In this document: positions 1 to 64,000 of the stretch, one piece after another
Position numbering within the stretch: position 1 is the stretch's first letter
How the letters are laid out: every line of letters begins with the position of its first letter
From: Myxococcota bacterium
GTDB lineage: Bacteria > Myxococcota > B64-G9
NCBI GenBank assembly: GCA_022710975.1
Contig: JAKLGA010000015.1
Span: forward strand, 62,001 to 126,000
Direction of reading: 5' to 3'
DNA length: 64,000 nucleotides
The notes under the pieces: generated by a model
The model's database searches: none
The model's input: only the letters and a program-made list of their open reading frames with translations
What the model was told of the DNA's origin: nothing
Position numbers and translations under genes: made by a program

Positions 1-247
1 TGTACAGACCGTCGGGGTCGATGGTCCCGCCCCCGGCCTCCTCGACGGAGTAGAGCACCTGGGTGTCACTCGTGCCGGCCACCGCGGCCGCGAACTGCTG
101 GGTCGCGCCCGGGGCCAGCTCGACCTCGTGCGGGGAGAGGGCCACGCGGATCCCGGCCTCGATGCCGCCGTCGCAGGCGAACACCGTCAGGGACAGCAAG
201 GACAGCAAGGATAGTAAGGATAGTAAGGACGGGCGAGCGAGGGTCAT
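1..247 (-). CDS. Lipoprotein with bacterial Ig-like domain (5' part only)
   Basis: The minus-strand reading starts at ATG 247 behind a strong AGGAGGA ribosome site and runs off the left window edge after 82 residues. The N-terminus is a lipoprotein signal: MTLARPS, a leucine/serine-rich core, then the lipobox LTVFAC with Cys at about residue 29. The mature part (VELAPGATQQFAA) has the opening pattern of bacterial Ig-like (BIG2-type) folds, common in surface adhesins and secreted proteins. The start codon overlaps the stop of the upstream PHP gene (ATGA), so the two are probably co-transcribed and translationally coupled. Function beyond surface localisation cannot be judged from the fragment. 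Confidence 0.75.
   Translation of the reverse strand, partial: MTLARPSLLSLLSLLSLLSLTVFACDGGIEAGIRVALSPHEVELAPGATQQFAAAVAGTSDTQVLYSVEEAGGGTIDPDGLY
191..230. repeat. 9-bp tandem repeat inside a signal-peptide coding region
   Basis: Four 9-bp units (two GGACAGCAA, two GGATAGTAA) followed by GGAC. On the minus strand they encode the repeated Ser-Leu-Leu core of the lipoprotein signal peptide. The unit is a multiple of three, so gain or loss of a unit changes the hydrophobic core length without a frameshift. Confidence 0.85.
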
Positions 248-1779
248 GGAGTCTCCTCCTTGCGCCCGCGACGCAGCCGCCACGGGAGCAGGCAGATGAA
301 CGCGGTCAGGCTCACGGCGCCCGGGCCCGCCGAGGCGCAGCCGCCGCCGGCCTCCTCCTCGTCGGGGGCGATCCACAGGTGGCTGGTGAGCGCCAGCGGC
401 ATGCCCTGGCCGTCCCGCACCTCCACCCGCACCCGGAGCTCGCCCTGCTCCGGGGCTTCGACCTGGAGCTCGGCCAAAAAGGGCTCGGCGTCGATGGCGC
501 GCTCCTCGCTCACCCGGCCCCCCCGCACCCAGCGCAGGACCTGGCCCTGGCCGCCCCGCACCAGGGCCGTCAGCCGCGCGGAGCCGGTCACCGTGTCGCC
601 CGCGGGCGGCGGCTGGCTGGACAGCTCGATCATGGGCCCGCCGGGCCCGCGCAGCTTGACCACGGTGCGGCCCGCGCGGATGCCCTCCAGCAGCGGCGCG
701 ACCCCCAGCCCCTCGGCGAACACCAGGGTGGTGGGCGTGCCCGGCTGGATCTCGACGCCGCCCGGCTCCGCCGGCAGCCAGTGCGCGTCGCTGCCCCCCA
801 GGGCGGCCACGTGCCGGCCCTGGGCGCACAGCCCGTCCCAGAGCTCGATGGCGCTGTCGCCCAGGACGGGCCAGGTGCCGGCGATGTCGCTGCTGCACAC
901 CTCGACCGCGTCCACCTGCGCGGCTTCGAGCGCGTGCTCCCAGGCGCAGCCCAGGCACAGCTCCCCGACGTCCAGGGTCGGGTGATTGAGGCTCAGCAGC
1001 GCGCCCTGGGCATGCACGTCCGTGGCCACCTGCTCGATGGTGCGGCCGTCCAGCCCGACCAGGTGGCTCACCCAGGCCGTGAGGCCGAGCGCGTTGGCGT
1101 GCCCCCCGTAGGTGGTCACCTCCTCGCCGGGCAGGAACAGGAAGTCCGGGTGGCGGGCCTGGGCGTCGACGATGAGCTCGAGCTGGGCCGCGTTGTTGTG
1201 GTCGGTGAGCGCCACGAAGTCGAGGCCCCGCTGGCTCCCGAACGCGGCCAGCTCGTCCAGGCTGGCCTGGCCGTCGTTGCTCTGGTTCGAGTGCACGTGG
1301 AAGTCGCCCGCGTACCAGCGCGCGGCCGGGTCGAGCACGCCCGCGGAGGCGTAGGGCGCGCGCCCGGGCTGGGCCAGCAGGGTCGGCTGGTCCCGCAGCG
1401 CGACCACCAGGCGGTAGGGTGCGGGCGCGACCTCGAGCCAGGCCGCGCCGATGATCACCCGCCAGGCGCCGGGCGTGAGCGGGCCCGTGGCGCAGCCGCG
1501 CGAGGCCGCCCGCGCGCCGGTGATGGAGGGTTCGGTCGAGGAGCCGGTCCAGCAGCGGAACCCGTCCGGGGCGAGCAGGCCGAAGTCGAGGGTGTTGCGC
1601 GCCTCCAGGCCCTGGTGCTGGACCTCGAGCTCGCCCACCCCGGCCGGCACCTCGAAGGGGAGGGCCGTGTACGTGCCCTGCTCCGCCGCCAGCGTGCCCG
1701 ACAGATCCAGCACCTGGTCGGCCCGGGCCGGCGTCGCAAGAGCCAGGACCAGCAAACCCATCGGCCCGGTTTTCGTCAT
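244..1779 (-). CDS. Secreted PHP-domain metallohydrolase with GGCASAG C-terminal anchor
   Basis: A 511-residue protein. ATG 1779 is chosen because it gives a clean signal peptide (MTKTGPMGLLVLALATPARA); further-upstream starts would precede it with non-signal sequence. A beta-rich N-terminal region is followed by a PHP metal-binding domain at about 150-400: GDFHVHSNQSNDG, ALTDHNN and LPGEEVTTYGGHANALG supply the His/Asp/Glu ligands, as in CehA/McbA-type proteins. The C-terminus is GGGCASAG (Cys481), a hydrophobic segment and an Arg/Lys tail, the layout of MYXO-CTERM anchors. It is therefore predicted to be exported and held at the surface, hydrolysing an unknown ester or phosphoester. Its stop overlaps the start of the downstream lipoprotein gene. 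Confidence 0.8.
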   Translation of the reverse strand: MTKTGPMGLLVLALATPARADQVLDLSGTLAAEQGTYTALPFEVPAGVGELEVQHQGLEARNTLDFGLLAPDGFRCWTGSSTEPSITGARAASRGCATGPLTPGAWRVIIGAAWLEVAPAPYRLVVALRDQPTLLAQPGRAPYASAGVLDPAARWYAGDFHVHSNQSNDGQASLDELAAFGSQRGLDFVALTDHNNAAQLELIVDAQARHPDFLFLPGEEVTTYGGHANALGLTAWVSHLVGLDGRTIEQVATDVHAQGALLSLNHPTLDVGELCLGCAWEHALEAAQVDAVEVCSSDIAGTWPVLGDSAIELWDGLCAQGRHVAALGGSDAHWLPAEPGGVEIQPGTPTTLVFAEGLGVAPLLEGIRAGRTVVKLRGPGGPMIELSSQPPPAGDTVTGSARLTALVRGGQGQVLRWVRGGRVSEERAIDAEPFLAELQVEAPEQGELRVRVEVRDGQGMPLALTSHLWIAPDEEEAGGGCASAGPGAVSLTAFICLLPWRLRRGRKEETP

Positions 1780-1842
1780 GCCCTGGTACCTCTCGGGACA
1801 CCAAGGTAACATGTTCTGGCCCTCCTTGGAGGGGGCGACCGC

Positions 1843-2235
1843 ATGGACGCCTACTTCATCCTGTACGTCGAGGATCAGCGCAGGAGCGCGGCCTTCTACC
1901 GGGCCGTGCTCGGGCGCGCGCCCCGGCTGGACGTGCCGGGCATGACCGAGTTTCAGCTCGGGGCTGACAGCGTGCTCGGGCTCATGCCCGCGGCCGGCAT
2001 CCGCCGCCTGCTCGGCCCGGCGCTCCCGGACCCGGACGGGGCCCGGGGCGTCCCCCGCGCGGAGCTGTACCTCCTGGTGGACGACCCGGGGGCGTGCCAC
2101 GCGCGGGCGCTCGGCCAGGGGGCGCGGGAGCTGAGCGGGCTCGCGCCGCGCGACTGGGGCCACGAGGCGGCCTACAGCCTCGACCCCGACGGGCACGTGC
2201 TGGCCTTCGCCCGGGAGCGGCCCGCCGGCGAGTAG
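1843..2235 (+). CDS. VOC (glyoxalase/bleomycin-resistance fold) family protein
   Basis: A 130-residue single-module VOC protein. It begins MDAYFILYVEDQRRSAAFYR, the usual opening beta-alpha unit, and ends with the family pattern YSLDPDGHVLAFA, where a metal-ligand Glu/His often sits. VOC proteins are cytosolic lyases, dioxygenases or antibiotic-binding proteins, and the substrate cannot be inferred here. The ribosome site GGAGGGGG is the right arm of an inverted repeat (CCCTCC-TT-GGAGGG, 1820-1833), so it could be partly sequestered in the leader. The gene is divergent from the PHP gene and is followed by an intrinsic terminator, so it is probably monocistronic. Confidence 0.85.
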   Translation: MDAYFILYVEDQRRSAAFYRAVLGRAPRLDVPGMTEFQLGADSVLGLMPAAGIRRLLGPALPDPDGARGVPRAELYLLVDDPGACHARALGQGARELSGLAPRDWGHEAAYSLDPDGHVLAFARERPAGE

Positions 2236-2240
2236 GTCTT

Positions 2241-2270
2241 GCCTCGTGCCGGCCGACGAGGCTATTTCTT
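2241..2270 (+). terminator. Intrinsic terminator after the VOC gene
   Basis: A perfect 7-bp stem GCCTCGT (2241-2247) / ACGAGGC (2256-2262) with an 8-nt loop is followed directly by TATTTCTT. It lies 6 nt after the VOC stop and separates that gene from the molybdenum hydroxylase operon. Confidence 0.8.
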
Positions 2271-2310
2271 CGGGTGTCCCGAGGTTCGCTGATTCCCCAG
2301 GAGGGCTGGC

Positions 2311-2940
2311 ATGGCCAAGGCGGTGAAGGGTTCGAGGACTGCGAAGAAGAAGACGACCACGAAGACGCCGGTGCGGCGGCCCGGGGTCAAGCGGGCCAAG
2401 GCCCCGGCCCGGAGGGAGCCGGCCGCGCGGCGGTGGATCGAGCTGCGAGTGAACGGCCGGGTCCACGCCCTCGAGGTCGGGCGCGATCTCCAGCCGAGCA
2501 CCACCCTGGCGGTCCTGCTGCGCGAGCGGCTCGGCTTCACCGGGCTCAAGATCGCCTGCGACGAGGGCGCCTGCGGCGGCTGCACGGTGCTGCTCGACGG
2601 CCAGGCGGTGCTGTCCTGCATGCTGCTCGCGGTCGAGGCCCACGGGCACGAGATCGTGACCGTCGAGGGGCTGCCCGCGGACGACCCGGTCATCCAGGCC
2701 TTCGCCGAGCAGAGCGAGCCGGGCCACGGCACGGCGCTCCAGTGCGGCTACTGCACCCCGGGCTTCGTGATGACCGCCCGGGCGCTGCTCGACGAGAACC
2801 CCGCCCCCAGCCTGGCCGAGGTCAAGGAGGCGCTGGGCGGGAACATCTGCCGCTGCGGCTGCTACCAGGGCATCGCCCAGGCGGTGCTGCACGCGGCCGA
2901 GAAGCTCGCCGCCCGCAGGGCCCAGGGGGTGAAGTCGTGA
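2311..2940 (+). CDS. Molybdenum hydroxylase, 2Fe-2S subunit (CoxS/XdhC-type)
   Basis: A 209-residue iron-sulfur subunit of the xanthine dehydrogenase/CO dehydrogenase superfamily. Residues ~1-40 are a Lys/Arg/Ala-rich extension (AKKKTTTKTPVRR) not usual for the family. A plant-ferredoxin-like domain follows with CDEGACGGCTVLLDGQAVLSC, then the second [2Fe-2S] domain with CGYCTPGF and CRCGCY, the eight cysteines binding two clusters. It passes electrons from the molybdenum subunit to the FAD subunit encoded downstream. Start ATG 2311 has an AGGAGGG site. The stop overlaps the next start (GTGA), indicating an operon. The substrate is unknown. Confidence 0.9.
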   Translation: MAKAVKGSRTAKKKTTTKTPVRRPGVKRAKAPARREPAARRWIELRVNGRVHALEVGRDLQPSTTLAVLLRERLGFTGLKIACDEGACGGCTVLLDGQAVLSCMLLAVEAHGHEIVTVEGLPADDPVIQAFAEQSEPGHGTALQCGYCTPGFVMTARALLDENPAPSLAEVKEALGGNICRCGCYQGIAQAVLHAAEKLAARRAQGVKS

Positions 2941-5297
2941 AGAAGCCCTTCACCCCGCGCGTCCGCCGCAAGCACGTCGGCGGCTACCGGCCGCGCATCG
3001 ACGGCGCGGAGAAGGCCGCGGGCAAGGCCCGCTACATCGACGATCTGACCACCCCGCTCCACATCCCCGGGCTGGCCTACGCCAAGGTGCTGCGCAGCCC
3101 CTACCCGCGCGCCCGCATCCGGCGGCTGGACACCCGCAAGGCCGCGGCCCTGCCCGGGGTGCTCGGCGTCCTGACCTACCAGGATCCCGAGGTGGCCGCC
3201 CTCAAGCCCACCAGCGCCGGCTGGACCGACGGCGTGGACACGGTCTCCTACGACAAGATGATGTGGGGCGCCTTCAGGGACCGGCGGGTGCTGGGCGACT
3301 ACGCGTGCTGGGCGGGGGACGAGGTCGGGGCGGTCGTGGCCGCCGAGAGCGAGCAGCTGGCCGAGCAGGCCCTCCGCCTGCTCGAGGTCGACTGGGAGAA
3401 GCTACCCTTCGTGCTCGAGCCCGAGGAGGCCATGCGGCCCGGCGCCCCGGTGCTCCACCCCGAGATCGCCCCCACCAACGTGCTGCCCGCGGACCCGGTC
3501 GGCGGGCCCGACGTGTTCGTGGTGAAGGGCGACGCCGAGGCGGAGCTGGCGCGCGCCGAGGTGGTGGTCGAGGGTAGCTGCGCGCACCACAACGCCACCC
3601 AGTGCTCGCTGGATCCCTGGTGCTGCGTGGTCGAGTGGACCGACGCGCTGCTCACGGTCTGGTCCAACGCCTACGAGGCCGACCAGACCCGTACGCACCT
3701 GAGCGAGATGCTCGGGCTGCCGCTGCACAAGGTGCGCGTGGTGAGCCCCTACGTGGGCGGCCAGTTCGGGCGCGGGGACACGGGCGACCAGCCCTTCTTC
3801 CTGTTCACCGCGCTCTTGGCCCGCAAGGTCGGGCGGCCGGTCAAGTTCAAGCACACCCGCCGGGAGAGCTTCCACGACGGGCGCCAGCCGGCCGTCTTCC
3901 ACGCCCGGGTGGGCGCCCGGCGGGACGGCACCATCACCGCCATGACCTTCGAGTCCCTGGGCAACGCCGGGGCGCACGCCGACCACACCATGTTCGCCCT
4001 GAAGTTCGCCCCGCTCGAGGTGGCCGAGGTGGCCTTCGCCCACATCCCCCACATCCGCATCGGCTCGCGCGCGGTGTACACCGACAAGATGCCGGCCTGC
4101 ATGATGCGGGGGGTAGGCAACTCCCAGTTCAACCTGTCGCTCGGGCACATGCTCGATCTCCTGGCCGAGCGGCTGGGGGTGGATCCCGTCGAGCTGGCGC
4201 TCAAGAACTTCGGGCACGAGTGGGAGGGGCTGCCCAACCGGAGCCTCACGGCCGTGCTGCGCGCGGGCGCGGAGCGCCTGGGCTGGCGCGAGAAGCGCCA
4301 CGCCCCGGGCCAGGGCCCGGCCTTCGAGGGCACCAAGAAGCGCGGGGTGGGCTTCTCCTTCCACCCGGCCTGGCACGCCGAGTGGCAGGAGGTGCGGCGC
4401 GGCGAGGTGCAGGTGGCGCTCACCCTGAACCCGGACTGCACGGTCAACCTGGACGCGGCCTCGGTCGAGACCGGCACCGGCTCCAACACCTGCAACGTGC
4501 TGGGCTGCGCCGAGGCGCTGGCCTGCCTGGGGATCGGCCCCGCGGACATCCGCTGGGAGCCGGTCGTGGACACCCAGGTGAACGTGAAGGACTGCGTGCA
4601 GACCGACAGCGCCGTCGCCTTCCTGCAGTCGGAGGTCCTGGCGGTGGCCGCCGGAGAGCTCCGGCAGAGGCTGTGCGAGCGGGCCGCGCCGGCGCTCGGC
4701 CGGCCCGCGGCCGAGCTGGAGGTGGTCGACGGGCGCGTGCGCGTGCGCGCCGAGCCCGCCCGGGGGGTGGCCGTGCGCGAGCTGCTGCGCCGGGCTCCGC
4801 TGACGCCGATCCGCGTGCACTCCAGCCGCCCGCCGCTGGCCGAGAAGACGGGCGTGCCCTTCATCGCCACCTTCGCCGAGGTCGAGGTGGACACCGCCAC
4901 CGGGCGCACCCAGGTGCTCCGGCTGGTGGTGGTCAACGACTGCGGCACGGTCATGTACGCCTCGGGCGCCGAGGCGCAGCAGATCGGCGGCCAGTGCATG
5001 GGCATGGGCGAGGCGCTGACCGAGGAGATCATCTACGATCGGGCCACGGGCGTCCCCCTCAACTTCAACTGGATCGACTACAAGATCCCCACCCTGGCCG
5101 ACATGCCCGACATCGAGCCGGTGCTGCTCGAGGTCTGGCGGGGCGGCGGGGAGTACGGCGCCTGCGGCATCGGCGAGGGCACCGTGACCTGCGCCCCGCG
5201 CGCCATCCTGAACGCCATCCACAACGCCATCGGCAAGCGCCTCGACGCCATCCCGGTCAAGCCGGAGAAGGTGCTGGCCGCGCTGGGCAAGGCGTGA
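2937..5297 (+). CDS. Molybdenum hydroxylase, molybdopterin-binding large subunit
   Basis: GTG 2937 overlaps the preceding stop and gives 786 residues, the normal size for this subunit. The N-terminal a/b-hammerhead region (RIDGAEKAAGKARYIDDL) precedes the Mo-cofactor domains. Visible family motifs include GGQFGRGD (cofactor loop), RGVGNSQF, and near the C-terminus GIGEGTVTCAPRAILNAI, whose Glu is the conserved catalytic base. The family hydroxylates N-heterocycles, aldehydes or aromatic thioesters using water-derived oxygen. Together with the 2Fe-2S subunit and the flavoprotein it forms a three-subunit enzyme. There are too few substrate-specific residues to choose between purine, nicotinate or aromatic-CoA substrates. 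Confidence 0.9.
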   Translation: MKKPFTPRVRRKHVGGYRPRIDGAEKAAGKARYIDDLTTPLHIPGLAYAKVLRSPYPRARIRRLDTRKAAALPGVLGVLTYQDPEVAALKPTSAGWTDGVDTVSYDKMMWGAFRDRRVLGDYACWAGDEVGAVVAAESEQLAEQALRLLEVDWEKLPFVLEPEEAMRPGAPVLHPEIAPTNVLPADPVGGPDVFVVKGDAEAELARAEVVVEGSCAHHNATQCSLDPWCCVVEWTDALLTVWSNAYEADQTRTHLSEMLGLPLHKVRVVSPYVGGQFGRGDTGDQPFFLFTALLARKVGRPVKFKHTRRESFHDGRQPAVFHARVGARRDGTITAMTFESLGNAGAHADHTMFALKFAPLEVAEVAFAHIPHIRIGSRAVYTDKMPACMMRGVGNSQFNLSLGHMLDLLAERLGVDPVELALKNFGHEWEGLPNRSLTAVLRAGAERLGWREKRHAPGQGPAFEGTKKRGVGFSFHPAWHAEWQEVRRGEVQVALTLNPDCTVNLDAASVETGTGSNTCNVLGCAEALACLGIGPADIRWEPVVDTQVNVKDCVQTDSAVAFLQSEVLAVAAGELRQRLCERAAPALGRPAAELEVVDGRVRVRAEPARGVAVRELLRRAPLTPIRVHSSRPPLAEKTGVPFIATFAEVEVDTATGRTQVLRLVVVNDCGTVMYASGAEAQQIGGQCMGMGEALTEEIIYDRATGVPLNFNWIDYKIPTLADMPDIEPVLLEVWRGGGEYGACGIGEGTVTCAPRAILNAIHNAIGKRLDAIPVKPEKVLAALGKA

Positions 5298-5306
5298 GGT
5301 GCAGCC

Positions 5307-7682
5307 ATGGCACTGCGACCCATCGAACACGTGGCGGCCTCCTCGCTGGAGGAGGTGAGCGCGCTGCTCGCCCGGCACCGGCAGGGCGCCGCGCTCGTCG
5401 CCGGCGGCACGGATCTGCTCGGCTCCCTGAAGGACGGCGTGCGGCCCAGCCATCCCGGGCTGCTCGTCGACCTGAAGCCCGTGGCGGAGCTGCGCTTCAT
5501 CCGGGCGGACCGGCGGGGCCTGCGCCTCGGCGCGCTGACCACGCTCTCGGAGCTCGTCCGCCACCCGGAGGTGCGCGAGCGCTGGCCGCTGCTGGCCGAG
5601 GCCGCCCGGGTGGTGGCCTCCTGGCAGATCCGCAACATGGGCACCGTGGGCGGCAACCTGTGCCAGGAGCCGCGCTGCTGGTACTACCGCGCGCCCGAGA
5701 ACCAGTTCCACTGCCTGCGCAAGGGCGGCGAGAAGTGCAACGCGCTGCTGGGCGAGAACCGCTACCACTCGATCTTCGGCGGCGCGCGCGCCTGCCTGCC
5801 CGGCTGCGCGGCGGGCTGCCCGGCCCACGTGCCCATCCCCTCCTACCTGGCCGAGATCCGCGCCGGCGAGCTCGACCGGGCGGCCCGGCTGGTGCTGGCC
5901 CGCAACCCCATGCCGGCCATCACCGGGCGGGTGTGCCCGCACCGCTGCGAGCAGGGCTGCAACCGGCGCGACCTCGACGAGGCCGTGTCCACCCGGGCCA
6001 TCGAGCGCCACCTGGGCGACCACGTGCTGGCGCACGCGGCCCGCTTCCTGAAGAAGCCCGGGCGGGAGACCCGCAAGCGCGTGGCGGTGATCGGCGCGGG
6101 ACCGGCCGGCCTGAGCGCGGCCTACTACCTGCGCCAGGCCGGGCACCGGGTGACCGTCTTCGACCGGAACCCCGAGGCCGGGGGCATGCTGCGCTACTGC
6201 ATCCCGGCCTACCGGCTGCCCCGGGCGGTGCTGGCCCGGCAGGTCGAGGCCCTCGCCCGCACGGGCATCGAGTTCCGCCTGGGCGCCGAGGTCGGCCGGG
6301 GGAAGCTCAGCCTGGCCGCGCTCCGCCGCGCTCACCAGGCGGTCTTCCTGGCCAGCGGCGGCTGGCGCCAGAAGCGCCTGGGGCTCGAGCAGGAGGAGCT
6401 GCTGGGCTCGGGCCTGGACTTCCTGGTGGCCGCGCGGGGCGACAGCCCGCCCACCCCGGGCCAGCGCGTGCTGGTCATCGGCGGTGGCAACGTGGCCGTG
6501 GACGTGGCCATCACCGCCAGGCGGCTGGGCGCCGCGCGGGTCAGCATGGCCTGCCTGGAGGCGCGCGAGGCGATGCCCGCCTTCCCCGAGGACCTCGCCC
6601 AGGCGCTGGAGGAGGGCATCGAGCTGCTGCCCTCCTGGGGCCCGGCCAGGGTGCTCACCCGCGGGGGCAGGGCCGTGGGGCTGGAGCTGCAGCGCTGCAC
6701 CTCGGTGTTCGACGACGAGGGCCACTTCCGGCCGAGCTTCGATCCGGCCGATCGGCGCACGCTCGAGGCCGACCAGATCCTGGTGGCCATCGGCCAGGGC
6801 GCGGAGCTCGGGTACGCCGGGCGCGCCCTGGGCACCGCGCGCGGGCTCGTGGTGGTGGACCCGGACACCCAGGCCACCAACCTGCCCGGCGTGTACGCGG
6901 GCGGCGACGCGGTGTCGGGACCGGCCTCGGTGGTCGAGGCCCTGGCCGCCGGCCGGCGCGCGGCCCTGGCGATCGATCTCGCCCTGGGCGGCAAGCCCGC
7001 ATCGGCCGAGCTGGACGAGGGCGCGGTGAGGGTGAACCCCGGGGCGCTGGCCCGGCCCACCCGGGCGGTGCCCGGGACCTGCGCGCCCGGAGCGCGCTCC
7101 CTGGGCGGGGAGGACGTGGCCACCCTCGCGCTCGAGGCCGTGCAGGCCGAGGCCGGCCGCTGCGTGAACTGTGGCTGCGTGGCGGTCAACGCCTCCGATC
7201 TGGCCCCGGCCCTGGTCGCCCTGGGGGCCCGCGTGCAGACCACCCGGCGCAGCCTCGCGGCCGAGGACTTCTTCGCCGCCGGGCTGCTGCGCACCACCGC
7301 GCTCGCGCCGGACGAGCTGGTGACCGAGGTGAGCGTGCCCGCGCAGGCGCCGGGCAGCGTCCAGGGCTACCTCAAGTTCCGCATCCGCAACGCCATCGAC
7401 TTCCCCATCGTGGGCCTGGCCAGCGTGCTGTCGCTCGAGGGCGCCCGGGTGCGGCGCGCCCGCCTGGCCCTGGGCGCGGTGGCGCCGGTGCCGCGCCGGC
7501 TCTCCGAGGTGGAGGAGTTCCTCGAGGGCAAGCTGCTGGACGAGGCCACCGCCGAGGCGGCCGCGGCGCTGGCCGTGCGGGACGCGGCCCCGCTGGCCGG
7601 GAACGGCTTCAAGGTGCAGATCGTCCGCGCGCTGCTGAAGAAGGCGCTGCTCGCCGCCGCCGGGGGACGCGTGGCCCCCTGA
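5307..7682 (+). CDS. Molybdenum hydroxylase FAD subunit with nested GltD-like NAD(P)H oxidoreductase
   Basis: A 791-residue protein of unusual build. Residues ~1-155 are the first half of the FAD-binding subunit (VAGGTDLLGSLK, IRNMGTVGGNLCQEPRC). Just after HSIFGG the sequence switches to a GltD-like module, ~160-610: Fer4-type cysteines (CLPGCAAGCP, CPHRCEQGC), a first Rossmann site VIGAGPAGLSAAYYL, a second VIGGGNVAVDVAI and the flavin motif GGDAVSGPASVVEA. It then returns to the FAD subunit at CVNCGCVAVNASDLAPALVALG and finishes with the usual C-terminal domain. In ordinary homologues the flanking parts are contiguous. The insertion probably couples the hydroxylase to NAD(P)H and extra Fe-S centres. 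It is 9 nt downstream of the Mo subunit. Confidence 0.88.
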   Translation: MALRPIEHVAASSLEEVSALLARHRQGAALVAGGTDLLGSLKDGVRPSHPGLLVDLKPVAELRFIRADRRGLRLGALTTLSELVRHPEVRERWPLLAEAARVVASWQIRNMGTVGGNLCQEPRCWYYRAPENQFHCLRKGGEKCNALLGENRYHSIFGGARACLPGCAAGCPAHVPIPSYLAEIRAGELDRAARLVLARNPMPAITGRVCPHRCEQGCNRRDLDEAVSTRAIERHLGDHVLAHAARFLKKPGRETRKRVAVIGAGPAGLSAAYYLRQAGHRVTVFDRNPEAGGMLRYCIPAYRLPRAVLARQVEALARTGIEFRLGAEVGRGKLSLAALRRAHQAVFLASGGWRQKRLGLEQEELLGSGLDFLVAARGDSPPTPGQRVLVIGGGNVAVDVAITARRLGAARVSMACLEAREAMPAFPEDLAQALEEGIELLPSWGPARVLTRGGRAVGLELQRCTSVFDDEGHFRPSFDPADRRTLEADQILVAIGQGAELGYAGRALGTARGLVVVDPDTQATNLPGVYAGGDAVSGPASVVEALAAGRRAALAIDLALGGKPASAELDEGAVRVNPGALARPTRAVPGTCAPGARSLGGEDVATLALEAVQAEAGRCVNCGCVAVNASDLAPALVALGARVQTTRRSLAAEDFFAAGLLRTTALAPDELVTEVSVPAQAPGSVQGYLKFRIRNAIDFPIVGLASVLSLEGARVRRARLALGAVAPVPRRLSEVEEFLEGKLLDEATAEAAAALAVRDAAPLAGNGFKVQIVRALLKKALLAAAGGRVAP

Positions 7683-7690
7683 GCTCGCCC

Positions 7691-10600
7691 ATGCCCTGCC
7701 CGGACGAGAACCAGACCCTGGCCTTCGTGGAGGGGCGGCTGCCCGAGGGGCAGGCCCGCCAGGTCGAGGAGCACCTGGACGCCTGCCCTGCCTGCCGGGC
7801 GCTGGTCGCCGATCTGGCCCGCGAGGCCGCGCCCGGACAGGGCTCCGGTCCCGCGGATCCCGAGGCCACCCGGCCCGACCTGGGCCAGGCCGGGGCCGGG
7901 CCCGCCTTGCGCCGGGGCAGCGAGGTGGGCCGCTACGTGATCCTCGATCTGATCGGGAGGGGTGGCATGGGCGAGGTGTACGCCGCCTACGACACCCGCC
8001 TGGACCGCAAGGTGGCCCTCAAGTTCCTGCACCAGACCGGGCCAGGCTCCAGCCGGCGGCTGCTCGACGAAGCCCACGCCATGGCCCGCGTGCGCCACCC
8101 GAACGCGGTGACCGTGTACGACGTGGGCGACCTCGCCGGGCAGGTGTTCGTGTCCATGGAGCACGTCGAGGGCCAGAGCCTGGCCGCCTGGCTGGCCGCC
8201 GAGCGGCGCACCTGGCAGGCGGTGCGGTCGGTGTTCCTGCAGGCCGGCGCGGGCCTGGCCGCGGTGCACCGGGCCGGGCTGGTGCACCGCGACTTCAAGC
8301 CCGCCAACGTGCTGGTGGCCGCCGACGGGCGGGTGCTGGTGACCGACTTCGGCCTGGCCCGGCCGGCGCTCGGCGATCCGGCGGGCAGCGGCGGCACGCC
8401 GGCCTACATGGCCCCGGAGCAGCGCGCGGGCGGCCCGGCCGACGCCCGCAGCGATCAGTTCGCCTTCTGCGTGGCGCTGTGGGAGGGGCTGCACGGCGAG
8501 CGCCCCCTCCAGGGTGGCGCCCTCCGGCCGCCGGCCGATCCGGGCCGGGCCCCGGCCTGGCTGCGGACGCGGCTGCTGCGTGGCCTGCAGCCCGAGCCGG
8601 CGGCGCGCTACCCCTCGGTGGACGAGCTGCTCTCCGCCCTGGCCCGCGATCCGCGCCGCGCGCGGCGGCGCCTGGCCGCGGCGCTGCTCGGGCTCGGCCT
8701 GCTGCTCGCGGGTGGCGTGGGCGCCTACGCCGCGCTCGGGGGGCGGCCGGCGCCCTGCCAGGGTGCCGCGGAGCGCCTGGCCGGGGTGTGGGACGAGGGG
8801 CGGGCCCGCGCCGTGGAGGCGGCCTTCCTCGGGAGCGGCGCGCCCTCCGCCCCGCAGGCCTTCGCCGCCAGCCGGCGCGTCCTGGACGGGTACGCCGCGG
8901 ACTGGGCGCGCGAGCGCACCGGGGCCTGCGAGGCCACGCGGGTGCGCGGCGAGCAGTCCGAGGAGCTGCTCGATCTGCGCATGCAGTGCCTGGAGGAGCG
9001 CCTGACCGAGCTGAAGGCCCTGGCCGAGCTGTTCCTGGCCGCGGACGCGGCCGTGGTCGAGCGCTCGACCGAGGCGGCCCAGTCGCTCAGCTCCCTGGCG
9101 GGCTGCGCCCGGGCCGCCTCCCTGCGGGCGCAGGTCCCGCCGCCGGCCGAGCCGGACCGGCAGGCCGCGCTGAGGTCCCTGCGCTCGCGCCTGGCCGCGG
9201 TCAAGGCGGGCCACGAGGCCGGCCGCTCGCGCGAGGTGCTGGCCGAGGCCGAGGCCGTGCTCACCGGCGGCCAGGCGCTCGGCCACCCCCCGCTCACGGC
9301 CGAGGCCGGCTACTGGCTGGCGGAGATCCTGGCCCGGCTCGATCGCCCGGACGAGGCCCGCGCCGTCGGGCTGCGCGCGGCCGGCGACGCGCTGGCCGGC
9401 CGCCACCTGGCGCTGCTGGTGCGCGCCTTCGCCGGCCTGGTCCAGCGCGCCGGCCCGGGCCGGGAGGGGGCCGCGCAGGGCCCGGTCTGGCTGGAGCTGG
9501 CCCGGGCCGGGCTGGCCGCCCTGGGCCCCGAGCCCGAGCTCGAGGTGCTGCTGCTGCGGGCCGAGGGCCAGTGGCGCTTCGGCCAGCGCGAGTACCGCCA
9601 GGCGGTGGAGGTGCTCGAGGCGGCCCGGGCGCGGAGCCTGGAGGTCTACGGCCCCACCCACCTGCGCACCGCCCAGGTGCTGGTCAACCTGGCCGGCGCG
9701 CTCGGCCAGCTCGGCGGCCGGCTGGAGCGCGAGATCGAGCTCAAGCAGGCGGCCCTGGCCGTCCTCGAGCGGGCCTACGGCCGCGCCCACCCGGAGGTGG
9801 CCGGCCTGCTGGCCTCGATCGGTCGGGCCTACTGGCGCGCGGGGCGGGCGGCCGAGGGGCGTCCCTTCCTGGAGGAGGCGCTCGGCCTCCAGGAGCGGCT
9901 GCTCGGCCCGGAGCACACCCAGGTGGCCGCCACCCACGAGGCCCTGGGCGCGGTCCTGGGGAAGCTCGGCGAGCTGGACGCGGAGCTCGCCCACCGCCAG
10001 CGGGCGCTCGACATCCGGGCCGCCCGGGTGCCGGCCGACGACGCCAGCCTGGCCACCTGCCGCGAGGGGCTGGGGCTCGCCCTCGAGCGCCAGGGGCGGC
10101 ACGCCGAGGCCCAGGCCCAGTTCGAGCGGGCCCTGACCATCGCCGAGAAGGCCTTCGGGCCCGCGTCCCAGGAGGTGGCCTTCCAGCTCCTGCACCTGGG
10201 CCAGTCGCGCGTGCTGCAGGGCCGCCCGGCCGAGGCGCTGGCTCCCCTGGAGCAGGCGCTGGCGCTGCGCCAGGCCGCCGTGGCCGCCCAGGGCGAGCTG
10301 TACCTGGCCAACCCGCACCAGGCGCTCGGCCGCGCGTTGCTGGCGCTCGGCCGGCCGGCCGAGGCCCTGGAGCACTTCCGCGAGGCGCTGGCCATCGTCG
10401 AGCGCGCCCCCGAGCCACCGGCCGCGAACCGGGCCGTGTACCTGTGCTGGCTCGGGCTGGCGCTGCTGGCGCTCGATCGGCCCGGGGAGGCGCTGGCGCC
10501 GTTCGAGGAGGCGGTGCGGGTGCAGGCCTCCCTCCAGGCCTACCCGCCCGAGCTGGCCGACAGCCGCTTCGGCCTGGCGCGCGCCCTGGCCGCGTCGGGC

Positions 10601-10726
10601 GGCGATCGGGCCCGGGCCACGGAGCTGGCGGGCCAGGCGCGCGAGACCTTCGCCCGCTTCGCCGCGCGGCGCGCGGACCTGCTCGCGGTGGAGCGCTGGC
10701 TGGCGACGGCCGGGCGGGGGAGGTGA
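7691..10726 (+). CDS. Membrane Ser/Thr protein kinase with N-terminal zinc-finger and TPR sensor
   Basis: ATG 7691 gives 1011 residues. The N-terminus has an anti-sigma-like zinc-finger pattern (HLDACPACRAL). The kinase domain at ~80-310 contains the P-loop GRGGMGEVY, the invariant Lys in KVALKFL, the catalytic loop HRDFKPANV (Asp201), the metal-binding DFG (Asp219) and the APEQ loop, so it should be active. One membrane segment (~326-348) is followed by a ~650-residue region rich in tetratricopeptide repeats. This PknB-like arrangement with TPR tail is typical of Myxococcota. The sigma-factor gene starts 3 nt after the stop, suggesting that kinase and sigma factor act in one signalling route. 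Confidence 0.9.
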   Translation: MPCPDENQTLAFVEGRLPEGQARQVEEHLDACPACRALVADLAREAAPGQGSGPADPEATRPDLGQAGAGPALRRGSEVGRYVILDLIGRGGMGEVYAAYDTRLDRKVALKFLHQTGPGSSRRLLDEAHAMARVRHPNAVTVYDVGDLAGQVFVSMEHVEGQSLAAWLAAERRTWQAVRSVFLQAGAGLAAVHRAGLVHRDFKPANVLVAADGRVLVTDFGLARPALGDPAGSGGTPAYMAPEQRAGGPADARSDQFAFCVALWEGLHGERPLQGGALRPPADPGRAPAWLRTRLLRGLQPEPAARYPSVDELLSALARDPRRARRRLAAALLGLGLLLAGGVGAYAALGGRPAPCQGAAERLAGVWDEGRARAVEAAFLGSGAPSAPQAFAASRRVLDGYAADWARERTGACEATRVRGEQSEELLDLRMQCLEERLTELKALAELFLAADAAVVERSTEAAQSLSSLAGCARAASLRAQVPPPAEPDRQAALRSLRSRLAAVKAGHEAGRSREVLAEAEAVLTGGQALGHPPLTAEAGYWLAEILARLDRPDEARAVGLRAAGDALAGRHLALLVRAFAGLVQRAGPGREGAAQGPVWLELARAGLAALGPEPELEVLLLRAEGQWRFGQREYRQAVEVLEAARARSLEVYGPTHLRTAQVLVNLAGALGQLGGRLEREIELKQAALAVLERAYGRAHPEVAGLLASIGRAYWRAGRAAEGRPFLEEALGLQERLLGPEHTQVAATHEALGAVLGKLGELDAELAHRQRALDIRAARVPADDASLATCREGLGLALERQGRHAEAQAQFERALTIAEKAFGPASQEVAFQLLHLGQSRVLQGRPAEALAPLEQALALRQAAVAAQGELYLANPHQALGRALLALGRPAEALEHFREALAIVERAPEPPAANRAVYLCWLGLALLALDRPGEALAPFEEAVRVQASLQAYPPELADSRFGLARALAASGGDRARATELAGQARETFARFAARRADLLAVERWLATAGRGR

Positions 10727-10729
10727 GCG

Positions 10730-11572
10730 GTGGGCGAGCTGGACGAGGCGCTGGGCGCCGCCTGGGAGGCCGGGGCGCGAGCCTGGCCCGGGGTGGACCT
10801 CCCGCGCGAGGCGTTCGCGGCCTGGCTGGCCGCGCGGCTGCCCCCGGGCGGTCAGGGGCTGGCCGCGCTGGCGGCCCTGCGCGCGCCCGATCTCTACCTG
10901 GCCTGCGCCGCGGCGCGGGGCGACCCGGCGGCCCAGCGCGCGCTCGGCGGGCTGTGCGCCGAGCTGCTGCGGCTCGAGCTCCCGCGCCTGGGGCTGCAGG
11001 CGGTCGAGCTCGACGATTTGCTCCAGCGGGTGCTCGACAAGCTGCTGGTGGCCGCGCCCGGGCGCGCCGCGCGCCTCGAGCAGTACGCCGGCCAGGGCGC
11101 GCTCAGGAGCTGGCTGCGGGTGGTGGCCCGGCGCGAGGCGCTCGATCGCAAGGCCCTCGTCGTGCGCGAGGTGCCCTGGCAGGAGGAGAGCCTGGAGGAC
11201 GTGCTGGGGGCGCTGTCCGCCGCGGACCCGGAGCTCGAGCAGTTGAAGGGCCAGTACCGGCAGGAGTTCAAGGCGGCCTTCGGCGAGGCCTTCGGCGCGC
11301 TCGATGCGCGCGAGCGCAACCTGCTGCGGCACCTGGTGTTCGATCGCCTGTCCATGGAGCAGATCGGCGCCCTGTACCACGTGCACCAGTCCACGGTCTC
11401 GCGCTGGCTGGCCAAGGTGCACGCGCGCCTGCTGTCCGGCACCCTGCGGGCCCTGGGGGGGCGGCTGCGGGTCGGACGCCGGGAGGCGGACAGCATCCTG
11501 CGCCTCATCCAGAGCCGGCTCGAGGTGAGCATGCGCCGGCTGCTGGGCGACGGGCCGACCGAGCCCGACTGA
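10730..11572 (+). CDS. Sigma-70 family (ECF-like) RNA polymerase sigma factor
   Basis: A 280-residue regulator beginning at GTG 10730. The central part resembles sigma region 2 (LDDLLQRVLDKLLV, GALRSWLRVVARREALD), and ~200-245 resembles region 4 with a helix-turn-helix (SMEQIGALYHVHQSTVSRW). It is longer than minimal ECF factors, with N- and C-terminal extensions rich in Leu and Arg. The gene is nearly fused to the upstream kinase gene, so phosphorylation-linked control is a reasonable inference. No anti-sigma factor is adjacent, although the kinase carries an N-terminal zinc finger of the anti-sigma type. Confidence 0.8.
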   Translation: MGELDEALGAAWEAGARAWPGVDLPREAFAAWLAARLPPGGQGLAALAALRAPDLYLACAAARGDPAAQRALGGLCAELLRLELPRLGLQAVELDDLLQRVLDKLLVAAPGRAARLEQYAGQGALRSWLRVVARREALDRKALVVREVPWQEESLEDVLGALSAADPELEQLKGQYRQEFKAAFGEAFGALDARERNLLRHLVFDRLSMEQIGALYHVHQSTVSRWLAKVHARLLSGTLRALGGRLRVGRREADSILRLIQSRLEVSMRRLLGDGPTEPD

Positions 11573-11655
11573 AGAAAGCCCGCATGGATTCCGCCCGGGG
11601 GCCGTCTTCCCCCCCAGGAGGGCCCCTCGGGAGGCCCGCCCAGGGAGCGGAAGCC

Positions 11656-14600
11656 ATGAAGAACGCCTTGTCTTGCGGCATGTTGGCGGCGCTGTGGATC
11701 CTCGGGGGGGCTCCGGCTGGCCAGGCCGCCCCGCCCTCCATGACCCGCGCCCAGGTGCTCGACCTCGGCCGGACGGGCGAGGGCTACTCCTACTGGTGGG
11801 GGCACGCCCGCTGGCGCTGGGACGGCGCCGAGCACGGGGCCTGCAGCGGCGCGGGCTGCCCGGACAGCTGCACCCACTCGGGCAGCTACGGGGCGGACTG
11901 CTCGGGCTTCGTGGGCAAGGCCTGGCAGGTGCCCGACCCGAGCGATCTGACCCACGACTGGCACCCCTACTCGACCTGGCACTTCGTCAACCAGAGCGAC
12001 CACTGGAGCACGCTCGACCGCGCCGCCTGCGGCCCGGCCGACGCGCTGGTTTACAACGAGAGCGGCGCGGGCCACATCGTGCTGGTCGAGGGCGGCGACC
12101 CGTGGGGGCAGACCACGGTGTACGAGGCCAAGGGCTGCGCCTACGGCGTGGTGCACAACACCCGCGCCTTCGCCTCCAAGTACGGCTGCATCCGCCGGGA
12201 CAACCTGAACGAGGGCTGCAGCCCGCACTGCGAGGGCAACCTGATCATCGGCGCCGACTGCGGCCAGGGCGACTGCGGGGCCTACGGGGCCTACTGCCAC
12301 CAGGACGCCGGGGCCGATCCGCGCTGCGTCTTCTTCCTGTGCGAGCCCTGGGGCGAGCAACACGGCTGCCTGGACGAGCGGACCAAGGCCGACTGCCTGG
12401 ACGGCGTGGTTTCCTTCGGCGACTGCAGCGCCTACGGCGCCTACTGCCACCAGGATCCGGGCGAGCAGGCCCGCTGCGTGCTCGGGCTGTGCCAGCCGCA
12501 CGGCGAGAACCACGCCTGCCTGGACGCGCGCACCATCGTGGACTGCCGCGAGGGCGACTTCACCCTGGGCGACTGCGGGGCCTACGCCGCCTTCTGCCAC
12601 CAGAGCCCGGGCGAGCAGGCCCGCTGCGTGTCGGGCTTCTGCATCCCGGACGCCGCGAGCGAACCCTGGGAGCACACCATTTGCCTGCTCGACGGGCAGC
12701 TCGGGCGTTGCACGGCCGACGGCGGCCTGGAGGCCAGCCCCTGCCCGGCGGGCAGCCACTGCGCCGAGGGCGCCTGCGCGCCGGACGCGTGCGAGCCCGC
12801 CTGCGCGGGCCGGGTCTGTGGTCCGGATCCGGTCTGCGGCGCCCCGTGCGGGGAGTGCCCGGCGGGCAGCCACTGCGTCGAGGGCGCCTGCGCGCCGGAC
12901 GCGTGCGAGCCCGACTGCGCGGGCCGGGCCTGCGGCCCGGATCCGCGCTGCGGGCTGCCGTGCGGCGCCTGCCCGGCCGGCCTGGAGTGCGACCCGGCCG
13001 GGGCCTGCCGGCCCCCGGCCTGCGAGCCGCAGTGCGGCGCCCGGGTGTGCGGGCCGGATTCGGCCTGCGGCGCGAGCTGCGGTGCGTGCGCGGACGGCCA
13101 GGTCTGCCAGCCGGACGGGCGCTGCCAGACCCTGCCGGCCGAGCAGGGCGTGCTGTCCGGCGTGGTGACCGGCGCGGGCGAGGACGGCAGCCAGCCCGTG
13201 GCCGGGGCCGCGGTCTGGACCGAGGGCGGCGACGAGATCCAGGCGGACGCGCGGGGCGCCTGGCAGCTGGTGCTGCCCGCCGGCGAGCAGCGCCTGCACG
13301 CCCGGGCCGAGGGTTACCTCGAGGCGAGCGCGGACTGCACGGTGATCGCCGCCCAGGCGATCGAGTGCCCGCTCCGGCTGGAGCCGCTCGAGACCGAGGA
13401 GCCCGAGGAGGTCGTCGTGGAGGGCGGCTGCGCCAGCGCGGGCGGCGGGGCGGGCCCGGGCGCCGGCGGGCTGCTGCTGCTCTGCGCCCTGCTGACGCTC
13501 CGCGCGCGGCGGAGCCGGCTGGGCGCTGCGCTGGCCGGCCTGGCGGTTGCCTGGGTCGCGGGCGCTGGGCTGACGGGCTGCGGGCTGGATGAAGACGGGC
13601 TCCTGGACCGCTCGGAGCTGGCCCGGGTGGTGGCGGAGCACGAGGGCGCCCTGGAGGCCTGCGGCGACGGGCCCGTGGTCATGGGCATCGACGTGTCCAA
13701 GTGGCAGGGCGACATCGACTGGCACGCGGTGCGCGCGGCCGGCTTCGAGTACGCGCAGATCCGCCTGGCCTACGGCGTGTACACCTTCGACGAGTACTTC
13801 GAGCGGAACTGGGCCGGCGCCAGGGCGGCCGGCGTGCGCCGCGGCGCCTACCAGTGGTTCAAGCCCGACCAGGATCCCCTGGCCCAGGCCGAGGTGCTGC
13901 TGGCCCACCTGACCCTCGAGCCCGGCGATCTGCCGCCCATGGTGGACGTGGAGGACACCGGCGGGCAGCCGCCCCAGGTGGTGGCCGAGCGCCTCGGCCA
14001 GTACCTGGCCCACGTGGAGGCGGCCACCGGCACCACGCCGCTGCTCTACACCGGCTACTACTTCTGGCGCGATCAGGTGGGCGGGGCGACCCAGTTCGTC
14101 GATCACCCGCTGTGGATCGCCCAGTACAACGACCACGCCTGTCCTGACATCCCGGCACCCTGGACCCGCTGGGCCTTCTGGCAGTTCACCAGCCAGGGCT
14201 CGGTCCCGGGCATCTACGGCGACGTCGATCTCGACCGCTTCAACGGCGACGCCGCCGCCCTGGCCGCCCTGGCCGTGGGCGGCGATCCGCGCTGCCTGGA
14301 GAACCCGGACTTCGGCGGCTGCGACGGCTCGGTCATCACCCACTGCGACGAGAACGACCAGGTGTCCAGCGGCGACTGCGGCTACTACGGCGCCACCTGC
14401 TCCACCCTGGGCGGGCACCCCCACTGCGTGCACTTCAATTGCTGGACCAACCTGGAGGGCGGTGAGGACGGCAGCTTCTGCGTGGAGGGCAGCGACCGGC
14501 TGGCCACCTGCAGCCTGGGGGTGTACTCGGAGGGCGACTGCGGCGCCTACGGGGCCCGGTGCAGCGAGGAGGGCGGGACGGCGCACTGCGTGCACTACCT

Positions 14601-15273
14601 GTGCTGGAGTAACCTGGAGGGCGGCGAGGACGGCAGCTTCTGCGTGGAGGGCAGCGACCGGCTGGCCACCTGCAGCCTGGGGGCGTACTCGGAGGGCGAC
14701 TGCGGCGCCTTCGGGGCCCGATGCAGCCAGGCGGGCGGGGCGGCGCACTGCGTGCACTACCTGTGCTGGACCAACCTGGAGGGCGGCGAGGACGGCAGCT
14801 TCTGCCAGGCGGACGGCAGCCTGGGGGTGTGCCGGCTGGGCCAGTACGAGTCGCGCGCCTGCGCCGCCGGGGAGAGCTGCCAGGCCGGGGCGTGCGTGCC
14901 CCAGGGCTGTACCCCCGCGTGTGGCCAGCGCGCGTGCGGGCCGGATCCCGCCTGCGGGCAGAGCTGCGGGGAGTGCCCACAGGGGCAGGCGTGCGGCGCG
15001 GATGGCCAGTGCGCCGAGGTCGCCTGCGAGCCCGACTGCGCGGGCCGGGCCTGCGGCCCGGATCCGGTCTGCGGGGAGCTGTGCGGGGCGTGCGGGTCGG
15101 GGGAGTACTGCGACCTGGACGGCGCCTGCCTGCCGGACGGCTCCGAGGAGGTCGAGGAGCAGGAGCCCGAGGGCGGCTGCGCGAGCGCGGGTGGGGCCGG
15201 CGGCGGCGCCTGGCTGCTCCTGCTCGCCTGGCTGAGCGCGCGCTCGAGGGTGCTCAGTCGAGCCAGGCGGTGA
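11656..15273 (+). CDS. Two-part secreted cell-wall hydrolase: NlpC/P60 half fused to GH25 lysozyme half
   Basis: A single open frame of 1205 residues from ATG 11656. Part one: signal peptide; NlpC/P60-like peptidase (ADCSGF with Cys82, AGHIVLVEGG with His140); Cys-rich repeats; a carboxypeptidase-regulatory-like beta domain at ~495-580; then GGCASAG (Cys592), a hydrophobic stretch and LRARRSR. Part two follows with no stop and no ATG/GTG/TTG start: a lipoprotein-signal-like segment ending GLTGC (Cys642); a GH25 muramidase (GIDVSKWQGDIDW with Asp679, PPMVDVED); three 54-residue Cys-rich repeats; CxPxCxGRxCGPDPxCG repeats; and a second GGCASAG anchor (Cys1175). Each half looks like a complete exported protein. 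It could be one true fusion processed at the internal signals, or two genes joined by a sequence error. Confidence 0.85.
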   Translation: MKNALSCGMLAALWILGGAPAGQAAPPSMTRAQVLDLGRTGEGYSYWWGHARWRWDGAEHGACSGAGCPDSCTHSGSYGADCSGFVGKAWQVPDPSDLTHDWHPYSTWHFVNQSDHWSTLDRAACGPADALVYNESGAGHIVLVEGGDPWGQTTVYEAKGCAYGVVHNTRAFASKYGCIRRDNLNEGCSPHCEGNLIIGADCGQGDCGAYGAYCHQDAGADPRCVFFLCEPWGEQHGCLDERTKADCLDGVVSFGDCSAYGAYCHQDPGEQARCVLGLCQPHGENHACLDARTIVDCREGDFTLGDCGAYAAFCHQSPGEQARCVSGFCIPDAASEPWEHTICLLDGQLGRCTADGGLEASPCPAGSHCAEGACAPDACEPACAGRVCGPDPVCGAPCGECPAGSHCVEGACAPDACEPDCAGRACGPDPRCGLPCGACPAGLECDPAGACRPPACEPQCGARVCGPDSACGASCGACADGQVCQPDGRCQTLPAEQGVLSGVVTGAGEDGSQPVAGAAVWTEGGDEIQADARGAWQLVLPAGEQRLHARAEGYLEASADCTVIAAQAIECPLRLEPLETEEPEEVVVEGGCASAGGGAGPGAGGLLLLCALLTLRARRSRLGAALAGLAVAWVAGAGLTGCGLDEDGLLDRSELARVVAEHEGALEACGDGPVVMGIDVSKWQGDIDWHAVRAAGFEYAQIRLAYGVYTFDEYFERNWAGARAAGVRRGAYQWFKPDQDPLAQAEVLLAHLTLEPGDLPPMVDVEDTGGQPPQVVAERLGQYLAHVEAATGTTPLLYTGYYFWRDQVGGATQFVDHPLWIAQYNDHACPDIPAPWTRWAFWQFTSQGSVPGIYGDVDLDRFNGDAAALAALAVGGDPRCLENPDFGGCDGSVITHCDENDQVSSGDCGYYGATCSTLGGHPHCVHFNCWTNLEGGEDGSFCVEGSDRLATCSLGVYSEGDCGAYGARCSEEGGTAHCVHYLCWSNLEGGEDGSFCVEGSDRLATCSLGAYSEGDCGAFGARCSQAGGAAHCVHYLCWTNLEGGEDGSFCQADGSLGVCRLGQYESRACAAGESCQAGACVPQGCTPACGQRACGPDPACGQSCGECPQGQACGADGQCAEVACEPDCAGRACGPDPVCGELCGACGSGEYCDLDGACLPDGSEEVEEQEPEGGCASAGGAGGGAWLLLLAWLSARSRVLSRARR
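14422..14810 (+). repeat. 162-bp tandem repeat (54-residue Cys-rich module)
   Basis: The string CACTGCGTGCAC recurs at 14422, 14584 and 14746, exactly 162 bp apart, and the DNA between copies is nearly identical. The unit encodes a six-cysteine module containing NLEGGEDGSFC and GDCGAYGARC. The third copy diverges after GGEDGSFC. Confidence 0.85.
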
Positions 15274-15805
15274 CCGCCTCGACCGGGTGGCGGGGTGGGC
15301 GGGCCGGGCGCTCGGCGGGCCAGCCCACCGGCAGCAGCGCGAGCGGCCGCACCTGCTCGTCGAGCTGCAGCGCCGCGCGCACCTGAGACTCGTCGAAGGC
15401 GCCCACCCAGCAGGCCCCCAGGCCCAGCGCCTCGGCCATCAGCAGCATGCTCAGCGCGGCCGCGGCCCCGTCCTGCAGGCAGTAGAGCTCCCGGCCGCGC
15501 TGCCCGTAGGCCTGCCCGGACCTCGCCAGGTCGGCGCACACGGTGATGACCGCGGGCGCCTGGGCCACGAACTCCTGGTCCCAGGCGGCCTGCGCGAGGA
15601 GCCTGCGGGCCGTGGCCCGGCGCACCACCACGAAGCGCCAGGGCTGGACGTTGCCCGCGCTGGGCGCCTCGGTGCCGGCCTGCAGCACCCGCACGAGGTG
15701 CTCCCGGGGGACCTCGGCCGCCTCGAAGGCGCGCACCGAGCGCCTCGCCTGCAGCAGGGCCTCCAGCCCCTCGGCCCGATCCTGGATCTTTCCCTTGGAT
15801 TCCAT
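15254..15805 (-). CDS. Nitroreductase family protein
   Basis: A 183-residue FMN-dependent nitroreductase-fold protein. Diagnostic segments are ARRSVRAF (N-terminal FMN phosphate contact), APSAGNVQPWRFVVV, and the Gly-rich LGLGACWVGAF near the C-terminus. Such enzymes reduce nitroaromatics, quinones or flavins with NAD(P)H; the natural substrate is unknown. ATG 15805 has an AGGAGAA site. A TAAAAT -10-like hexamer lies upstream (15840-15845, minus strand), but the -35 is poor. Its 3' end overlaps the convergent wall-hydrolase gene by 20 bp. Confidence 0.88.
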   Translation of the reverse strand: MESKGKIQDRAEGLEALLQARRSVRAFEAAEVPREHLVRVLQAGTEAPSAGNVQPWRFVVVRRATARRLLAQAAWDQEFVAQAPAVITVCADLARSGQAYGQRGRELYCLQDGAAAALSMLLMAEALGLGACWVGAFDESQVRAALQLDEQVRPLALLPVGWPAERPARPPRHPVEAVTAWLD

Positions 15806-15943
15806 GGTGTTCTCCTGGCGGTTCCCGCCCGTCGTCAGGATTTTACCACGCCTTCCGGGGGGCGAAACCGGCGACGCGCTGCCACCTTCCTTTCGCAGGT
15901 AACCCCAGGGTTCAGGAAGGCTAATCCCAGACCAAGCAACAAA

Positions 15944-15959
15944 TTAACCAACCAGTTAA
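15944..15959. promoter_or_regulatory. Inverted repeat TTAAC-N6-GTTAA, possible operator
   Basis: The 272-base gap between the divergent nitroreductase and acyl-CoA dehydrogenase genes is mostly featureless, but 15930-15975 is conspicuously AT-rich for this genome. It holds the symmetric TTAAC CAACCA GTTAA. TetR-type regulators of acyl-CoA genes bind sites of this size, but the assignment is speculative. Confidence 0.35.
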
Positions 15960-16077
15960 CAAGAGTGTGACGCCGGGCACGCGATTTGCTAAACGCCAGC
16001 GCGCCGTACCCAGAACCGATTCCCGGCAACCAGGAAGTCCGCACGCCGGCATGGTCGTGGTGTGCCCGGAGGTTGAC

Positions 16078-17718
16078 GTGCAACCCGAGATGCAGCCCGA
16101 AGAGCTGGAGATGATCCTGTCCACGGTCGGGCGCTTCGCCGAGCGCCGGCTGGGCGAAGCGGCCCTCAAGGCCCTGGACCACGAGGAGCGCTGCCCGCTC
16201 GAGCTGCTGCGCGAGCTGCTCGGCCCGGAGATCGGGCTGCACCTGGCGTTCGTGCCGGTGGCCTACGGCGGCCTGGGCGGGGGCGCGCGGGCGGTCTTCC
16301 GCATCTGCGAGGCGGTCGGGCGAGTGGACCTGGGCATCGCCACCTCCCTGCTCGGGGTGGCCCTGGGCAGCGACCCCATCCTGGTGGGCGGGACGGAGGA
16401 GCAGCGCGTCCGCTGGATGGGCCGGGTGGCCAGCGAGGGCATGCTGGTGGCCTACGCGGTCACCGAGCCGGGCGCCGGCTCGGACCTCGGCGCCATCCGC
16501 ACCCGGGCCGAGCCGGTGCGCGAGGGCGAGCGGGTGGTGGCCTACCGCCTGTCGGGCTCCAAGCAGTTCATCACCAACGGGGCCATCGCCGATCTGTACA
16601 CCGTGCTGGCCGTGGCGCCGGGCGGCCCGTCCTTCTTCGTGCTCGAGCGCGGCGCCCCGGGCCTCGTGGCCGGTCCGGCCGAGGTCAAGCACGGCATCCG
16701 CGCCTCGAACACCACCAGCCTGACCCTGGACGACGTGCGCGTGCCCGCCGAGCAGCTCCTGGGCGGGGTGGAGGGCCAGGGCCTGGCCCAGGCCCAGGCG
16801 GTGTTCGGCTACACGCGCGTCATGGTGGCCGCCTTCGGCCTGGCCGGCGGCTCCGCGGCGCTCGAGCGGGCCGTGGCCTACGGCCGCGACCGCGTCGCGG
16901 ACGGCTCGGCGCTCATCGCCAAGCAGGCCTGGACCCACAAGCTGATCGTGCCCCACGCGGTGGCCCTCGAGGCCGCGCGCGCCCACATCGAGGCGCTGTG
17001 CGACCGGCTCGACGCCGGTGAGCAGGAGCTGCAGGTGGACGGGGCGGTCGCCAAGCTGATGGCCACCGAGGCGGGCAACGCCGCGGCCGAAGCAGCCATC
17101 CAAGCCCACGGCGGCTACGGCTACCTCAGGGACTACATGGTCGAGAAGCTCAAGCGCGACGTGCGCATCACCTGCATCTACGAGGGCACCTCCGAGATCC
17201 TGCAGCGCACCGTCGCCCGGGACCGCTGGCGGCTGCACCTGATGTCCGCCGGGCGCCACCACGCCAGGCTGGCCGAGGAGCTCTCCGCCCTCGAGCGGGC
17301 CCAGCCCGGCTGTGGCGCGGCCCAGGCGGCGGACGCCTGCCGGATCGTGGGCGAGACGCTGGAGATCTGCCGCCAGGCGCGCCTCACCCGCCACCAGCAC
17401 GTGCTGTTCGCGCTCGGGCTGACGCTCGCGCGGGTCGAGGTGGCGGCCGCCTTCGCCCGCAAGGCCGCCCGCGGCCTGCCGGACACCTCGCGCCTGGACG
17501 CCGGGTGCCTGCAGGCCATGAGCAGGCTGTGGGCCCGCCGGGTGGCGCAGCAGACCGCCGACGATGCCCTGGAGATCGTGTTCGGCGCGGACGCCCTGCA
17601 GGCCAGCGCGCTCCAGGAGTTCGAGGGCCGGCTCCAGCTCCCGCACGTCCACGCCGGCCTCGGCGGCCAGCTCCAGGATCTGGATCGGGTCGCCCGCACC
17701 CTGGCCGAGCGCGCCTAG
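16078..17718 (+). CDS. Acyl-CoA dehydrogenase with C-terminal extension
   Basis: GTG 16078 is preferred because GGAGG lies 5 nt upstream; ATG 16051 in the same frame has no such site. The product is 546 residues. The core is a standard acyl-CoA dehydrogenase: YAVTEPGAGSDL (flavin/substrate loop), GSKQFITNGA, HGIRASNTTSLTLDDVRVP, and IQAHGGYGYLRDY. CIYEGTSEILQ contains the family Glu/Gly site. About 150 extra residues follow the core, helical and Ala-rich, as in the larger members of the family. The gene ends 35 nt before the lipid synthase, so it may supply or modify acyl chains for it; that link is positional only. Confidence 0.9.
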   Translation: MQPEMQPEELEMILSTVGRFAERRLGEAALKALDHEERCPLELLRELLGPEIGLHLAFVPVAYGGLGGGARAVFRICEAVGRVDLGIATSLLGVALGSDPILVGGTEEQRVRWMGRVASEGMLVAYAVTEPGAGSDLGAIRTRAEPVREGERVVAYRLSGSKQFITNGAIADLYTVLAVAPGGPSFFVLERGAPGLVAGPAEVKHGIRASNTTSLTLDDVRVPAEQLLGGVEGQGLAQAQAVFGYTRVMVAAFGLAGGSAALERAVAYGRDRVADGSALIAKQAWTHKLIVPHAVALEAARAHIEALCDRLDAGEQELQVDGAVAKLMATEAGNAAAEAAIQAHGGYGYLRDYMVEKLKRDVRITCIYEGTSEILQRTVARDRWRLHLMSAGRHHARLAEELSALERAQPGCGAAQAADACRIVGETLEICRQARLTRHQHVLFALGLTLARVEVAAAFARKAARGLPDTSRLDAGCLQAMSRLWARRVAQQTADDALEIVFGADALQASALQEFEGRLQLPHVHAGLGGQLQDLDRVARTLAERA

Positions 17719-17753
17719 GCGCCCGGCCCCCGAGACAACGAGGAGAACGAGCC

Positions 17754-20700
17754 ATGCCCGCGCACGCCACCCCGTTCGAACCCCTGGCGGTGATCGGCCT
17801 GGGGGCCATCCTGCCCGACGCCCCGGACGTGCCCAGCTTCTGGCGAAACGTGCTGGAGGGCAGGGACTCCGTCGGCGAGGTGCCGCCCGAGCGCTGGCGG
17901 ACCGAGGACCACTACGACCCGGACCGCGGCGCGCCCGACCGCAGCTACACCAAGATCGGCGCCTTCGTGCGCGGCTTCCGCTTCGACCCGCTGGCCTACC
18001 GCATCCCGCCCCGGGTGGCCGAGGTCATGGACGCGGTGCAAAAGTGGGCCGTGGAGGCCTCGCGCCAGGCGCTGGCGGACGCCGGCCTCGACCGGCGAGA
18101 GTTCGACCGGGAGCGCTGCGCGGTCATCCTGGGCAACGCCCTGGCCGGGGACCAGCACTACCTGACGGCCTTGCGCTGTCACCTGCCGCGCCTCGAGCGC
18201 ATGCTGCGCGAGGCGCCGGCCATGGCCGCGCTCCCGCCCGAGACCCGCGCGGTGCTGCAGGCCGAGTTCCACGAGCGGGCCCAGCGGGGGCTGCCGCCCA
18301 TCACCGAGGACAGCATGCCGGGCGAGCTGTCCAACGTGATCGCCGGCCGGGTGGCCCAGCTCTTCGGCCTGCGCGGCCCCAACTTCACCACCGACGCGGC
18401 CTGCGCCTCCTCGCTGGCGGCCCTGCAGGCCGCCGCGGCCGGGCTGGCCGAGAGGCGCTACGACCTGGTGCTGACCGGCGGGGTGGACTCCTCGATGGGG
18501 CCCGAGTCCTTCGTCAAGTTCAGCAAGGTCGGGGCGCTGTCCCCCGACGGCAGCCGGCCGTTCGACGCCCGGGCGAACGGGTTCGTGATGGGCGAGGGCT
18601 GCGGGGTGCTCCTGCTGAAGCGCCTGGCGGACGCCCGGCGCGACGGGGATCGGGTGTACGCCGCCATCCTGGGGCTGGGCTCCTCCTCCGACGGCCGGGG
18701 CAAGGGCATCACCGCGCCCAACCCCGAGGGCCAGCGCCTGGCGCTCCAGCGCGCCTACGCCTCGGCCGGGCTCAGCCCGATCGAGGTCGGGCTGGTCGAG
18801 GCCCACGGCACCTCCACGGCCGTGGGCGACGTGGTCGAGGCCCAGGCGCTGGCCGCGCTGTTCCAGGCCGCCGGGGCCCGCCCGCGCCAGGTGCCGCTGG
18901 GCTCGATCAAGTCCCAGATCGGCCACCTCAAGAGCGCGGCCGGGGCCGCGGCGCTGCTGAAGGCGGTGCTCAGCGTGCACCACGGGCGCATCCCGCCCTC
19001 GATCCACTTCGAGACCCCGAACCCGCAGATCGACTTCGAGCAGGGGCCGTTCTACGTGCCCCGCGCGGCCGAGCCGTGGCGCACGGCGCCGGGCCGGCGG
19101 CGGGTGGCGGCGGTGTCCTCCTTCGGCTTCGGCGGCTCGAACTTCCACGTGCTGGTGGGCGAGCCGGGCCCGGAGGCGGCCGGCGGCGGCGGGGACGGCG
19201 GGGGCCAGGAGCGCACGACGGAGGTGCAGGTCATGGCGGCGGGCACGCTCGAGCTGGGGACGCAGGCGCAGGCGACGAGCGCGGGCGCGGAGCTCCGCTT
19301 CCTGGCCGTGGGCGCCGGGGATCGGGCCGGGCTCGGCGCCGGCCTGCAGGCGGCGCTGGCGCGTCCGCAGGACGACGCCACCCGTGTGCCGGACGCGGTG
19401 CGGCGGGCCCCGCAGCGGCTGGTGATCCCCTGGGGCGCGCCCGAGGAGCGCGCCCGCAAGGCCGCGCTGGCGTCCCGGGCGCTCGCCCAGGACGAGCCCG
19501 CCGCCTGGCGGGCGCTGGCGGCCCAGGGCGTGTTCCGCGGTCAGGGCGAGCCGGGCAAGCTCGCCTTCGTGTTCCCCGGCCAGGGCTCGCAGTACGTGGG
19601 CATGCTGGCCGGGCTGCGCGTGCTCGAGCCCGTGGTGGCCGAGACCTTCGCCGAGGCCGACCGCGTCATGACCCCCATCCTGGGCCGCCCGCTCAGCGAC
19701 TACGTGTTCGCCCCCGACTCGCCCGAGACCCGCGCGGCGCTGCAGGACACGACCGTGTGCCAGCCGGCCATGCTGGCGGCCGACATCGCGCTGCACCGCC
19801 TGCTCGCGCGGCGCGGCTTCCAGCCCGACCTGGTCGCCGGCCACAGCCTGGGCGAGTACGCCGCCCTGGTGGCCGCGGGCGCGCTGGAGCTCGGGGACGC
19901 GCTCGTCGCGGTCAGCGCCCGGGCCAAGGAGATGGCCGGGGTGCAGGTGCCCGATCCGGGCCGCATGGCGGCCGTGTTCGCCTCGCCCGAGCGGGTGCAG
20001 GCGCTGCTCGCGGACCTGCCCGCGGTCGTGCCGGCCAACTACAACTCGCGCTCGCAGACGGTGATCGCCGGGACCAGCGCGGCCATGGCGGCGGCGCTGC
20101 TCCGGCTGGAGGCGGCCGAGGTGAAGGCGGTGCCGCTGGCCGTCTCGCACGCCTTCCACTCCTACATCGTGGCCCCGGCGGCCGAGCCGCTGCTCGCGGT
20201 GCTCTCGCGGCTGCCCTTCCGGGCGCCGCGCATCCCGGTGCTCGCCAACCTGGACGCCGAGCCCTACGGCCAGCGGCCCGAGGACCTGGGGGACAACCTG
20301 CGTCGGCTGGCCCGCCAGGTGGCCTCCCCGGTGCGCTGGTCCCAGTCGCTCGAGCGCATGCACGCGCTGGGCGCCCGGGTGTTCGTCGAGGTGGGCCCCA
20401 AGAAGGTGCTGGCCTCCTTCGTCAGCGACGTGCTGGGCGAGGCCGGCGTGCTGGCGGTGGCCACTAACCAGCCCAAGCTGGGGGAGCTGCCCTCCCTCGC
20501 CCTGGCGCTGGGCGCGCTGGGCGCGGCGGGCCTGCCGCGGGAGTCCGAGCGGCCCGAGGTCGCCGAGATCGCCGGGGTGGCCGAGGCCACCGAGGTCGCC
20601 GGGGCGCCCGAGGTGGTGGTGAGCGGGGTGAGCCTCGGCCTGCCCGGGCTCGGACGCGAGGTGTTCGCCGAGGACAACACCGAGGCGCTGCTGGCCGGCT

Positions 20701-23700
20701 ACCCCGGCATCGACAGCCTGCCCGAGGCGGGCCGCCAGGCGCTGGCCGGCCAGCGCATCGTGCGGCTGCTCAAGGACGCCCCTGGCGGGCCGGCCTTCGA
20801 GGTGATCGACGCGCCCGAGCGGGTGGCCCAGCTCACCGGCCAGCGCGGGCGGCTGGACCTCGCGGCCGAGTTCGGTTTGCAGCCCGAGCTGATCGAGTCG
20901 CTGGACATCACCACCCAGCTCGCCGTGGGGGCGGGGCTGCTGGCGCTGCGCGACGCGGCCATCCCGCTCGTGCCGCACCACCGCACCGCGCGCAACGGCG
21001 CCCGCCTGCCCCTCGGCCACAGGCTGCCCGAGGGCCTGGCGGACGAGACCGGGGTGATCTTCGCCTCGGCCTTCCCGGGTTACGACCGGTTGATCGGCGA
21101 GCTCGAGGCGCGCGGCCGGGCCGAGCAGCTCGCGGCCCGCATCGCGGAGCTGCGCGCGCTGGCCGACGAGCTGGGGCCGCTGCACGCCGTGAGCCGCAGG
21201 CTCCAGGCGCTCGAGGCCGAGCTGGGCGAGGGCTACCACCTCGACCGGCGTTTCATCTTCCGCGCGCTGTCCATGGGCCACGCCCAGCTGGCCGAGCTCA
21301 TCGGCGCGCGCGGCCCGAACATGCAGCTCAACGCCGCCTGCGCCTCGACCACCCTGGGCGTCGCCATCGCCGAGGACTGGATCAGCCGCGGGCGCTGCCG
21401 GCGGGTGCTGCTGGTGGCGGCCGACGACATCACCAACCCGCGCCTGAGCCCCTGGCTGGTGGGCGGGCTGCTGGCCACCGGCGCGGTGACCACCGAGGCC
21501 GAGCTCGAGCGGGCGGCCCTGCCCTTCGACCGGCGCCGGAACGGGATGATCCCCGGCATGGGCGCGGCTGGCCTGGTGATCGAGGCGGCCGCGGCCGCGG
21601 CCGAGCGCGGGGCGCGGGGCGTGGTGCGGCTGCTGGGGACGGTGGCCGGCAACAGCGCCTTCCACGGCTCCCGCCTGAACCCCGAGCACATCTCCGGGCT
21701 GATGGCGCGGCTGGTCGGCCAGGCCGAGCGCCGGCATGGGCTCTCGCGCGCCGCGCTGGCCCGGGAGCTGGTGTTCGTGTCCCACGAGACCTACACCCCG
21801 GCCCGCGGCGGCAGCGCCGGCGCCGAGGTGCGCGCGTTGCGCGACACCTTCGGCCCGGCCGCGGCCGACATCCTGGTGGCCAACACCAAGGGCTTCACCG
21901 GCCACCCCATGGCCGTGGGGCTGGAGGACGCGGCCGCGGTGCGTATGCTCGAGCGCCAGGTGGTGCCGCCGGTGGCCAACCACCGCGAGCCCGACCCCGA
22001 GCTGGGGGTGCTGAACCTCTCGCGCGGCGGCCCGGCCCCGGTGCGCTACGCCCTCCGGCTGGCGGCCGGCTTCGGCTCCCAGGTGGCCATGACGCTCACC
22101 CAGCGGCTCGAGCCCGCGCCTGGGCGCATCGCCGACCCGGCCCGGCACCAGGCCTGGCTGGCCGAGGTGACTGGCGCCCCGGACGCCCGGCTCGTCGTGC
22201 AGAACAAGACGCTCCTGGCCCTGCCACCCGAGGCGGCGCAGGCGGAGGCGGCCGTGGCGCCGCCGGTCGCGCCGCCGACCGATCGGACGGATCCGACCGA
22301 TCGGTCCGATGAGGTCCGCGCCAAGATCCTCGAGATCGCCGCGAAGAAGACGGGCTACCCGGTGGACATGCTGGATCCGGCGCTCGACCTGGAGGCGGAC
22401 CTCGGCATCGACACGGTCAAGCAGGCGGAGATGTTCTCGGAGATCCGGGTGGCCTTCGGCATCCCCAAGCTGGAGGGCATGAAGCTGGCGGACTACCCCA
22501 CCCTGGGGCACATCGTGCAGTTCGCGCTGCAGCGGCTGCCAGGCGGGGGCCAGGAAGAGTATCCGACCGATCCGACCGATCGGTCGGATCCGACCGATCG
22601 GTCCGATCGGTCCGATGAGGTCCGACAGAAGATCCTCGAGATCGCCGCGAAGAAGACGGGCTACCCGGTGGACATGCTGGATCCGGCGCTCGACCTGGAG
22701 GCGGACCTCGGCATCGACACGGTCAAGCAGGCGGAGATGTTCTCGGAGATCCGGGCGGCCTTCGGCATCCCCAAGCTGGAGGGTATGAAGCTGGCGGACT
22801 ACCCCACCCTGGGGCACATCGTGCGGTTCGCGCTGCAGCGGCTGCCTGGCGGGGCCGAGGAAGAGAAACAGACCGATCCGACCGATCGGTCGGATCCGAC
22901 CGATCAGTCCGATCGGTCCGATCGGTCCGAGCGGCCGGCCGAGTCCCTGCCGCCCTTCTTCACCCCCGAGCTGGTCGGGTTGCCGGCCCTCGCGGATTGC
23001 CTGCCCACCGGCGTGCGGCTGCAGGGCGCGCGGGTGCTGCTCGCGGGCGGGGAGGAGCGCCTGGCCGCGGCGCTGGCCTCGGCCCTGCGGGAGCGCGGCG
23101 CCGAGCCGGTGCGCCTGCGGGCCCAGACGCCCGAGGAGGCGGCAGGCGAGGCCGCGGCGGCCGGGCCGCTCGCCGGCGCGCTGGTGTTGCCGCCCGCGGG
23201 CGCGGTGGTGCCGCTGGACGAGCCGGACGACGCGCGCTTCCGCGAGGCGCTGGACGCCCGCGTGCGCCTGCCGTTCCGGGTGGCCCAGGCGCTGTCCGCC
23301 GGGCTCCGCGATCGGGCCGGGGCCTTCTTCCTGGTGCTCACCCGCCTGGGCGGCCTGCACGGCTTCGGCCCCGAGGGCCCGGCCGATCCCCTGGCCGGGG
23401 CCAGCACGGGCTTCGCCAAGGCGCTGGCGCGCGAGTGGGGCCGCTGCCTGGTCAAGGCGCTGGACCTGCCCGCGGAGCTCGAGGCGGACGAGGTCGCCCG
23501 GGCGGCGCTGGGCGAGGTGGAGCGCGGGCCGGGCGCGGTGGAGATCGGCGTCGGTCCGGCCGGCCGCTTCGGGGTGTGCTGCCGGGAGCTCCCGCCCGGC
23601 CAGGCCGGGCCGGGCTTCGCGCTCGGGGCCGGCCAGGTGGCGCTCGTGCTGGGCGGGACCGGGGGCATCGCCCCCTGGCTGGCCGCGGAGCTCCGCCCCC

Positions 23701-25403
23701 AGGGTGGAGCCACCTTCTGGCTGGCGGGCCGCGGGCCGCTGCCGGCCGCGGACGACCCGGACGTGGCGATGCTCGAGCGCGAGCGCGAGCGGTTGAAGGC
23801 CGTGCTGGCCGAGCGGCTGCGCGCCCAGGGCGCGCGCCTAACCCCGGCCGCGGTTGAGGCCGAGCTGCAGCGCCTGGAGCGGGCCCGGGCGGCGCGCGAG
23901 GCCGTGGCGCGGGTCGCGGCCCGGGGACATCGGGTGCAGCACGCCCGGGTGGACGTGACCGACGCCGACGCCCTCGGGGAGCTGGTGCAGGAGCTGCTGC
24001 GGCGGGAGGGCCGGCTCGACCTGGTGGTGCTGGCCTCCGGCCTGGACCAGAGCCAGGCGCTCGAGCGCAAGACGCCCGAGGGCTTCGAGCGCATCCTGGG
24101 GGTCAAGGTGCAGGGGCTGCGCACCCTGCTGCGCGCGCTGCACGGGCGGGCCACGCCGAGGCTCGCGCTGCTCGGCTCGATCGCCGGCCGCTTCGGCAAC
24201 CTGGGCCAGGTGGACTACGCCGCCGCCAACGACGTGCTGGCCAAGGCCGCCCGTGGCCTGGGGGCCGTGACCCTGGCCTACGGGCCGTGGGCCGAGGTGG
24301 GCATGGCCAGCCGCGGCTCGGTGCCACAGGCCATGGCGCAGGCGGGGCTCCCCTGCCTGCGCCCGGCCGAGGGCCAGGCCAGCCTGCGGGCCGCGCTGGC
24401 GGCCGGGCTGGTCGGCGAGGTGGTGGTGGCCGCCGGGCTGGGCGGGCTGAGCGCGGCCGACGGGCTGCAGTGCGTCGAGCTCGACAGCCTGCGCCGGCGG
24501 CGGGTCGCGAACCCGCGCGGCTTCCCCCTGCTGGGGGAGGCGCTCGGCTGGACGCCGGCCGAGGGCCTGGAGCTGGAGGTGGTCTTCGACGCCCGGCGCG
24601 ATCCCTACCTGTCCGATCACCGCATCGAGGGGGTGCCGGTGGTGCCAGGGGTGATGGCGGTGGAGTGCTTCGCCGAGGCGGTGCGGCTGGTCGAGCCGGG
24701 CCAGGGCGCGCTCAGCGTGGAGGAGCTGGTCTTCGAGGCGCCGCTCAAGCTCTACCGCGACGAACCGCGGCGGGCGCGACTGGTCGCGCGACCGGTCTGG
24801 GAACGCGGGCGGGCTTACCGGGTCAGCCTGGAGACCACCCGCGCCCTGGCCGGCGGCCGCACCCAGCGCGTGATCCACCACCGGGCCCTGGTGCGCCTCG
24901 AGCCCGGGGCGGCCGCGGCGCGCTGCGTGCTCCCGGCGGCCGACGGGCGGGCGGCGCTGGCCAGCGCCGCCATCTACCGGGTGTTCTTCCACGGCCCGTC
25001 GTTCCAGGTGCTCGAGCGCGCCGCCCCGGCCGACGGCGGCGGGGTGGTCGGGGAGCTGGCGCCGGCGCGCGCGCTGCCCCGCCTGGGCAGCCCGGGCGAG
25101 CTGGTCACCCAGCCGATGCTGGCCGAGCTGGCCTTCCAGACCGCGGGCCTGCTGCAGGCCCGCCGCAGCGAGCGGCTGGCGCTGCCCGCCGGGGCGACCC
25201 GGTTGGCCTTCCCCCGGCCCGGCTCGGCCCCGCAGGGGCAGGTGTCGGCCTGGGTGGAGGAGGGCGGCGCGGGCTTCCGCGCCCGGGTGGTGGACGAGGC
25301 CGGGCAGGTGCTGGTGGAGCTGGACGGCTACCGCACCTCGGAGCGGCCGGAGCCGCTGTCCGAGGCGGCCCGCGGGGCGCTGCGCTCCGGGGAGCCCGCG
25401 TGA
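17754..25403 (+). CDS. PUFA-type iterative polyketide / secondary-lipid synthase (KS-AT-KS-ACP-ACP-KR-DH)
   Basis: A 2549-residue megasynthase; ATG 17754 has an AGGAGAA site. Domains in order: KS1 ~8-470 (Cys217 in DAACASS, His351 in HGTST, His391 in GHLKS); AT ~600-900 (FVFPGQGSQ, GHSLGEY with Ser698); KS2 ~1060-1450 (Cys1196 in AACASTT, His1344 in SHETYTPA, His1384 in GFTGH); two ACPs (~1520-1590, ~1622-1692); KR ~1740-2240 (LVLGGTGGIA, GSIAGRFGNLGQVDYAAAND); DH hot-dog domains ~2270-2530 (LSDHRIEGVPVVPGV, His2289). There is no thioesterase. The order resembles PfaA-type PUFA and secondary-lipid synthases with a second ketosynthase. Both ACPs read GIDTVK, with Thr where PfaA carriers have Ser (Thr1554, Thr1656). 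The product is unknown. The next gene encodes a phosphopantetheinyl transferase. Confidence 0.9.
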   Translation: MPAHATPFEPLAVIGLGAILPDAPDVPSFWRNVLEGRDSVGEVPPERWRTEDHYDPDRGAPDRSYTKIGAFVRGFRFDPLAYRIPPRVAEVMDAVQKWAVEASRQALADAGLDRREFDRERCAVILGNALAGDQHYLTALRCHLPRLERMLREAPAMAALPPETRAVLQAEFHERAQRGLPPITEDSMPGELSNVIAGRVAQLFGLRGPNFTTDAACASSLAALQAAAAGLAERRYDLVLTGGVDSSMGPESFVKFSKVGALSPDGSRPFDARANGFVMGEGCGVLLLKRLADARRDGDRVYAAILGLGSSSDGRGKGITAPNPEGQRLALQRAYASAGLSPIEVGLVEAHGTSTAVGDVVEAQALAALFQAAGARPRQVPLGSIKSQIGHLKSAAGAAALLKAVLSVHHGRIPPSIHFETPNPQIDFEQGPFYVPRAAEPWRTAPGRRRVAAVSSFGFGGSNFHVLVGEPGPEAAGGGGDGGGQERTTEVQVMAAGTLELGTQAQATSAGAELRFLAVGAGDRAGLGAGLQAALARPQDDATRVPDAVRRAPQRLVIPWGAPEERARKAALASRALAQDEPAAWRALAAQGVFRGQGEPGKLAFVFPGQGSQYVGMLAGLRVLEPVVAETFAEADRVMTPILGRPLSDYVFAPDSPETRAALQDTTVCQPAMLAADIALHRLLARRGFQPDLVAGHSLGEYAALVAAGALELGDALVAVSARAKEMAGVQVPDPGRMAAVFASPERVQALLADLPAVVPANYNSRSQTVIAGTSAAMAAALLRLEAAEVKAVPLAVSHAFHSYIVAPAAEPLLAVLSRLPFRAPRIPVLANLDAEPYGQRPEDLGDNLRRLARQVASPVRWSQSLERMHALGARVFVEVGPKKVLASFVSDVLGEAGVLAVATNQPKLGELPSLALALGALGAAGLPRESERPEVAEIAGVAEATEVAGAPEVVVSGVSLGLPGLGREVFAEDNTEALLAGYPGIDSLPEAGRQALAGQRIVRLLKDAPGGPAFEVIDAPERVAQLTGQRGRLDLAAEFGLQPELIESLDITTQLAVGAGLLALRDAAIPLVPHHRTARNGARLPLGHRLPEGLADETGVIFASAFPGYDRLIGELEARGRAEQLAARIAELRALADELGPLHAVSRRLQALEAELGEGYHLDRRFIFRALSMGHAQLAELIGARGPNMQLNAACASTTLGVAIAEDWISRGRCRRVLLVAADDITNPRLSPWLVGGLLATGAVTTEAELERAALPFDRRRNGMIPGMGAAGLVIEAAAAAAERGARGVVRLLGTVAGNSAFHGSRLNPEHISGLMARLVGQAERRHGLSRAALARELVFVSHETYTPARGGSAGAEVRALRDTFGPAAADILVANTKGFTGHPMAVGLEDAAAVRMLERQVVPPVANHREPDPELGVLNLSRGGPAPVRYALRLAAGFGSQVAMTLTQRLEPAPGRIADPARHQAWLAEVTGAPDARLVVQNKTLLALPPEAAQAEAAVAPPVAPPTDRTDPTDRSDEVRAKILEIAAKKTGYPVDMLDPALDLEADLGIDTVKQAEMFSEIRVAFGIPKLEGMKLADYPTLGHIVQFALQRLPGGGQEEYPTDPTDRSDPTDRSDRSDEVRQKILEIAAKKTGYPVDMLDPALDLEADLGIDTVKQAEMFSEIRAAFGIPKLEGMKLADYPTLGHIVRFALQRLPGGAEEEKQTDPTDRSDPTDQSDRSDRSERPAESLPPFFTPELVGLPALADCLPTGVRLQGARVLLAGGEERLAAALASALRERGAEPVRLRAQTPEEAAGEAAAAGPLAGALVLPPAGAVVPLDEPDDARFREALDARVRLPFRVAQALSAGLRDRAGAFFLVLTRLGGLHGFGPEGPADPLAGASTGFAKALAREWGRCLVKALDLPAELEADEVARAALGEVERGPGAVEIGVGPAGRFGVCCRELPPGQAGPGFALGAGQVALVLGGTGGIAPWLAAELRPQGGATFWLAGRGPLPAADDPDVAMLERERERLKAVLAERLRAQGARLTPAAVEAELQRLERARAAREAVARVAARGHRVQHARVDVTDADALGELVQELLRREGRLDLVVLASGLDQSQALERKTPEGFERILGVKVQGLRTLLRALHGRATPRLALLGSIAGRFGNLGQVDYAAANDVLAKAARGLGAVTLAYGPWAEVGMASRGSVPQAMAQAGLPCLRPAEGQASLRAALAAGLVGEVVVAAGLGGLSAADGLQCVELDSLRRRRVANPRGFPLLGEALGWTPAEGLELEVVFDARRDPYLSDHRIEGVPVVPGVMAVECFAEAVRLVEPGQGALSVEELVFEAPLKLYRDEPRRARLVARPVWERGRAYRVSLETTRALAGGRTQRVIHHRALVRLEPGAAAARCVLPAADGRAALASAAIYRVFFHGPSFQVLERAAPADGGGVVGELAPARALPRLGSPGELVTQPMLAELAFQTAGLLQARRSERLALPAGATRLAFPRPGSAPQGQVSAWVEEGGAGFRARVVDEAGQVLVELDGYRTSERPEPLSEAARGALRSGEPA
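22276..22932 (+). repeat. Duplicated ACP unit with GATCGG-rich linkers
   Basis: Two near-identical ACP coding blocks lie 306 bp apart. They are flanked by three linkers (22276-22311, 22561-22617, 22870-22932) built from GACCGATCGGTCGGATCC-like strings. The linkers encode Thr/Ser-Asp-Arg/Pro runs such as TDPTDRSDPTDRSD. The palindromic GATCGGTC core recurs many times, and the pattern looks like local expansion plus gene conversion. Confidence 0.85.
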
Positions 25404-26056
25404 GGCTGCGCTGGCTGCTGGTGCGGGACCAGGCGGGCGCGGAGCTCGAGCGCTGGCTGACCCCCGCGGAGCTGGCCGAGGGGGGCCGCTACCGGCACCC
25501 CGGCCGCAGGCGCCAGTGGCTGCTCGGCCGGGTGGCAGCCAAGCGGCTCGCGGGCGAGTCCCTGGGGGGCCCGGCCGCGGTGCGGGTGCGCCGCGGGCCG
25601 CAGGGCGCGCCGTGGTTGGCCGATCCGGACGGCCGGCCCCAGCCGCTCGCGCTCAGCCTGGCGCACGCGGACGGGCTCGCCCTGGCGGTCACCGCGCCCG
25701 GCGCGGCCACCCGCCTGGGGGCCGATCTCGAGCGCGTGGAGCCGCGCGGCGCGGCCTTCCTGGAGGATCACTACACCCCCGAGGAGCGTCGCTGGCTGGA
25801 CGGGCTGGCCCCGGCCGAGCGGCCGCTGGCCGCGTGCGTGGCCTGGGCGGTCAAGGAGGCGGTGCTCAAGGCCCTGGGCGTGGGGCTGGGCGCGCCGGCC
25901 GACAGCGTGTCGGTGGGGCCGTGCGCGCTCGCTCCGTCCGGGGAGTTCCAGCCGGTCCCGGTGCGGCTCGCGGGCGAGGACGCGGTCCATGCGGCCTGGC
26001 GGCTCGCGCCCGGGGGCGAGTTCGTGCTGGCGCTGGCGCGGCTCGCGCCAGCCTGA
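25400..26056 (+). CDS. Sfp-type 4'-phosphopantetheinyl transferase
   Basis: A 218-residue two-lobed PPTase. GTG 25400 overlaps the synthase stop (GTGA). The Mg/CoA motifs are visible as LGADLERVEPR (Asp and Glu ligands) and WAVKEAVLKALG, the family W-x-x-KEA signature. It transfers phosphopantetheine from CoA to carrier proteins. Translational coupling to the megasynthase strongly suggests that the two ACPs there are its substrates. It ends 9 bp before the convergent Sel1-like gene. Confidence 0.92.
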   Translation: MRLRWLLVRDQAGAELERWLTPAELAEGGRYRHPGRRRQWLLGRVAAKRLAGESLGGPAAVRVRRGPQGAPWLADPDGRPQPLALSLAHADGLALAVTAPGAATRLGADLERVEPRGAAFLEDHYTPEERRWLDGLAPAERPLAACVAWAVKEAVLKALGVGLGAPADSVSVGPCALAPSGEFQPVPVRLAGEDAVHAAWRLAPGGEFVLALARLAPA

Positions 26057-26065
26057 GCGCCGGGC

Positions 26066-28201
26066 TCAGCGGTGGGGCGGGGCGGGCGGTCGCCGGGTGT
26101 CGCGCCGCAGCCCGTCGCGCTGGCGGCAGCCCTCCTGATCGCCGAGCAGGCAGCCCTCGTGGAGGCGGTCCCTGGCGCGCGCGCGGTCCACGGGCACGCC
26201 GCGGCCCTCCAGGTGGAGCTGGCCGAGCAGCGTGCAGCAGGCGGCCGCGCCGCCGTCGCAGGCCATCTGCACCACCCCGGCGCGCAGCTCCTCGGGCAGG
26301 TCGGGCTCGGCCCGGCCGAGCGCCGCGGCCAGGCCGCAGCAGGCCTCGGCGTCGCCTTGCTCGCACGCGTCCCCCAGCAGCCCGAGCGGCAGGTGGGGGT
26401 CCAGGGCGGCGCCGCCGGCCCCGGACAGCAGCAGCGTGGCCAGCTTGCGGCAGGCGCTGGGCTCGCCCCCCTGGCAGGCGCTCTGGTACAAGCCGGCCGC
26501 GCGCACCGGTTCGCTGGCCTGCAGCCCGTCGCCCAGCGCCTCGCAGGCCGGCCAGGCGCGCACGTCGCACGCGAGCTGCAGCCGTTGCCGGCCGGCCGCC
26601 GGCCCGGAGCCCTGGATGCGGCCGCTCTCGGTCAGGCGCCACAGCTCCAGGCAGGCCGCGGGCACCAGCCGGCCGCAGGCCCGCTCCAGCAGCTCGACCC
26701 CGGCGGTCAGGCCGGGCGAGGAGCCGGCGGGCGCCTCGCGCACCCGCTGCAGCCCGAGCTCCAGGCAACCCACGGGCTCCCCGGCCTGGCAGGACCGCTC
26801 GAACAGCGCCGCGGCCCTCGCGTCGTCCATGTCCAGCCCGAGCCCGGCCTGGATCATCCGCCCCAGCCGCACGCAGGCCCGGGTGGAGCCGCCCTGGCAG
26901 GCGCGCTCGCGGAGCGAGGCCAGCTCCACGCAGCCCGCAGTGGTGAAGACCCCCGGCCCGATCTCGCAGGCCCGCTGGAGCACCTCCAGCGCCCGGCGCT
27001 CGTCGCGGGGCAGCCCGCGGCCCTGGACCAGCCAGCTCCCGAGCAGCCCGCAGGCGGCCTGATCCTCCCGGGCGCAAGCCGCCTCCAGCCAGGCGGCGGC
27101 CTGTGCGTCCGACACCCCTGGCAGGCGTCGCTCGGCCTGGGCCCAGGCGAGCTCCAGGCAGGCGGCGGCGTGCCCGCCCTCGCAGGCCGTCCGGCGCAGC
27201 GCCTGGGCGCGCAGCGGGGCCGCCCGCTGCAGGGCGCCCGCGGCCGCGGCGCAGGCCTCGGGCTGTCCGCCCGCGCAGGCGCGCTCGAGCAGCGTGAGCC
27301 CCTCGGCCGCCTTGGGTGGCTGGGAGAGCAGCGCCGCGCCCAGCCGGGCGCAGCCGGTCAGATCCCCACCCTGGCAACCCTGGCGCTCGAGCGCCTCGAT
27401 GCGCGCGCGCGCCGGGCCGACCGTGGCCGGGTCGGCCGAGAGCAGCGCCGCCAGGCGCGTGCAGGCCCAGGCCCGGCCGCGCTCGCACAGCAGCGCCACC
27501 CCGGGCCGCTCCAGGGCCTCCAGCCAGCGGGCGAGCGGTGGGAAGGCGCGGGCGGCGCTCGCCAGCGGCGGGGCCAGCGCCTGGCAGGCCTGCCCGTGGC
27601 CGAGGCGGCAGGCGCGCGCCTCCATGAAGGCCGCCAGCAGCCTGGAGCGCACCACGCCGCCGCCGTCACGGTAGCGCAGCGCCAGCGCGTGGCAGCTCGG
27701 GCCGAAGCCGGAGCGGCAGGTGCGGATCTGGAGCTCCAGCGAGGCGGCCGGCGCGGCGCGGCCGCCCGGCGCGGACTGGAGGGCACCGGCCAGATCGTGG
27801 CACGCGGCCAGGTGGCCGGCGCGGCAGGCCTCCTCGAAGGCGGTGCGCGCGGCGGGCCACTCGCCGTGGCGCGCGAGCGCGATCCGCCCCTGGGCCCAGC
27901 GACCGGCCGGTGCGCCGGCCACCACCGCCAGGCGGGCCGCCTCCTCGGCCTCCTCCCAGCGCCCGAGCAGCTGGAGCGCCAGCGAGTGGGCCGCGCAGGC
28001 CACGCCGTCGCCGGCCTGGCAGGCCGAGGCCAGCCCGCCCTCCAGCGCTCTGGCTGCGGCCGCGCCCTCGTCCAGCAACCGCAGCACCGCCTCCTCGGCC
28101 GGGGCGGGGGCCGCCGCCGGCCGGGCCGCGGCCGGTCCGCGGGCGGGCGGCGGCGCGGGGGCGGCCAGCAGCGCGAGCGCGAGCAAACACGGGAGCGTCA
28201 T
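26066..28201 (-). CDS. Secreted Cys-rich Sel1/TPR-like repeat protein
   Basis: A 711-residue protein with an N-terminal signal peptide (MTLPCLLALALLAAPAPPP) and an Ala/Pro-rich linker. About fifteen repeats of ~36 residues follow, each with a pair of cysteines in patterns like ACxxGxxxACxxLA, as in Sel1/Hcp-like solenoids, where the cysteines staple helix pairs. Examples are ACEQGDAEACCGLA and ACDGGAAACCTLLGQ. Such proteins act as extracytoplasmic scaffolds; no catalytic motif is seen. The gene is divergent from the MFS gene across 65 bp, a region with 7-bp inverted arms (28214-28220, 28248-28254) that could be an operator. Confidence 0.82.
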   Translation of the reverse strand: MTLPCLLALALLAAPAPPPARGPAAARPAAAPAPAEEAVLRLLDEGAAAARALEGGLASACQAGDGVACAAHSLALQLLGRWEEAEEAARLAVVAGAPAGRWAQGRIALARHGEWPAARTAFEEACRAGHLAACHDLAGALQSAPGGRAAPAASLELQIRTCRSGFGPSCHALALRYRDGGGVVRSRLLAAFMEARACRLGHGQACQALAPPLASAARAFPPLARWLEALERPGVALLCERGRAWACTRLAALLSADPATVGPARARIEALERQGCQGGDLTGCARLGAALLSQPPKAAEGLTLLERACAGGQPEACAAAAGALQRAAPLRAQALRRTACEGGHAAACLELAWAQAERRLPGVSDAQAAAWLEAACAREDQAACGLLGSWLVQGRGLPRDERRALEVLQRACEIGPGVFTTAGCVELASLRERACQGGSTRACVRLGRMIQAGLGLDMDDARAAALFERSCQAGEPVGCLELGLQRVREAPAGSSPGLTAGVELLERACGRLVPAACLELWRLTESGRIQGSGPAAGRQRLQLACDVRAWPACEALGDGLQASEPVRAAGLYQSACQGGEPSACRKLATLLLSGAGGAALDPHLPLGLLGDACEQGDAEACCGLAAALGRAEPDLPEELRAGVVQMACDGGAAACCTLLGQLHLEGRGVPVDRARARDRLHEGCLLGDQEGCRQRDGLRRDTRRPPAPPHR

Positions 28202-28266
28202 GCCTTCTCACTAACCCCGCGGGCGCTCCCTTGCAAGCGCGCGCGCTGCGGGGTACTTGAGGGGCC

Positions 28267-29553
28267 ATGGCGATCCCCCCCGAGCCCGCGCCTCGCGCGC
28301 CCAGCGGCTGGCTGTTCGTGCCCAGCCTGTACTTCGCCGAGGGGCTGCCCTACACCGTGGTGAATCTGGTGTCCGTGCCCATGCTGAAGGGGCTGGGCGC
28401 CTCGAACGAGGCCATCGGGCTGACCAGCCTGCTCTACCTGCCCTGGGCGCTGAAGGGGATGTGGGGGCCGCTGGTGGATCGCTACGGCACCCGGCGGGGC
28501 TGGATCGTGGGGAGCCAGGCCGGGCTGGCCGCGTTGCTCGGGCTGCTCGCGCTGGCCCTGCTGGGGCCCGCGCCGAGCCTGCTGGCGGTGGCCTGCTTCG
28601 CCGTGCTGGCGGTGGCCTCGGCCACCCACGACATCGCCGTGGACGGCTACTACCTCGAGGCCCTGGACCCCAGGCGCCAGACGCTGTTCGTCGGGGTGCG
28701 CGGGGCGGCCTACAAGGTCGCCTGGCTGGCCGGCCAGGGCGGCCTGGTGTACCTGGCCGGAGCGCTGGCGGCCGCGGGGCTGCTCGGGCTCGAGGCCGCC
28801 TGGGCCGCCGCCTTCGGGCTGGCCGCGCTGGTGTTCGCCGGGCTGGCCGGATACCACGCGGTCGCGCTCCCGCGCCTGGGCGCCGGGGCGGCCGCCGGGG
28901 GCGGGCCGGCGCAGGGGCTCGGGCGGAGCTTCGCGGCCGCCTTCCGCACCTACCTCGAGCTGCCGCGGGTGGGCTGGCTGGTGGCCTTCATCCTGCTCTT
29001 CCGCCTGGGCGACGCCTTCATGCTCAAGATGGCCCAGCCCTTCCTCATGGACGCGCCCGAGCTGGGCGGGCTGGGGATGAGCACCGAGCAGATCGGGCTG
29101 CTGTACGGGACGGTGGGCACGCTGTTCTCGCTGGCCGGCGGGCTGCTGGGCGGCTGGCTCATCGCCCACGGGGGGCTCAGGCGCTGGATGTTGCCGCTGG
29201 CGCTGACCCAGGCGGCCTTCATCCTGCTCTACTTCTGGCTGGCCTGGGCGCGGCCTGGGCTGCTGGGGGTCGCCCTGGTCAACGCGGTCGAGCAGCTCGC
29301 CTATGGCCTGGGCGTCTCGGCCTACACGGTGGTGCTGTTCCGCGCGGTGCGGCCCGAGCACCGCGCGGCCCACTACGCCATCACCACCAGCCTGATGGCC
29401 GCGGGCATGATGCTGCCGGGGGCGCTCAGCGGCTACCTGGCCGCGGCCTTCGGCTACCGGGGCTTCTTCCTGGCCTGCGCCGCGCTGTCCTTGCCCGGGC
29501 TGCTGCTGCTCCTGCGGGTGCCCTACCGCGAGGAGCCCGCGCCCGGGGCTTGA
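28267..29553 (+). CDS. MFS permease, AmpG/PAT-like
   Basis: A 428-residue inner-membrane protein with about twelve hydrophobic segments. The N-terminal region (SLYFAEGLPYTVVNL, LPWALKGMWGPLVDRYG) matches the AmpG/acetyl-CoA-transporter branch of the major facilitator superfamily, in which AmpG imports anhydromuropeptides. Position 43 bp upstream of the alpha-glucan genes raises the alternative of a sugar or maltodextrin importer completing that locus. The sequence alone does not decide between these. Confidence 0.85.
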   Translation: MAIPPEPAPRAPSGWLFVPSLYFAEGLPYTVVNLVSVPMLKGLGASNEAIGLTSLLYLPWALKGMWGPLVDRYGTRRGWIVGSQAGLAALLGLLALALLGPAPSLLAVACFAVLAVASATHDIAVDGYYLEALDPRRQTLFVGVRGAAYKVAWLAGQGGLVYLAGALAAAGLLGLEAAWAAAFGLAALVFAGLAGYHAVALPRLGAGAAAGGGPAQGLGRSFAAAFRTYLELPRVGWLVAFILLFRLGDAFMLKMAQPFLMDAPELGGLGMSTEQIGLLYGTVGTLFSLAGGLLGGWLIAHGGLRRWMLPLALTQAAFILLYFWLAWARPGLLGVALVNAVEQLAYGLGVSAYTVVLFRAVRPEHRAAHYAITTSLMAAGMMLPGALSGYLAAAFGYRGFFLACAALSLPGLLLLLRVPYREEPAPGA

Positions 29554-29596
29554 TCCTTTCCCGGCGACACCCCAACATGCGGCCTGGAGGTGCGCG

Positions 29597-32500
29597 ATGA
29601 AGCACGCTGGCGCGTGGCTCGTGCTCGTGGGGGCGTTCGCGGCGACCGGCTGCAGCGGGGGCGGTCAGGACGTGTGCGCCGGGGTCGACTGCTCGCTCCA
29701 CGGCCGCTGCGTGGTGGTGGAGGGCGAGCCGCGCTGCGACTGCGACGCGGGCTACCTGGCGCTGGGCCTGGTGTGCCACCCGGACTGGTGCCGGGCGCTC
29801 GCCTGCGAGCGGGGCAGCTGCGTGCAGAACACCTTCGAGGGCGAGTGCCAGTGCCTGGCCGGCTGGGGTGGGCTGCTGTGCGACACCTGCGCGGCGGATT
29901 ACCACCGCGAGAACGCCGACTGCGTGCCGGACGCCCCCTGCGACCAGGACGTCTGCGTCCACGGCCTCTGCCGCGTGGAGGCGGAGACCGAGGTGTGCGA
30001 CTGCGACGCGGGCTACGCCGGGCTGCTGTGCGACGGGTGCGCGGCGGGCTACCGGCCCGCGGGGCTGACCTGCGTACCGGACGGGGACGACCCCTGCCTG
30101 CCCAACCCGTGCGACCAGCCGAACCGCGGCCGCTGCCAGGACGACGGCCAGGGCGGGGCGGAGTGCCTGTGCGACCTCGGCCACCACGACGAGGCCGGGG
30201 CGTGCGTGCCGGACGTGGTCTGCGATCCGGCCAGCACCTGCGCGGGCCACGGGCAGTGCACCGGCGTGGGGCTGGCCTGCGACTGCGACGACGGCTACGC
30301 GGGTGAGCACTGCGACACCTGCGCCGGGGGCTACCACGACCAGGCCGGGGTGTGCGTGGCTGACGAGGTGTGCGATCCGCTCACCACCTGCGCGGGCCAC
30401 GGGGTGTGCACGGGCCTGGGGCTCGAGTGCGCCTGCGACCCGGGCTACGCGGGCGCCGGCTGCGACGCCTGCGCCGGGGGCTACCACCAGGAAGGCGGTG
30501 CGTGCGTGCCGGACGTGACCGAGTGGAGCGAGGGCCTGTTCGAGGTCGAGGCGGGCGGCCGGCACCTGGTGCTCAGCCTGCTCGAGCCGGGCGTGGTGCG
30601 GGTGCACTACCTGCTGGGCGCGGAGCCGGCCCCCGAGCGCGGCTGGACCTTCCTGCCCGAGCTGAGCTGGCCCACCGCGCCCATCACCCCGGAGGATCTG
30701 GGCGCGCACTGGCGCATCCGCACCGCGGAGCTCAGCGTGCTCGTCTCCAAGGCCGAGCTGGCCCTCGCCTTCCAGGATCCGGACGGCAACACGCTCAGCG
30801 AGGACGTGCCGGGCGGGGTGGCCGACGGCGGGCGCACCCTGGTCAAGGACCTGCTGCCCGACGAGCACTTCTTCGGCTTCGGGGAGAAGACCGGGGCGCT
30901 CGACAAGCGCGGCGCGTCCCTGGTGATGTGGAACACGGACGCGCTCGACGACGGCGATCCGCAGACCATCGACTGGGTCGATCCCCTCTACCAGTCCCAC
31001 CCGTTCTACGTGTCGCTGCGCGCGGGCCGGGCCAGCGGCCTGTACCTGGCCAGCACCTTCCGCACGGCCTTCGACCTGGGCGCGGCGAGCCCGGGCCAGC
31101 TCCGCCTGAGCACGGCCGGCGGCGACCTGGACTACGTGTTCCTGGCCGGGCCCAGCGTGGCCCGGGTGGTGGAGCGCTACACCGCGCTGGTCGGCCGGCC
31201 GTTCCTGCCGCCCCTGTGGACGCTCGGCTACCACCAGTGCCGCTGGAGCTACCACCCCGACTCGCAGGTGCGCCAGATCGCCAGCGAGTTCCGCACCCGC
31301 GCCATCCCGGCCGACGGCCTGTGGCTGGACATCGACTACATGGACGGCTTCCGCTCGTTCACCTGGAGCCCGACCGAGTTCCCCGATCCGCCGGGCCTGC
31401 TGTCCGATCTCGAGGCCCAGGGCTTCAAGACGACGGTGATCATCGATCCGGGCATCAAGCACCAGCCGGGCGGCGGCTACACCGTGTACGACACGGGCGT
31501 GGCGGGCGCTCACTTCGTGCAGGCCGCGGCCGGGGGCGACTTCGTGGGCGAGGTGTGGCCCGGGGACGCGGTCTTCCCCGACTTCACGCGTGTGGCCACC
31601 CGCGCCTGGTGGGAGGGCTGGGTGGCCAGCCTGCTGGCCACCGGCGTGCGCGGGGTGTGGATCGACATGAACGAGCCCACCACCTTCACCGGGCAGTTCC
31701 CGCTGGACAGCCTGTTCGACGGCGAGGGGGTGCCCACCGATCACCGCGAGGCGCGCAACGTCTACGCGCTGCTCATGGCCCGGGCCACCCAGGCCGGCAT
31801 GCTGCAGGCCGAGCCCGACCGGCGGCCCTTCGTGCTGACCCGGGCCGGCTTCTCGGGCGTGCAGCGCCACTCCTCCGTGTGGACCGGGGACGCTCACTCG
31901 ACCTGGGAGCACCTGGCCCAGCAGCCGGCCATGCTGGCCAACCTGGGGCTGTCGGGCGTGGCGCTGGTCGGCTCGGACGTGGGCGGCTTCACCGGCAATC
32001 CGGGCGCGGAGCTGTACACCCGCTGGCTGGCGCTGGGGGCGATCTCGCCCTTCTTCCGCGGCCACGTGCAGACCGGCGTGCCCGGCCACGAGCCGTGGGC
32101 CTTCGGCGCGGAGATCGAGGGCTGGGCCAAGGCGCTGATCGAGACGCGCTACCAGCTGCTGCCCTACTTCTACGCCCTCATGCGCCAGGCGGCCGACACC
32201 GGCGCGCCGGTGCTCCGGCCGCTGCTGTACGAGTTCCAGGACGATCCGGCCACCTACGCGCGGGACGCCGACGTGCTGATCGGCCCGTTCCTGCTGGCCG
32301 CGCCGGTGGTGACCCTGGGCGCCACCAGCCGGGACGTGTACCTGCCCGCGGGCGCCTGGATGGACTACGCGAGCGGCGCGGTCTGGACGGGTGGCGCCCT
32401 GGCCACCCTCGCGGCCCCGCTGGGCGGGCTGCCGCTGCTGGTGCGGGCCAACGGTGTCCTGCCCATGTGGCCGCTCATGCAGTACGTGGGCGAGCGCGCG

Positions 32501-33232
32501 GCCGACCCGCTGTACCTCGACCTCTTCCCGGTGAACGGGCAGCCGGCCCAGGCCTTCGCCGTCTACCTGGACGACGGCGAGAGCCTGGCCTACCAGCAGG
32601 GCGCCTTCCACCGCTTCCAGGCCGCGCTGGCCTGCGACGCGACCGGCGCCAGCCTGACGCTCGGCGCGCCCGAGGGCAGCTTCACCCCCGCGCACCAGCA
32701 CCTGTGGGTGCGGGCGCACGGCGTCGGCGCGCTGCCCACCGGCGTCAGCCTGGACGGCGACCCGCTCACCGCGCGGGCCCTGGTCTCCGACCTCGACACC
32801 CAGGACGGCTGGGCTTACGACCCCGCGGCCAAGGTGCTGCACGCGCGCTTCCCGCGGCCTGCCGCCGCGGCCGCGGTGCGCCTCACGTACGACACCGCCC
32901 CCATCGAGCCCGGCATCGACGTGACCTTCCAGGTGGCGCTGCCGGCCGCCACGCCGGCGGGCGATCCCATCGCGCTCGCCAAGAGCCCGGAGTGGAACCC
33001 GGCCGCGCCGGTGATGACCCGCGACGGCCTCTCGGCCAGCGTCACCGTGCGGCTGCTGCCCGGCGTCGTGGTGCAGTACAAGTACACGCGCGGGAGCTGG
33101 GCCACGGTCGAGAAGGCCGCCGGCTGCCAGGAGCGCCAGAACCGCCAGGTCACCGTGGCGGACGACGGCAGCGGCTCGATGACCGTCGACGACAGTGTGG
33201 TCATGTGGGCCGACGACGCGACCTGCAAGTGA
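29597..33232 (+). CDS. Surface lipoprotein alpha-glucosidase: EGF-like repeats, GH31, CBM20-like
   Basis: A 1211-residue lipoprotein (AATGC lipobox, Cys19). Residues ~30-305 hold about seven EGF-like modules (CDCDAGYAGLLCDGCAAGY-type). A glycoside hydrolase family 31 domain spans ~310-1080, with the nucleophile in WIDMNEPT (Asp690), the acid/base region SVWTGDAHSTWEHL (Asp765) and GSDVGGFTGNPG. The last ~110 residues resemble a CBM20 starch-binding module (VTFQVALPAATPAGD, QYKYTRGSWATVEKA). It is predicted to cleave alpha-glucosidic bonds of starch fragments at the cell surface. It heads a compact operon with two GH13 proteins and a porin; the next start overlaps its stop (GTGA). EGF modules on a bacterial GH31 are uncommon outside Myxococcota-like genomes. 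Confidence 0.9.
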   Translation: MKHAGAWLVLVGAFAATGCSGGGQDVCAGVDCSLHGRCVVVEGEPRCDCDAGYLALGLVCHPDWCRALACERGSCVQNTFEGECQCLAGWGGLLCDTCAADYHRENADCVPDAPCDQDVCVHGLCRVEAETEVCDCDAGYAGLLCDGCAAGYRPAGLTCVPDGDDPCLPNPCDQPNRGRCQDDGQGGAECLCDLGHHDEAGACVPDVVCDPASTCAGHGQCTGVGLACDCDDGYAGEHCDTCAGGYHDQAGVCVADEVCDPLTTCAGHGVCTGLGLECACDPGYAGAGCDACAGGYHQEGGACVPDVTEWSEGLFEVEAGGRHLVLSLLEPGVVRVHYLLGAEPAPERGWTFLPELSWPTAPITPEDLGAHWRIRTAELSVLVSKAELALAFQDPDGNTLSEDVPGGVADGGRTLVKDLLPDEHFFGFGEKTGALDKRGASLVMWNTDALDDGDPQTIDWVDPLYQSHPFYVSLRAGRASGLYLASTFRTAFDLGAASPGQLRLSTAGGDLDYVFLAGPSVARVVERYTALVGRPFLPPLWTLGYHQCRWSYHPDSQVRQIASEFRTRAIPADGLWLDIDYMDGFRSFTWSPTEFPDPPGLLSDLEAQGFKTTVIIDPGIKHQPGGGYTVYDTGVAGAHFVQAAAGGDFVGEVWPGDAVFPDFTRVATRAWWEGWVASLLATGVRGVWIDMNEPTTFTGQFPLDSLFDGEGVPTDHREARNVYALLMARATQAGMLQAEPDRRPFVLTRAGFSGVQRHSSVWTGDAHSTWEHLAQQPAMLANLGLSGVALVGSDVGGFTGNPGAELYTRWLALGAISPFFRGHVQTGVPGHEPWAFGAEIEGWAKALIETRYQLLPYFYALMRQAADTGAPVLRPLLYEFQDDPATYARDADVLIGPFLLAAPVVTLGATSRDVYLPAGAWMDYASGAVWTGGALATLAAPLGGLPLLVRANGVLPMWPLMQYVGERAADPLYLDLFPVNGQPAQAFAVYLDDGESLAYQQGAFHRFQAALACDATGASLTLGAPEGSFTPAHQHLWVRAHGVGALPTGVSLDGDPLTARALVSDLDTQDGWAYDPAAKVLHARFPRPAAAAAVRLTYDTAPIEPGIDVTFQVALPAATPAGDPIALAKSPEWNPAAPVMTRDGLSASVTVRLLPGVVVQYKYTRGSWATVEKAAGCQERQNRQVTVADDGSGSMTVDDSVVMWADDATCK

Positions 33233-35421
33233 GCGGGGCGGGGGCCGAGGCGCACTTGGGCATCCGACGGCACACGCGCGCGTGGGGGCGCGTCGTCCTG
33301 GCGCTGGCCACGCTCGCGCCGGCCGCAGGCTGTGGGCAGGCCGGCGCGCCCGCGCCCGGGCGGGAGCGGGACTGCCGGCCGACGCTGTTCCACCGGGCCG
33401 TGGGCAGCCCCGGGCGGGTGGCCCTGGTGGGCGACTTCAACCTGTGGGATCCGCAGGCCACGCCGCTGGCCGATCCGGACGGGGACGGGGTGTACGCGCT
33501 CCGGCCCGCGCTCGCGCCGGGCTGGCACCAGTACCGGCTGTGGCAGGACGGGCAGACCTTCCTGGATCCCTGGAACCCGCTGACGCTGTTCGACGCGCAG
33601 GGCCAGGAGAACTCGGCCGTCGAGGTCGCGGACTGCGGCCGGCCGGCCTTCGAGCTCGCGCGCCTCGAGGCCTCGCCCGCCGGGGACCTCGACCTGGAGG
33701 TCGGCTTCCTGCGGGCCCGCGGCGGGCCGGGCCTGGATCCCTCGCGCTGCCAGCTCGCCCTGGACGGCGCGTCGCAGGCCTGGACGGTCGGCCCGGCCGG
33801 GGACGGCCTGGTGGCCGGGCTCACCGGGCTCGCGCCCGGCAAGCACCGCCTGACCCTCCAGGGCGCGGACCTCGACGGGGCCGAGGCCGAGCCGCTCGCG
33901 CTGCCCTTCTGGGTGGAGCCCGAGCCCTTCGACTGGCGGGGGGCCCTCGTCTACCAGGTCATGGTGGATCGCTTCGCGCGCGCGGACGGCGGCGCGCTGG
34001 ACGGGGCTGCCGGCATCTCCTTCCGCCACGGCGGGGAGCTCGGCGGCGTGACCCGGTTGCTGCGGGAGGGGTACTTCGAGGCGCTGGGCGTCTCGGCCCT
34101 GTGGCTGTCGCCGCTCAACGACAACCCCGAGGACGCGGAGATCGGCCGGGACGGCTTCCCGGCCCAGGGCTACCACGGCTACTGGCCGGCCGACCCGGCC
34201 GCCGTGGAGCCGGCCTTCGGCGGCGAGGCCGCGCTCGAGGAGTTGGTGGCGGAGGCCCACGCGCGCGGGCTGCGGGTGCTGCTCGACGTGGTGCCCAACC
34301 ACGTGCACCGCAGCCACCCCTACGCCCGCGAGCACGCGGGCCCGGCCTGGTTCAACCACCCGCAGGGCGACTGCATCTGCGGCACGAGCTGCCCCTGGGC
34401 GGAGTTCATCGAGAGCTGCTGGTTCGACCCCTTCCTGCCCGATCTGCGCTTCGAGAACCCCGAGGTGGTCGCGCGGCAGGTCGAGGACCTGTGGACCTGG
34501 CTCGAGCGCTTCGACCTGGACGGGCTGCGGCTGGACGCGGTGCCCATGATGCCGCGCCTGCTCACCCGCCACCTGCGCGCCCGGGTGCGCGGCCTGGAGG
34601 GCGGCGGGGCGCCCGTCCACCTGCTGGGCGAGTGCTACACCGGCCGGGGCGGCCAGGACGTGATCCGCTACTACCTCGGGCCCCACGGGCTGGACGGGCT
34701 GTTCGACTTCCCGGTCATGTGGGCGCTGCGCGCGGCGCTGCGCGGCCAGATCGGCCTCGACGAGCTGGAGGCCGAGGTCGAGCGCAGCCAGGCTGCCTGG
34801 GCGGGCTCGGGCGCGGTCATGGCGCCCATCGCGGGCAACCACGACGTGGCCCGCCTGCTGTCCGAGCTCAACGGCGACGCGGTCTGGGATCCGCGCGGCC
34901 AGCCGCCCCCGGCGCCCGAGCGTGACGAGCCCTACGCGCTGGCCCGGCTGGCGTTCGCCTTCCTGCTGACCCAGCCCGGGGCGCCGGTCGTGTACCAGGG
35001 CGACGAGTACGGCCAGCCGGGCGCCGGCGATCCGGACAACCGGCGCGACCTGCGCTTCGGCGCCGAGCTGTCGGCCCGCGAGGCGGATCTCCTGGAGGCG
35101 GTGCGCGCGCTCGGCCGGGCCCGGCGCTGCAGCCCGGCGCTCCGGCGCGGGGAGCGCGCGGCGCTGCTTTCCAGCGCGGAGCTGTTGGCGTATGGTAGGC
35201 ACGCCGGAGACGGCCGGCCGGCCCTGGTGGTGCTCCACCTGGGCGCGGAGGCGCGCACGCTCGAGCTCGGCCTGCCCGCGGGCTGGGCGCTGGAGGAGGG
35301 GGCGCGCTTCCAGGACGTGCTGGGCGCGCCGGTGACGACCGAGGGGCGCTGGGTGCGGCTCGAGCTCCAGCCCCGCTCGGCCGCGGTGCTGCTTGTGGAC
35401 CCGGCCTGCGTCGGGAGGTGA
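33229..35421 (+). CDS. GH13 alpha-amylase/pullulanase-like lipoprotein with CBM48-type N-terminal module
   Basis: GTG 33229 overlaps the preceding stop and gives 730 residues; TTG 33256 would give a neater signal peptide. The signal ends APAAGC, so it is probably a lipoprotein. Residues ~50-130 look like a CBM48/isoamylase N-terminal fold (VALVGDFNLWDP). The GH13 barrel follows (~245-650): YQVMVDRFA, DVVPNHV, nucleophile GLRLDAV (Asp436), acid/base LLGECY (Glu468) and AGNHDVARL (Asp539), so all three catalytic acids are present. A C-terminal beta domain ends at VGR. It should act on alpha-1,4/1,6-glucans or cyclic dextrins, together with its neighbours. Confidence 0.9.
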   Translation: MSGAGAEAHLGIRRHTRAWGRVVLALATLAPAAGCGQAGAPAPGRERDCRPTLFHRAVGSPGRVALVGDFNLWDPQATPLADPDGDGVYALRPALAPGWHQYRLWQDGQTFLDPWNPLTLFDAQGQENSAVEVADCGRPAFELARLEASPAGDLDLEVGFLRARGGPGLDPSRCQLALDGASQAWTVGPAGDGLVAGLTGLAPGKHRLTLQGADLDGAEAEPLALPFWVEPEPFDWRGALVYQVMVDRFARADGGALDGAAGISFRHGGELGGVTRLLREGYFEALGVSALWLSPLNDNPEDAEIGRDGFPAQGYHGYWPADPAAVEPAFGGEAALEELVAEAHARGLRVLLDVVPNHVHRSHPYAREHAGPAWFNHPQGDCICGTSCPWAEFIESCWFDPFLPDLRFENPEVVARQVEDLWTWLERFDLDGLRLDAVPMMPRLLTRHLRARVRGLEGGGAPVHLLGECYTGRGGQDVIRYYLGPHGLDGLFDFPVMWALRAALRGQIGLDELEAEVERSQAAWAGSGAVMAPIAGNHDVARLLSELNGDAVWDPRGQPPPAPERDEPYALARLAFAFLLTQPGAPVVYQGDEYGQPGAGDPDNRRDLRFGAELSAREADLLEAVRALGRARRCSPALRRGERAALLSSAELLAYGRHAGDGRPALVVLHLGAEARTLELGLPAGWALEEGARFQDVLGAPVTTEGRWVRLELQPRSAAVLLVDPACVGR

Positions 35422-35425
35422 GGCG

Positions 35426-35806
35426 ATGAGGCTGCGATTCTGCCTGGGGCTCGGCGTGGCCCTGCTGCTCGGGCTCGCCGCGGGCTGCGGCGGGGCGGGC
35501 GACGACCGGCGCGACGCGGGCTGGGACGACGACCTGGACATCTTCCCGCCCGACTTCTGGGATCCGGGCGAGCGGCCGGCCACCCCGTGCGGCGACGGCG
35601 GCGACGGCGCGGCCTGCCAGGTCGACGGCCAGGACGGGCCGGCCACCGACTTCTGCCGGGACAGCCCGTGCGTGTACGGCACCTGCCGGGAGCGGGCCGA
35701 CGGGTTCTTCTGCGAGTGCGCCCCGGGCTACGCCGGCAGCCTGTGCGACGAGTGCGCCCCGGGCTACCACCCCGAGGGCCTGCGCTGCGTGTCCGACGCG
35801 CCCTAG
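35426..35806 (+). CDS. Small lipoprotein with one EGF-like module
   Basis: A 126-residue protein. The start at ATG 35426 is chosen for its clean lipoprotein signal (LLGLAAGC). An acidic, low-complexity spacer (DDDLDIFPPDFWD) follows, then a single EGF-like domain (CRDSPCVYGTCRERADGFFC, CAPGYAGSLCDECAPGYHP) like those in the GH31 protein two genes upstream. There is no enzymatic domain. Lying between an amylase and a porin gene, it may be a surface adaptor or glycan-handling accessory; that is inference. Confidence 0.78.
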   Translation: MRLRFCLGLGVALLLGLAAGCGGAGDDRRDAGWDDDLDIFPPDFWDPGERPATPCGDGGDGAACQVDGQDGPATDFCRDSPCVYGTCRERADGFFCECAPGYAGSLCDECAPGYHPEGLRCVSDAP

Positions 35807-35825
35807 GGCGCGTCGGGAGGAGGAC

Positions 35826-37241
35826 ATGGTGAGCGGACGAGCGTGGCTGTGCCTGCTGCCCCTGATCCTGGCTGCGCCCGGGCCGGCCCGGGCCGAGGAG
35901 CCGGCGGCGGGCGCCGCGGACGGCGAGGCGGGGCTCCTGGCCGAGATCCTGGAGGCCTTCCAGTTCGGCTCCTACGGGCGGGTGCCCTTCGGCAGCGACC
36001 TCGACGGCGGCACGGGCCGGCCGGTCAAGGTGATCGCCCACCCGCCGCGGCTGCTGGAGACGCCCTACGCCGAGGTGGATCTCGGCTACCGCCACACGGT
36101 GCCGTCGACCGGCACCAGCTTCCTCACCCAGGTGACCGTGGCGCTCGGCGAGCGGCTGTTCCACTTCAACGGCGACTTCGCGGCCGACATCGCCATCCGC
36201 AACCTGTACCTCGAGGTGCGCGACCTGCTGGTGCCGGGCCTGAGCCTGTGGGCCGGCTCGCGCATGTACCGTGGGGACGACATCTACCTGCTCGACTTCT
36301 GGCCGCTGGACGAGCAGAACACGGTCGGCGGCGGGCTGGCCTACGCCTTCGGCGAAACCCGCCTGGGGCTGCACTTCGGGGTGAACCGGCTCTCGGACAG
36401 CTACCAGACCCAGACGGTGCTGGTGCCCGGGCAGGAGACCGGCACCCGGGAGGTGCTGTTCATGGACCGCCAGCGCAGCGTCGTCAGCCTGCGCGGCGAG
36501 CACCACTTCGACCTGGCCGAGTCGCTGAGGCTCAAGGCGGTCCTGTACGGCGAGGTGCACACGCTCGCGGCCGGCACCTACCTGACCGCCGACCAGCGCG
36601 AGGAGCGCCTGCCCTCCGACCACGGCTGGCTGCTGGGGGCCGAGCTCAGCCTGTACGGCGACGGGCCCTCCAACCACGCCAACCTGTACCTGCGCTACGG
36701 GCAGGGGCTGGCCATCTACGACGAGCTGGGGGTGCCCTACGGGCTGGACCGGGAGAAGAAGGCCAGCGGGGCGCGCGAGGTGATGCTGGGCGCGGCGGTC
36801 AACCGCGAGTTCGGGGACACGGCCGGGGTGATGTTCGGCGGCTACGCGCGCTACTTCGTGGACGCCGACCCGAACGTCTACGACCGCGACGACGCCTGGG
36901 AGCTGGGGCTGGCGCTGCGGCCGGCCTGGTACATCACCCGGCACGTGCACCTCGACGGCGAGCTGAACCTCCAGTACCTGCGGCCGAACGGGCTCAGCCC
37001 GGGGGCGGACAGCCTGGAGGCGCCGCTGGTGGTGCAGCTCGGGCTCATGCCGACCGTGTCGCTGGGGCGCGGGGGCTACGCCCGGCCCCAGCTCCGGCTG
37101 ATCTACGCCGTGAGCCTGCTGACCGACGCGGCGCTGCACACCTACGCCGCGGAGGATCCCCTGCGCGGGCGCGGGGTGCAGCACTACCTGGGCGTGAGCG
37201 TGGAGTGGTGGTTCCACTCCTCACGTTACGGGGAGAGGTGA
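35826..37241 (+). CDS. Maltoporin (LamB)-like outer-membrane porin
   Basis: A 471-residue protein with a signal peptide (LLPLILAAPGPARA) and a strong GGAGGA site. The mature part alternates aromatic/polar strands typical of an outer-membrane beta-barrel. Stretches such as LYLEVRDLLVPGLSLWAGSR and YRGDDIYLLDFWPLDEQNT resemble the LamB/carbohydrate-specific porin family. The expected terminal aromatic (VEWWF) is followed by eight extra residues (HSSRYGER), unlike classical porins that end in Phe. Between starch-degrading lipoproteins it is best explained as the maltodextrin channel of this locus. Confidence 0.75.
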   Translation: MVSGRAWLCLLPLILAAPGPARAEEPAAGAADGEAGLLAEILEAFQFGSYGRVPFGSDLDGGTGRPVKVIAHPPRLLETPYAEVDLGYRHTVPSTGTSFLTQVTVALGERLFHFNGDFAADIAIRNLYLEVRDLLVPGLSLWAGSRMYRGDDIYLLDFWPLDEQNTVGGGLAYAFGETRLGLHFGVNRLSDSYQTQTVLVPGQETGTREVLFMDRQRSVVSLRGEHHFDLAESLRLKAVLYGEVHTLAAGTYLTADQREERLPSDHGWLLGAELSLYGDGPSNHANLYLRYGQGLAIYDELGVPYGLDREKKASGAREVMLGAAVNREFGDTAGVMFGGYARYFVDADPNVYDRDDAWELGLALRPAWYITRHVHLDGELNLQYLRPNGLSPGADSLEAPLVVQLGLMPTVSLGRGGYARPQLRLIYAVSLLTDAALHTYAAEDPLRGRGVQHYLGVSVEWWFHSSRYGER

Positions 37242-37245
37242 GGCC

Positions 37246-39273
37246 ATGAAGCCGCGGATGCTCTGGGCGCTCGCGCTCCTGCCGGCGCTGTCCGGCTGCG
37301 TGACGCCGCCCGATCTCGACGGGCCGCTCAGCGACAACGTCACCGACTGGCGGGACGAGATCATCTACCAGGTGATGACCGATCGCTTCGCGAACGGCGA
37401 CGCCTCCAACGACTTCGGCGTGAACCTGGCCGATCCGTCGGACTACCACGGCGGCGACTGGCGCGGGCTCCAGGACCGGCTCGGCTACCTCGAGCAGCTC
37501 GGCGTCACCTGCCTGTGGATCTCCCCGGTGGTCAAGAACGTGGAGGAGGACGCCGGCTTCTCCTCCTACCACGGCTACTGGGCCCAGGATCTGGATCGCC
37601 CCAACCCGCACTTCGGCGACCTGTCGGCGCTGCGGGAGCTGGTCGACGCGGCCCACGCGCGCGGCATGAAGGTGGTGCTGGACATCGTCACCAACCACGT
37701 CGGCCAGGCCTTCTTCTACGACATCAACAAGAACGGCCAGCCCGACGAGTTCCTCATGGGCCAGGGCGGGGAGATCGTCCCCATCGGCCAGGGCGAGCCC
37801 TCCAGCGACCTGGTGCGCGTCACCGAGTGGGACCCGGACTTCGACCGCGACGGCGTCCAGTCCTGGACCTCGCTCGGCCCCTCGGGCCTGGCCCCGGCGG
37901 TGTTCGTGCACCAGCCGGAGATCAACCGCGTACCGCCCGAGCCCTGGCCGCTGGGCGAGGCCTGGGCCTACAACCAGAAGGGCCGGGTGACCGTGTGGCA
38001 GGACCCGGAGGTGTGCGGCTGCCCGGCCTGGGGCTGCGCCTGGGACGACGCCTGCCGGCGGGAGCAGGAGGTGCTGGGCGACTTCCCGGGCGGGCTCAAG
38101 GACCTGGACACGCGCCATCCCTACGTGCGCGCCACGCTGGCCGACTCGTTCGCCCGCTGGATCGCCCGGGCCGACTTCGACGGCTTCCGCATCGACACCC
38201 TCAAGCACGTGGAGCTCGGGTTCTGGGACGACTTCTGCCCGCGCATGCGGCGCTTCGCGCTCGAGCGGGGCAAGCGCAACTTCTTCATGTTCGGGGAGGC
38301 CTTCGACGGCGACGACAACCTGCTGGGCAGCTACACCCAGGGCCAGGGCGTCGACAGCGTGTTCTACTTCTCGCAGTACTACACCGTGTTCCGCGGCGCG
38401 TTGCTGGGCGACGGGGCGCGCACCTGCGAGATCGAGCGCCTGCACTGCCGGCGGCTGGGGTGCGCGAGCGACCCGTGCGGCGAGGGCCAGGCCTTCCCGG
38501 CGCTCTACAGCGACACCCCCAAGGAGAACGGCGTCACCGGCGAGGACGGCCTGGGGCTGGGGCCCGCCCGGCTGCCGGTCTCCTTCGAGTCGAACCACGA
38601 CGTGGGCCGGCTGCTGTTCTTCATGCCGCCCGCCTGGACCGAGCCCGAGAAGCGCGCGGTGCTGCACCAGGCGCTGGCCTACCTCCTGACCGTGGACGGC
38701 GTGCCGGCCCTGTACTACGGGGTCGAGCAGGAGTTCTCCGGCGGCAACGACCCGGCCAACCGCGAGACCCTGTGGGACGCGGACGCCTACCTGCGCCCGG
38801 TGTGGAAGGACGGGCACTGGAAGGCCGCCCGGCGCACCTACGACGGGGACGGGGACGGCGAGGACGACACCCTGTGGGAGCCGTTCGACACCGGCAACCC
38901 GACCTTCCACCGCATCGCCGAGCTGATCGCGCTGCGCAAGGCGCACGTGGCGCTCAGGCGCGGCGAGCTCGTGTTCCGCTGGTCCACCGCCGGGAGCGGC
39001 GGCGAGGACCACGGGCTGGTCGCCTACGAGCGGGTGCACCCCGACGAGCGCGCGCTCGTCGCGCTGAACCTGGGCAAGGAGCTGCCGAGCGTCACCCGCG
39101 CGGGCGGGCAGACGATGCCGGTCGGCTTCGCCCCGGGCGCGGTGCTCGAGGATGCGCTCGACCCGGCCTTCACCGTGTCGGTGGCCGCCTCCGGCTGCGC
39201 CGCGCCCTCGGGCGGCGGTTGCCTGGAGCTCGAGCTGCCGGCCCGCGGCGTGCGGATCCTGCTGGCGCGGTGA
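37246..39273 (+). CDS. GH13 alpha-amylase family lipoprotein
   Basis: A 675-residue lipoprotein (LSGC lipobox near residue 18) that begins 4 nt after the porin stop. Unlike the other GH13 protein it has no N-terminal carbohydrate module: the barrel starts at once (EIIYQVMTDRFANGD). Catalytic residues are all present: GFRIDTLKHV (Asp317), MFGEAFDGDD (Glu351) and FESNHDVGRL (Asp452). Cys-rich insertions (CGCPAWGCAWDDACRRE) suggest disulfides and an extracytoplasmic location. It closes the alpha-glucan operon and probably hydrolyses or transglycosylates maltodextrins at the surface or in the periplasm. Confidence 0.9.
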   Translation: MKPRMLWALALLPALSGCVTPPDLDGPLSDNVTDWRDEIIYQVMTDRFANGDASNDFGVNLADPSDYHGGDWRGLQDRLGYLEQLGVTCLWISPVVKNVEEDAGFSSYHGYWAQDLDRPNPHFGDLSALRELVDAAHARGMKVVLDIVTNHVGQAFFYDINKNGQPDEFLMGQGGEIVPIGQGEPSSDLVRVTEWDPDFDRDGVQSWTSLGPSGLAPAVFVHQPEINRVPPEPWPLGEAWAYNQKGRVTVWQDPEVCGCPAWGCAWDDACRREQEVLGDFPGGLKDLDTRHPYVRATLADSFARWIARADFDGFRIDTLKHVELGFWDDFCPRMRRFALERGKRNFFMFGEAFDGDDNLLGSYTQGQGVDSVFYFSQYYTVFRGALLGDGARTCEIERLHCRRLGCASDPCGEGQAFPALYSDTPKENGVTGEDGLGLGPARLPVSFESNHDVGRLLFFMPPAWTEPEKRAVLHQALAYLLTVDGVPALYYGVEQEFSGGNDPANRETLWDADAYLRPVWKDGHWKAARRTYDGDGDGEDDTLWEPFDTGNPTFHRIAELIALRKAHVALRRGELVFRWSTAGSGGEDHGLVAYERVHPDERALVALNLGKELPSVTRAGGQTMPVGFAPGAVLEDALDPAFTVSVAASGCAAPSGGGCLELELPARGVRILLAR

Positions 39274-39328
39274 GCCCGACTCTGTGAGGTTCACTGGTGG
39301 CAGGTGCTGCCCTGCCGGCGAGGCTGGC

Positions 39329-39802
39329 ATGAGCGAGGTCCCGATCTTCGTCGGCAGGAGCCATCAGGCCCAGCACCGGGAGGCGTTCACCCTGGACTAC
39401 GCCTGCCGGGCCTGCGGGCTCGCGGCCGAGGTCGCGCTGCTGGCCACGGGCTTCGCGAACGCGCCCTCGCGGGACGACGCCCTCGAGGGCGCGGCCATCT
39501 CCTCGGCGCGCAACGCGCGCGGCGCCGTGCCGCTGCTGCGCTGCCCGCGCTGCGGGCGGCGCGACGACCGGGCCGTCCTGCGCTTCGCGCTCGTCTCGGC
39601 TCTCCAACTCGCTCTCGGCGCCGCGCCCTTCTCGGCCCTGGCCGTCCTCGCCTTCCACGAGCGCCTGGGCGAGGTGGGCTGGATCTTCCTGGCCACCGGC
39701 CTCATCGCCAGCCTGGCCATCTACCTGCGCGTCGTCCACCCGCGCTGGTTCCGTGTCGACCGGCGCGCGAGGTTCTACCTCCCGGACGAAGAGGGTGGCT
39801 GA
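39329..39802 (+). CDS. Small membrane protein with two CxxC zinc-ribbon knuckles
   Basis: A 157-residue protein of unknown function. The start at ATG 39329 gives MSEVPIFVGRS. Two CxxC pairs (CRACG, CPRCG) about 55 residues apart could form one zinc ribbon. They are followed by two hydrophobic segments (~95-135) and a short charged tail. The layout recalls small bacterial zinc-ribbon membrane proteins, but I do not recognise the family. It lies 55 bp after the amylase gene and may share its transcript. Confidence 0.65.
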   Translation: MSEVPIFVGRSHQAQHREAFTLDYACRACGLAAEVALLATGFANAPSRDDALEGAAISSARNARGAVPLLRCPRCGRRDDRAVLRFALVSALQLALGAAPFSALAVLAFHERLGEVGWIFLATGLIASLAIYLRVVHPRWFRVDRRARFYLPDEEGG

Positions 39803-39835
39803 CACCCGCGGTCCCGAGCCGGGCCTGTCCGCTGG

Positions 39836-39869
39836 TTGGCGGACCGAATACGGTGCTATAATCGGTCCG
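39836..39869 (+). promoter_or_regulatory. Extended -10 promoter with overlapping operator, toxin-antitoxin operon
   Basis: TGCTATAAT (perfect -10 TATAAT at 39857-39862 with extended TGn) follows TTGGCG (39836-39841) by 15 bp. The inverted repeat GGACCGA (39841-39847) / TCGGTCC (39862-39868) brackets the -10. A further TCGGTCCGG half-site lies at 39901-39909 within the antitoxin gene. This fits autoregulation by the antitoxin. Confidence 0.75.
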
Positions 39870-39885
39870 GAAGCGGGAGGGCCCC

Positions 39886-40158
39886 ATGAAGCTCAAGGAG
39901 TCGGTCCGGCCGATCACCTACCTCAAGGCCCGCGCGGCGGACGTGGTCCAAGCCGTGGCCGAGAACGGGGCGCCCTACGTGATCACCCAGAAGGGCGAGG
40001 CCAAGGCGGTGCTGATGGGCGTCGAGCAGTACGACGCCTGGAAGCGCGCCCTGGCGCTGATGAAGCTCATCTCGATGGGCGAGGCCGAGGCCGCGCGCGG
40101 GGAGACCGTGCCCCTGGAGGAGGCCTTCGCCCGGGCCCTGAAGGTCATCGATGACTGA
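39886..40158 (+). CDS. Type II antitoxin, Phd/YefM family
   Basis: A 90-residue protein with the N-terminal Phd/YefM DNA-binding fold (PITYLKARAADVV, followed by PYVITQKGEAKAVLMGVEQYD, the family core). The C-terminal tail (LEEAFARALKVI) is the presumed toxin-binding segment. It overlaps the toxin gene by 8 bp, the usual translational coupling. The promoter just upstream carries an inverted repeat matching autorepression by the antitoxin or the toxin-antitoxin complex. Confidence 0.9.
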   Translation: MKLKESVRPITYLKARAADVVQAVAENGAPYVITQKGEAKAVLMGVEQYDAWKRALALMKLISMGEAEAARGETVPLEEAFARALKVIDD

Positions 40159-40486
40159 GCGGCGGACCGGGCAGGTCCTGCTGGCGTCTTCCGCCGCGCG
40201 CGACCTCGAGGAGATCGCCCGGTACCTGGCCCAGGATTCCCCGGCCCGGGCGCGCGAGCTGGTGGGCCGACTGCTGCGCGCGGCGCGCACGCTGCGCCAG
40301 TCCTCGGCCAGGGGCCGGGTGGTGCCCGAGCTCAGGGCCCTGGGCCTGCACGCCTGGCGGGAGCTCGTGGTGCGTCCCTACCGGGTGGTGTATCGGCTCG
40401 ACGGCAAGACCGTCCTGGTGCTCGCGGTGCTCGACGGCCGGCGCGATCTGGAGGATCTGCTGCTGGAGCGCCTGCTGCGCGGTTGA
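40151..40486 (+). CDS. Type II toxin, RelE/ParE family
   Basis: A 111-residue RelE/ParE-superfamily toxin: LASSAARDLEEIARYLAQ (helix pair), then the beta core ELVVRPYRVVYRLDGKTVLVLAVLDGRRDL. Members either cleave ribosome-bound mRNA (RelE) or poison gyrase (ParE). The sequence does not distinguish the two with certainty, though RPYRVVYR and the C-terminal DGRRDL are common in ParE/RelE-like proteins paired with Phd antitoxins. The upstream antitoxin gene completes the module. Confidence 0.9.
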   Translation: MTERRTGQVLLASSAARDLEEIARYLAQDSPARARELVGRLLRAARTLRQSSARGRVVPELRALGLHAWRELVVRPYRVVYRLDGKTVLVLAVLDGRRDLEDLLLERLLRG

Positions 40487-40527
40487 GCACCCATCCAGCC
40501 GACCTGGAGTCGGGTGCTGGAGGAATC

Positions 40528-40911
40528 ATGAGCGACGAGAAGAACTACCCCTACGCCACGCACCTGGACGTGCTGTTCCCGGCCTTGAGCCTGGTGGACG
40601 TGCCGGAGCTGGTCCGGAGATGCCAGGACCGCTGGTACAACCAGACCCTCTGCCAGGTGAACGGCTCGGTGGTGCGCCTGGGCATCCTGCAGGGCGAGTA
40701 CCACTGGCACAAGCACGACCGAGACGACGAGTTCTTCTTCGTGCTGGAGGGGCAGCTGCTGGTCGACCTCGAGGAGCGAACGGTCGACCTCCAGCGCTGG
40801 CAGGGCTTCGTCGTGCCCCGCGGGCTCACCCACCGCACCCGCGCCCCGGAGCGGGCGGTCATCCTCATGGTCGAGACCGCCGCCATCGTCCCCACCGGCG
40901 ACGGAGGCTGA
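40528..40911 (+). CDS. Single-domain cupin
   Basis: A 127-residue protein from ATG 40528 (GGAGGA site). It has a conserved cupin motif 1, EYHWHKHDRDDEFFFVLEGQL, with two His and a Glu as metal ligands, and motif 2 GFVVPRGLTHRTRAPER with the third His. Small cupins of this type bind metals or sugars or act as sensors; no specific role is evident. It lies 41 bp after the toxin gene and ends in a hairpin shared with the convergent gene. Confidence 0.85.
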   Translation: MSDEKNYPYATHLDVLFPALSLVDVPELVRRCQDRWYNQTLCQVNGSVVRLGILQGEYHWHKHDRDDEFFFVLEGQLLVDLEERTVDLQRWQGFVVPRGLTHRTRAPERAVILMVETAAIVPTGDGG

Positions 40912-40940
40912 GCCCGCCTGGAAGAGTCAGCGCGGGCTCA
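40909..40940. terminator. Candidate bidirectional terminator hairpin
   Basis: A perfect 9-bp stem TGAGCCCGC (40909-40917) / GCGGGCTCA (40932-40940) with a 14-nt loop sits between convergent genes. The stop codons of both genes lie inside the stem arms. There is no U-tract, so efficiency without Rho is uncertain. Confidence 0.55.
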
Positions 40941-41735
40941 GGGCATACAGCGGAGCAGGATGAGCTGGCGGATGATCACCGCAGTGTTGCACCCGCGCTT
41001 CGGGAACCTGGCTTGCAGCTCGTCGACCACGGCCTTGCTGACCTCGTAGTTCTGTTCTGTACAGTGGGCGCTGGCGACCACTCGCCGATCGCCGTCCTCC
41101 TCGAGCTTCGTCCCGGTGCAGATCTTCTCGAGCGTGGAGACGAGCACTGCGCCCAGGCCATTGGGCGGGGCGCGCACTTCGAGGCGAACGGCCGGGCCCT
41201 CGCGCTTCCACTGGTCGCGATACCCCTGGAGCAGTGCGAGCAGCTCGGCCCCGGCCTCGGCGCAGACCTGCTCGGCCCGACGGTTGAGCTCTCCCGGACT
41301 CTCCACGAATGCCACGCTGGGCCTGACGACGTTCCCCAGCTGCCTGGAAGTGAGCGGCTCGAGAGCCTCCAGCCGCAGGCGTAGTCGCTGCACTCCTGCC
41401 TCGACACGCTCGGGCGCGAGCTCGTAGCGGATGACGACGTCGGCGACGGACAGCGCGGCGAGCTGTCGGAAGTCCTCGTCCTCAGCGCCCGTGCCCAAGC
41501 CCTTGGTCATGTGGTCCACGTCGCCCTTGGATGCGCGATCAGTGACCTCCATGGAGGCCCGGATCAACGCGGCGTGCAGCGTCCGGACGCAGATGGACCC
41601 TGCTTGGTCCAGGGGGCCGGGTTTCGCTGGCTGGACGACGACAGTCAGGCCATCAGCTTCTTGGGCTTCGGATGGATAGGCCGGGCCGAAGCAGGCGCAC
41701 AGGGCTACGCTCGTCCAGAAGGCCTTGCACTTCAT
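40938..41735 (-). CDS. Secreted protein of unknown function (paralogue A)
   Basis: A 265-residue protein starting at ATG 41735, chosen for its signal peptide (MKCKAFWTSVALCACFGPAYP). Its start overlaps the VapC stop (ATGA). I do not recognise the family. The mature protein has a mixed alpha/beta pattern with Cys in pairs, and in its last third QGYRDQWKREGPAVRLEV and LEKICTGTKLEEDGDRR. These align by eye with the frameshifted gene at 42509-43236 (QGYQQAAAQDGG, LKRVCSKVKLERDDGK), so the two are paralogues separated by a vapBC pair. GC content is lower here than in neighbouring operons. Confidence 0.65.
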   Translation of the reverse strand: MKCKAFWTSVALCACFGPAYPSEAQEADGLTVVVQPAKPGPLDQAGSICVRTLHAALIRASMEVTDRASKGDVDHMTKGLGTGAEDEDFRQLAALSVADVVIRYELAPERVEAGVQRLRLRLEALEPLTSRQLGNVVRPSVAFVESPGELNRRAEQVCAEAGAELLALLQGYRDQWKREGPAVRLEVRAPPNGLGAVLVSTLEKICTGTKLEEDGDRRVVASAHCTEQNYEVSKAVVDELQARFPKRGCNTAVIIRQLILLRCMP

Positions 41736-42181
41736 GGCCGCGCTCCCTTCTCTCGGCAGCCGGAGACCTCGAGCAGCCGGGTGCCGAGCACACGGTGGAA
41801 GCGCTCGAAGTCCCTGTCGAGGGTCAGCACGCCGAGTTCGTGCCGCTCGGCCGCGGCGCACAGCAGGAAGTCCGTGTGCGAGCCCTGGACCCCCTTGCGC
41901 TGGCAGCGGTTCCAGTGCTGCGCCGCCAGCTCGAAGTCCTCGGGTCCGAGCGGTAGATCGGGGAAGGCGCGCAGCCGGGCCCGCACCTGGACGAGCTGGG
42001 CCGCCGCACGGATGCCCGAGAGGACCTCCTGGCGGATGGGCCCCAGGACCACCACGAGCTGGGCGCGGATGAGCTCCGCCAGCTGGGCCACGGCCCTGAG
42101 CTCGCGCGGATCGCGCGGTCTGTCCCCGGTCTGCCGGCGCAGGGCCTGCGACCAGACGCAGGAGTCGACCAGCGCCCTCAT
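41732..42181 (-). CDS. vapC: VapC-like PIN-domain ribonuclease toxin
   Basis: A 149-residue PIN domain. The conserved acidic residues appear in order: LVDSCVW near the N-terminus (Asp), IRQEVLSG (Glu), HTDFLLCAAAE (Asp) and LTLDRDFERF (Asp). VapC toxins are Mg-dependent RNases that cut tRNA or rRNA. The start overlaps the stop of vapB by the ATGA arrangement, standard for the pair, and its own stop overlaps the start of the downstream secreted protein gene. Confidence 0.92.
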   Translation of the reverse strand: MRALVDSCVWSQALRRQTGDRPRDPRELRAVAQLAELIRAQLVVVLGPIRQEVLSGIRAAAQLVQVRARLRAFPDLPLGPEDFELAAQHWNRCQRKGVQGSHTDFLLCAAAERHELGVLTLDRDFERFHRVLGTRLLEVSGCREKGARP

Positions 42182-42414
42182 GGCCTGCCCCTGCGCGCCT
42201 TCTTGCGCGCCCGTGCCGGCTCCTGGCGTCCGGCCTTGGGGTCGTAGCCGGGCTCGAACTCGATCTGGCCGAACAGCTCCAGGATGCGCTCCTGCTCGCG
42301 GTGGCGGATGTACTCCTCGAGCGCGTCCTGCACCACGGCCCGCTTGCTGCGTGCCCCGCCGAGCTGGATGGCCCGCTCGATCAGCGCCGCGTCGATGTCC
42401 AGGTTCGTCGCCAT
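42178..42414 (-). CDS. vapB: VapB-like antitoxin
   Basis: A 78-residue protein; ATG 42414 has a GGGAGG site. The N-terminus (MATNLDIDAALIERAIQLGG) and SKRAVVQDALEEYIRHRE form the ribbon-helix-helix DNA-binding domain of type II VapB antitoxins. The remaining tail is basic at its end (ARARKKARRGRP), unusual for a toxin-binding tail. It is coupled to vapC. The upstream region carries three evenly spaced 7-bp direct repeats, likely operator sites. Confidence 0.9.
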   Translation of the reverse strand: MATNLDIDAALIERAIQLGGARSKRAVVQDALEEYIRHREQERILELFGQIEFEPGYDPKAGRQEPARARKKARRGRP

Positions 42415-42444
42415 GTGCCTGCCTCCCCTGCGCGAGTCAATGTT

Positions 42445-42475
42445 CGCACAAAAGGACGCACAACGCAACGCACAA
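42445..42475. promoter_or_regulatory. Three direct repeats CGCACAA at 12-bp spacing upstream of vapB
   Basis: CGCACAA occurs at 42445, 42457 and 42469, exactly 12 bp apart (TTGTGCG on the vapB strand), in an AT-enriched 94-bp gap. The regular spacing, a little over one helical turn, suggests cooperative binding of the ribbon-helix-helix antitoxin. A promoter for vapB should overlap this block. Confidence 0.6.
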
Positions 42476-42508
42476 TGAAGAAACAAGCCAGGTTCAGGTG
42501 GGGCGTGG

Positions 42509-43236
42509 TCAGGGCGTGAAGACGATCAGGATCAGATCGCGCTGCTTGGCGCCGAACACGAACTTTGCGCCTGGGAACTTCGCGCGCAGGGTCTCGTCCA
42601 GGGCGGCCGCCAGCTCGAGGGGGTCCGCCTTGCAGCTGCAGTTGAAGGAGATGTCCTTCCCGTCGTCGCGCTCGAGCTTGACCTTGGAGCACACCCGCTT
42701 GAGCGCGGAGTTCAGCACCATGGACAGGCTTCCGGGCCCGTTCTTGGCCACGACCCGGATGGGGCCTCCGTCCTGGGCGGCGGCCTGCTGGTAGCCCTGC
42801 AGCTGCTTCGCGATGCTCGCCCGCCCGCCTCGCACACCTCCTCGAGCGCCCGCATGGCCTGGCCCGGCCCGCTGGCGAAGGGCGCGCTCGTCTCGACGAC
42901 GCTGCCCGCGAGCTGGGAGGTGGCCGATACTCTCGCCTCGAGGCTCAGCTTGAAGCTCCTGCGGCCGCCGTCCGCCTGCTCGAGGAGCTGGTAGCCGATG
43001 ATCAGGCTGGCGCCCGTGGCCGCTCCCTCCTGGCCGACTCCTGGCGGAGCCAGGACCTCCAGGCCGGCCTGGAGCAGGCTGCGCTGGAGCGTCAGCTCGC
43101 ACGCCTGGGCGTGCTGGCTCCGCGGCCCGGACGGCTTGAGCAGCACGCTGAGCGGCGCGCCCTCCTGGGCCGCGGCCAGGCAGGGCAGGCCAGAACCGAC
43201 ACACAGGCAGAGCAGCGCGGATAGGTACCTGGTCAA
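42509..43236 (-). pseudogene. Secreted protein of unknown function (paralogue B), frameshifted
   Basis: TTG 43236 with an AGGAGG site starts a signal-peptide protein (TRYLSALLCLCVGSGLPCLAAA). Its frame runs to about 42830 (MRALEEVCEAGG), after which the homologous continuation (SIAKQLQGYQQAAAQDGG to KQRDLILIVFTP) is in another frame. The switch falls in the repetitive CGCCCGCCCGCC tract at 42815-42830 and equals one missing base; restoring it would give about 242 residues. Comparison with paralogue A (40938-41735) supports the reconstruction. It may be a real pseudogene or a sequencing or assembly error in a GC-rich repeat. Confidence 0.75.
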
Positions 43237-43248
43237 GGGGGCCTCCTG

Positions 43249-44748
43249 TCAGCTCGCGCTGGCGCGGGTGGCCAGCGCTCCACGGGACTCCGGCAGGTGC
43301 GGCGAGTGGGCCCCGCAGGACTCCATGGCCTGCAGCTCCTCGTCGCTGGCCGGGTAGAAGCCGAGCTCCTGCAGCACCTTGAGCTTGGGCCGCACCTGGG
43401 TCTCCAGCCCCACGTGGAAGAAGCCGGGGAAGATGGCCGGGTGGGCCCGGATGAAATCGAAGATGGCCTGGTGCTCGGGGCGCACCTCGATGCGCGCGAA
43501 GCGGCTCACCTCGTGCCCGGTGATCATGTACTCGGGCAGCAGATCCGGGGCGAACTCGAGCCGGGCCGGGTCCACCTCGCGCTGGAAGATCTCCGTCTGC
43601 GGCAGCAGGCACAGCAAGGACGGCAGGATGCGCGCGCCCAGCATGCGGAAGGAGACCATCTGGAACACCGACTGGTGGAAGTCCGTCATGTCCTCGAAGG
43701 GGAAGCCCCACACGTAGAAGAGATCCACCCGCCGGAAGCGCTCGACCGCCCGCTGCACCACGGGGATGACGTCCGCGGCGCGGAAGCCCTTGCGGGTGCG
43801 CTCGAGCACCCGGTCCGAGCCGGACTCCACCCCGAAGCGGATCTCCACGCAGCCCGTGCCCGCCATGGCCTCCATCATCTCGGGGTCGGTCAGGTTGATG
43901 CGCCCGAAGGCCTTCCACTTCACCGGCAGGCCCGCGCGCCGCATCTCCTCGCAGAAGTCGAGCACCGGCGCGCGGCCGGACACGAAGAACTCATCCTGGA
44001 ACAGCACCAGCTCGGCGCCCGCCTGCTCGTGCAGGAAGCGGATCTCCTCCACGATGGCGCGCGGGGAGCGGTGCACGCTCTTCAGATCCCAGATGGGCGC
44101 CACCGAGCAGAAGGTGCACGGGTAGGGGCAGCCGCGCGAGGTGATGGTGTTGAAGCCGGTGTAGCGCTGGAGCGGCAGGTGGTGGTAGGCTGGCCTGGGC
44201 AGCGCGTCCAGGTCCTCGATGCGCGGCGGCCGGGGGGTGTGCACCACGCGCTCGCCGTCGCGGTAGGAGACGCCCGGCACCGCGGCCAGCGCCTCGTGGA
44301 GCGGCCGGCCGCTCGCCAGCGCCGCGACCAGCAGCGGGGCCGAGCGCTCGGACTCCCCGCGCACGATCAGATCCACCCAGGGGAAGGCGCGCAGGATGGG
44401 CTCCTCCACGCTCTTGGGCCCCACCCCCGCCAGCACCAGGGTACGGTCCGGCCAGCGCTGCTTGACCGCGCGCATGGCCAGCAGGGTGAAGGGCAAGAGG
44501 TTCGCCATGCAGGAGAAGCCGATCACCGGGGCCGGGTCCTCGAGCGCGCGCAGGATCTCCCCGGGGCTGAAGGGGTCCTCGGCCTCGTGGAGCTGGTAGT
44601 CGCGCAGATCGACCCGGTAGCCCGCGGCCTCCAGGGCGGCGGTCACGTACAGCGGCCCCAGCGGCAGGTGGCGCTCGCGCTCCACCATGTCGAAGTACCG
44701 CACGTAGAGCATGTTGAGGTTGAGGATGGTGATGTGGGCCGGGTTCAA
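43249..44748 (-). CDS. Radical SAM protein with B12-binding-like N-terminal domain
   Basis: A 499-residue protein. TTG 44748 follows the upstream gene by 3 nt and has a GAGGAG site. The N-terminal ~150 residues resemble a cobalamin-binding Rossmann fold but lack the classical DxHxxG motif. The radical SAM core has the CxxxCxxC cluster in RGCPYPCTFCS (Cys207, 211, 214), followed by typical elements (ELVLFQDEFFV, IRFGVESGSD). Members methylate or rearrange unreactive carbons in natural products, lipids or peptides. Close coupling to a Tat-exported repeat protein suggests that protein as substrate or partner. Proximity to the sterol/isoprenoid genes leaves a lipid substrate open. Confidence 0.85.
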   Translation of the reverse strand: MNPAHITILNLNMLYVRYFDMVERERHLPLGPLYVTAALEAAGYRVDLRDYQLHEAEDPFSPGEILRALEDPAPVIGFSCMANLLPFTLLAMRAVKQRWPDRTLVLAGVGPKSVEEPILRAFPWVDLIVRGESERSAPLLVAALASGRPLHEALAAVPGVSYRDGERVVHTPRPPRIEDLDALPRPAYHHLPLQRYTGFNTITSRGCPYPCTFCSVAPIWDLKSVHRSPRAIVEEIRFLHEQAGAELVLFQDEFFVSGRAPVLDFCEEMRRAGLPVKWKAFGRINLTDPEMMEAMAGTGCVEIRFGVESGSDRVLERTRKGFRAADVIPVVQRAVERFRRVDLFYVWGFPFEDMTDFHQSVFQMVSFRMLGARILPSLLCLLPQTEIFQREVDPARLEFAPDLLPEYMITGHEVSRFARIEVRPEHQAIFDFIRAHPAIFPGFFHVGLETQVRPKLKVLQELGFYPASDEELQAMESCGAHSPHLPESRGALATRASAS

Positions 44749-44751
44749 CGC

Positions 44752-45642
44752 TCACTCCTCGCGCGGGCGGATGCCGCGGGTGGGGCTGGGGGTGTCGGGG
44801 CGCGGCGGCGGCGCCTCGTCGGCGTCGGGCCGGCCGCCGTCCGGCGCCCCGCCCTGCCAGCCCGGGGGCGGCTCGGCGAAGCCGCCGCCCTGGCCGGCGT
44901 CCGGGCGCGGGGGCGGGGGATCGGGCCGGGCGCCGCCGGGAGGGGAGGGCACGCGGTCGGGCCGGGGCGGGGGCCAGTCCGGGGCCGCCCCGCCCGTCTC
45001 CTGCATGAGGGGCGCCTCGGGTCGGGCCGGGGGCGGCTCGTCCGGGGCGGCGCCGCCCTTGTTGGTCATGGGGCGGACCTCGGGCCGGGGCGGGGGCTCG
45101 TGCGGGGCCGCCCCGCCCTCGGTGTCCATGAGCCGGTTGTCGGGCCGCGGCGTGGCGTCGTCGGGGCTGATGCCCCGGGTCTTGGGGGGCTGGGCCGGGC
45201 GATCGGGCGCGGGCTCCTCGGGCGCGGCGCCGGCGTCCGCCGCGCCGCTGCCGCGCGGGCAGCCCTCCAGGGCCGCGCCGCCCAGCAGCACCACGGCCGT
45301 GGCCGCGGTCTTGCGCAGGAAGTCCCGGCGGGTGGGCTCGGGCGGCGGCACGGCCTGGGCCATGGCCCGGAGCTGCTCCGCGGGCACCGCCTCGAGGATG
45401 GCGCGCTCGCTGGCGGTGAGCTCCACGCCGGCCGGGCCGGCCACGGCCGCGCGCTTCTCGATGAGCTCCTGCAGGAAGGCGCGCTCCACGGCCGCCAGCC
45501 GGAGCAGCCGCTGCAGGCCGACCGGCACCGGGAACGAGGCCGCGGGCGCCTCGGGCGGCCGTCCGCCCACGATGGTGGTGCGCGGGGAGGGGGTCGGGTC
45601 GGCCTCGGGCTCGTCGCCTTCGAACATGCGGATGCGGCTCAT
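44752..45642 (-). CDS. Tat-exported proline-rich repeat lipoprotein, partner of radical SAM protein
   Basis: A 296-residue protein from ATG 45642 (AAGGAGA site). The order is unusual. About 105 cytoplasmic-looking residues (helical, VERAFLQELIEKRAAV) precede an internal twin-arginine signal TRRDFLRKTAATAVVLLGG and a lipobox-like ALEGC. The remainder is Gly/Pro-rich and repetitive: GGAAP-xx-PPP-RP occurs at least three times at ~22-residue period, each preceded by M/T-x-x-K/E-GG, with looser repeats to the C-terminus. I do not recognise a named family. The layout (leader-like helical region, export signal, repeated core, adjacent radical SAM gene) suggests a post-translationally modified exported peptide or surface protein. 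Confidence 0.75.
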   Translation of the reverse strand: MSRIRMFEGDEPEADPTPSPRTTIVGGRPPEAPAASFPVPVGLQRLLRLAAVERAFLQELIEKRAAVAGPAGVELTASERAILEAVPAEQLRAMAQAVPPPEPTRRDFLRKTAATAVVLLGGAALEGCPRGSGAADAGAAPEEPAPDRPAQPPKTRGISPDDATPRPDNRLMDTEGGAAPHEPPPRPEVRPMTNKGGAAPDEPPPARPEAPLMQETGGAAPDWPPPRPDRVPSPPGGARPDPPPPRPDAGQGGGFAEPPPGWQGGAPDGGRPDADEAPPPRPDTPSPTRGIRPREE

Positions 45643-45671
45643 GGCGCTCTCCTTGGTCTGGGGTCCCCTGG

Positions 45672-45701
45672 AGCATAACCTCCCGTCGCCTCCGCGGACA
45701 A
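45672..45701 (-). promoter_or_regulatory. Possible sigma-70 promoter for the Tat-protein/radical SAM operon
   Basis: On the minus strand, TTGTCC (45701-45696) and TATGCT (45677-45672) are separated by 18 bp and lie 30 nt upstream of the start. The match is moderate; no other candidate stands out in the gap. Confidence 0.35.
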
Positions 45702-45717
45702 GCCGGCTCACGAGGTC

Positions 45718-45731
45718 GTGCGAGATCGCGC
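45718..45731. promoter_or_regulatory. Palindromic site GTGCGAGATCGCGC upstream of HMG-CoA synthase
   Basis: Differs by one base from the site next to aroF (GTGCGAGATCGCAC) and resembles the one between ispA and fni. It lies about 112 bp upstream of the -24 element of mvaS, a usual distance for a sigma-54 activator site. Confidence 0.45.
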
Positions 45732-45835
45732 CTGGGACGCACCGGGGCGCGTTCCTGCACGCGCGATCCGCGCCCGGCGCGGCCCACGGGCGTCCAACCT
45801 TCTGCAACGCCGAGGCAATTCGGGTTCGCGTCGGC

Positions 45836-45851
45836 TGGCACCCTCCTTGCT
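45836..45851 (+). promoter_or_regulatory. Sigma-54 promoter of HMG-CoA synthase
   Basis: TGGCAC-CCTCC-TTGCT: -24 GG (45837-45838) and -12 GC (45849-45850) at the obligatory 12-nt register, matching the RpoN consensus TGGCAC-N5-TTGC. Transcription would start near 45862, leaving a ~28-nt leader with the ribosome site. Confidence 0.8.
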
Positions 45852-45889
45852 CTGTCTGCCGATCGGATTCAGCCACGAGAGGAGCACGC

Positions 45890-47185
45890 GTGAACTCCAG
45901 CTTGCGGTTCGGCCTCGAGGCCCTGAGCGTCCACATCCCCCGCCACCACCTGGAGATGGGCGAGCTGGCCCGCGCCACCGGGGTCGATCCCCAGAAGTAC
46001 CTGCAGGGCCTGGGCGTCCAGAGCATGGCCGTGGCCGCCCCGGACGAGGACCCGGTCACCATGGCCTGCGAGGCGGCCGGCGCCCTGCTGCGGGACTACC
46101 GCGTCGATCCGGCCTGCCTCGGGCTGCTGGTGGTCGGCTCGGAGAGCGGGGTGGACGAGGCCAAGCCCATCGCCACCTTCGTGCACGGCCTGCTCGGGCT
46201 GCCCCCCGGCTGCCGCACCTTCGACACCAAGCACGCCTGCTACGGCGCCACCGCGGCGCTGCGCCTGGCGCTCGACTGGTGCGAGGCGCGCGGCGCGCGG
46301 GCCGGCAAGAAGGCGCTCGTCGTGGCCAGCGACATCGCCCGCTACGAGGTCGGCTCGGCCGGCGAGCCCACCCAGGGCGCGGGCGCGGTGGCCATGCTCG
46401 TCTCGGACGAGCCCGCGCTGCTCGCCGTCGAGCCCTGGCCCGAGGCGGTCTTCACCCAGGACGTGATGGACTTCTGGCGCCCCAACTACACCGCCTGCGC
46501 CCGGGTGGACGGCCAGGTCAGCATCCAGTGCTACCTGCGCGCGCTGGAGCACTGCTGGGGCGACTTCGAGCGCCAGTCGCGCCTGGGCTTCGACGACTAC
46601 GAGCACATGCTGTTCCACGTGCCGTTCCCCAAGATGGCCTACAAGGCCTTCCGCGCGCTGCACGAGCGCGAGGCGGCCCGGCGGGGCGGAGAGCTGCCCG
46701 GGCTGGACGCCCTGTTCGCCGAGCGCACCGAGCCGGGCCTGTGGGTGAACCGCCTGGTGGGCAACGTGTACTCGGGCTCGCTGTACCTGTCGCTGGCGGG
46801 GCTCCTGGAGCGCGGGGACCGGCGGGTGGAGGGCGCCCGGGTGGGGCTGTTCTCCTACGGCTCGGGCTGCTGCGCCGAGTGGTTCTCGGCCCGGGTGGGG
46901 CCGGACGCGGGCGCCTGGCGGGGGCGGGTGGGCATCGCCGAGGCGCTCCGGCACCGCCGGGCGCTCGAGCACGCGGAGTACCTGCAGTTCCGCGCCCTGG
47001 CCGAGCACCTGGCCCAGGACGACTCCTGCCTGGAGCCGCTGCCCGGGCCGTCCGCCCGCCCGCGACCCCAGTACCTGGGGGTGCGCGGGGATCGCCGTCA
47101 GTACCGCGCCCCCGCGCGGGCCTGCGCCGGCCAGGCCGCCGAGGCCGACTCCGCCCTGGCGCTCGCCGCCGGCGCCCTTCGCTGA
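45890..47185 (+). CDS. mvaS: Hydroxymethylglutaryl-CoA synthase
   Basis: A 431-residue enzyme; GTG 45890 has an AGAGGAG site. It condenses acetyl-CoA with acetoacetyl-CoA to HMG-CoA, the first committed step of the mevalonate pathway, in the cytosol. Catalytic Cys117 lies in FDTKHACYGAT. Other family segments are GSAGEPTQGAGAVAMLV, HVPFPKMAYKAFRALHE (catalytic His) and NVYSGSLYLSLAGLLE. A near-perfect sigma-54 promoter lies upstream, and the other early pathway enzymes (HMG-CoA reductase, mevalonate kinase) are encoded 9 kb downstream behind a similar promoter. It is divergent from the radical SAM operon. Confidence 0.95.
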   Translation: MNSSLRFGLEALSVHIPRHHLEMGELARATGVDPQKYLQGLGVQSMAVAAPDEDPVTMACEAAGALLRDYRVDPACLGLLVVGSESGVDEAKPIATFVHGLLGLPPGCRTFDTKHACYGATAALRLALDWCEARGARAGKKALVVASDIARYEVGSAGEPTQGAGAVAMLVSDEPALLAVEPWPEAVFTQDVMDFWRPNYTACARVDGQVSIQCYLRALEHCWGDFERQSRLGFDDYEHMLFHVPFPKMAYKAFRALHEREAARRGGELPGLDALFAERTEPGLWVNRLVGNVYSGSLYLSLAGLLERGDRRVEGARVGLFSYGSGCCAEWFSARVGPDAGAWRGRVGIAEALRHRRALEHAEYLQFRALAEHLAQDDSCLEPLPGPSARPRPQYLGVRGDRRQYRAPARACAGQAAEADSALALAAGALR

Positions 47186-47193
47186 GGGCGGAC

Positions 47194-48411
47194 CTACCTG
47201 GCGCCGGCCTGGGCGTCCACGAACTTCACCGCCTGCATGTACTCCCAGCCCGTGCTCTGGCGAACGAGCTGGATGGCCTCGTTGCGCTGGCCAGCCCCGA
47301 GCAGCGCGCGCAGCCGCGCCGGCGCGTCACCCTCGGCCGGGAAGCGCTCGAGCGGCCAGCCCGGGCAGTCCTCGCGCGCCTGCGGGGAGTTCAGGTGCAC
47401 CGTCACGAACCGGCGGAACGTCGCGCAGTCGGCCCACCTCTTCATCAGCCGGTACACGCGGGCTTGCTGCTCGGCCGTGTAGCCCGCTTGCGGGCCCATG
47501 GCCCTGTCGACGAGCTGTTTCCGAAACTCCTCGGGGAGCCTGTCGAAGAACTCCATGACCACGTCGTGGGCCAGATCGTCCACGGGCCAGGAGGGCAGCA
47601 ACCTGGGGGCGGCCGCCTGCACGCAGGCGCCGTCCTCGATGAACAGGCACAGATCCAGGACCGCCTTGAGGGTCTTCGGGGAAGCCTGCGGGGCGAGCAA
47701 GCCGGCGACCTTGGCGTCCAGCGCGGTCCGCCAGGTGGCCGACACCTCCGCGTGGTTGCGGGTGATGTTGGGAACCAGCGTCCAGGTGTGGCTGCAGGCC
47801 GGCCACAGCGCCAGCAGGGGCGCCTCGAGCGGCGTGCCCGGGGCGGCGTCCTCGAGCGCCTCCCAGAAACCGCGCGCCCCGGGGATCGCGCACCGGTCCG
47901 GCTGCTCGGCCGCCACCGCCAGGGCCCGCAGCGCGAGCTGCTCGCTCGACGGCACCTTGGACCAGTCCGGCTCGCCCTGGGCCGGGAGCTGGGCGCCGGG
48001 GAGATCCAGGGAGAAGGGCGCCCCCCGCGCCAGCAGGTGGAGGAGCCGGCGCTCCTCGCGCGCGAGCCGCCAGGACAGGAGCAGGTGCTGGCCGTCCGGG
48101 GACACCTGCGCGCTCGCCCGTCCCACGGCCGCGTCCACCTCGGCCTGGCTGGGGGCCCGCTCGGCGTCGGACAGCCGCTCCAGCGCGATGCTGGGGCGGT
48201 CCCCGATGGTGAGCGACAGCGCCATGCCCTTCTCGTGCTCGAGGCCCACGGCCCGGGCGGCCCACCTGATGGAGGTGTCGTCGAGGCTGCGGGCTGCCAG
48301 GACGACGTCCTGGCCGCCCGCCTGCGCCAGCACGCGGGTCGCGGTGTGCTCCGGACCCTTGCAGGCGGGCAGGCAGAGCAGCAGCAGCGCGACGGTCGGG
48401 GCCGGTCTCAT
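47194..48411 (-). CDS. Lipoprotein of unknown function with L7/L12-like C-terminal motif
   Basis: A 405-residue lipoprotein (LLLLCLPAC, Cys17). The middle region is helical without a recognisable domain. The last ~40 residues (ARLRALLGAGQRNEAIQLVR, then QSTGWEYMQAVKFVDAQ) follow the pattern of the ribosomal L7/L12 C-terminal-like module seen in other bacterial proteins of unknown role. ATG 48411 has an adequate GAGG site. It is convergent with mvaS across 8 bp and has no operon partner. Function is unknown. Confidence 0.65.
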   Translation of the reverse strand: MRPAPTVALLLLCLPACKGPEHTATRVLAQAGGQDVVLAARSLDDTSIRWAARAVGLEHEKGMALSLTIGDRPSIALERLSDAERAPSQAEVDAAVGRASAQVSPDGQHLLLSWRLAREERRLLHLLARGAPFSLDLPGAQLPAQGEPDWSKVPSSEQLALRALAVAAEQPDRCAIPGARGFWEALEDAAPGTPLEAPLLALWPACSHTWTLVPNITRNHAEVSATWRTALDAKVAGLLAPQASPKTLKAVLDLCLFIEDGACVQAAAPRLLPSWPVDDLAHDVVMEFFDRLPEEFRKQLVDRAMGPQAGYTAEQQARVYRLMKRWADCATFRRFVTVHLNSPQAREDCPGWPLERFPAEGDAPARLRALLGAGQRNEAIQLVRQSTGWEYMQAVKFVDAQAGAR

Positions 48412-48554
48412 GCGGGCCTCCTCGGGGTGGGTCCACGGCGTGGCCAGACGCTGGCCATGGTAGCGCGCGGAGGGCTTCCCGGGAAGTCGGGCGCGAGGGA
48501 CAATGCCGCGGAGAGCGACTGGAGCTTCCGTCTACTGGTCCACGGAGGGTTGCC

Positions 48555-49142
48555 ATGAGACGAGGCTGGCGCCATCTCGGTCGGCTCGCGACCTGGGCGG
48601 TCCTGCTGCTGGCGCTGGGCGCCACGCCCGCGGGCGCGGCGGGGCCCGCCGGGCCGCCCGAGCCCGCGCTGCGGGCCGAGCTGCGGGGGAACGATGGCCG
48701 GCAGCCCGTCTTCCGGGTAGAGTACCGCAGCCCCGTCCACTTCCTGCTGTTCTCGAACCAGGACGGGCTGCGGGTCTTCCAGGAGTGGTGCTCCTGGGGT
48801 TACTTCACCCGCTCCTTCAGCGCCCGGCAGGTGGGTGGCGCGGCCCGGGAGTTCGTCCTACGCCGGAACCCCAATCAGGCCTGGACCAAGAACTTCCCGG
48901 CCACCCACTCGCTCGACCGCGGCGCGTTCCTGATCACCTCGGCCGATCTGTGCGACGGCTCCTGGATCGCCGAGCCGGCCCTGCCGCTCGAGGACCTCGA
49001 GCTCGAGCTGGTGGGTCACTTCGAGATCAAGCCGGACGAGGAGACCGTCGAGCAGAAGGTGTGGACCGGCAGGCTGTCCACCCGCCCGCTCACCGCCATC
49101 CTCGGCCGCGACTGTGTCGAGGTGCTCAACCGCCGGAGGTGA
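48555..49142 (+). CDS. Secreted protein of unknown function
   Basis: A 195-residue protein with a signal peptide (WAVLLLALGATPAGA) and an expected beta-rich fold. It has two Cys that could form a disulfide (QEWCSWGYF, ADLCDGSW) and a C-terminal Cys in GRDCVEVL. It looks like a small periplasmic beta-sandwich (YRSPVHFLLFSNQDGLRVF) but matches no family I can name. The 143-base gap upstream shows nothing convincing beyond a GGAGG ribosome site at the start. It is convergent with the cyclase gene. Confidence 0.65.
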   Translation: MRRGWRHLGRLATWAVLLLALGATPAGAAGPAGPPEPALRAELRGNDGRQPVFRVEYRSPVHFLLFSNQDGLRVFQEWCSWGYFTRSFSARQVGGAAREFVLRRNPNQAWTKNFPATHSLDRGAFLITSADLCDGSWIAEPALPLEDLELELVGHFEIKPDEETVEQKVWTGRLSTRPLTAILGRDCVEVLNRRR

Positions 49143-49167
49143 CCCGCCGCCGCCCCTCCGCGCGCGC

Positions 49168-51120
49168 TCATCCGGGCAGGGCGGCGTCGTACTCGCTGAG
49201 CGCCCAGACGGGGAAGTAGCGCCGGTAGTTGTCGTAGTCGATCAGCGTCGAGTGGTTGAACACCCCGACCAGCGGCTCGCGCGGCCAGCCGCCGTCCGCC
49301 TCCTGGCGGGCCAGCAGGAAGCGGGCCGCGCGCCGGGCGGGCTCGGTGCCGCCGAGCCCCGCCTGCACCAGCGCCGAGAGCGCCCAGGCGGTCTGGGCCG
49401 CCAGGCCCTCCGCGGCCGGCACCCAGCGGCGCTCCGCGCACGAGCTGCCGTCCTCGCCGAAGCCGCCGTCGCCGCGCTGCTTGCCGATCAGGAAGCCGCA
49501 GGCGCGCTGCAGGTCGCGATCGCCGGGCGCGGCCCCGGCCGCGCGCAGGCCCCGCACCCCGAACCAGGCCGCGTAGGAGAAGCACACCGCCCACGAGCCC
49601 ACCCAGGAGCCGTCCGGGCGCTGCTGCCCGCGGATGAAGCGCGCCCCGCGCTCGAGCGCCCGCCCGATGGGCCGCTCGAAGCGCCCGGGGAAGCGCGCCC
49701 GCGCCCGGGCCAGCGCCTGCAGGCAGGAGGAGGTGCACTCCACGTAGGGGTGCTCGACCATGATGCCGGCGAACACCTGCGAGGGGTTCAGCCACTCGAG
49801 CCAGGCGCCGGCCCGCTGCAGCTCGTAGGTGGCGAAGCCGCCCGAGGGGTTCTGGTAGCCGAGCAGCAGCCGGCTCGCGTCCTCCAGCCGCTCCGCGGGC
49901 ACCGCGCCCCGGGTCAGGCCCCAGGCCTCCAGGCCGAGCGCGGCCTTGAGCCCCTCGGCCGTGCAGTCCGAGATCGGCCAGCCGTGGGCGCGGTCGGAGA
50001 AGGGCCAGCCGCCCCGGCTGGGGTGACGGAAGTAGCGCGCGTGCTCGGGCAGGTCGTCCAGCACCTGGTTGTCGCGGATGAAGTCCTGGGCGCGCTCCAG
50101 GGCCGCGCGCGCGGCCGCCGGCTGGGGCGAGGCCAGGATGGCCTGGACCGCGAAGGCCGTGTCCCACAGGGCGGTCGAGTTGTAGCCGTTGAACAGGATC
50201 CCCTCGGGGGTCTCCTGCAGGTACTGCTCCAGGGCCGCGAAGCTGCGCCGGAAGCGCTCGCCGCCGGGCTCGGCGAAGTGGTGCACCAGCGCGTTCAGCA
50301 CGCTGTTGACCGGGCCGATGTCGAGGTCCTGGGTGGCCTGATCCTCGTAGCAGATGTGGTCATAGAGCTCGTCCAGCGCCCGCGCGCGCAGCGCCGGCCG
50401 GTGGCGGGCGTCGTAGGCGGCCATCAGCTCGGCCGCCGCGCGGTACAGCCGGGTGATCGGGTAGCGGTCGTCGCAGGCGGCCACGCTGTGGCGGTGCGCG
50501 GCGAAGGGGACCTCCGCCCAGGGCCGGTCGTACAGCTCCCGCCGGAGCGCCCGGGTGAGCTCGCCCTCGGGCGCGCAGGCCCTGCGGCCGAACAGCCAGG
50601 CCATGGGCAGGTAGACCTGGCGGGTGTGGCACCACAGCCTGCCCGGGTGGATGGGCAGCGCGCGCGGCAGCAGCCACAGCTCGGGCAGCACCGGGGACAG
50701 CCCATCGTAGGGGTAGAGCCCGAGCGTGGCGAGCAGCAGCTTGCCCCAGCTCGCGGCCCCCACGGGCGTGCCCTGGGCGTGGATCCAGCGCCGGGCCCGG
50801 GCGGCGTGCAGCTCGGAGGCGTCCGCGCCCAGCACGCGCATGGCCACGTAGCCGAGCGCGGTGGTGAACAGGCAGCCCCCGCGGTCCTCGGTGTGCAGCC
50901 CCAGGCTGCCGTTCGGGTTCTGCACCCGCCGCAGGTAGCGCAGCATGCCCGCCCGGCGCTCCTCCGGGATGGCCTGCCCGGCGGCGTGGCACACGGCCAC
51001 GTACATGGGCAGCAGGAACATGGGGCCGCCGTACTCGCCGCGCCAGGCGCCGTCGGCCTGCTGGCGACCGGTCAGGTGCTCGACGCCGCGGGCCACGGCC
51101 CGCCGGACCTCGGCGCGCAT
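49168..51120 (-). CDS. Oxidosqualene cyclase, cycloartenol-synthase type
   Basis: A 650-residue triterpene cyclase; ATG 51120 has GAGGAGG. It carries the oxidosqualene-cyclase motif DCTAE (Asp385, GWPISDCTAE), not the DxDD(T) of squalene-hopene cyclases. It also has CHTRQVYLPM, LWDTAFAVQAI and several QW repeats (QRPDGSWVGSW, QEADGGW). Residues equivalent to plant cycloartenol synthase Tyr410, His477 and Ile481 are Tyr313, His379 and Ile383; lanosterol synthases differ at these positions. It should cyclise 2,3-oxidosqualene to a cycloartenol-like sterol precursor. It is last in the ispA-aroF-U32-cyclase operon. No squalene epoxidase gene is in the window. Confidence 0.92.
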   Translation of the reverse strand: MRAEVRRAVARGVEHLTGRQQADGAWRGEYGGPMFLLPMYVAVCHAAGQAIPEERRAGMLRYLRRVQNPNGSLGLHTEDRGGCLFTTALGYVAMRVLGADASELHAARARRWIHAQGTPVGAASWGKLLLATLGLYPYDGLSPVLPELWLLPRALPIHPGRLWCHTRQVYLPMAWLFGRRACAPEGELTRALRRELYDRPWAEVPFAAHRHSVAACDDRYPITRLYRAAAELMAAYDARHRPALRARALDELYDHICYEDQATQDLDIGPVNSVLNALVHHFAEPGGERFRRSFAALEQYLQETPEGILFNGYNSTALWDTAFAVQAILASPQPAAARAALERAQDFIRDNQVLDDLPEHARYFRHPSRGGWPFSDRAHGWPISDCTAEGLKAALGLEAWGLTRGAVPAERLEDASRLLLGYQNPSGGFATYELQRAGAWLEWLNPSQVFAGIMVEHPYVECTSSCLQALARARARFPGRFERPIGRALERGARFIRGQQRPDGSWVGSWAVCFSYAAWFGVRGLRAAGAAPGDRDLQRACGFLIGKQRGDGGFGEDGSSCAERRWVPAAEGLAAQTAWALSALVQAGLGGTEPARRAARFLLARQEADGGWPREPLVGVFNHSTLIDYDNYRRYFPVWALSEYDAALPG

Positions 51121-51143
51121 GGGGACCTCCTCGGCTGCCCGGG

Positions 51144-52430
51144 TCAGTTCGCCCCGCCGGAGACCCGCTCGAACCAGGCCCCGGCCAGCTGGCGGGCGGT
51201 GACCAGGTAGGGATCCCACAGGGCGCCCGAGTCGAGCTCGTCCATCAGCTCGGCCAGGATGGCCTGCACCCGGGCCTTCCACTCGGGGTCGATGCGCACG
51301 GTGCGCGCGGCCCACTCGTGGCAGTAGCGGCAGGACTCGCAGTCGACGTCCTGGCAGCCCTGGGTCTTGAAGCGCTCGAGGAAGCCGTCCAGCGCGCGGT
51401 TGTCGATCTGCACCGGGTTGGGGCCGACCCGCGGGTAGAGCACGCTCATGGCCTTGCCGAACTCGATCACCTTCATGAACTTGACCATGTTCACCATCTG
51501 CGGCTTCACGAAGTACTTGAGCATGCGGCGGGTGGAGTAGGCGTCCTTGCCCCTGGGGCCCATCTTCTCCAGGGGGTAGGCGTAGTTCTGCACCAGGTCG
51601 AGCAGGTTGCCGTCGTGGCGCCGGTTGGCGTAGGCGTGCACGCGCTCCAGCAGGATCTGGGTGGGCGTGTTGCGTTCGACGATCTTGAAGTTGTGGTAGC
51701 CGAGCTGCTCGTACAGGTGCAGATCCTCGGGCCGGATCCAGTTGGCCCGCAGGTAGTTGACCGGGTCCTCGAGCCGCAGGCGGTTGCAGATCACCGAGCA
51801 GTAGTCGAGCGGGAAGCCGCGGTTCCCGGTCTGGCTGGCGGCCGACAGGCCCACCGCGTGGTTGCCGGCGATGGCGCAGTCCTGGCGGCACCAGTTGTTC
51901 ACGATGAGCTGCAGCTCGACCCCCTGGGCGGCCTGCTGCATGCCCGCGAGCACCTTGAACTCGCGGTGGATGTTCACCTCGCTCACCACGATGTAGTCGG
52001 CCCCGTTCTCCACCCAGAAGCGCACCTTGCGCGGGGTGTCGGTGAAACGGTGGGAGGAGATGCGCACCTTCAGGCGCGGGTGGCGGCGCTTCACCAGGCG
52101 CAGGAAGAACACGTTGGCCACGGTGACCGAGTCCACCCCGATGCCGTCCAGCCAGCCCAGCAGCTCCTCGATGTGCCGCTGGCCCTCGCGGGAGAACTCG
52201 GTGTTGCCCATGGCCGAGGCGTTCAGCAGGTAGTTGAACTGGATGCCGCGCCGGTGGGTGGCCGCGACGAACCGCTCGAGCCCGGGGCGATCCACCTCCG
52301 GCAGGTAGAAGGACGGCCGGCCGCCGCCGAAGTAGTCGCTGGTCAGCTTGCCGTAGATCTCGTACACCGGGTAGGCCTGCAGCCCGTCCAGCAGGGCCTC
52401 GTCGAAGTTACACGCCACGCTCAGCCTCAT
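51144..52430 (-). CDS. U32 peptidase-family protein (UbiU/UbiV/TrhP-like Fe-S protein)
   Basis: A 428-residue protein from ATG 52430 (AAAGGAG site), which opens MRLSVACNFDEALLDGLQAY. U32 proteins are TIM-barrel-like; characterised members are not peptidases but Fe-S-dependent hydroxylases of tRNA or, in the UbiU-UbiV pair, O2-independent quinone-ring hydroxylases. Two cysteine groups suit cluster binding: NNWCRQDC with DYCSVICN, and CQDVDCESCRYC near the C-terminus. It lies between aroF and the oxidosqualene cyclase in one operon, so a role in hydroxylating an aromatic/prenyl or triterpenoid intermediate is plausible but unproven. Only one U32 gene is present here. Confidence 0.8.
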   Translation of the reverse strand: MRLSVACNFDEALLDGLQAYPVYEIYGKLTSDYFGGGRPSFYLPEVDRPGLERFVAATHRRGIQFNYLLNASAMGNTEFSREGQRHIEELLGWLDGIGVDSVTVANVFFLRLVKRRHPRLKVRISSHRFTDTPRKVRFWVENGADYIVVSEVNIHREFKVLAGMQQAAQGVELQLIVNNWCRQDCAIAGNHAVGLSAASQTGNRGFPLDYCSVICNRLRLEDPVNYLRANWIRPEDLHLYEQLGYHNFKIVERNTPTQILLERVHAYANRRHDGNLLDLVQNYAYPLEKMGPRGKDAYSTRRMLKYFVKPQMVNMVKFMKVIEFGKAMSVLYPRVGPNPVQIDNRALDGFLERFKTQGCQDVDCESCRYCHEWAARTVRIDPEWKARVQAILAELMDELDSGALWDPYLVTARQLAGAWFERVSGGAN

Positions 52431-52450
52431 GGCCCGAGCTCCTTTCCGGT

Positions 52451-52472
52451 CGCCCTCCGCGGCGGGAGGGCG
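52451..52472. other. Stem-loop between aroF and U32 gene
   Basis: An 8-bp stem CGCCCTCC / GGAGGGCG with a 6-nt loop lies in the 64-bp spacer. There is no T-tract in the direction of transcription, so it may be an mRNA-stability or attenuation element rather than a terminator. Confidence 0.4.
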
Positions 52473-52494
52473 CGTCTCGTGTGTGGACCTCGCC

Positions 52495-53586
52495 TCAGTC
52501 GTTCGCCCCGGCCGCCGCATGCAGGCGCCGGGCCAAACCCACCGAGGCCATGAACTCCGCGAACTCCTCGAGGTCGAGCTGCTGCTGGCTGTCCGAGCGG
52601 GCCACCGCCGGGCAGGGGTGCACCTCGACCATCAAGCCGCTGGCGCCGGCGGCCAGCGCGGCCCGGCCGAGCGCCGCCAGGATGTCCTTGCGGCCCGCGG
52701 CGTGGCTCACGTCGACCACCACCGGCAGGTAGCTCTTCTGCCTGAGCAGGGCCACGGCCGAGAGGTCGAGCGTGTTGCGCGTCTCGGTCTCGAAGGTGCG
52801 GATGCCCCGCTCGCACAGGATGAGCTGGTCGTTGCCCTCGCTGGCCACGTACTCGGCCGCCCACAGGAACTCCTCCAGGGTGGCCGACAGGCCCCGCTTC
52901 AGCAGCACCGGCCGGCGCGCCTTGCCCAGCTCGCGCAGCAGCGGGTAGTTGTACATGTTGCGCGAGCCGACCTGCAGCACGTCCACGTACTCGGCCAGCA
53001 GCGCCACCTGGCGGGTGTCCATGACCTCGGACACGGTGACCATGTCGTGCCGCCGGGCCACCCGGCGCAGCAGCTCCAGCCCCGGCGCGCCCAGCCCCTG
53101 GAAGGCGTAGGGTGAGGTGCGCGGCTTGAACGCGCCGCCCCGCAGGAGCTGGCAGCCCAGGGCCTTGGCCTGCTGCGCCACCGCCTCGAGCTGCTCCTCG
53201 CTCTCCACCGCGCACGGCCCGGCGATGACGAAGGGCGCGGCGCCCAGCTCGCGCCCGCGCACGCGCACCACCAGATCCTCGGCGCGCGAGGCGCGGCTGA
53301 CCAGCAGGGCGCGCTCCTTCTGCCGCTGCATGAGCTCCACGCAGGCGCGGAAGATCTCCTTGAAGAGCCGGCGCACGGTCTCGTCCGGGAAGGGCCCGGG
53401 GTTCCTGGCCACCAGCTCCTGGAGCATCTTCATCTCGCGCTCGGGATCGAAGGTCGGCATGTTCTTCTGCGCCTTGAGGCGCTGCACCTCGGTCACCACT
53501 CGCGCTCGGCGGGAGAGCAGCTCGAGCAGGGAGGCGTTGATGTGCTCCAGCTCGTCGCGCAGCTCGGTCAGGTTCTTCTCCGGCAT
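52495..53586 (-). CDS. aroF: DAHP synthase with N-terminal chorismate mutase domain
   Basis: A 363-residue bifunctional enzyme. Residues ~1-90 are an AroQ-type chorismate mutase ([35 protein letters not shown]). The rest is a type I-beta DAHP synthase ([37 protein letters not shown]). It makes the first shikimate intermediate from PEP and erythrose-4-phosphate; the mutase domain typically serves as a chorismate/prephenate sensor. It sits in an isoprenoid operon, apart from aroB-aroA 7 kb away, which hints at a dedicated aromatic supply, e.g. for a prenylated quinone. Confidence 0.93.
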
Positions 53587-53598
53587 GCTCGGCTCCTC

Positions 53599-53621
53599 GT
53601 GCGATCTCGCACCGGCGTGCG
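53599..53621. promoter_or_regulatory. Palindromic GTGCG/CGCAC sites upstream of aroF
   Basis: GTGCGATCTCGCAC (53599-53612) overlaps CGCACCGGCGTGCG (53608-53621), giving three alternating half-sites in the 68-bp spacer between ispA and aroF. The same half-sites occur between ispA and fni. Confidence 0.45.
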
Positions 53622-53654
53622 GAATGTCCGAACGCCGCTCGCTCCCGGCCCGGG

Positions 53655-54530
53655 TCAGCAGTCCCGGCGGACGATGAACGCGGCCATGGTCCGCAGGGCC
53701 TCGGCCCGCGCCCCGAACGGCGCGAGCTCCTCGACCGCCTCCGCGGCCAGGCGACCAGCGTACTCCCAGCCGCTCTCCAGGCCCAGCAGGTCCGCGTAGG
53801 TGGTCTTGCCCATGGCGCGGTCCTTGCCCGCGGACTTGCCCAGGCTGTGGGCCTCGCCTACCACGTCCAGCAGGTCGTCCGCCACCTGGAAGGCGAGCCC
53901 GAGCCGCTGGGCGTAGCGGGTCAGGCGGGGCAGCGCCGCCTCGTCGGCCCCGGCCAGCAGCGCGCCGACCCGCACCGCGGCGGTCAGCAGCGCCCCGGTC
54001 TTCAGGCGGTGGATGCGCTCCACCTCGGGCTGCGCGAGCGCCCGGCCGGTCTCCAGCGTGTCCAGCACCTGGCCGCCGACCATGCCGCCCGCGCCGGCCG
54101 CCTGCGACAGCTCGAGCGCGGCCCGCAGCGCGCGGGCCGGCTCCCCGGCCGCGCGGCCGAGCAGCCCGAAGGCCTCGGTCAGCAGGGCGTCCCCGGCCAG
54201 GATGGCCAGCGCCTCACCGTAGCGCTTGTGGCAGGTGGGCAGCCCGCGGCGCAGATCGTCGTCGTCCATGGCCGGCAGGTCATCGTGGATCAGGGAGTAG
54301 GTGTGCACGAACTCCAGGGCGCAGGCCGCCGGCATGAGCCCGGCCCCGCCGCCGGGGAACAGCTCCGCCGTCGCCAGCACCAGGATGGGGCGGACCCGCT
54401 TGCCTCCGGCCAGCAGGGAGTAACCCATGGCCTCGCGCAGGCGCGCCGGGGCCTCCACCCGCGCGAGCGCCTCGCGCAGGCCGTGCTCGATCCGCTGGCG
54501 GTGGGCCTCCAGGGCGGCCGGAAGCTGCAT
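53655..54530 (-). CDS. ispA: Polyprenyl diphosphate synthase (farnesyl/geranylgeranyl type)
   Basis: ATG 54530 (GAGGAG site) gives 291 residues. TTG 54557 is rejected because it lies inside the -12 element of the sigma-54 promoter and has no ribosome site. First Asp-rich motif DDLPAMDDDDLRRG, second DDLLD, and the KTGALL segment place it in the IspA-type short-chain prenyltransferases that make FPP or GGPP from IPP and DMAPP. It heads the minus-strand operon ispA-aroF-U32-cyclase, so FPP supply for squalene and the cyclase is likely. Chain length cannot be fixed by eye. Confidence 0.92.
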   Translation of the reverse strand: MQLPAALEAHRQRIEHGLREALARVEAPARLREAMGYSLLAGGKRVRPILVLATAELFPGGGAGLMPAACALEFVHTYSLIHDDLPAMDDDDLRRGLPTCHKRYGEALAILAGDALLTEAFGLLGRAAGEPARALRAALELSQAAGAGGMVGGQVLDTLETGRALAQPEVERIHRLKTGALLTAAVRVGALLAGADEAALPRLTRYAQRLGLAFQVADDLLDVVGEAHSLGKSAGKDRAMGKTTYADLLGLESGWEYAGRLAAEAVEELAPFGARAEALRTMAAFIVRRDC

Positions 54531-54556
54531 GTCCTCGCTCCTCGCCCCGGCTGCCA

Positions 54557-54572
54557 AGCAAGAAGCGCGCCA
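54557..54572 (-). promoter_or_regulatory. Sigma-54 promoter of the ispA-aroF-U32-cyclase operon
   Basis: On the minus strand TGGCGC-GCTTC-TTGCT: -24 GG and -12 GC in exact 12-nt register, one base from the consensus TGGCACG-N4-TTGC. The predicted start near 54546 lies about 16 nt before the ribosome site/ATG 54530. Confidence 0.75.
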
Positions 54573-54607
54573 GCGGTTCTCCGCCCCGGGCCGGCCGGCG
54601 GGGCGAT

Positions 54608-54636
54608 CCGCACGCCCGCGGCGTGCGGGTTCGCAC
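54608..54636. promoter_or_regulatory. Shared palindromic sites between divergent sigma-54 promoters
   Basis: CCGCACG (54608-54614) / CGTGCGG (54622-54628) and GTGCGGGTTCGCAC (54623-54636) form alternating half-sites. They sit ~50 bp from the ispA -24 element and ~95 bp from the fni -24 element, as expected for an activator binding site serving both promoters. Confidence 0.5.
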
Positions 54637-54721
54637 CCCCGGCCCCCGGGGAGAGCCGAGGCGCCAGGCGTGGGGGCGCCGTTCTCGCGGGCGGGTCGGG
54701 GCTTGGGGAGGCGGGCCGGGC

Positions 54722-54737
54722 TGGCATGCTTCCTGCT
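54722..54737 (+). promoter_or_regulatory. Sigma-54 promoter of the fni operon (weaker match)
   Basis: TGGCAT-GCTTC-CTGCT: GG (54723-54724) and GC (54735-54736) in the correct register. It deviates at T for C in the -24 box and CT for TT in the -12 box, but shares GCTTC with the divergent ispA promoter. The predicted start is near 54747, just before GGAGG (54753-54757). Confidence 0.6.
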
Positions 54738-54763
54738 CCGGCGCAGCCCGCCGGAGGTGTGCG

Positions 54764-55819
54764 TTGGGACAGGACGCAGAGCGAACCGAGCGCCGCAAGC
54801 GCGATCACCTCGAGCCCTTCCGCCGGGGGGGCGTGCCGGCCCGTGCGGCCACCACCTGGCTGGAGCACGTGTGGCTCGAGCACTGCGCGCTGCCCGAGCT
54901 GGCGGCCGACGAGCTGGACCTGTCCACCGAGTTCGCCGGGCGCAGCTTCCGCGCCCCGCTGTTCGTGACCGGCATGACCGGCGGCACCCCCGAGGCCGGG
55001 CGCATCAACGCGGAGCTGGCGGCCGTGGCCGAGCGCCTGGGGCTGGGCTTCGGCCTGGGCAGCATGCGCGCCATGTTCGAGCGCCCGGAGCTCCTGGCGA
55101 GCTACCAGGTCCGGGCCGCGGCGCCGCGCGTGTTCCTGGCCGGCAACCTGGGCGCGGCCCAGCTCAGGACGCTGGGCCTCGCGCGCGTCCGCGAGGGGCT
55201 CGCGGCCGTGGGCGCCGACGCCCTGTGCGTGCACCTGAACCCCGCCCAGGAGCTGGCCCAGCCCGAGGGGGAGCGGGACTTCCGCGGGCTCGGCGCGGCC
55301 ATTGCCGAGGCGGTGGCCGGCCTGGGGCTGCCGGTCATCGTCAAGGAGACGGGCGCCGGCCTGGGGCGCCGCGCGGGCCGCGCGCTGCGGGAGCTCGGCG
55401 TGCGCTGGGTCGACGCGGCCGGCGTGGGCGGCACCTCCTGGGTGGGCGTCGAGCTCGCGCGCCAGGGCGCCGTGGCGCGGGGCCTGGACTGCTTCTGGGA
55501 CTGGGGCGTGCCCACGGCCGCGGCGGTGGCGGAGCTGGTCGACGAGGGGCTCGAGGTGCAGGCCTCGGGGGGCGTGCGTACCGGCCTGGACGTGGCCCGG
55601 GCGCTGGCCCTCGGGGCGCGCCTGGCCGGGCTGGCCGCGCCGGTGCTGGGGGCCTACTTCCAGGGCGGGCCGGCCGCGGCCGAGCGGCTGCTCGACGGGG
55701 TGCTCGAGGGGCTGCGGGCGGCCATGCTGCTGACCGGCTGCCGCGATCTGGGCGCCCTGCGGGCCGCCCCCCGCCGGCTGGTGGGCCCGCTGCGCGCCTG
55801 GCTGGAGGACGCACGGTGA
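54764..55819 (+). CDS. fni: Type 2 isopentenyl-diphosphate delta-isomerase
   Basis: A 351-residue FMN enzyme. TTG 54764 follows GGAGG by 6 nt and gives GQDAERTERRKRDHLEPF, the standard N-terminus. Family motifs are visible: FVTGMTGGTPEAGRIN, GLGSMRAMFE, LNPAQELAQPEGERDF, VKETGAGLG, GVGGTSWVGVE, and the FMN-phosphate loop ASGGVRTGLDVA. It interconverts IPP and DMAPP. Its stop overlaps the start of the kinase/reductase fusion (GTGA). The preceding 233-base gap holds the divergent sigma-54 promoters. Confidence 0.93.
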   Translation: MGQDAERTERRKRDHLEPFRRGGVPARAATTWLEHVWLEHCALPELAADELDLSTEFAGRSFRAPLFVTGMTGGTPEAGRINAELAAVAERLGLGFGLGSMRAMFERPELLASYQVRAAAPRVFLAGNLGAAQLRTLGLARVREGLAAVGADALCVHLNPAQELAQPEGERDFRGLGAAIAEAVAGLGLPVIVKETGAGLGRRAGRALRELGVRWVDAAGVGGTSWVGVELARQGAVARGLDCFWDWGVPTAAAVAELVDEGLEVQASGGVRTGLDVARALALGARLAGLAAPVLGAYFQGGPAAAERLLDGVLEGLRAAMLLTGCRDLGALRAAPRRLVGPLRAWLEDAR

Positions 55820-57930
55820 GGCTCGCCTACGGCAAGGTGATCCTGTTCGGCGAGCACGCGGTGCTCTATGGCCGGCCGGCGCTGGCGGGCGGCATCGATG
55901 CCGGGGTGCGGTTGGAGGCGGTGAGCGCCGCCCCGGCCGGGGTCCGCCTGCGGGTGCCCGACTGGGAGCTCGCGGCCGACGAGCGCAGTCCCGGGGCCCT
56001 GGGCGCGGCCCTGCGCAGGCTGTGCGAGCTGGTGCCCGGGCCGGGCTTCGAGGCCACCCTGCGGGCCAGCCTGCCGCTGGGCGCGGGCCTGGGTGGCTCG
56101 GCCGCGCTGTCTGTGGCCCTGGTGCGCTCGGCGGCGGCCGCCCGCGGCCAGGAGTGGCAGGCAGCGCGGGTGCGCGAGCTGGCCCACGAGCTGGAGAAGG
56201 TGTTCCACGGCACCCCCTCGGGGCTGGACGATACGGTGGCCACCCACGGTGGGCTGTGCCTGTTCTACCGCGACGGCCTGCCGCCCGGCGGGCTGCCGGA
56301 GCCGGGCGCCGAGCGGCTGGGCGGGCAGGCCGCGCGCCTGCCCTGGGCGCTGCCCGCGCTGGTGGTGGGTCAGAGCGGGGTGCCGCGCGCCACCCGCGAC
56401 ATGCTGGTGCGCGTCCGCCGCCGCTGGGAGGACGGGCGGGCCGCCACCGAGCGGCTGTTCGAGCGCATCGAGGGCTGCCTGCAGGGCGGCCTGCGGGCCC
56501 TGCGGACCCAGGACGCGCCGGCGCTGGGCGCGGCCATGCTGGAGAACCAGGCCTGCCTGCAGGAGCTGGGCGTGTCGCTCCCGGAGATCGAGCGCATGGT
56601 GTCGCTGGCGCTCGAGGCCGGCGCGCTGGGCGCCAAGCTGACCGGCGCGGGCGGCGGCGGCGGGGTGATCGCGCTGGCCCCCGGGCGCGAGGCCGAGGTG
56701 GCCGCGGCCTGGCGGGCCGCGGGCTTCTCCGCCTTCGTGGCCTCGTCCGGGCCCGGCTCCCGGCTGCGCGGCCTGCACGCGCTCGCGCCCGCGGAGCGGC
56801 GCGCGGCGGTGGCCGGGCGCGCCGGGATCCCGGCCGCGGAGCTCGAGGCGCTGGCGGACGGCGGGCTGTCGCTCGAGCTGGCCGATCGCCTGGTGGAGAA
56901 CGTGCTGGGCCGCTACAGCCTGCCCTTCGCCGTGGCCCCCAACTTCCTGGTAAACGGGCGCGAGCTGGTGGTGCCCATGGTGACCGAGGAGCCCTCCGTG
57001 GTGGCGGCCGCCGCCAACGCGGCCCGCCTGGCCCGCGCGGGCGGTGGGTTCCGGGTGGAGGTGGACCCGCCCGAGATGGTCTGCCAGGTGCAGCTCTTCC
57101 ACCCGCGGCCGGAGGAGGCCGCTGCGCGCCTGCTGGCGGCCGAGGGTGAGCTGCTGGGCCTGGCCGCGGCCGCGGATCCCGCCCTGATCGCGGCCGGCGG
57201 CGGGCCGCTCGCGCTGGAGGCGCGCTGCTTCCCGCCCGAGGCGCCGGACGAGGACGGCTTCCTGGTGCTGCACCTGCGGGTCGACGTGCGCGACGCCATG
57301 GGCGCCAACGCCGTCAACAGCATGGGCGAGGCCATCCTGCCGCGCGCGCTCGCGCTGTGCGGTGGCAGGCCGGGGCTGCGCATCCTCACCAACCTGGCCG
57401 ACCGGCGCCTGGTGCGCGGGCTGGTGCGCGTGCCCGCGGCGCCGCTCTCGGTGGGCGGGCTGTCGGGCGAGCAGGTGCGGGACGCCATCGCCGCCGCCTC
57501 GCGCTTCGCCGAGCGCGATCCCTACCGGGCCGCCACCCACAACAAGGGCATCATGAACGGCATCGACGCGCTGCTGCTGGCCACGGGCAACGACTGGCGG
57601 GCGGTCGAGGCCGGGGCGCACGCCTACGCCGCCAGGCAGGGCGGCTACCGGCCGCTGTGCACCTGGCGGGCGGAGGACGGGGCCCTGGTCGGACGGCTGG
57701 AGCTGCCCATGGCGGTGGGGGTCGTGGGCGGCGCCGCGCGGGTGCACGCCGGGGCGCGCCTGGCGCTCAGGCTGCTGGGAGCCACGCGGGCCGCGGAGCT
57801 GGCCGCCGCCGCGGCCGCGGTGGGCATGGCCAACAACCTGGCGGCCCTGCGCGCGCTGGCCACCGAGGGCATCCAGCGCGGCCACATGCGCCTGCACAGG
57901 CGCGCCGCCGCGCCCGGGGAGGCCCGGTGA
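55816..57930 (+). CDS. Mevalonate kinase - class II HMG-CoA reductase fusion
   Basis: One 704-residue frame from GTG 55816. Residues ~1-312 are a GHMP mevalonate kinase: GKVILFGEHAVLYGRPALAG, PLGAGLGGSAALS, HGTPSGLDDTVA and KLTGAGGGGGVIAL. After a very short linker (GPGSRLRG) a complete class II HMG-CoA reductase begins: VENVLGRYSLPFAVAPNFLV, PMVTEEPSVVAAA (~388-400), DAMGANAVNSMGE (~493), THNKGIMNGID (Lys577) and EGIQRGHMRLH (His690). The order, kinase then reductase, puts two consecutive steps that meet at mevalonate on one chain. An in-frame GTG at 56737 could allow separate reductase translation, but there is no stop after the kinase. It overlaps the genes on both sides by 4 bp. Confidence 0.93.
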   Translation: MRLAYGKVILFGEHAVLYGRPALAGGIDAGVRLEAVSAAPAGVRLRVPDWELAADERSPGALGAALRRLCELVPGPGFEATLRASLPLGAGLGGSAALSVALVRSAAAARGQEWQAARVRELAHELEKVFHGTPSGLDDTVATHGGLCLFYRDGLPPGGLPEPGAERLGGQAARLPWALPALVVGQSGVPRATRDMLVRVRRRWEDGRAATERLFERIEGCLQGGLRALRTQDAPALGAAMLENQACLQELGVSLPEIERMVSLALEAGALGAKLTGAGGGGGVIALAPGREAEVAAAWRAAGFSAFVASSGPGSRLRGLHALAPAERRAAVAGRAGIPAAELEALADGGLSLELADRLVENVLGRYSLPFAVAPNFLVNGRELVVPMVTEEPSVVAAAANAARLARAGGGFRVEVDPPEMVCQVQLFHPRPEEAAARLLAAEGELLGLAAAADPALIAAGGGPLALEARCFPPEAPDEDGFLVLHLRVDVRDAMGANAVNSMGEAILPRALALCGGRPGLRILTNLADRRLVRGLVRVPAAPLSVGGLSGEQVRDAIAAASRFAERDPYRAATHNKGIMNGIDALLLATGNDWRAVEAGAHAYAARQGGYRPLCTWRAEDGALVGRLELPMAVGVVGGAARVHAGARLALRLLGATRAAELAAAAAAVGMANNLAALRALATEGIQRGHMRLHRRAAAPGEAR

Positions 57931-58793
57931 GCCACGCGGCGGCCATGGCGGCTTGCCGGGCGGTGCTCGCGCGCTCCGGTTCGAGCTTCCGCACGGCCTT
58001 CCGCCTGCTGCCGGCCGAGCCCCGGGACGCGCTGACCGCGTTCTACGCGTACTGCCGGGAGGTGGACGACGCGGTCGACGAGGCGCCTGACGAGCTCTGC
58101 GCGCGGCGGGCCCTGGCGGGCTGGCGCGCGCGGCTGGAGGCAGCGCTGGCCGGCCGGCCGGGCGGGCCGGTGGAGGAGGCGCTGGCCTGGGCCGCGGGGC
58201 GCTATCGGTTGCCGCGGGCGCACCTGGAGCTGGTGATCGAGGGGGTCGAGCAGGACCTCGCCCAGCGCCGCTTCCGCACCTTCCAGGAGCTGCACGCCTA
58301 CTGCTACCGGGTGGCCTCGGCGGTCGGCCTGGTGTGCGCCGCGGTGCAGGGCGGGCGGGGCGCGGAGGTCGAGCTGTACGCCGAGCTGAGCGGCGTGGCC
58401 GTGCAGCTCACCAACGTGCTGCGCGATCTGGGCGAGGACGCCGCCCGCGGGCGCATCTACCTGCCGCTCGAGGACCTCGAGGCCTTCGGGGTGAGCGAGG
58501 CGGACATCCTCGGGCGGCGCCCGACCCCGGCGCTCGGGCAGCTGCTGCGCTTCGAGGCTGCCCGCGCGCAGGCGCTCTACGCGCAGGCCGCGGCGGCGCT
58601 GCCCCCCGCGCTGGCCGCCCGGCTGTACTTCTGCGAGGCCCTGCGCGAGACCTACCAGCGCCTGCTCGCGCGCCTGGTGGCCGCGGACCTGCCGGTCTTC
58701 GGCGCGCGGGTGAGCCTGCCTGCGTGGGAGAAGCTGCTGGTGGTGCTCAGGCGGAGGTTGAGCCCGGCGGCCCTGTGGGCCGGCCGGGCCTAG
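57927..58793 (+). CDS. Squalene/phytoene synthase family protein (HpnD/CrtB-like)
   Basis: GTG 57927 overlaps the preceding stop and has GGGGAGG upstream; 288 residues. The two Asp-rich motifs of head-to-head prenyltransferases are present: YCREVDDAVDEAPDE and NVLRDLGEDAARGRIYLPLE. YLPLEDLEAFGV and the ~285-residue size are typical of HpnD (presqualene diphosphate synthase) and CrtB rather than eukaryotic-type squalene synthase. With a cycloartenol-type cyclase in the divergent operon, making (pre)squalene from FPP is the better fit. HpnC and HpnE partners are not seen. Confidence 0.88.
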   Translation: MSHAAAMAACRAVLARSGSSFRTAFRLLPAEPRDALTAFYAYCREVDDAVDEAPDELCARRALAGWRARLEAALAGRPGGPVEEALAWAAGRYRLPRAHLELVIEGVEQDLAQRRFRTFQELHAYCYRVASAVGLVCAAVQGGRGAEVELYAELSGVAVQLTNVLRDLGEDAARGRIYLPLEDLEAFGVSEADILGRRPTPALGQLLRFEAARAQALYAQAAAALPPALAARLYFCEALRETYQRLLARLVAADLPVFGARVSLPAWEKLLVVLRRRLSPAALWAGRA

Positions 58794-58803
58794 GAGGAAC
58801 ACC

Positions 58804-60240
<1,437 letters not shown>

Positions 60241-60253
60241 GGCCCGAGCGGAC

Positions 60254-61342
60254 ATGCACCGGCTGGAGCTGCTCTTCCGGCGCGCGGAGCGCGTCGAGGT
60301 CCTGGTGGGTGCGGGCGCCTGGGAGGCCCTGCCCGGGCTATGGCGACCGGAGTGGCGCCAGGCCGCGCTGATCGGCGACAGCCGGGTCATGTCGCTCTTC
60401 GGCGCGCGGCTCGAGGCGCTGCTCGGAGCGCGGGTGGGCGCGCTGCACCCGCTGTCCTTCCCCCCCGGCGAGGCGCACAAGACCCGGGACACCAAGCAGC
60501 GGCTCGAGGACGCGCTGCTCGAGGCCGGCCTCGATCGAGGCGGAGTCGTGGTGGCGGTCGGCGGCGGCCTGAGCCTGGACGTGGCCGGCTTCCTGGCCGC
60601 CACCTACCAGCGCGGGCTGCCGTGGCTGGCGCTGCCCACGACGCTCTTGGCCCAGGTGGACGCGGCCGTGGGCGGCAAGGTGGGGGTGAACACCCCGCGG
60701 GGCAAGAACCTGGTGGGCGCCTTCCACCAGCCGAGCGCGGTGCTGGTGGAGCCCGCGGTGCTCGAGGACCTGCCGCCCGAGGTGTGGCGCGACGGGCTGG
60801 CCGAGCTGGTGAAGCACGCGCTGCTGGCCGACGCCGGGCTGTTCGCCCGCCTGGAGGCCGAGGCCGAGCGCCTACGCCTCCCGTGCGTCCCGGAGGACGG
60901 CCTGCTGGCCCGGGCGCTGGCCATCAAGGCCGAGGTGGTGCAGGCGGACGAGCGCGAGGACGACCGGCGCATGGTGCTCAACCTGGGGCACACGGTGGCC
61001 CACGCGGTGGAGGCGGCCACGCGCCACGCCTGGAGCCACGGGCGGGCGGTGGCCTGCGGCCTGCGGGTCGAGCTCCGCCTGGCCGAGCGGCGCACGGGCT
61101 TCCCGGCCGGGGAGCGCGCCCGGGTGGACCGGCTGCTCGAGCAGCTGGGCTTCCCGCCCGAGGCGCCCGGTCCGGCCTCCGAGGTGCTGGCCTGGGCCGC
61201 CGCGGACAAGAAGCGCCGCGGCGGGCAGCTCGGCCTGGCGCTGCCCGAGGCGCTCGGGCGCATGGCCACCCGGGACGGGCGCTACGCCCTGGTGGTCCAA
61301 CCCGGCGAGCTGGAGGCGGCGTGGGCGGCGACATTTGCGTGA
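60254..61342 (+). CDS. aroB: 3-Dehydroquinate synthase
   Basis: A 362-residue NAD- and metal-dependent enzyme converting DAHP to 3-dehydroquinate. Motifs: VVAVGGGLSLDVAGFLAATY (NAD loop), LPTTLLAQVDAAVGGKVGVN, RDGLAELVKHALL (metal Glu) and LNLGHTVAHAVE with HGRAVACGL (metal His). It follows the NtrC-type regulator gene by 13 nt and begins a run of overlapping shikimate genes, so it may be read through from the isoprenoid operon. Confidence 0.95.
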   Translation: MHRLELLFRRAERVEVLVGAGAWEALPGLWRPEWRQAALIGDSRVMSLFGARLEALLGARVGALHPLSFPPGEAHKTRDTKQRLEDALLEAGLDRGGVVVAVGGGLSLDVAGFLAATYQRGLPWLALPTTLLAQVDAAVGGKVGVNTPRGKNLVGAFHQPSAVLVEPAVLEDLPPEVWRDGLAELVKHALLADAGLFARLEAEAERLRLPCVPEDGLLARALAIKAEVVQADEREDDRRMVLNLGHTVAHAVEAATRHAWSHGRAVACGLRVELRLAERRTGFPAGERARVDRLLEQLGFPPEAPGPASEVLAWAAADKKRRGGQLGLALPEALGRMATRDGRYALVVQPGELEAAWAATFA

Positions 61343-61983
61343 GCCTGCGGCCGCCCACGTTGGCGGCCGCCCGGGCGGCGCTCGCGGCCCTGGCGGCCGA
61401 GGGGCTGCGCCTGGCCGAGCTGCGCCTGGACGACCTCGCGGCCTCGCCCGCCGAGGTGCGCGCGCTGTGCGGCGCCCCGCTGGCGCTGGTGGCCACCTGC
61501 CGGCCGGGAGGCGCCGCCTCCGGCCGGCGCGCCGAGCTGCTCGAAGCGGCCCTGGCGGGCGGCGCGGCCTTCCTCGATCTCGAGCTGGAGACGCCGCCGT
61601 CCGAGCGCGCGCCGCTCGTCGCCCTGGCCCGCGGGCTGGGGCGCAAGCTGATCGTGTCCTCCCACGACCACGCGGGCACGCCGCCGGCCGCGGAGCTCGC
61701 GCGGCGCCGGGAGGCCTGCTTCGAGGCCGGGGCCGACGTGGCCAAGCTCGCCTGCCTGGTGCGCGCGCCGCTGGACAACCTGCGCCTGCTCGCCCTGCTC
61801 GACGATCCGCGCCCGGTGGTGGTGGCCGGCATGGGGCCGCTGGGCCGGGTGAGCCGGGTGCTGGCTCCGCTGCTGGGCGCGCCCTTCACCTACGCCTCCG
61901 CCGCCCCGGGCCAGGAGACGGCCCCGGGCCAGCTCGACCACCGCGCGCTGCGCAGGCTGCTGGAGGAGTTAGGCCGTGCCTGA
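61321..61983 (+). CDS. aroD: Type I 3-dehydroquinate dehydratase
   Basis: A 220-residue Schiff-base dehydratase; GTG 61321 lies within the aroB 3' end (22-bp overlap) with a GGAGG upstream. It converts 3-dehydroquinate to 3-dehydroshikimate. The catalytic pair is visible: His in IVSSHDH and the Schiff-base Lys in DVAKLACLV. LAELRLDDLA and ATCRPGG are family strands. It overlaps the next gene by 8 bp. Confidence 0.92.
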   Translation: MGGDICVSLRPPTLAAARAALAALAAEGLRLAELRLDDLAASPAEVRALCGAPLALVATCRPGGAASGRRAELLEAALAGGAAFLDLELETPPSERAPLVALARGLGRKLIVSSHDHAGTPPAAELARRREACFEAGADVAKLACLVRAPLDNLRLLALLDDPRPVVVAGMGPLGRVSRVLAPLLGAPFTYASAAPGQETAPGQLDHRALRRLLEELGRA

Positions 61984-63274
61984 GCGCGCCGCCCGCTTCG
62001 CCGTGCTGGGCGATCCGATCCTGCACAGCCGCAGCCCGGAGCTCTACCGGGCCGCGTTCGCCGCCCGCGGCCGCGCGGACGCCTACACCCGCGTGCTGTG
62101 CGGCCAGGCGGGCCGGGCCGTGGAGCTGGTGCGCGGCCTGGGGCTCTCGGGGGCGAACGTCACCAGCCCGCTCAAGGAGGCGCTGGCCGGGCGCGTGGAC
62201 CGGCTGGAGGGCGCGGCCGCGCGGCTCGGGGCGGTCAACACGCTGGTCGTCCGCGCGGGCCGGCTGATCGGCCACGACACCGATCCGGACGGGGTGCGGG
62301 GCGCCCTGCGCGAGGCCGGCGTGGCCCTGCCGGGCCGGCGCGCCGTCGTGCTGGGCGCGGGCGGCGCCGGGCTGAGCGCGGCCCTGGCGCTGGTCGAGGC
62401 CGGGGCCAGGGTGACGCTGCTGAGCCGCACACCCGGGCGGGCCGCCGCCGCCGCCGCGCGGGTGGGCGCGGCGCACGCCCCGCTCGCGGACGCGCGCGCG
62501 CAGCTCGCCGGGGCCGAGCTGGTGGTGGGCTGCCTGCCACGCACGGCCGCGGCGCCCGAGCCCGGCTGGCTGGCGCCCACGGCGACGGTGCTGGACGCCA
62601 ACTACCCGGACGGGGCCCTGGAGCGCGCGGCCCGGGCGCGGGGCTGCCGGGTGGTCCCGGGCCTGGGCTGGCTGCTGCACCAGGCGGCCGCCGCCCACGC
62701 CCTGCTCCTGGAGGAGCCGGCGCCGCTCCAGGAGATGCGCGCCGCGCTGGCCGCGCCCGCCGCCGCGCGCGGGCCGTGGCTCTCCCTGGTGGGCTTCATG
62801 GGAGCGGGCAAGAGCAGCCTGGCCGCGCTCCTGGCCGAGCGTCTGGGCTGCGCCTGCGTCGATCTGGACCGGGACATCGAGGCCCGCGCCGGGCGCTCGA
62901 TCCCGCGCCTGTTCGCCGAGCAGGGCGAGCCCGGCTTCCGCGCCCTGGAGCGCGCGGCGCTCGCGGCCCTGCCGCTCGATCGGCGGCTGGTGCTCGCCTG
63001 CGGCGGTGGGGCGCCGCTGGACGAGGGCAACCGGGCCCGGCTGCGGGCCGGCGGCCCGGTGGTGTGGCTGTGGACGTCGCTCGCGACCGCGCTCGGCCGG
63101 GCGGGCGCCGGGGGCCGGCCGCTCCTCGAGGGCCGGTCGCCGGCGGAGCTCGAGGCGCTGTACGCCGCGCGCCTGGCCGCCTACGCCCGGGCGGCGGAGC
63201 TGGTGGTGGACGCCGAGCCGGCCGCAGGGCTGGTGGCGGAGAGGATCGCGGATGCGCTGGGTGCGGCCGGGTAA
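61976..63274 (+). CDS. aroE-aroK: Shikimate dehydrogenase - shikimate kinase fusion
   Basis: A 432-residue bifunctional protein from GTG 61976. Residues ~1-260 are AroE: SRSPELYRAAFAA, ANVTSPLKEAL (catalytic Lys), GAVNTLV, HDTDPDGVRGAL and NADP loop VLGAGGAGLSAALAL. Residues ~265-432 are AroK: Walker A GFMGAGKSSLA, DLDRDIEARAG and ACGGGAPLDEGNR. Together they turn 3-dehydroshikimate into shikimate-3-phosphate, consecutive steps between aroD upstream and aroA downstream. The fusion shortens the operon and could channel shikimate. Confidence 0.93.
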   Translation: MPERAARFAVLGDPILHSRSPELYRAAFAARGRADAYTRVLCGQAGRAVELVRGLGLSGANVTSPLKEALAGRVDRLEGAAARLGAVNTLVVRAGRLIGHDTDPDGVRGALREAGVALPGRRAVVLGAGGAGLSAALALVEAGARVTLLSRTPGRAAAAAARVGAAHAPLADARAQLAGAELVVGCLPRTAAAPEPGWLAPTATVLDANYPDGALERAARARGCRVVPGLGWLLHQAAAAHALLLEEPAPLQEMRAALAAPAAARGPWLSLVGFMGAGKSSLAALLAERLGCACVDLDRDIEARAGRSIPRLFAEQGEPGFRALERAALAALPLDRRLVLACGGGAPLDEGNRARLRAGGPVVWLWTSLATALGRAGAGGRPLLEGRSPAELEALYAARLAAYARAAELVVDAEPAAGLVAERIADALGAAG

Positions 63275-64000
63275 GCTGGGCGGACGGCTGCGGGCCCCGC
63301 CGTCCAAGAGCGTCACCCTGCGGGCGGTGGCCGCCGCCGCGCTGGCCGAGGGCACCTCCAGCCTGCTCGGACCCTCCACCTGCGACGACGCCCGCGCGGC
63401 CCTGGCGGCCGCCCGGGCCCTGGGCGCCGAGGTGGAGGAGCGCCCGGGCGAGTGGCGGCTGCGGGGTCTGGCCCGCGAGCCCGCGGCCGAGCTCACCTGC
63501 GGCGAGTCGGGCCTGTGCCTGCGCGCCTTCGCCTGCCTGGCCGCGCTCGGGCCGCGGCCCTGCCTGCTGCGGGCCGAGGGCAGCCTGCGGACCCGGCCGG
63601 TGGGCCCGCTGGAGGCGCCGCTACAGGCCCTGGGGGCGGCCTGCGAGACCGCCGCGGGCTTGCCCCCGGTGCGGGTGCGGGGGCCGCTGCGGGGCGGGCG
63701 CGCGCGTGTGGACGGGGCGCACACCTCCCAGCTCCTGACCGGGCTGCTGCTGGCCGCGCCGCGCTGCCCCGAGGACAGCCTGCTCGAGGTGACCCGCCTC
63801 GCCTCGGCCCCCTACGTGCGGCTCACGCTGGAGGTCCTGCAGGCCTTCGGGCTCGCGCTGGAGGCGGAGGCGGGGCTCACCCGCTTCCGCGTGCCGGGCG
63901 GCCAGCGCGCGCGGGCGGCGCGCCTGGAGGTCGAGGGCGACTGGTCCGGGGCGGCCTTCCCGCTGGTGCTGGGCGCGCTGGCAGGCCCCGTGGCCGTGGA
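63252..64000 (+). CDS. aroA: EPSP synthase (3-phosphoshikimate 1-carboxyvinyltransferase), 5' part
   Basis: ATG 63252 lies inside the aroE-aroK 3' end (23-bp overlap); the frame runs off the right window edge after ~249 residues. The N-terminus APPSKSVTLRAVAAAALAEG contains the shikimate-3-phosphate/PEP-binding Lys-Ser. CGESGLCLRAFACLAAL and LRTRPVGPLEAPLQALGA match the family repeats. DGAHTSQLLTGLLLAAP corresponds to the SSQ-type substrate loop, with His-Thr where the usual sequence is Ser-Ser. Confidence 0.92.
   Translation, partial: MRWVRPGKLGGRLRAPPSKSVTLRAVAAAALAEGTSSLLGPSTCDDARAALAAARALGAEVEERPGEWRLRGLAREPAAELTCGESGLCLRAFACLAALGPRPCLLRAEGSLRTRPVGPLEAPLQALGAACETAAGLPPVRVRGPLRGGRARVDGAHTSQLLTGLLLAAPRCPEDSLLEVTRLASAPYVRLTLEVLQAFGLALEAEAGLTRFRVPGGQRARAARLEVEGDWSGAAFPLVLGALAGPVAV

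Follow-up and report, generated by a model that had tools for sequence, protein, structure and literature searches.

Gene fusions that leave a protein-sorting signal in the middle of a polypeptide have been described in an archaeon and proposed in a member of the Myxococcota. In Haloferax volcanii, two once-independent genes have fused, in a strain-specific manner, to give HVO_0405, in which the tripartite sorting signal is central, and the protein is cleaved at this central signal in a manner dependent on the ArtA pathway (PMC7157517). MXAN_5598 of Myxococcus xanthus contains an internal MYXO-CTERM; its authors propose a fusion of two genes with processing of the N-terminal part, consider that sorting tags function in mid-protein, and describe internal MYXO-CTERM cases as rare (PMC11980579).

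The locus described here lies in a Myxococcota genome of 7.13 Mb in 29 contigs, with a G+C content of about 73% (measured on the parts read). The window, i.e., the whole stretch of 64,000 nucleotides that was analysed, corresponds to positions 62001-126000 of contig C7. It contains an open reading frame in which an NlpC/P60-like half and a GH25 lysozyme half follow each other, each ending in a MYXO-CTERM tag. We regard it, with a probability of roughly 0.6, as a genuine, lineage-specific fusion of two surface peptidoglycan-hydrolase genes, encoding a hairpin precursor that would be cut by a myxosortase-family protease and by LspA. The features, in window coordinates, are as follows.

11642-11647, forward strand: Shine-Dalgarno-like AGGGAG, read in the sequence, 8 nt 5' of the ATG
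11656-15273, forward strand: fused NlpC/P60-like and GH25 precursor ORF, 1205 aa (translation and codon parse)
11656-11730, forward strand: N-terminal signal peptide MKNALSCGMLAALWILGGAPAGQAA without a lipobox, hydrophobic peak at residues 4-20, signal-peptidase I type by inspection
11734-12225, forward strand: NlpC/P60-like (papain-like) domain with DCSG (Cys82) and GH (His140) motifs
12214-13125, forward strand: Cys-rich linker of GDCGAYGAYCHQD repeats, then EPDCAGRACGPDP repeats (translation)
13153-13359, forward strand: carboxypeptidase-regulatory-like domain, residues 500-568 (PF13620, E 6e-06, under the Pfam gathering score)
13423-13518, forward strand: internal MYXO-CTERM with GGCASAG, TM segment (599-615) and RARRSR (616-621) (TIGR03901, 13.9 bits, E 0.8)
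13507-13581, forward strand: internal lipoprotein signal peptide RRSRLGAALAGLAVAWVAGAGLTGC with lipobox Cys642, hydrophobic peak at residues 622-638
13687-14214, forward strand: GH25 lysozyme domain (PF01183, 141 bits, E 6.1e-41, over the cut-off)
14287-15150, forward strand: Cys-rich repeats of the GH25 half (GDCGAYGARC..., CGPDPxCG) (translation)
15172-15270, forward strand: terminal MYXO-CTERM with GGCASAG, hydrophobic segment and Arg-rich tail, followed by the stop (home-made HMM, 26-29 bits)

Translation of 11656-15273 gives 1205 residues with the sole stop at the end, which agrees with the coordinates and frame of an earlier sequence-only reading of this DNA. Its statement that no stop and no ATG, GTG or TTG separates the halves also holds: the junction has no in-frame stop, and the three start codons are absent from 13418 to 13546 in all forward frames. 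In the frame of the ORF the last GTG lies at 13417 and the next at 13627. Third-position GC keeps its phase over the junction (0.87-1.00), and a codon-usage Viterbi parse returned one continuous coding segment, contig C7 73719-77237 (window 11719-15237). Elsewhere in the genome, at G000:C23:146219 (reverse strand) and C29:43152 (forward strand), the coding signal is interrupted for about 50 nt and resumes in the same frame with no stop.

The N-terminal half was assigned as NlpC/P60-like on weak evidence. DCSG (Cys82) and GH (His140) are invariant in an alignment of 12 relatives; the family identity given by the sequence-only reading is less firm. PF00877 matched four of the 12 relatives (best E 0.0011), and a Pfam search with the gene's own peptidase domain alone gave zero matches. 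The predicted structure of the domain, of low confidence (pLDDT 53), gave weak CHAP/PlyPy fold matches (E 0.1-0.2). The GH25 domain matches muramidase 1jfx (E 2e-29) and retains the conserved GIDVSKW, DVED and GDVDLDRF motifs. Active-site motifs are conserved in both halves, and decay is absent. Linker modules of the GDCGAYGAYCHQD and EPDCAGRACGPDP types recur in many proteins of the same genome. These Cys-rich repeats are also found, together with a tail of MYXO-CTERM type, in a VanY-like peptidase (L017, G041:C245). The Cys-rich and MYXO-CTERM modules seem, from these sequences, to be swapped between different wall hydrolases.

GGCASAG occurs twice in the ORF, at residues 590-596 (13423) and 1173-1179 (15172). 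The internal tag has all three parts of a MYXO-CTERM, namely the invariant Cys motif, a TM helix and an Arg-rich cluster. It misses the curated TIGR03901 cut-off (13.9 vs 20 bits), which counts against the fusion reading; the terminal tag of a paralogue (L003, C23:422521) is likewise under this cut-off, with 18.4 bits, and a home-made HMM gave 23-26 bits on the internal tag. The terminal tag of the fused gene is absent from the TIGR03901 match list; its home-made HMM match finishes 6 residues short of the stop. The internal lipoprotein signal has an n-region (RRSR), an h-region (LGAALAGLAVAWVAGAG) and the lipobox LTGC at residues 639-642 (13570-13581), fits the pattern [LVI][ASTG][GA]C, and has no start codon of its own. 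It resembles the signal peptide of a separate paralogue (L004), MKRSNSILANLAAVAVVASLAGC. Judged by its sequence, RRSRLGAALAGLAVAWVAGAGLTGC is an entire putative lipoprotein signal peptide minus its Met.

RARRSR is common to the MYXO-CTERM tail and the n-region of the lipoprotein signal. Both elements obey the same charge rule, with Arg inside the cell, so one shared cluster could serve both and a helix hairpin with both halves outside would be possible. The inter-helix loop of this hairpin would be only 6 residues long, which is very short and counts against the fusion reading.

As a control for internal tags, TIGR03901 matches were collected in 2.39 Mb (about one third) of the same genome. 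The tag lay 0-29 residues from the stop in 27 of the 28 matches; the sole internal one is that of the fused gene, with 586 residues after the tag. With the home-made MYXO-CTERM profile 19 of 20 tags were terminal. The internal placement in the fused gene is not chance. The whole genome has about 50 MYXO-CTERM matches over the cut-off, which indicates that the sorting system is heavily used.

Both halves have separate counterparts in the same genome. L002 and L003 are NlpC-type proteins in which the MYXO-CTERM is followed by a stop. Like the fused gene they have a signal peptide, a peptidase domain (54-59% identical), a regulatory-like domain and a MYXO-CTERM; unlike it, they have a stop codon immediately behind the Arg-rich tail. 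L004 corresponds to the second half, with a lipobox signal peptide, a GH25 domain 48% identical (residues 620-877) and a C-terminal MYXO-CTERM, but has a start codon of its own. No NlpC-type match was found adjoining L004. Many separate GH25 relatives (L004, L016, L021, L023, L027, L029) have a lipobox at the N-terminus together with a MYXO-CTERM-like tag at the C-terminus, and from their sequences two lipid anchors per protein are possible.

A search for the same fusion in related genomes, proposed with the sequence-only reading, found none. No other neighbouring NlpC-type and GH25 genes were found in 58 relatives and 195 phylum genomes, where pairs were judged by eye from match tables and many of the 195 assemblies are fragmented; in the closest other pair the two are separated by about 49 kb. 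When GTDB contigs were scanned for the fusion, every relative found was unfused and at most 55% identical. Among the 58 relatives, the 195 phylum genomes and the GTDB contigs the fusion is unique, being present in one genome only. Separate genes in relatives, which the sequence-only reading had set against a fusion, do exist, but since paralogues and relatives carry separate genes the fusion is derived rather than absent.

In the family relatives examined, neither the upstream sigma factor nor the downstream acyl-CoA dehydrogenase has an NlpC or GH25 neighbour; gene order therefore gives no date for the fusion and does not speak against a chimeric join. The fused gene is preceded by a Myxococcales-type sigma factor (Sig-70_gmx1, window 10730-11572), with a serine/threonine kinase upstream. 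In L309 and L311, two family relatives, the gene after this sigma factor is a different one, encoding a predicted surface lipoprotein that contains Cys. Downstream of the acyl-CoA dehydrogenase lies a large polyketide/fatty-acid-synthase-like ORF (window 17505-25403) with ketosynthase, acyltransferase and tandem acyl carrier repeats; the same order is found in L315. A search with a defence-system library gave no match.

The occurrence of separate genes in paralogues and relatives would also be expected if two adjacent genes had been joined by an assembly or sequencing artefact, with a few bases containing the stop and the start missing from a GC-rich CGG-repeat stretch. The junction has a high GC content and folds strongly, and multi-base insertions could bring back a stop and a start. 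To examine smaller errors, all single-base changes in 13418-13578 were made in silico, the goal being that the first gene should stop beyond the Arg cluster and the second should start 15-45 codons ahead of the lipobox Cys642. No single substitution or insertion in this range restored both. Two single-base deletions formally passed, yet gave signal peptides without K/R and added a 17-residue extra tail to the first gene. At most five frameshift-like or missing-stop junctions were found among 517 close tandem gene neighbours (2.0 Mb of the assembly), and no further internal MYXO-CTERM was present among the 28 matches of the control. On balance, it is unlikely that the assembly has lost several bases here. 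A single-base error as the cause was rejected, every edit in 13418-13578 having failed to give a convincing two-gene outcome; it is unlikely because two normal genes do not result from any one edit and because few junctions in this assembly look like frameshifts. Of the proposal in the sequence-only reading that two genes were merged by one indel, the merger stands, as the genes are separate elsewhere, and the single-base error does not.

Under the reading as a genuine fusion, a short stretch with the stop of the first gene and the start of the second would most likely have been lost, at the arginine codons that end the MYXO-CTERM tag and open the lipoprotein signal peptide. The signal peptide at the N-terminus would direct export of the 1205-residue precursor. 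The MYXO-CTERM helix would halt with its arginines on the cytoplasmic side, inside the cell, and the second helix would return outward to form a hairpin, so that the GH25 half would be exported too. The myxosortase-family protease encoded on contig C9 would cleave at Cys592, and Lgt and LspA would act on the lipobox, releasing a GH25 half that is lipidated at Cys642. The terminal MYXO-CTERM of the GH25 half would be processed like the internal tag. Only a 49-residue hairpin would be discarded, and the products would be the same two anchored hydrolases as those of separate genes. We infer translation, topology, both cleavages, lipidation and the substrate (own or prey cell wall) of the fused protein from its sequence. 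As the joint runs through two tags that are normally removed, the fused protein is probably still splittable into the original enzymes.

Genes of the two cutting-enzyme families are present in the genome. A myxosortase-family CPBP protease at C9:91721-92032 scored 127.7 bits against the Mrt_core cut-off of 100. This enzyme (L125, G000:C9:91676-92041) is the genome's only myxosortase-family enzyme and is nearest to MrtP and MrtC; it lies under every subtype cut-off (MrtP 200/250, MrtC 167/195, MrtX 135/180), which counts against the fusion reading. No separate MrtX was found in the genome. To our knowledge, MrtX has been reported from all known Myxococcota genera. Two lspA genes are present, both over the cut-off.

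The GH25 half might additionally be made by internal initiation, besides the read-through protein, at CTG codons in 13489-13519 or at GTG 13627. The CTG codons stand at the expected position of a lipoprotein start, and GGAG is found 9 nt upstream of GTG 13627. Few parts of the ORF have RNA as structured as that at 13480-13530 (minimum -34 kcal/mol), whereas the true start is open, the 50-nt window from ATG 11656 folding weakly (-8.1 kcal/mol vs an ORF mean of -20.0). No Shine-Dalgarno-like site precedes the CTG codons, and a start at 13627 falls behind the lipobox and would give an enzyme without an export signal. With the junction RNA structured, the real start open and a ribosome-binding-like site missing before the CTGs, we consider internal initiation very improbable.

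A real fusion could also stay unsplit, as a bifunctional, doubly membrane-threaded enzyme that is kept in the inner membrane or degraded. The case for splitting is drawn from the sequence itself, and the unprocessed form of HVO_0405 did not accumulate in ArtA-pathway mutants, which the authors ascribe to instability (PMC7157517). Both cutting signals of the fused gene look intact, matching enzyme families are encoded, and neither half shows decay; an unsplit product is accordingly judged improbable, more so than an artefact. The splittable polyprotein, the first option of the sequence-only reading, is the best-supported reading of the sequence by analogy with existing precedents. The chances are about even for its full form, in which a MYXO-CTERM and a lipobox placed head to tail around a shared arginine cluster would allow two intramembrane proteases, of the myxosortase family and LspA, to excise the hairpin and release two separately lipid-anchored hydrolases in a fixed 1:1 ratio.

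If so, the gene shows how fusions can survive where nothing but elements destined for removal makes up the joint. It would serve as a natural two-product reporter of myxosortase and LspA processing in Myxococcota, comparable to HVO_0405 for archaeosortase, with cut and uncut forms expected about 60 kDa apart. It would also test whether MYXO-CTERM needs a C-terminal position and whether a lipobox functions away from the N-terminus.

In the literature, which was covered incompletely, a sorting tag joined directly to an internal lipobox, with two different intramembrane proteases cutting, was not found described. The fused gene shares with HVO_0405 the fusion of two genes around a C-terminal sorting signal that has come to lie centrally. 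HVO_0405 differs in being archaeal and in depending on ArtA rather than a myxosortase; its cleavage is experimental, whereas that of the fused gene is predicted only. A second internal lipoprotein signal and a second terminal sorting tag are not mentioned for it (PMC7157517). MXAN_5598 is from the same phylum and has the same MYXO-CTERM tag inside the protein; its C-terminal half is an outer-membrane beta-barrel/OmpA part, whereas that of the fused gene is a GH25 lysozyme that is preceded by a lipobox and carries a MYXO-CTERM of its own. Related sorting-tag fusions are already known, and the double-tag joint of MYXO-CTERM and lipobox appears to be new.

Follow-up and report, generated by a model that had tools for sequence, protein, structure and literature searches.

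The window, meaning the whole 64,000-nucleotide stretch of a Myxococcota genome analysed here, carries a 704-residue open reading frame that runs without interruption from a full-length mevalonate kinase (MVK) into a class II HMG-CoA reductase (HMGR). The frame begins at a GTG that overlaps the stop codon of the gene for type 2 IPP isomerase (IDI2), whose true start probably lies inside the longer frame given in the table, and its terminal TGA shares bases with the GTG start of the gene that follows, giving the local order IDI2, MVK-HMGR, HpnD. A scan of positions 54500-60400 for promoters and terminators found nothing. The fusion gene is the sole HMGR gene of the genome (7.13 Mb, 29 contigs, 98.6% complete); a search for a second HMGR elsewhere in the same genome found none.

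Features of the window and of the operon on contig C27. Positions marked L214 refer to the C27 locus, where the contig position equals the L214 position plus 189999.
Feature	Position	Strand	Evidence
HMG-CoA synthase	45872..47185	+	PF01154, PF08540; TIGR01835 352 bits (cut-off 360)
Squalene/oxidosqualene cyclase family protein	49168..51126	-	PF13243, PF13249; TIGR01787 568 bits; TIGR03463 746 bits (cut-off 851)
Polyprenyl diphosphate synthase	53655..54557	-	PF00348
Type 2 IPP isomerase (IDI2)	54623..55819	+	TIGR02151 327 bits (cut-off 281)
MVK-HMGR fusion gene, 704 aa	55816..57930	+	open reading frame and family profiles
Mevalonate kinase part, residues ~1-308	55816..56739	+	TIGR00549, PF00288, PF08544; alignment with relatives' MVKs
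In-frame GTG, possible internal start	56737..56739	+	site of relatives' HMGR starts
Linker, residues ~309-314	56740..56757	+	alignments; low-confidence loop in model; no forward-frame stop
Class II HMGR part, residues ~315-704, without C-terminal flap	56758..57930	+	PF00368, TIGR00532; alignment
HpnD-like presqualene diphosphate synthase	57927..58793	+	TIGR03465 276 bits (just under cut-off 279); PF00494
UbiD family	L214 15710-17056		TIGR00148 269 bits (cut-off 245)
AcnX large subunit	L214 17053-18270		PF04412 about 458 bits
AcnX small subunit (swivel)	L214 18267-18650		PF01989 115 bits
UbiX	L214 18643-19206		236 bits (cut-off 188)
Isopentenyl phosphate kinase	L214 19197-19985		NF040647 166 bits (cut-off 120)

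The MVK part matches TIGR00549 over residues 4-287 (204 bits, cut-off 163), covering positions 1-276 of the 276 in the profile, and both GHMP_N and GHMP_C score above their cut-offs within it. The HMGR part matches PF00368 over residues 325-695 (317 bits) and TIGR00532 over residues 315-694 (335 bits against a cut-off of 260). The domain matches in the frame are limited to GHMP kinase and HMGR, with no thiolase domain at the N-terminus. Aligned with the separate enzymes of related genomes, the fusion is covered by their MVKs over residues 4-312, their HMGRs begin at residues 313-314, and the linker between the two parts comes to about 6-8 residues. The initial annotation had described a complete GHMP kinase joined by a few residues to a complete class II HMGR. 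The profile matches bear out the fusion, its domain identities, its coordinates, and its short linker; completeness holds for the MVK, whose whole profile is covered, and for the catalytic motifs of the HMGR, but not for the C-terminal flap of the latter.

Both enzymes have kept their catalytic motifs. Aligned with eleven relatives, the MVK part retains the N-terminal lysine (YGKVILFGEH), the glycine-rich loop (GAGLGGSAA), the Glu and Asp of HELEKVFHGTPSGLDD, and KLTGAGGGG, with residue roles as known for rat MVK. The alignment of the HMGR part likewise preserves the Glu, Lys, Asp, and His motifs (TEEPS, THNKGIMNG, GNDWRA, and QRGHM, respectively). Little sequence follows the catalytic His in the HMGR part, and the C-terminal flap known from other class II enzymes is missing, as it is in the aligned unfused HMGRs of two relatives, G005 and G020. 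The flap segment falls outside the family models used, hence the term flapless class II HMGR, which is what the sequence of this part indicates. Every HMGR column that reaches at least 98% conservation among 131 homologues is kept in the fusion, and its departures from strongly conserved MVK columns are about as few as in close relatives. An AlphaFold2 model built on a 31-sequence alignment contains both folds with a mean pLDDT of 83.8; confidence is low at residues 311-323 (the junction) and 349-369, and at a pTM of 0.59 the relative placement of the MVK and HMGR domains is unreliable. Foldseek searches with this model related the HMGR part to P. mevalonii HMGR and the MVK part to the MVKs of M. 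mazei and L. major.

The genome has a GC content of 75%, and the antisense frame is also open across all 704 codons. At this GC content an open frame by itself is weak evidence. A chance open frame was nevertheless ruled out, as both halves match their families from end to end. Codon-position GC is uniform across the MVK/HMGR junction, and none of the forward frames contains a stop codon between positions 56667 and 56900, so the gain or loss of a single base could not bring back a stop near where the MVK ends. The initial annotation had named a sequencing correction that introduces a stop near 56750 as one finding that would refute the fusion; with no forward-frame stop across this interval, no single indel could split the frame, and a frameshift or missed stop was ruled out. 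The homology to two families along the frame, the codon-position GC, the catalytic motifs, and the stop-free junction together indicate that the frame is more than a product of chance. The fused frame is a real observation.

The gene order of relatives points to how the fusion arose. G005, a genome of the same family, has the order IDI2, MVK, mvaD, PMK, HMGR, HpnC, HpnD, HpnE, and in G004 and G020 mvaD and PMK likewise sit between MVK and HMGR; the HpnC and HpnE genes of G005 are missing from the corresponding cluster in the window. The unfused enzymes of these three genomes are the nearest homologues of both halves and lie in the same neighbourhood, but their two genes are set apart by mvaD and PMK. 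Quick trees of MVK and HMGR place each half of the fusion with the unfused enzymes of these relatives (SH-aLRT 99 in both). The closest named entries in the trees are MAGs labelled Myxococcota or 'Deltaproteobacteria', which makes the host a probable myxobacterium. Given this gene order and this grouping, the simplest account, and the most likely one on these comparisons, is that mvaD and PMK were deleted from an inherited operon, joining MVK to HMGR. The host genus is represented by one genome.

The two genes are absent from the assembly as a whole. The G005 proteins used as queries for mvaD and PMK found nothing in the genome at E<=1, although they matched every relative that has the pathway, and a profile search of the genome for mvaD was negative. 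Relocation of mvaD and PMK elsewhere in the genome was ruled out by these family and protein queries with their positive controls. Just two other GHMP kinases score above cut-off, ispE and one that reads as galK-like. The genome thus lacks the phosphomevalonate kinase and the diphosphomevalonate decarboxylase required by the canonical pathway; with both missing, mevalonate 5-phosphate would have no onward route.

Since the mvaD searches excluded the known alternatives that rely on an MvaD homologue, the archaeal modified mevalonate pathway was examined through its signature family, AcnX. Contig C27 of the same genome, a different contig from that of the fusion, carries five overlapping genes for a UbiD-type protein, the AcnX large and small subunits, UbiX, and isopentenyl phosphate kinase (IPK). 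Full-length AcnX was found in one of ten genomes tested, that of the window; the other eight family members and G020 have no AcnX above cut-off. In the 80 loci examined, no operon of this kind adjoins an HMGR. The tetranucleotide distance of C27 to the window falls within the window's own scatter, and contamination was rejected on this ground. By predicted function, the operon encodes exactly the activities that are missing without PMK and MvaD.

The AcnX large subunit is 43.6% identical to the phosphomevalonate dehydratase (PMDh) of T. kodakarensis over 360 aligned residues. The PMDh cluster cysteines (C110, C283, and C342 in T. kodakarensis) are all Cys in the C27 protein, which has no site-C cysteine. 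Among the mevalonate-5-phosphate contacts, as taken from PMC10040528 and PMC8184944, Gly48, Val49, Ser50, Asn79, Pro80, Ser130, and Lys361 are kept, and the phosphate-site Asn53 is replaced by Ser. A Cupriavidus AcnX of unknown function, 39% identical, has the same cysteine pattern, so the cluster cysteines by themselves are not specific to PMDh; the operon context does discriminate, and in this control no UbiD, UbiX, or IPK neighbour lies within 5 kb of the Cupriavidus gene. Assignment of the C27 protein as a hydroxyproline dehydratase was rejected: its best PDB match is an archaeal PMDh (307 vs 184 bits), and the two-subunit organization, the missing site-C cysteine, and the UbiD, UbiX, and IPK neighbours also disfavour it. 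The top PDB matches of the C27 IPK are solved IPKs. To our knowledge, the specificity of a UbiD cannot be read from its sequence, and it is the operon context that suggests anhydromevalonate phosphate as the UbiD substrate.

The absence of mvaD and PMK from the genome, together with an archaeal-type lower pathway encoded elsewhere in it, is the main point beyond the initial annotation. We consider it quite probable that the frame encodes a bifunctional MVK-HMGR, born by deletion of mvaD and PMK, which feeds an acquired archaeal-type lower pathway that replaced these two enzymes. HMG-CoA would be supplied by the HMG-CoA synthase at 45872-47185 and reduced to mevalonate by the HMGR part, and the MVK part of the same, presumably uncleaved, polypeptide would convert mevalonate to mevalonate 5-phosphate. 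This intermediate would be the hand-over point from the fused enzyme to the archaeal-type operon, whose predicted enzymes would dehydrate, decarboxylate, and phosphorylate it to IPP, for consumption by the IDI2, polyprenyl synthase, HpnD, and cyclase of the window. As to the possible order of events, mvaD and PMK would have become dispensable once the lower pathway had been acquired, presumably by transfer, and their deletion from the ancestral operon would then have joined MVK to HMGR. The loss of PMK and MvaD fits such a sequence because the archaeal route needs neither and spends less ATP (PMC10040528). The genome also encodes dxr, ispG, and ispE of the MEP pathway, which occurs in the other family members as well; the mevalonate route therefore need not be essential or the sole source of IPP, and it may serve the triterpenoid cluster rather than a general need.

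The MEP genes, and a cluster that lacks the HpnC and HpnE of its relatives and could for this reason be decaying, would also suit an idle fused MVK-HMGR left behind by the deletion, in a cell where the MEP pathway makes the isoprenoids and the C27 operon does something else. We regard such a relic as unlikely: the conserved HMGR columns are all kept, the MVK departures are about as few as in close relatives, codon-position GC is intact, and the overlapping C27 genes correspond exactly to the missing activities. It is improbable, too, that one frame yields two separate proteins, MVK and HMGR, with the fusion functionally minor. An in-frame GTG does lie at 56737, where the relatives' HMGRs start, and proteolysis could act on the linker, a low-confidence loop in the model; but no clear Shine-Dalgarno sequence precedes this GTG, the MVK has no stop, so ribosomes starting at 55816 must continue into the HMGR, and internal initiation could add an HMGR-only form without abolishing the fusion. 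An assembly or sequencing artefact that hides a stop or a real mvaD and PMK is highly improbable even though the observation rests on one assembly. A random junction would need to preserve the reading frame and to trim each domain to within a few residues of its natural end, and no stop close to the junction could be regained through an indel. The 98.6% complete assembly contains neither mvaD nor PMK anywhere, and the predicted activities that would make these two unnecessary are encoded in the genome. The bifunctional enzyme feeding an archaeal-type lower pathway thus stands as the preferred reading.

The initial annotation knew of no characterised kinase-reductase fusion, and we found none in either order in the open-access literature; the pairing itself is not unique. 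In a search of 195 genomes of the phylum, a single match spanning both domains in the MVK-HMGR order occurs only in the window genome among the matches listed, which were sorted by score such that a spanning match would rank high. The reverse order, HMGR-MVK in one open frame of 750-813 codons, occurs in seven other genomes of the phylum from six families, one of them at 39% GC. That divergent genomes share this frame, one of them at so low a GC content, argues for predicted single proteins. These frames join the same two enzymes but place the reductase first and keep the HMGR flap, and all seven genomes keep the canonical mvaD and PMK. In the trees they group together as a single clade that excludes the window fusion (SH-aLRT 99; all seven genomes are in the MVK tree and three of them in the HMGR tree), which suggests that HMGR and MVK were fused on two separate occasions, once in each order.

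We know of few gene fusions in the mevalonate pathway. Enterococcus MvaE, an acetoacetyl-CoA thiolase-HMGR, resembles the window fusion in having a class II HMGR on the C-terminal side of a fused pathway enzyme; its partner is the thiolase, two steps before HMGR, whereas the partner in the window is MVK, the enzyme after HMGR. HMGR is the main control point of the pathway, and MVK and HMGR are each usually oligomers. With the two activities predicted in one protein, channelling or feedback coupling is possible and directly testable, and the reverse-order fusions offer a natural comparison.

The C27 operon resembles the archaeal modified mevalonate pathway of Aeropyrum pernix and Methanosarcina mazei in its predicted PMDh subunits, its UbiD-type protein with UbiX, its predicted IPK, and the absence of PMK and MvaD. 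It differs in its bacterial host and in coexisting with an MVK-fused class II HMGR and with the MEP pathway. A 2023 paper described the archaeal-type pathway as confined to archaea (PMC10040528), and a later report places it in Chloroflexota (PMC13001223, citing Kanno et al. 2024). The combination of this pathway with a fused MVK-HMGR appears to be new. We think it rather likely that the canonical lower pathway was replaced by the archaeal-type one, that a bifunctional mevalonate-5-phosphate synthase resulted from the excision of mvaD and PMK, and that this fusion and the HMGR-MVK frames together reflect repeated selection or tolerance for coupling of the two enzymes. The genome looks like a snapshot of a pathway swap, with a bacterial fused upper half, excised canonical lower genes, and an archaeal-type lower operon; the fusion looks like its scar, and such a swap would bear on how the archaeal route entered bacteria. 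The archaeal phosphomevalonate dehydratase is sensitive to oxygen and is a bottleneck of the pathway in engineered hosts (PMC10040528), and for this reason a further, predicted bacterial dehydratase would be of practical use.

Single-frame fusions of HMG-CoA reductase (HMGR) and mevalonate kinase (MVK) in the order opposite to that of the window's MVK-HMGR gene occur in seven genomes from six families of the phylum, and all seven retain the canonical lower-pathway genes mvaD and PMK. The genome under study carries, on contig C27, five overlapping genes that form a putative archaeal-type lower mevalonate pathway operon; the host of this operon is probably a myxobacterium. Within the family, the mevalonate cluster is patchy, because G002, G003, G006, and G007 have no HMGR or MVK match but do possess dxr and ispG of the MEP pathway. 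The HMGRs of the window's sublineage lack the C-terminal flap of other class II enzymes and end shortly past the catalytic histidine.

Around the MVK-HMGR gene, triterpenoid genes (cyclase, polyprenyl synthase, HpnD, and IDI2) are interspersed with those of the shikimate pathway, namely chorismate mutase-DAHP synthase and, recognized by eye, aroB, aroD, and aroE-aroK. A sigma-54-type regulator and a gene resembling U32 peptidases also belong to this mix, much of which is shared by the relatives G005 and G020. A shikimate dehydrogenase (residues 8-258) and a shikimate kinase (residues 267-428) occupy a single frame, apparently a further fusion. The cluster contains HpnD but neither HpnC nor HpnE, which adjoin HpnD in G005; contig C17 carries a second gene of the squalene/phytoene synthase family. 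A B12-binding radical SAM protein is encoded close to the HMG-CoA synthase gene.

Coordinates of the features discussed (L, locus; G, genome)
Feature	Location
HMGR-MVK frames	L139 (G018), L140 (G030), L141 (G040), L142 (G079), L143 (G034), L144 (G024), L145 (G037)
UbiD, AcnX large, AcnX small, UbiX, IPK	C27:205709-209984 (= L214:15710-19985)
Flapless HMGR ends/genes	window 57880-57930; L041:6088-7296; L042:5751-7112
Triterpenoid/shikimate neighborhood	window 49168-63274
Shikimate dehydrogenase-kinase frame	window 61976-63274
HpnD	window 57927-58793
HpnC, HpnD, HpnE of G005	L041:2885-6071
Second squalene/phytoene synthase family gene	C17 (L216:7598-8719)
B12-binding radical SAM protein	window 43249-44748 (-)
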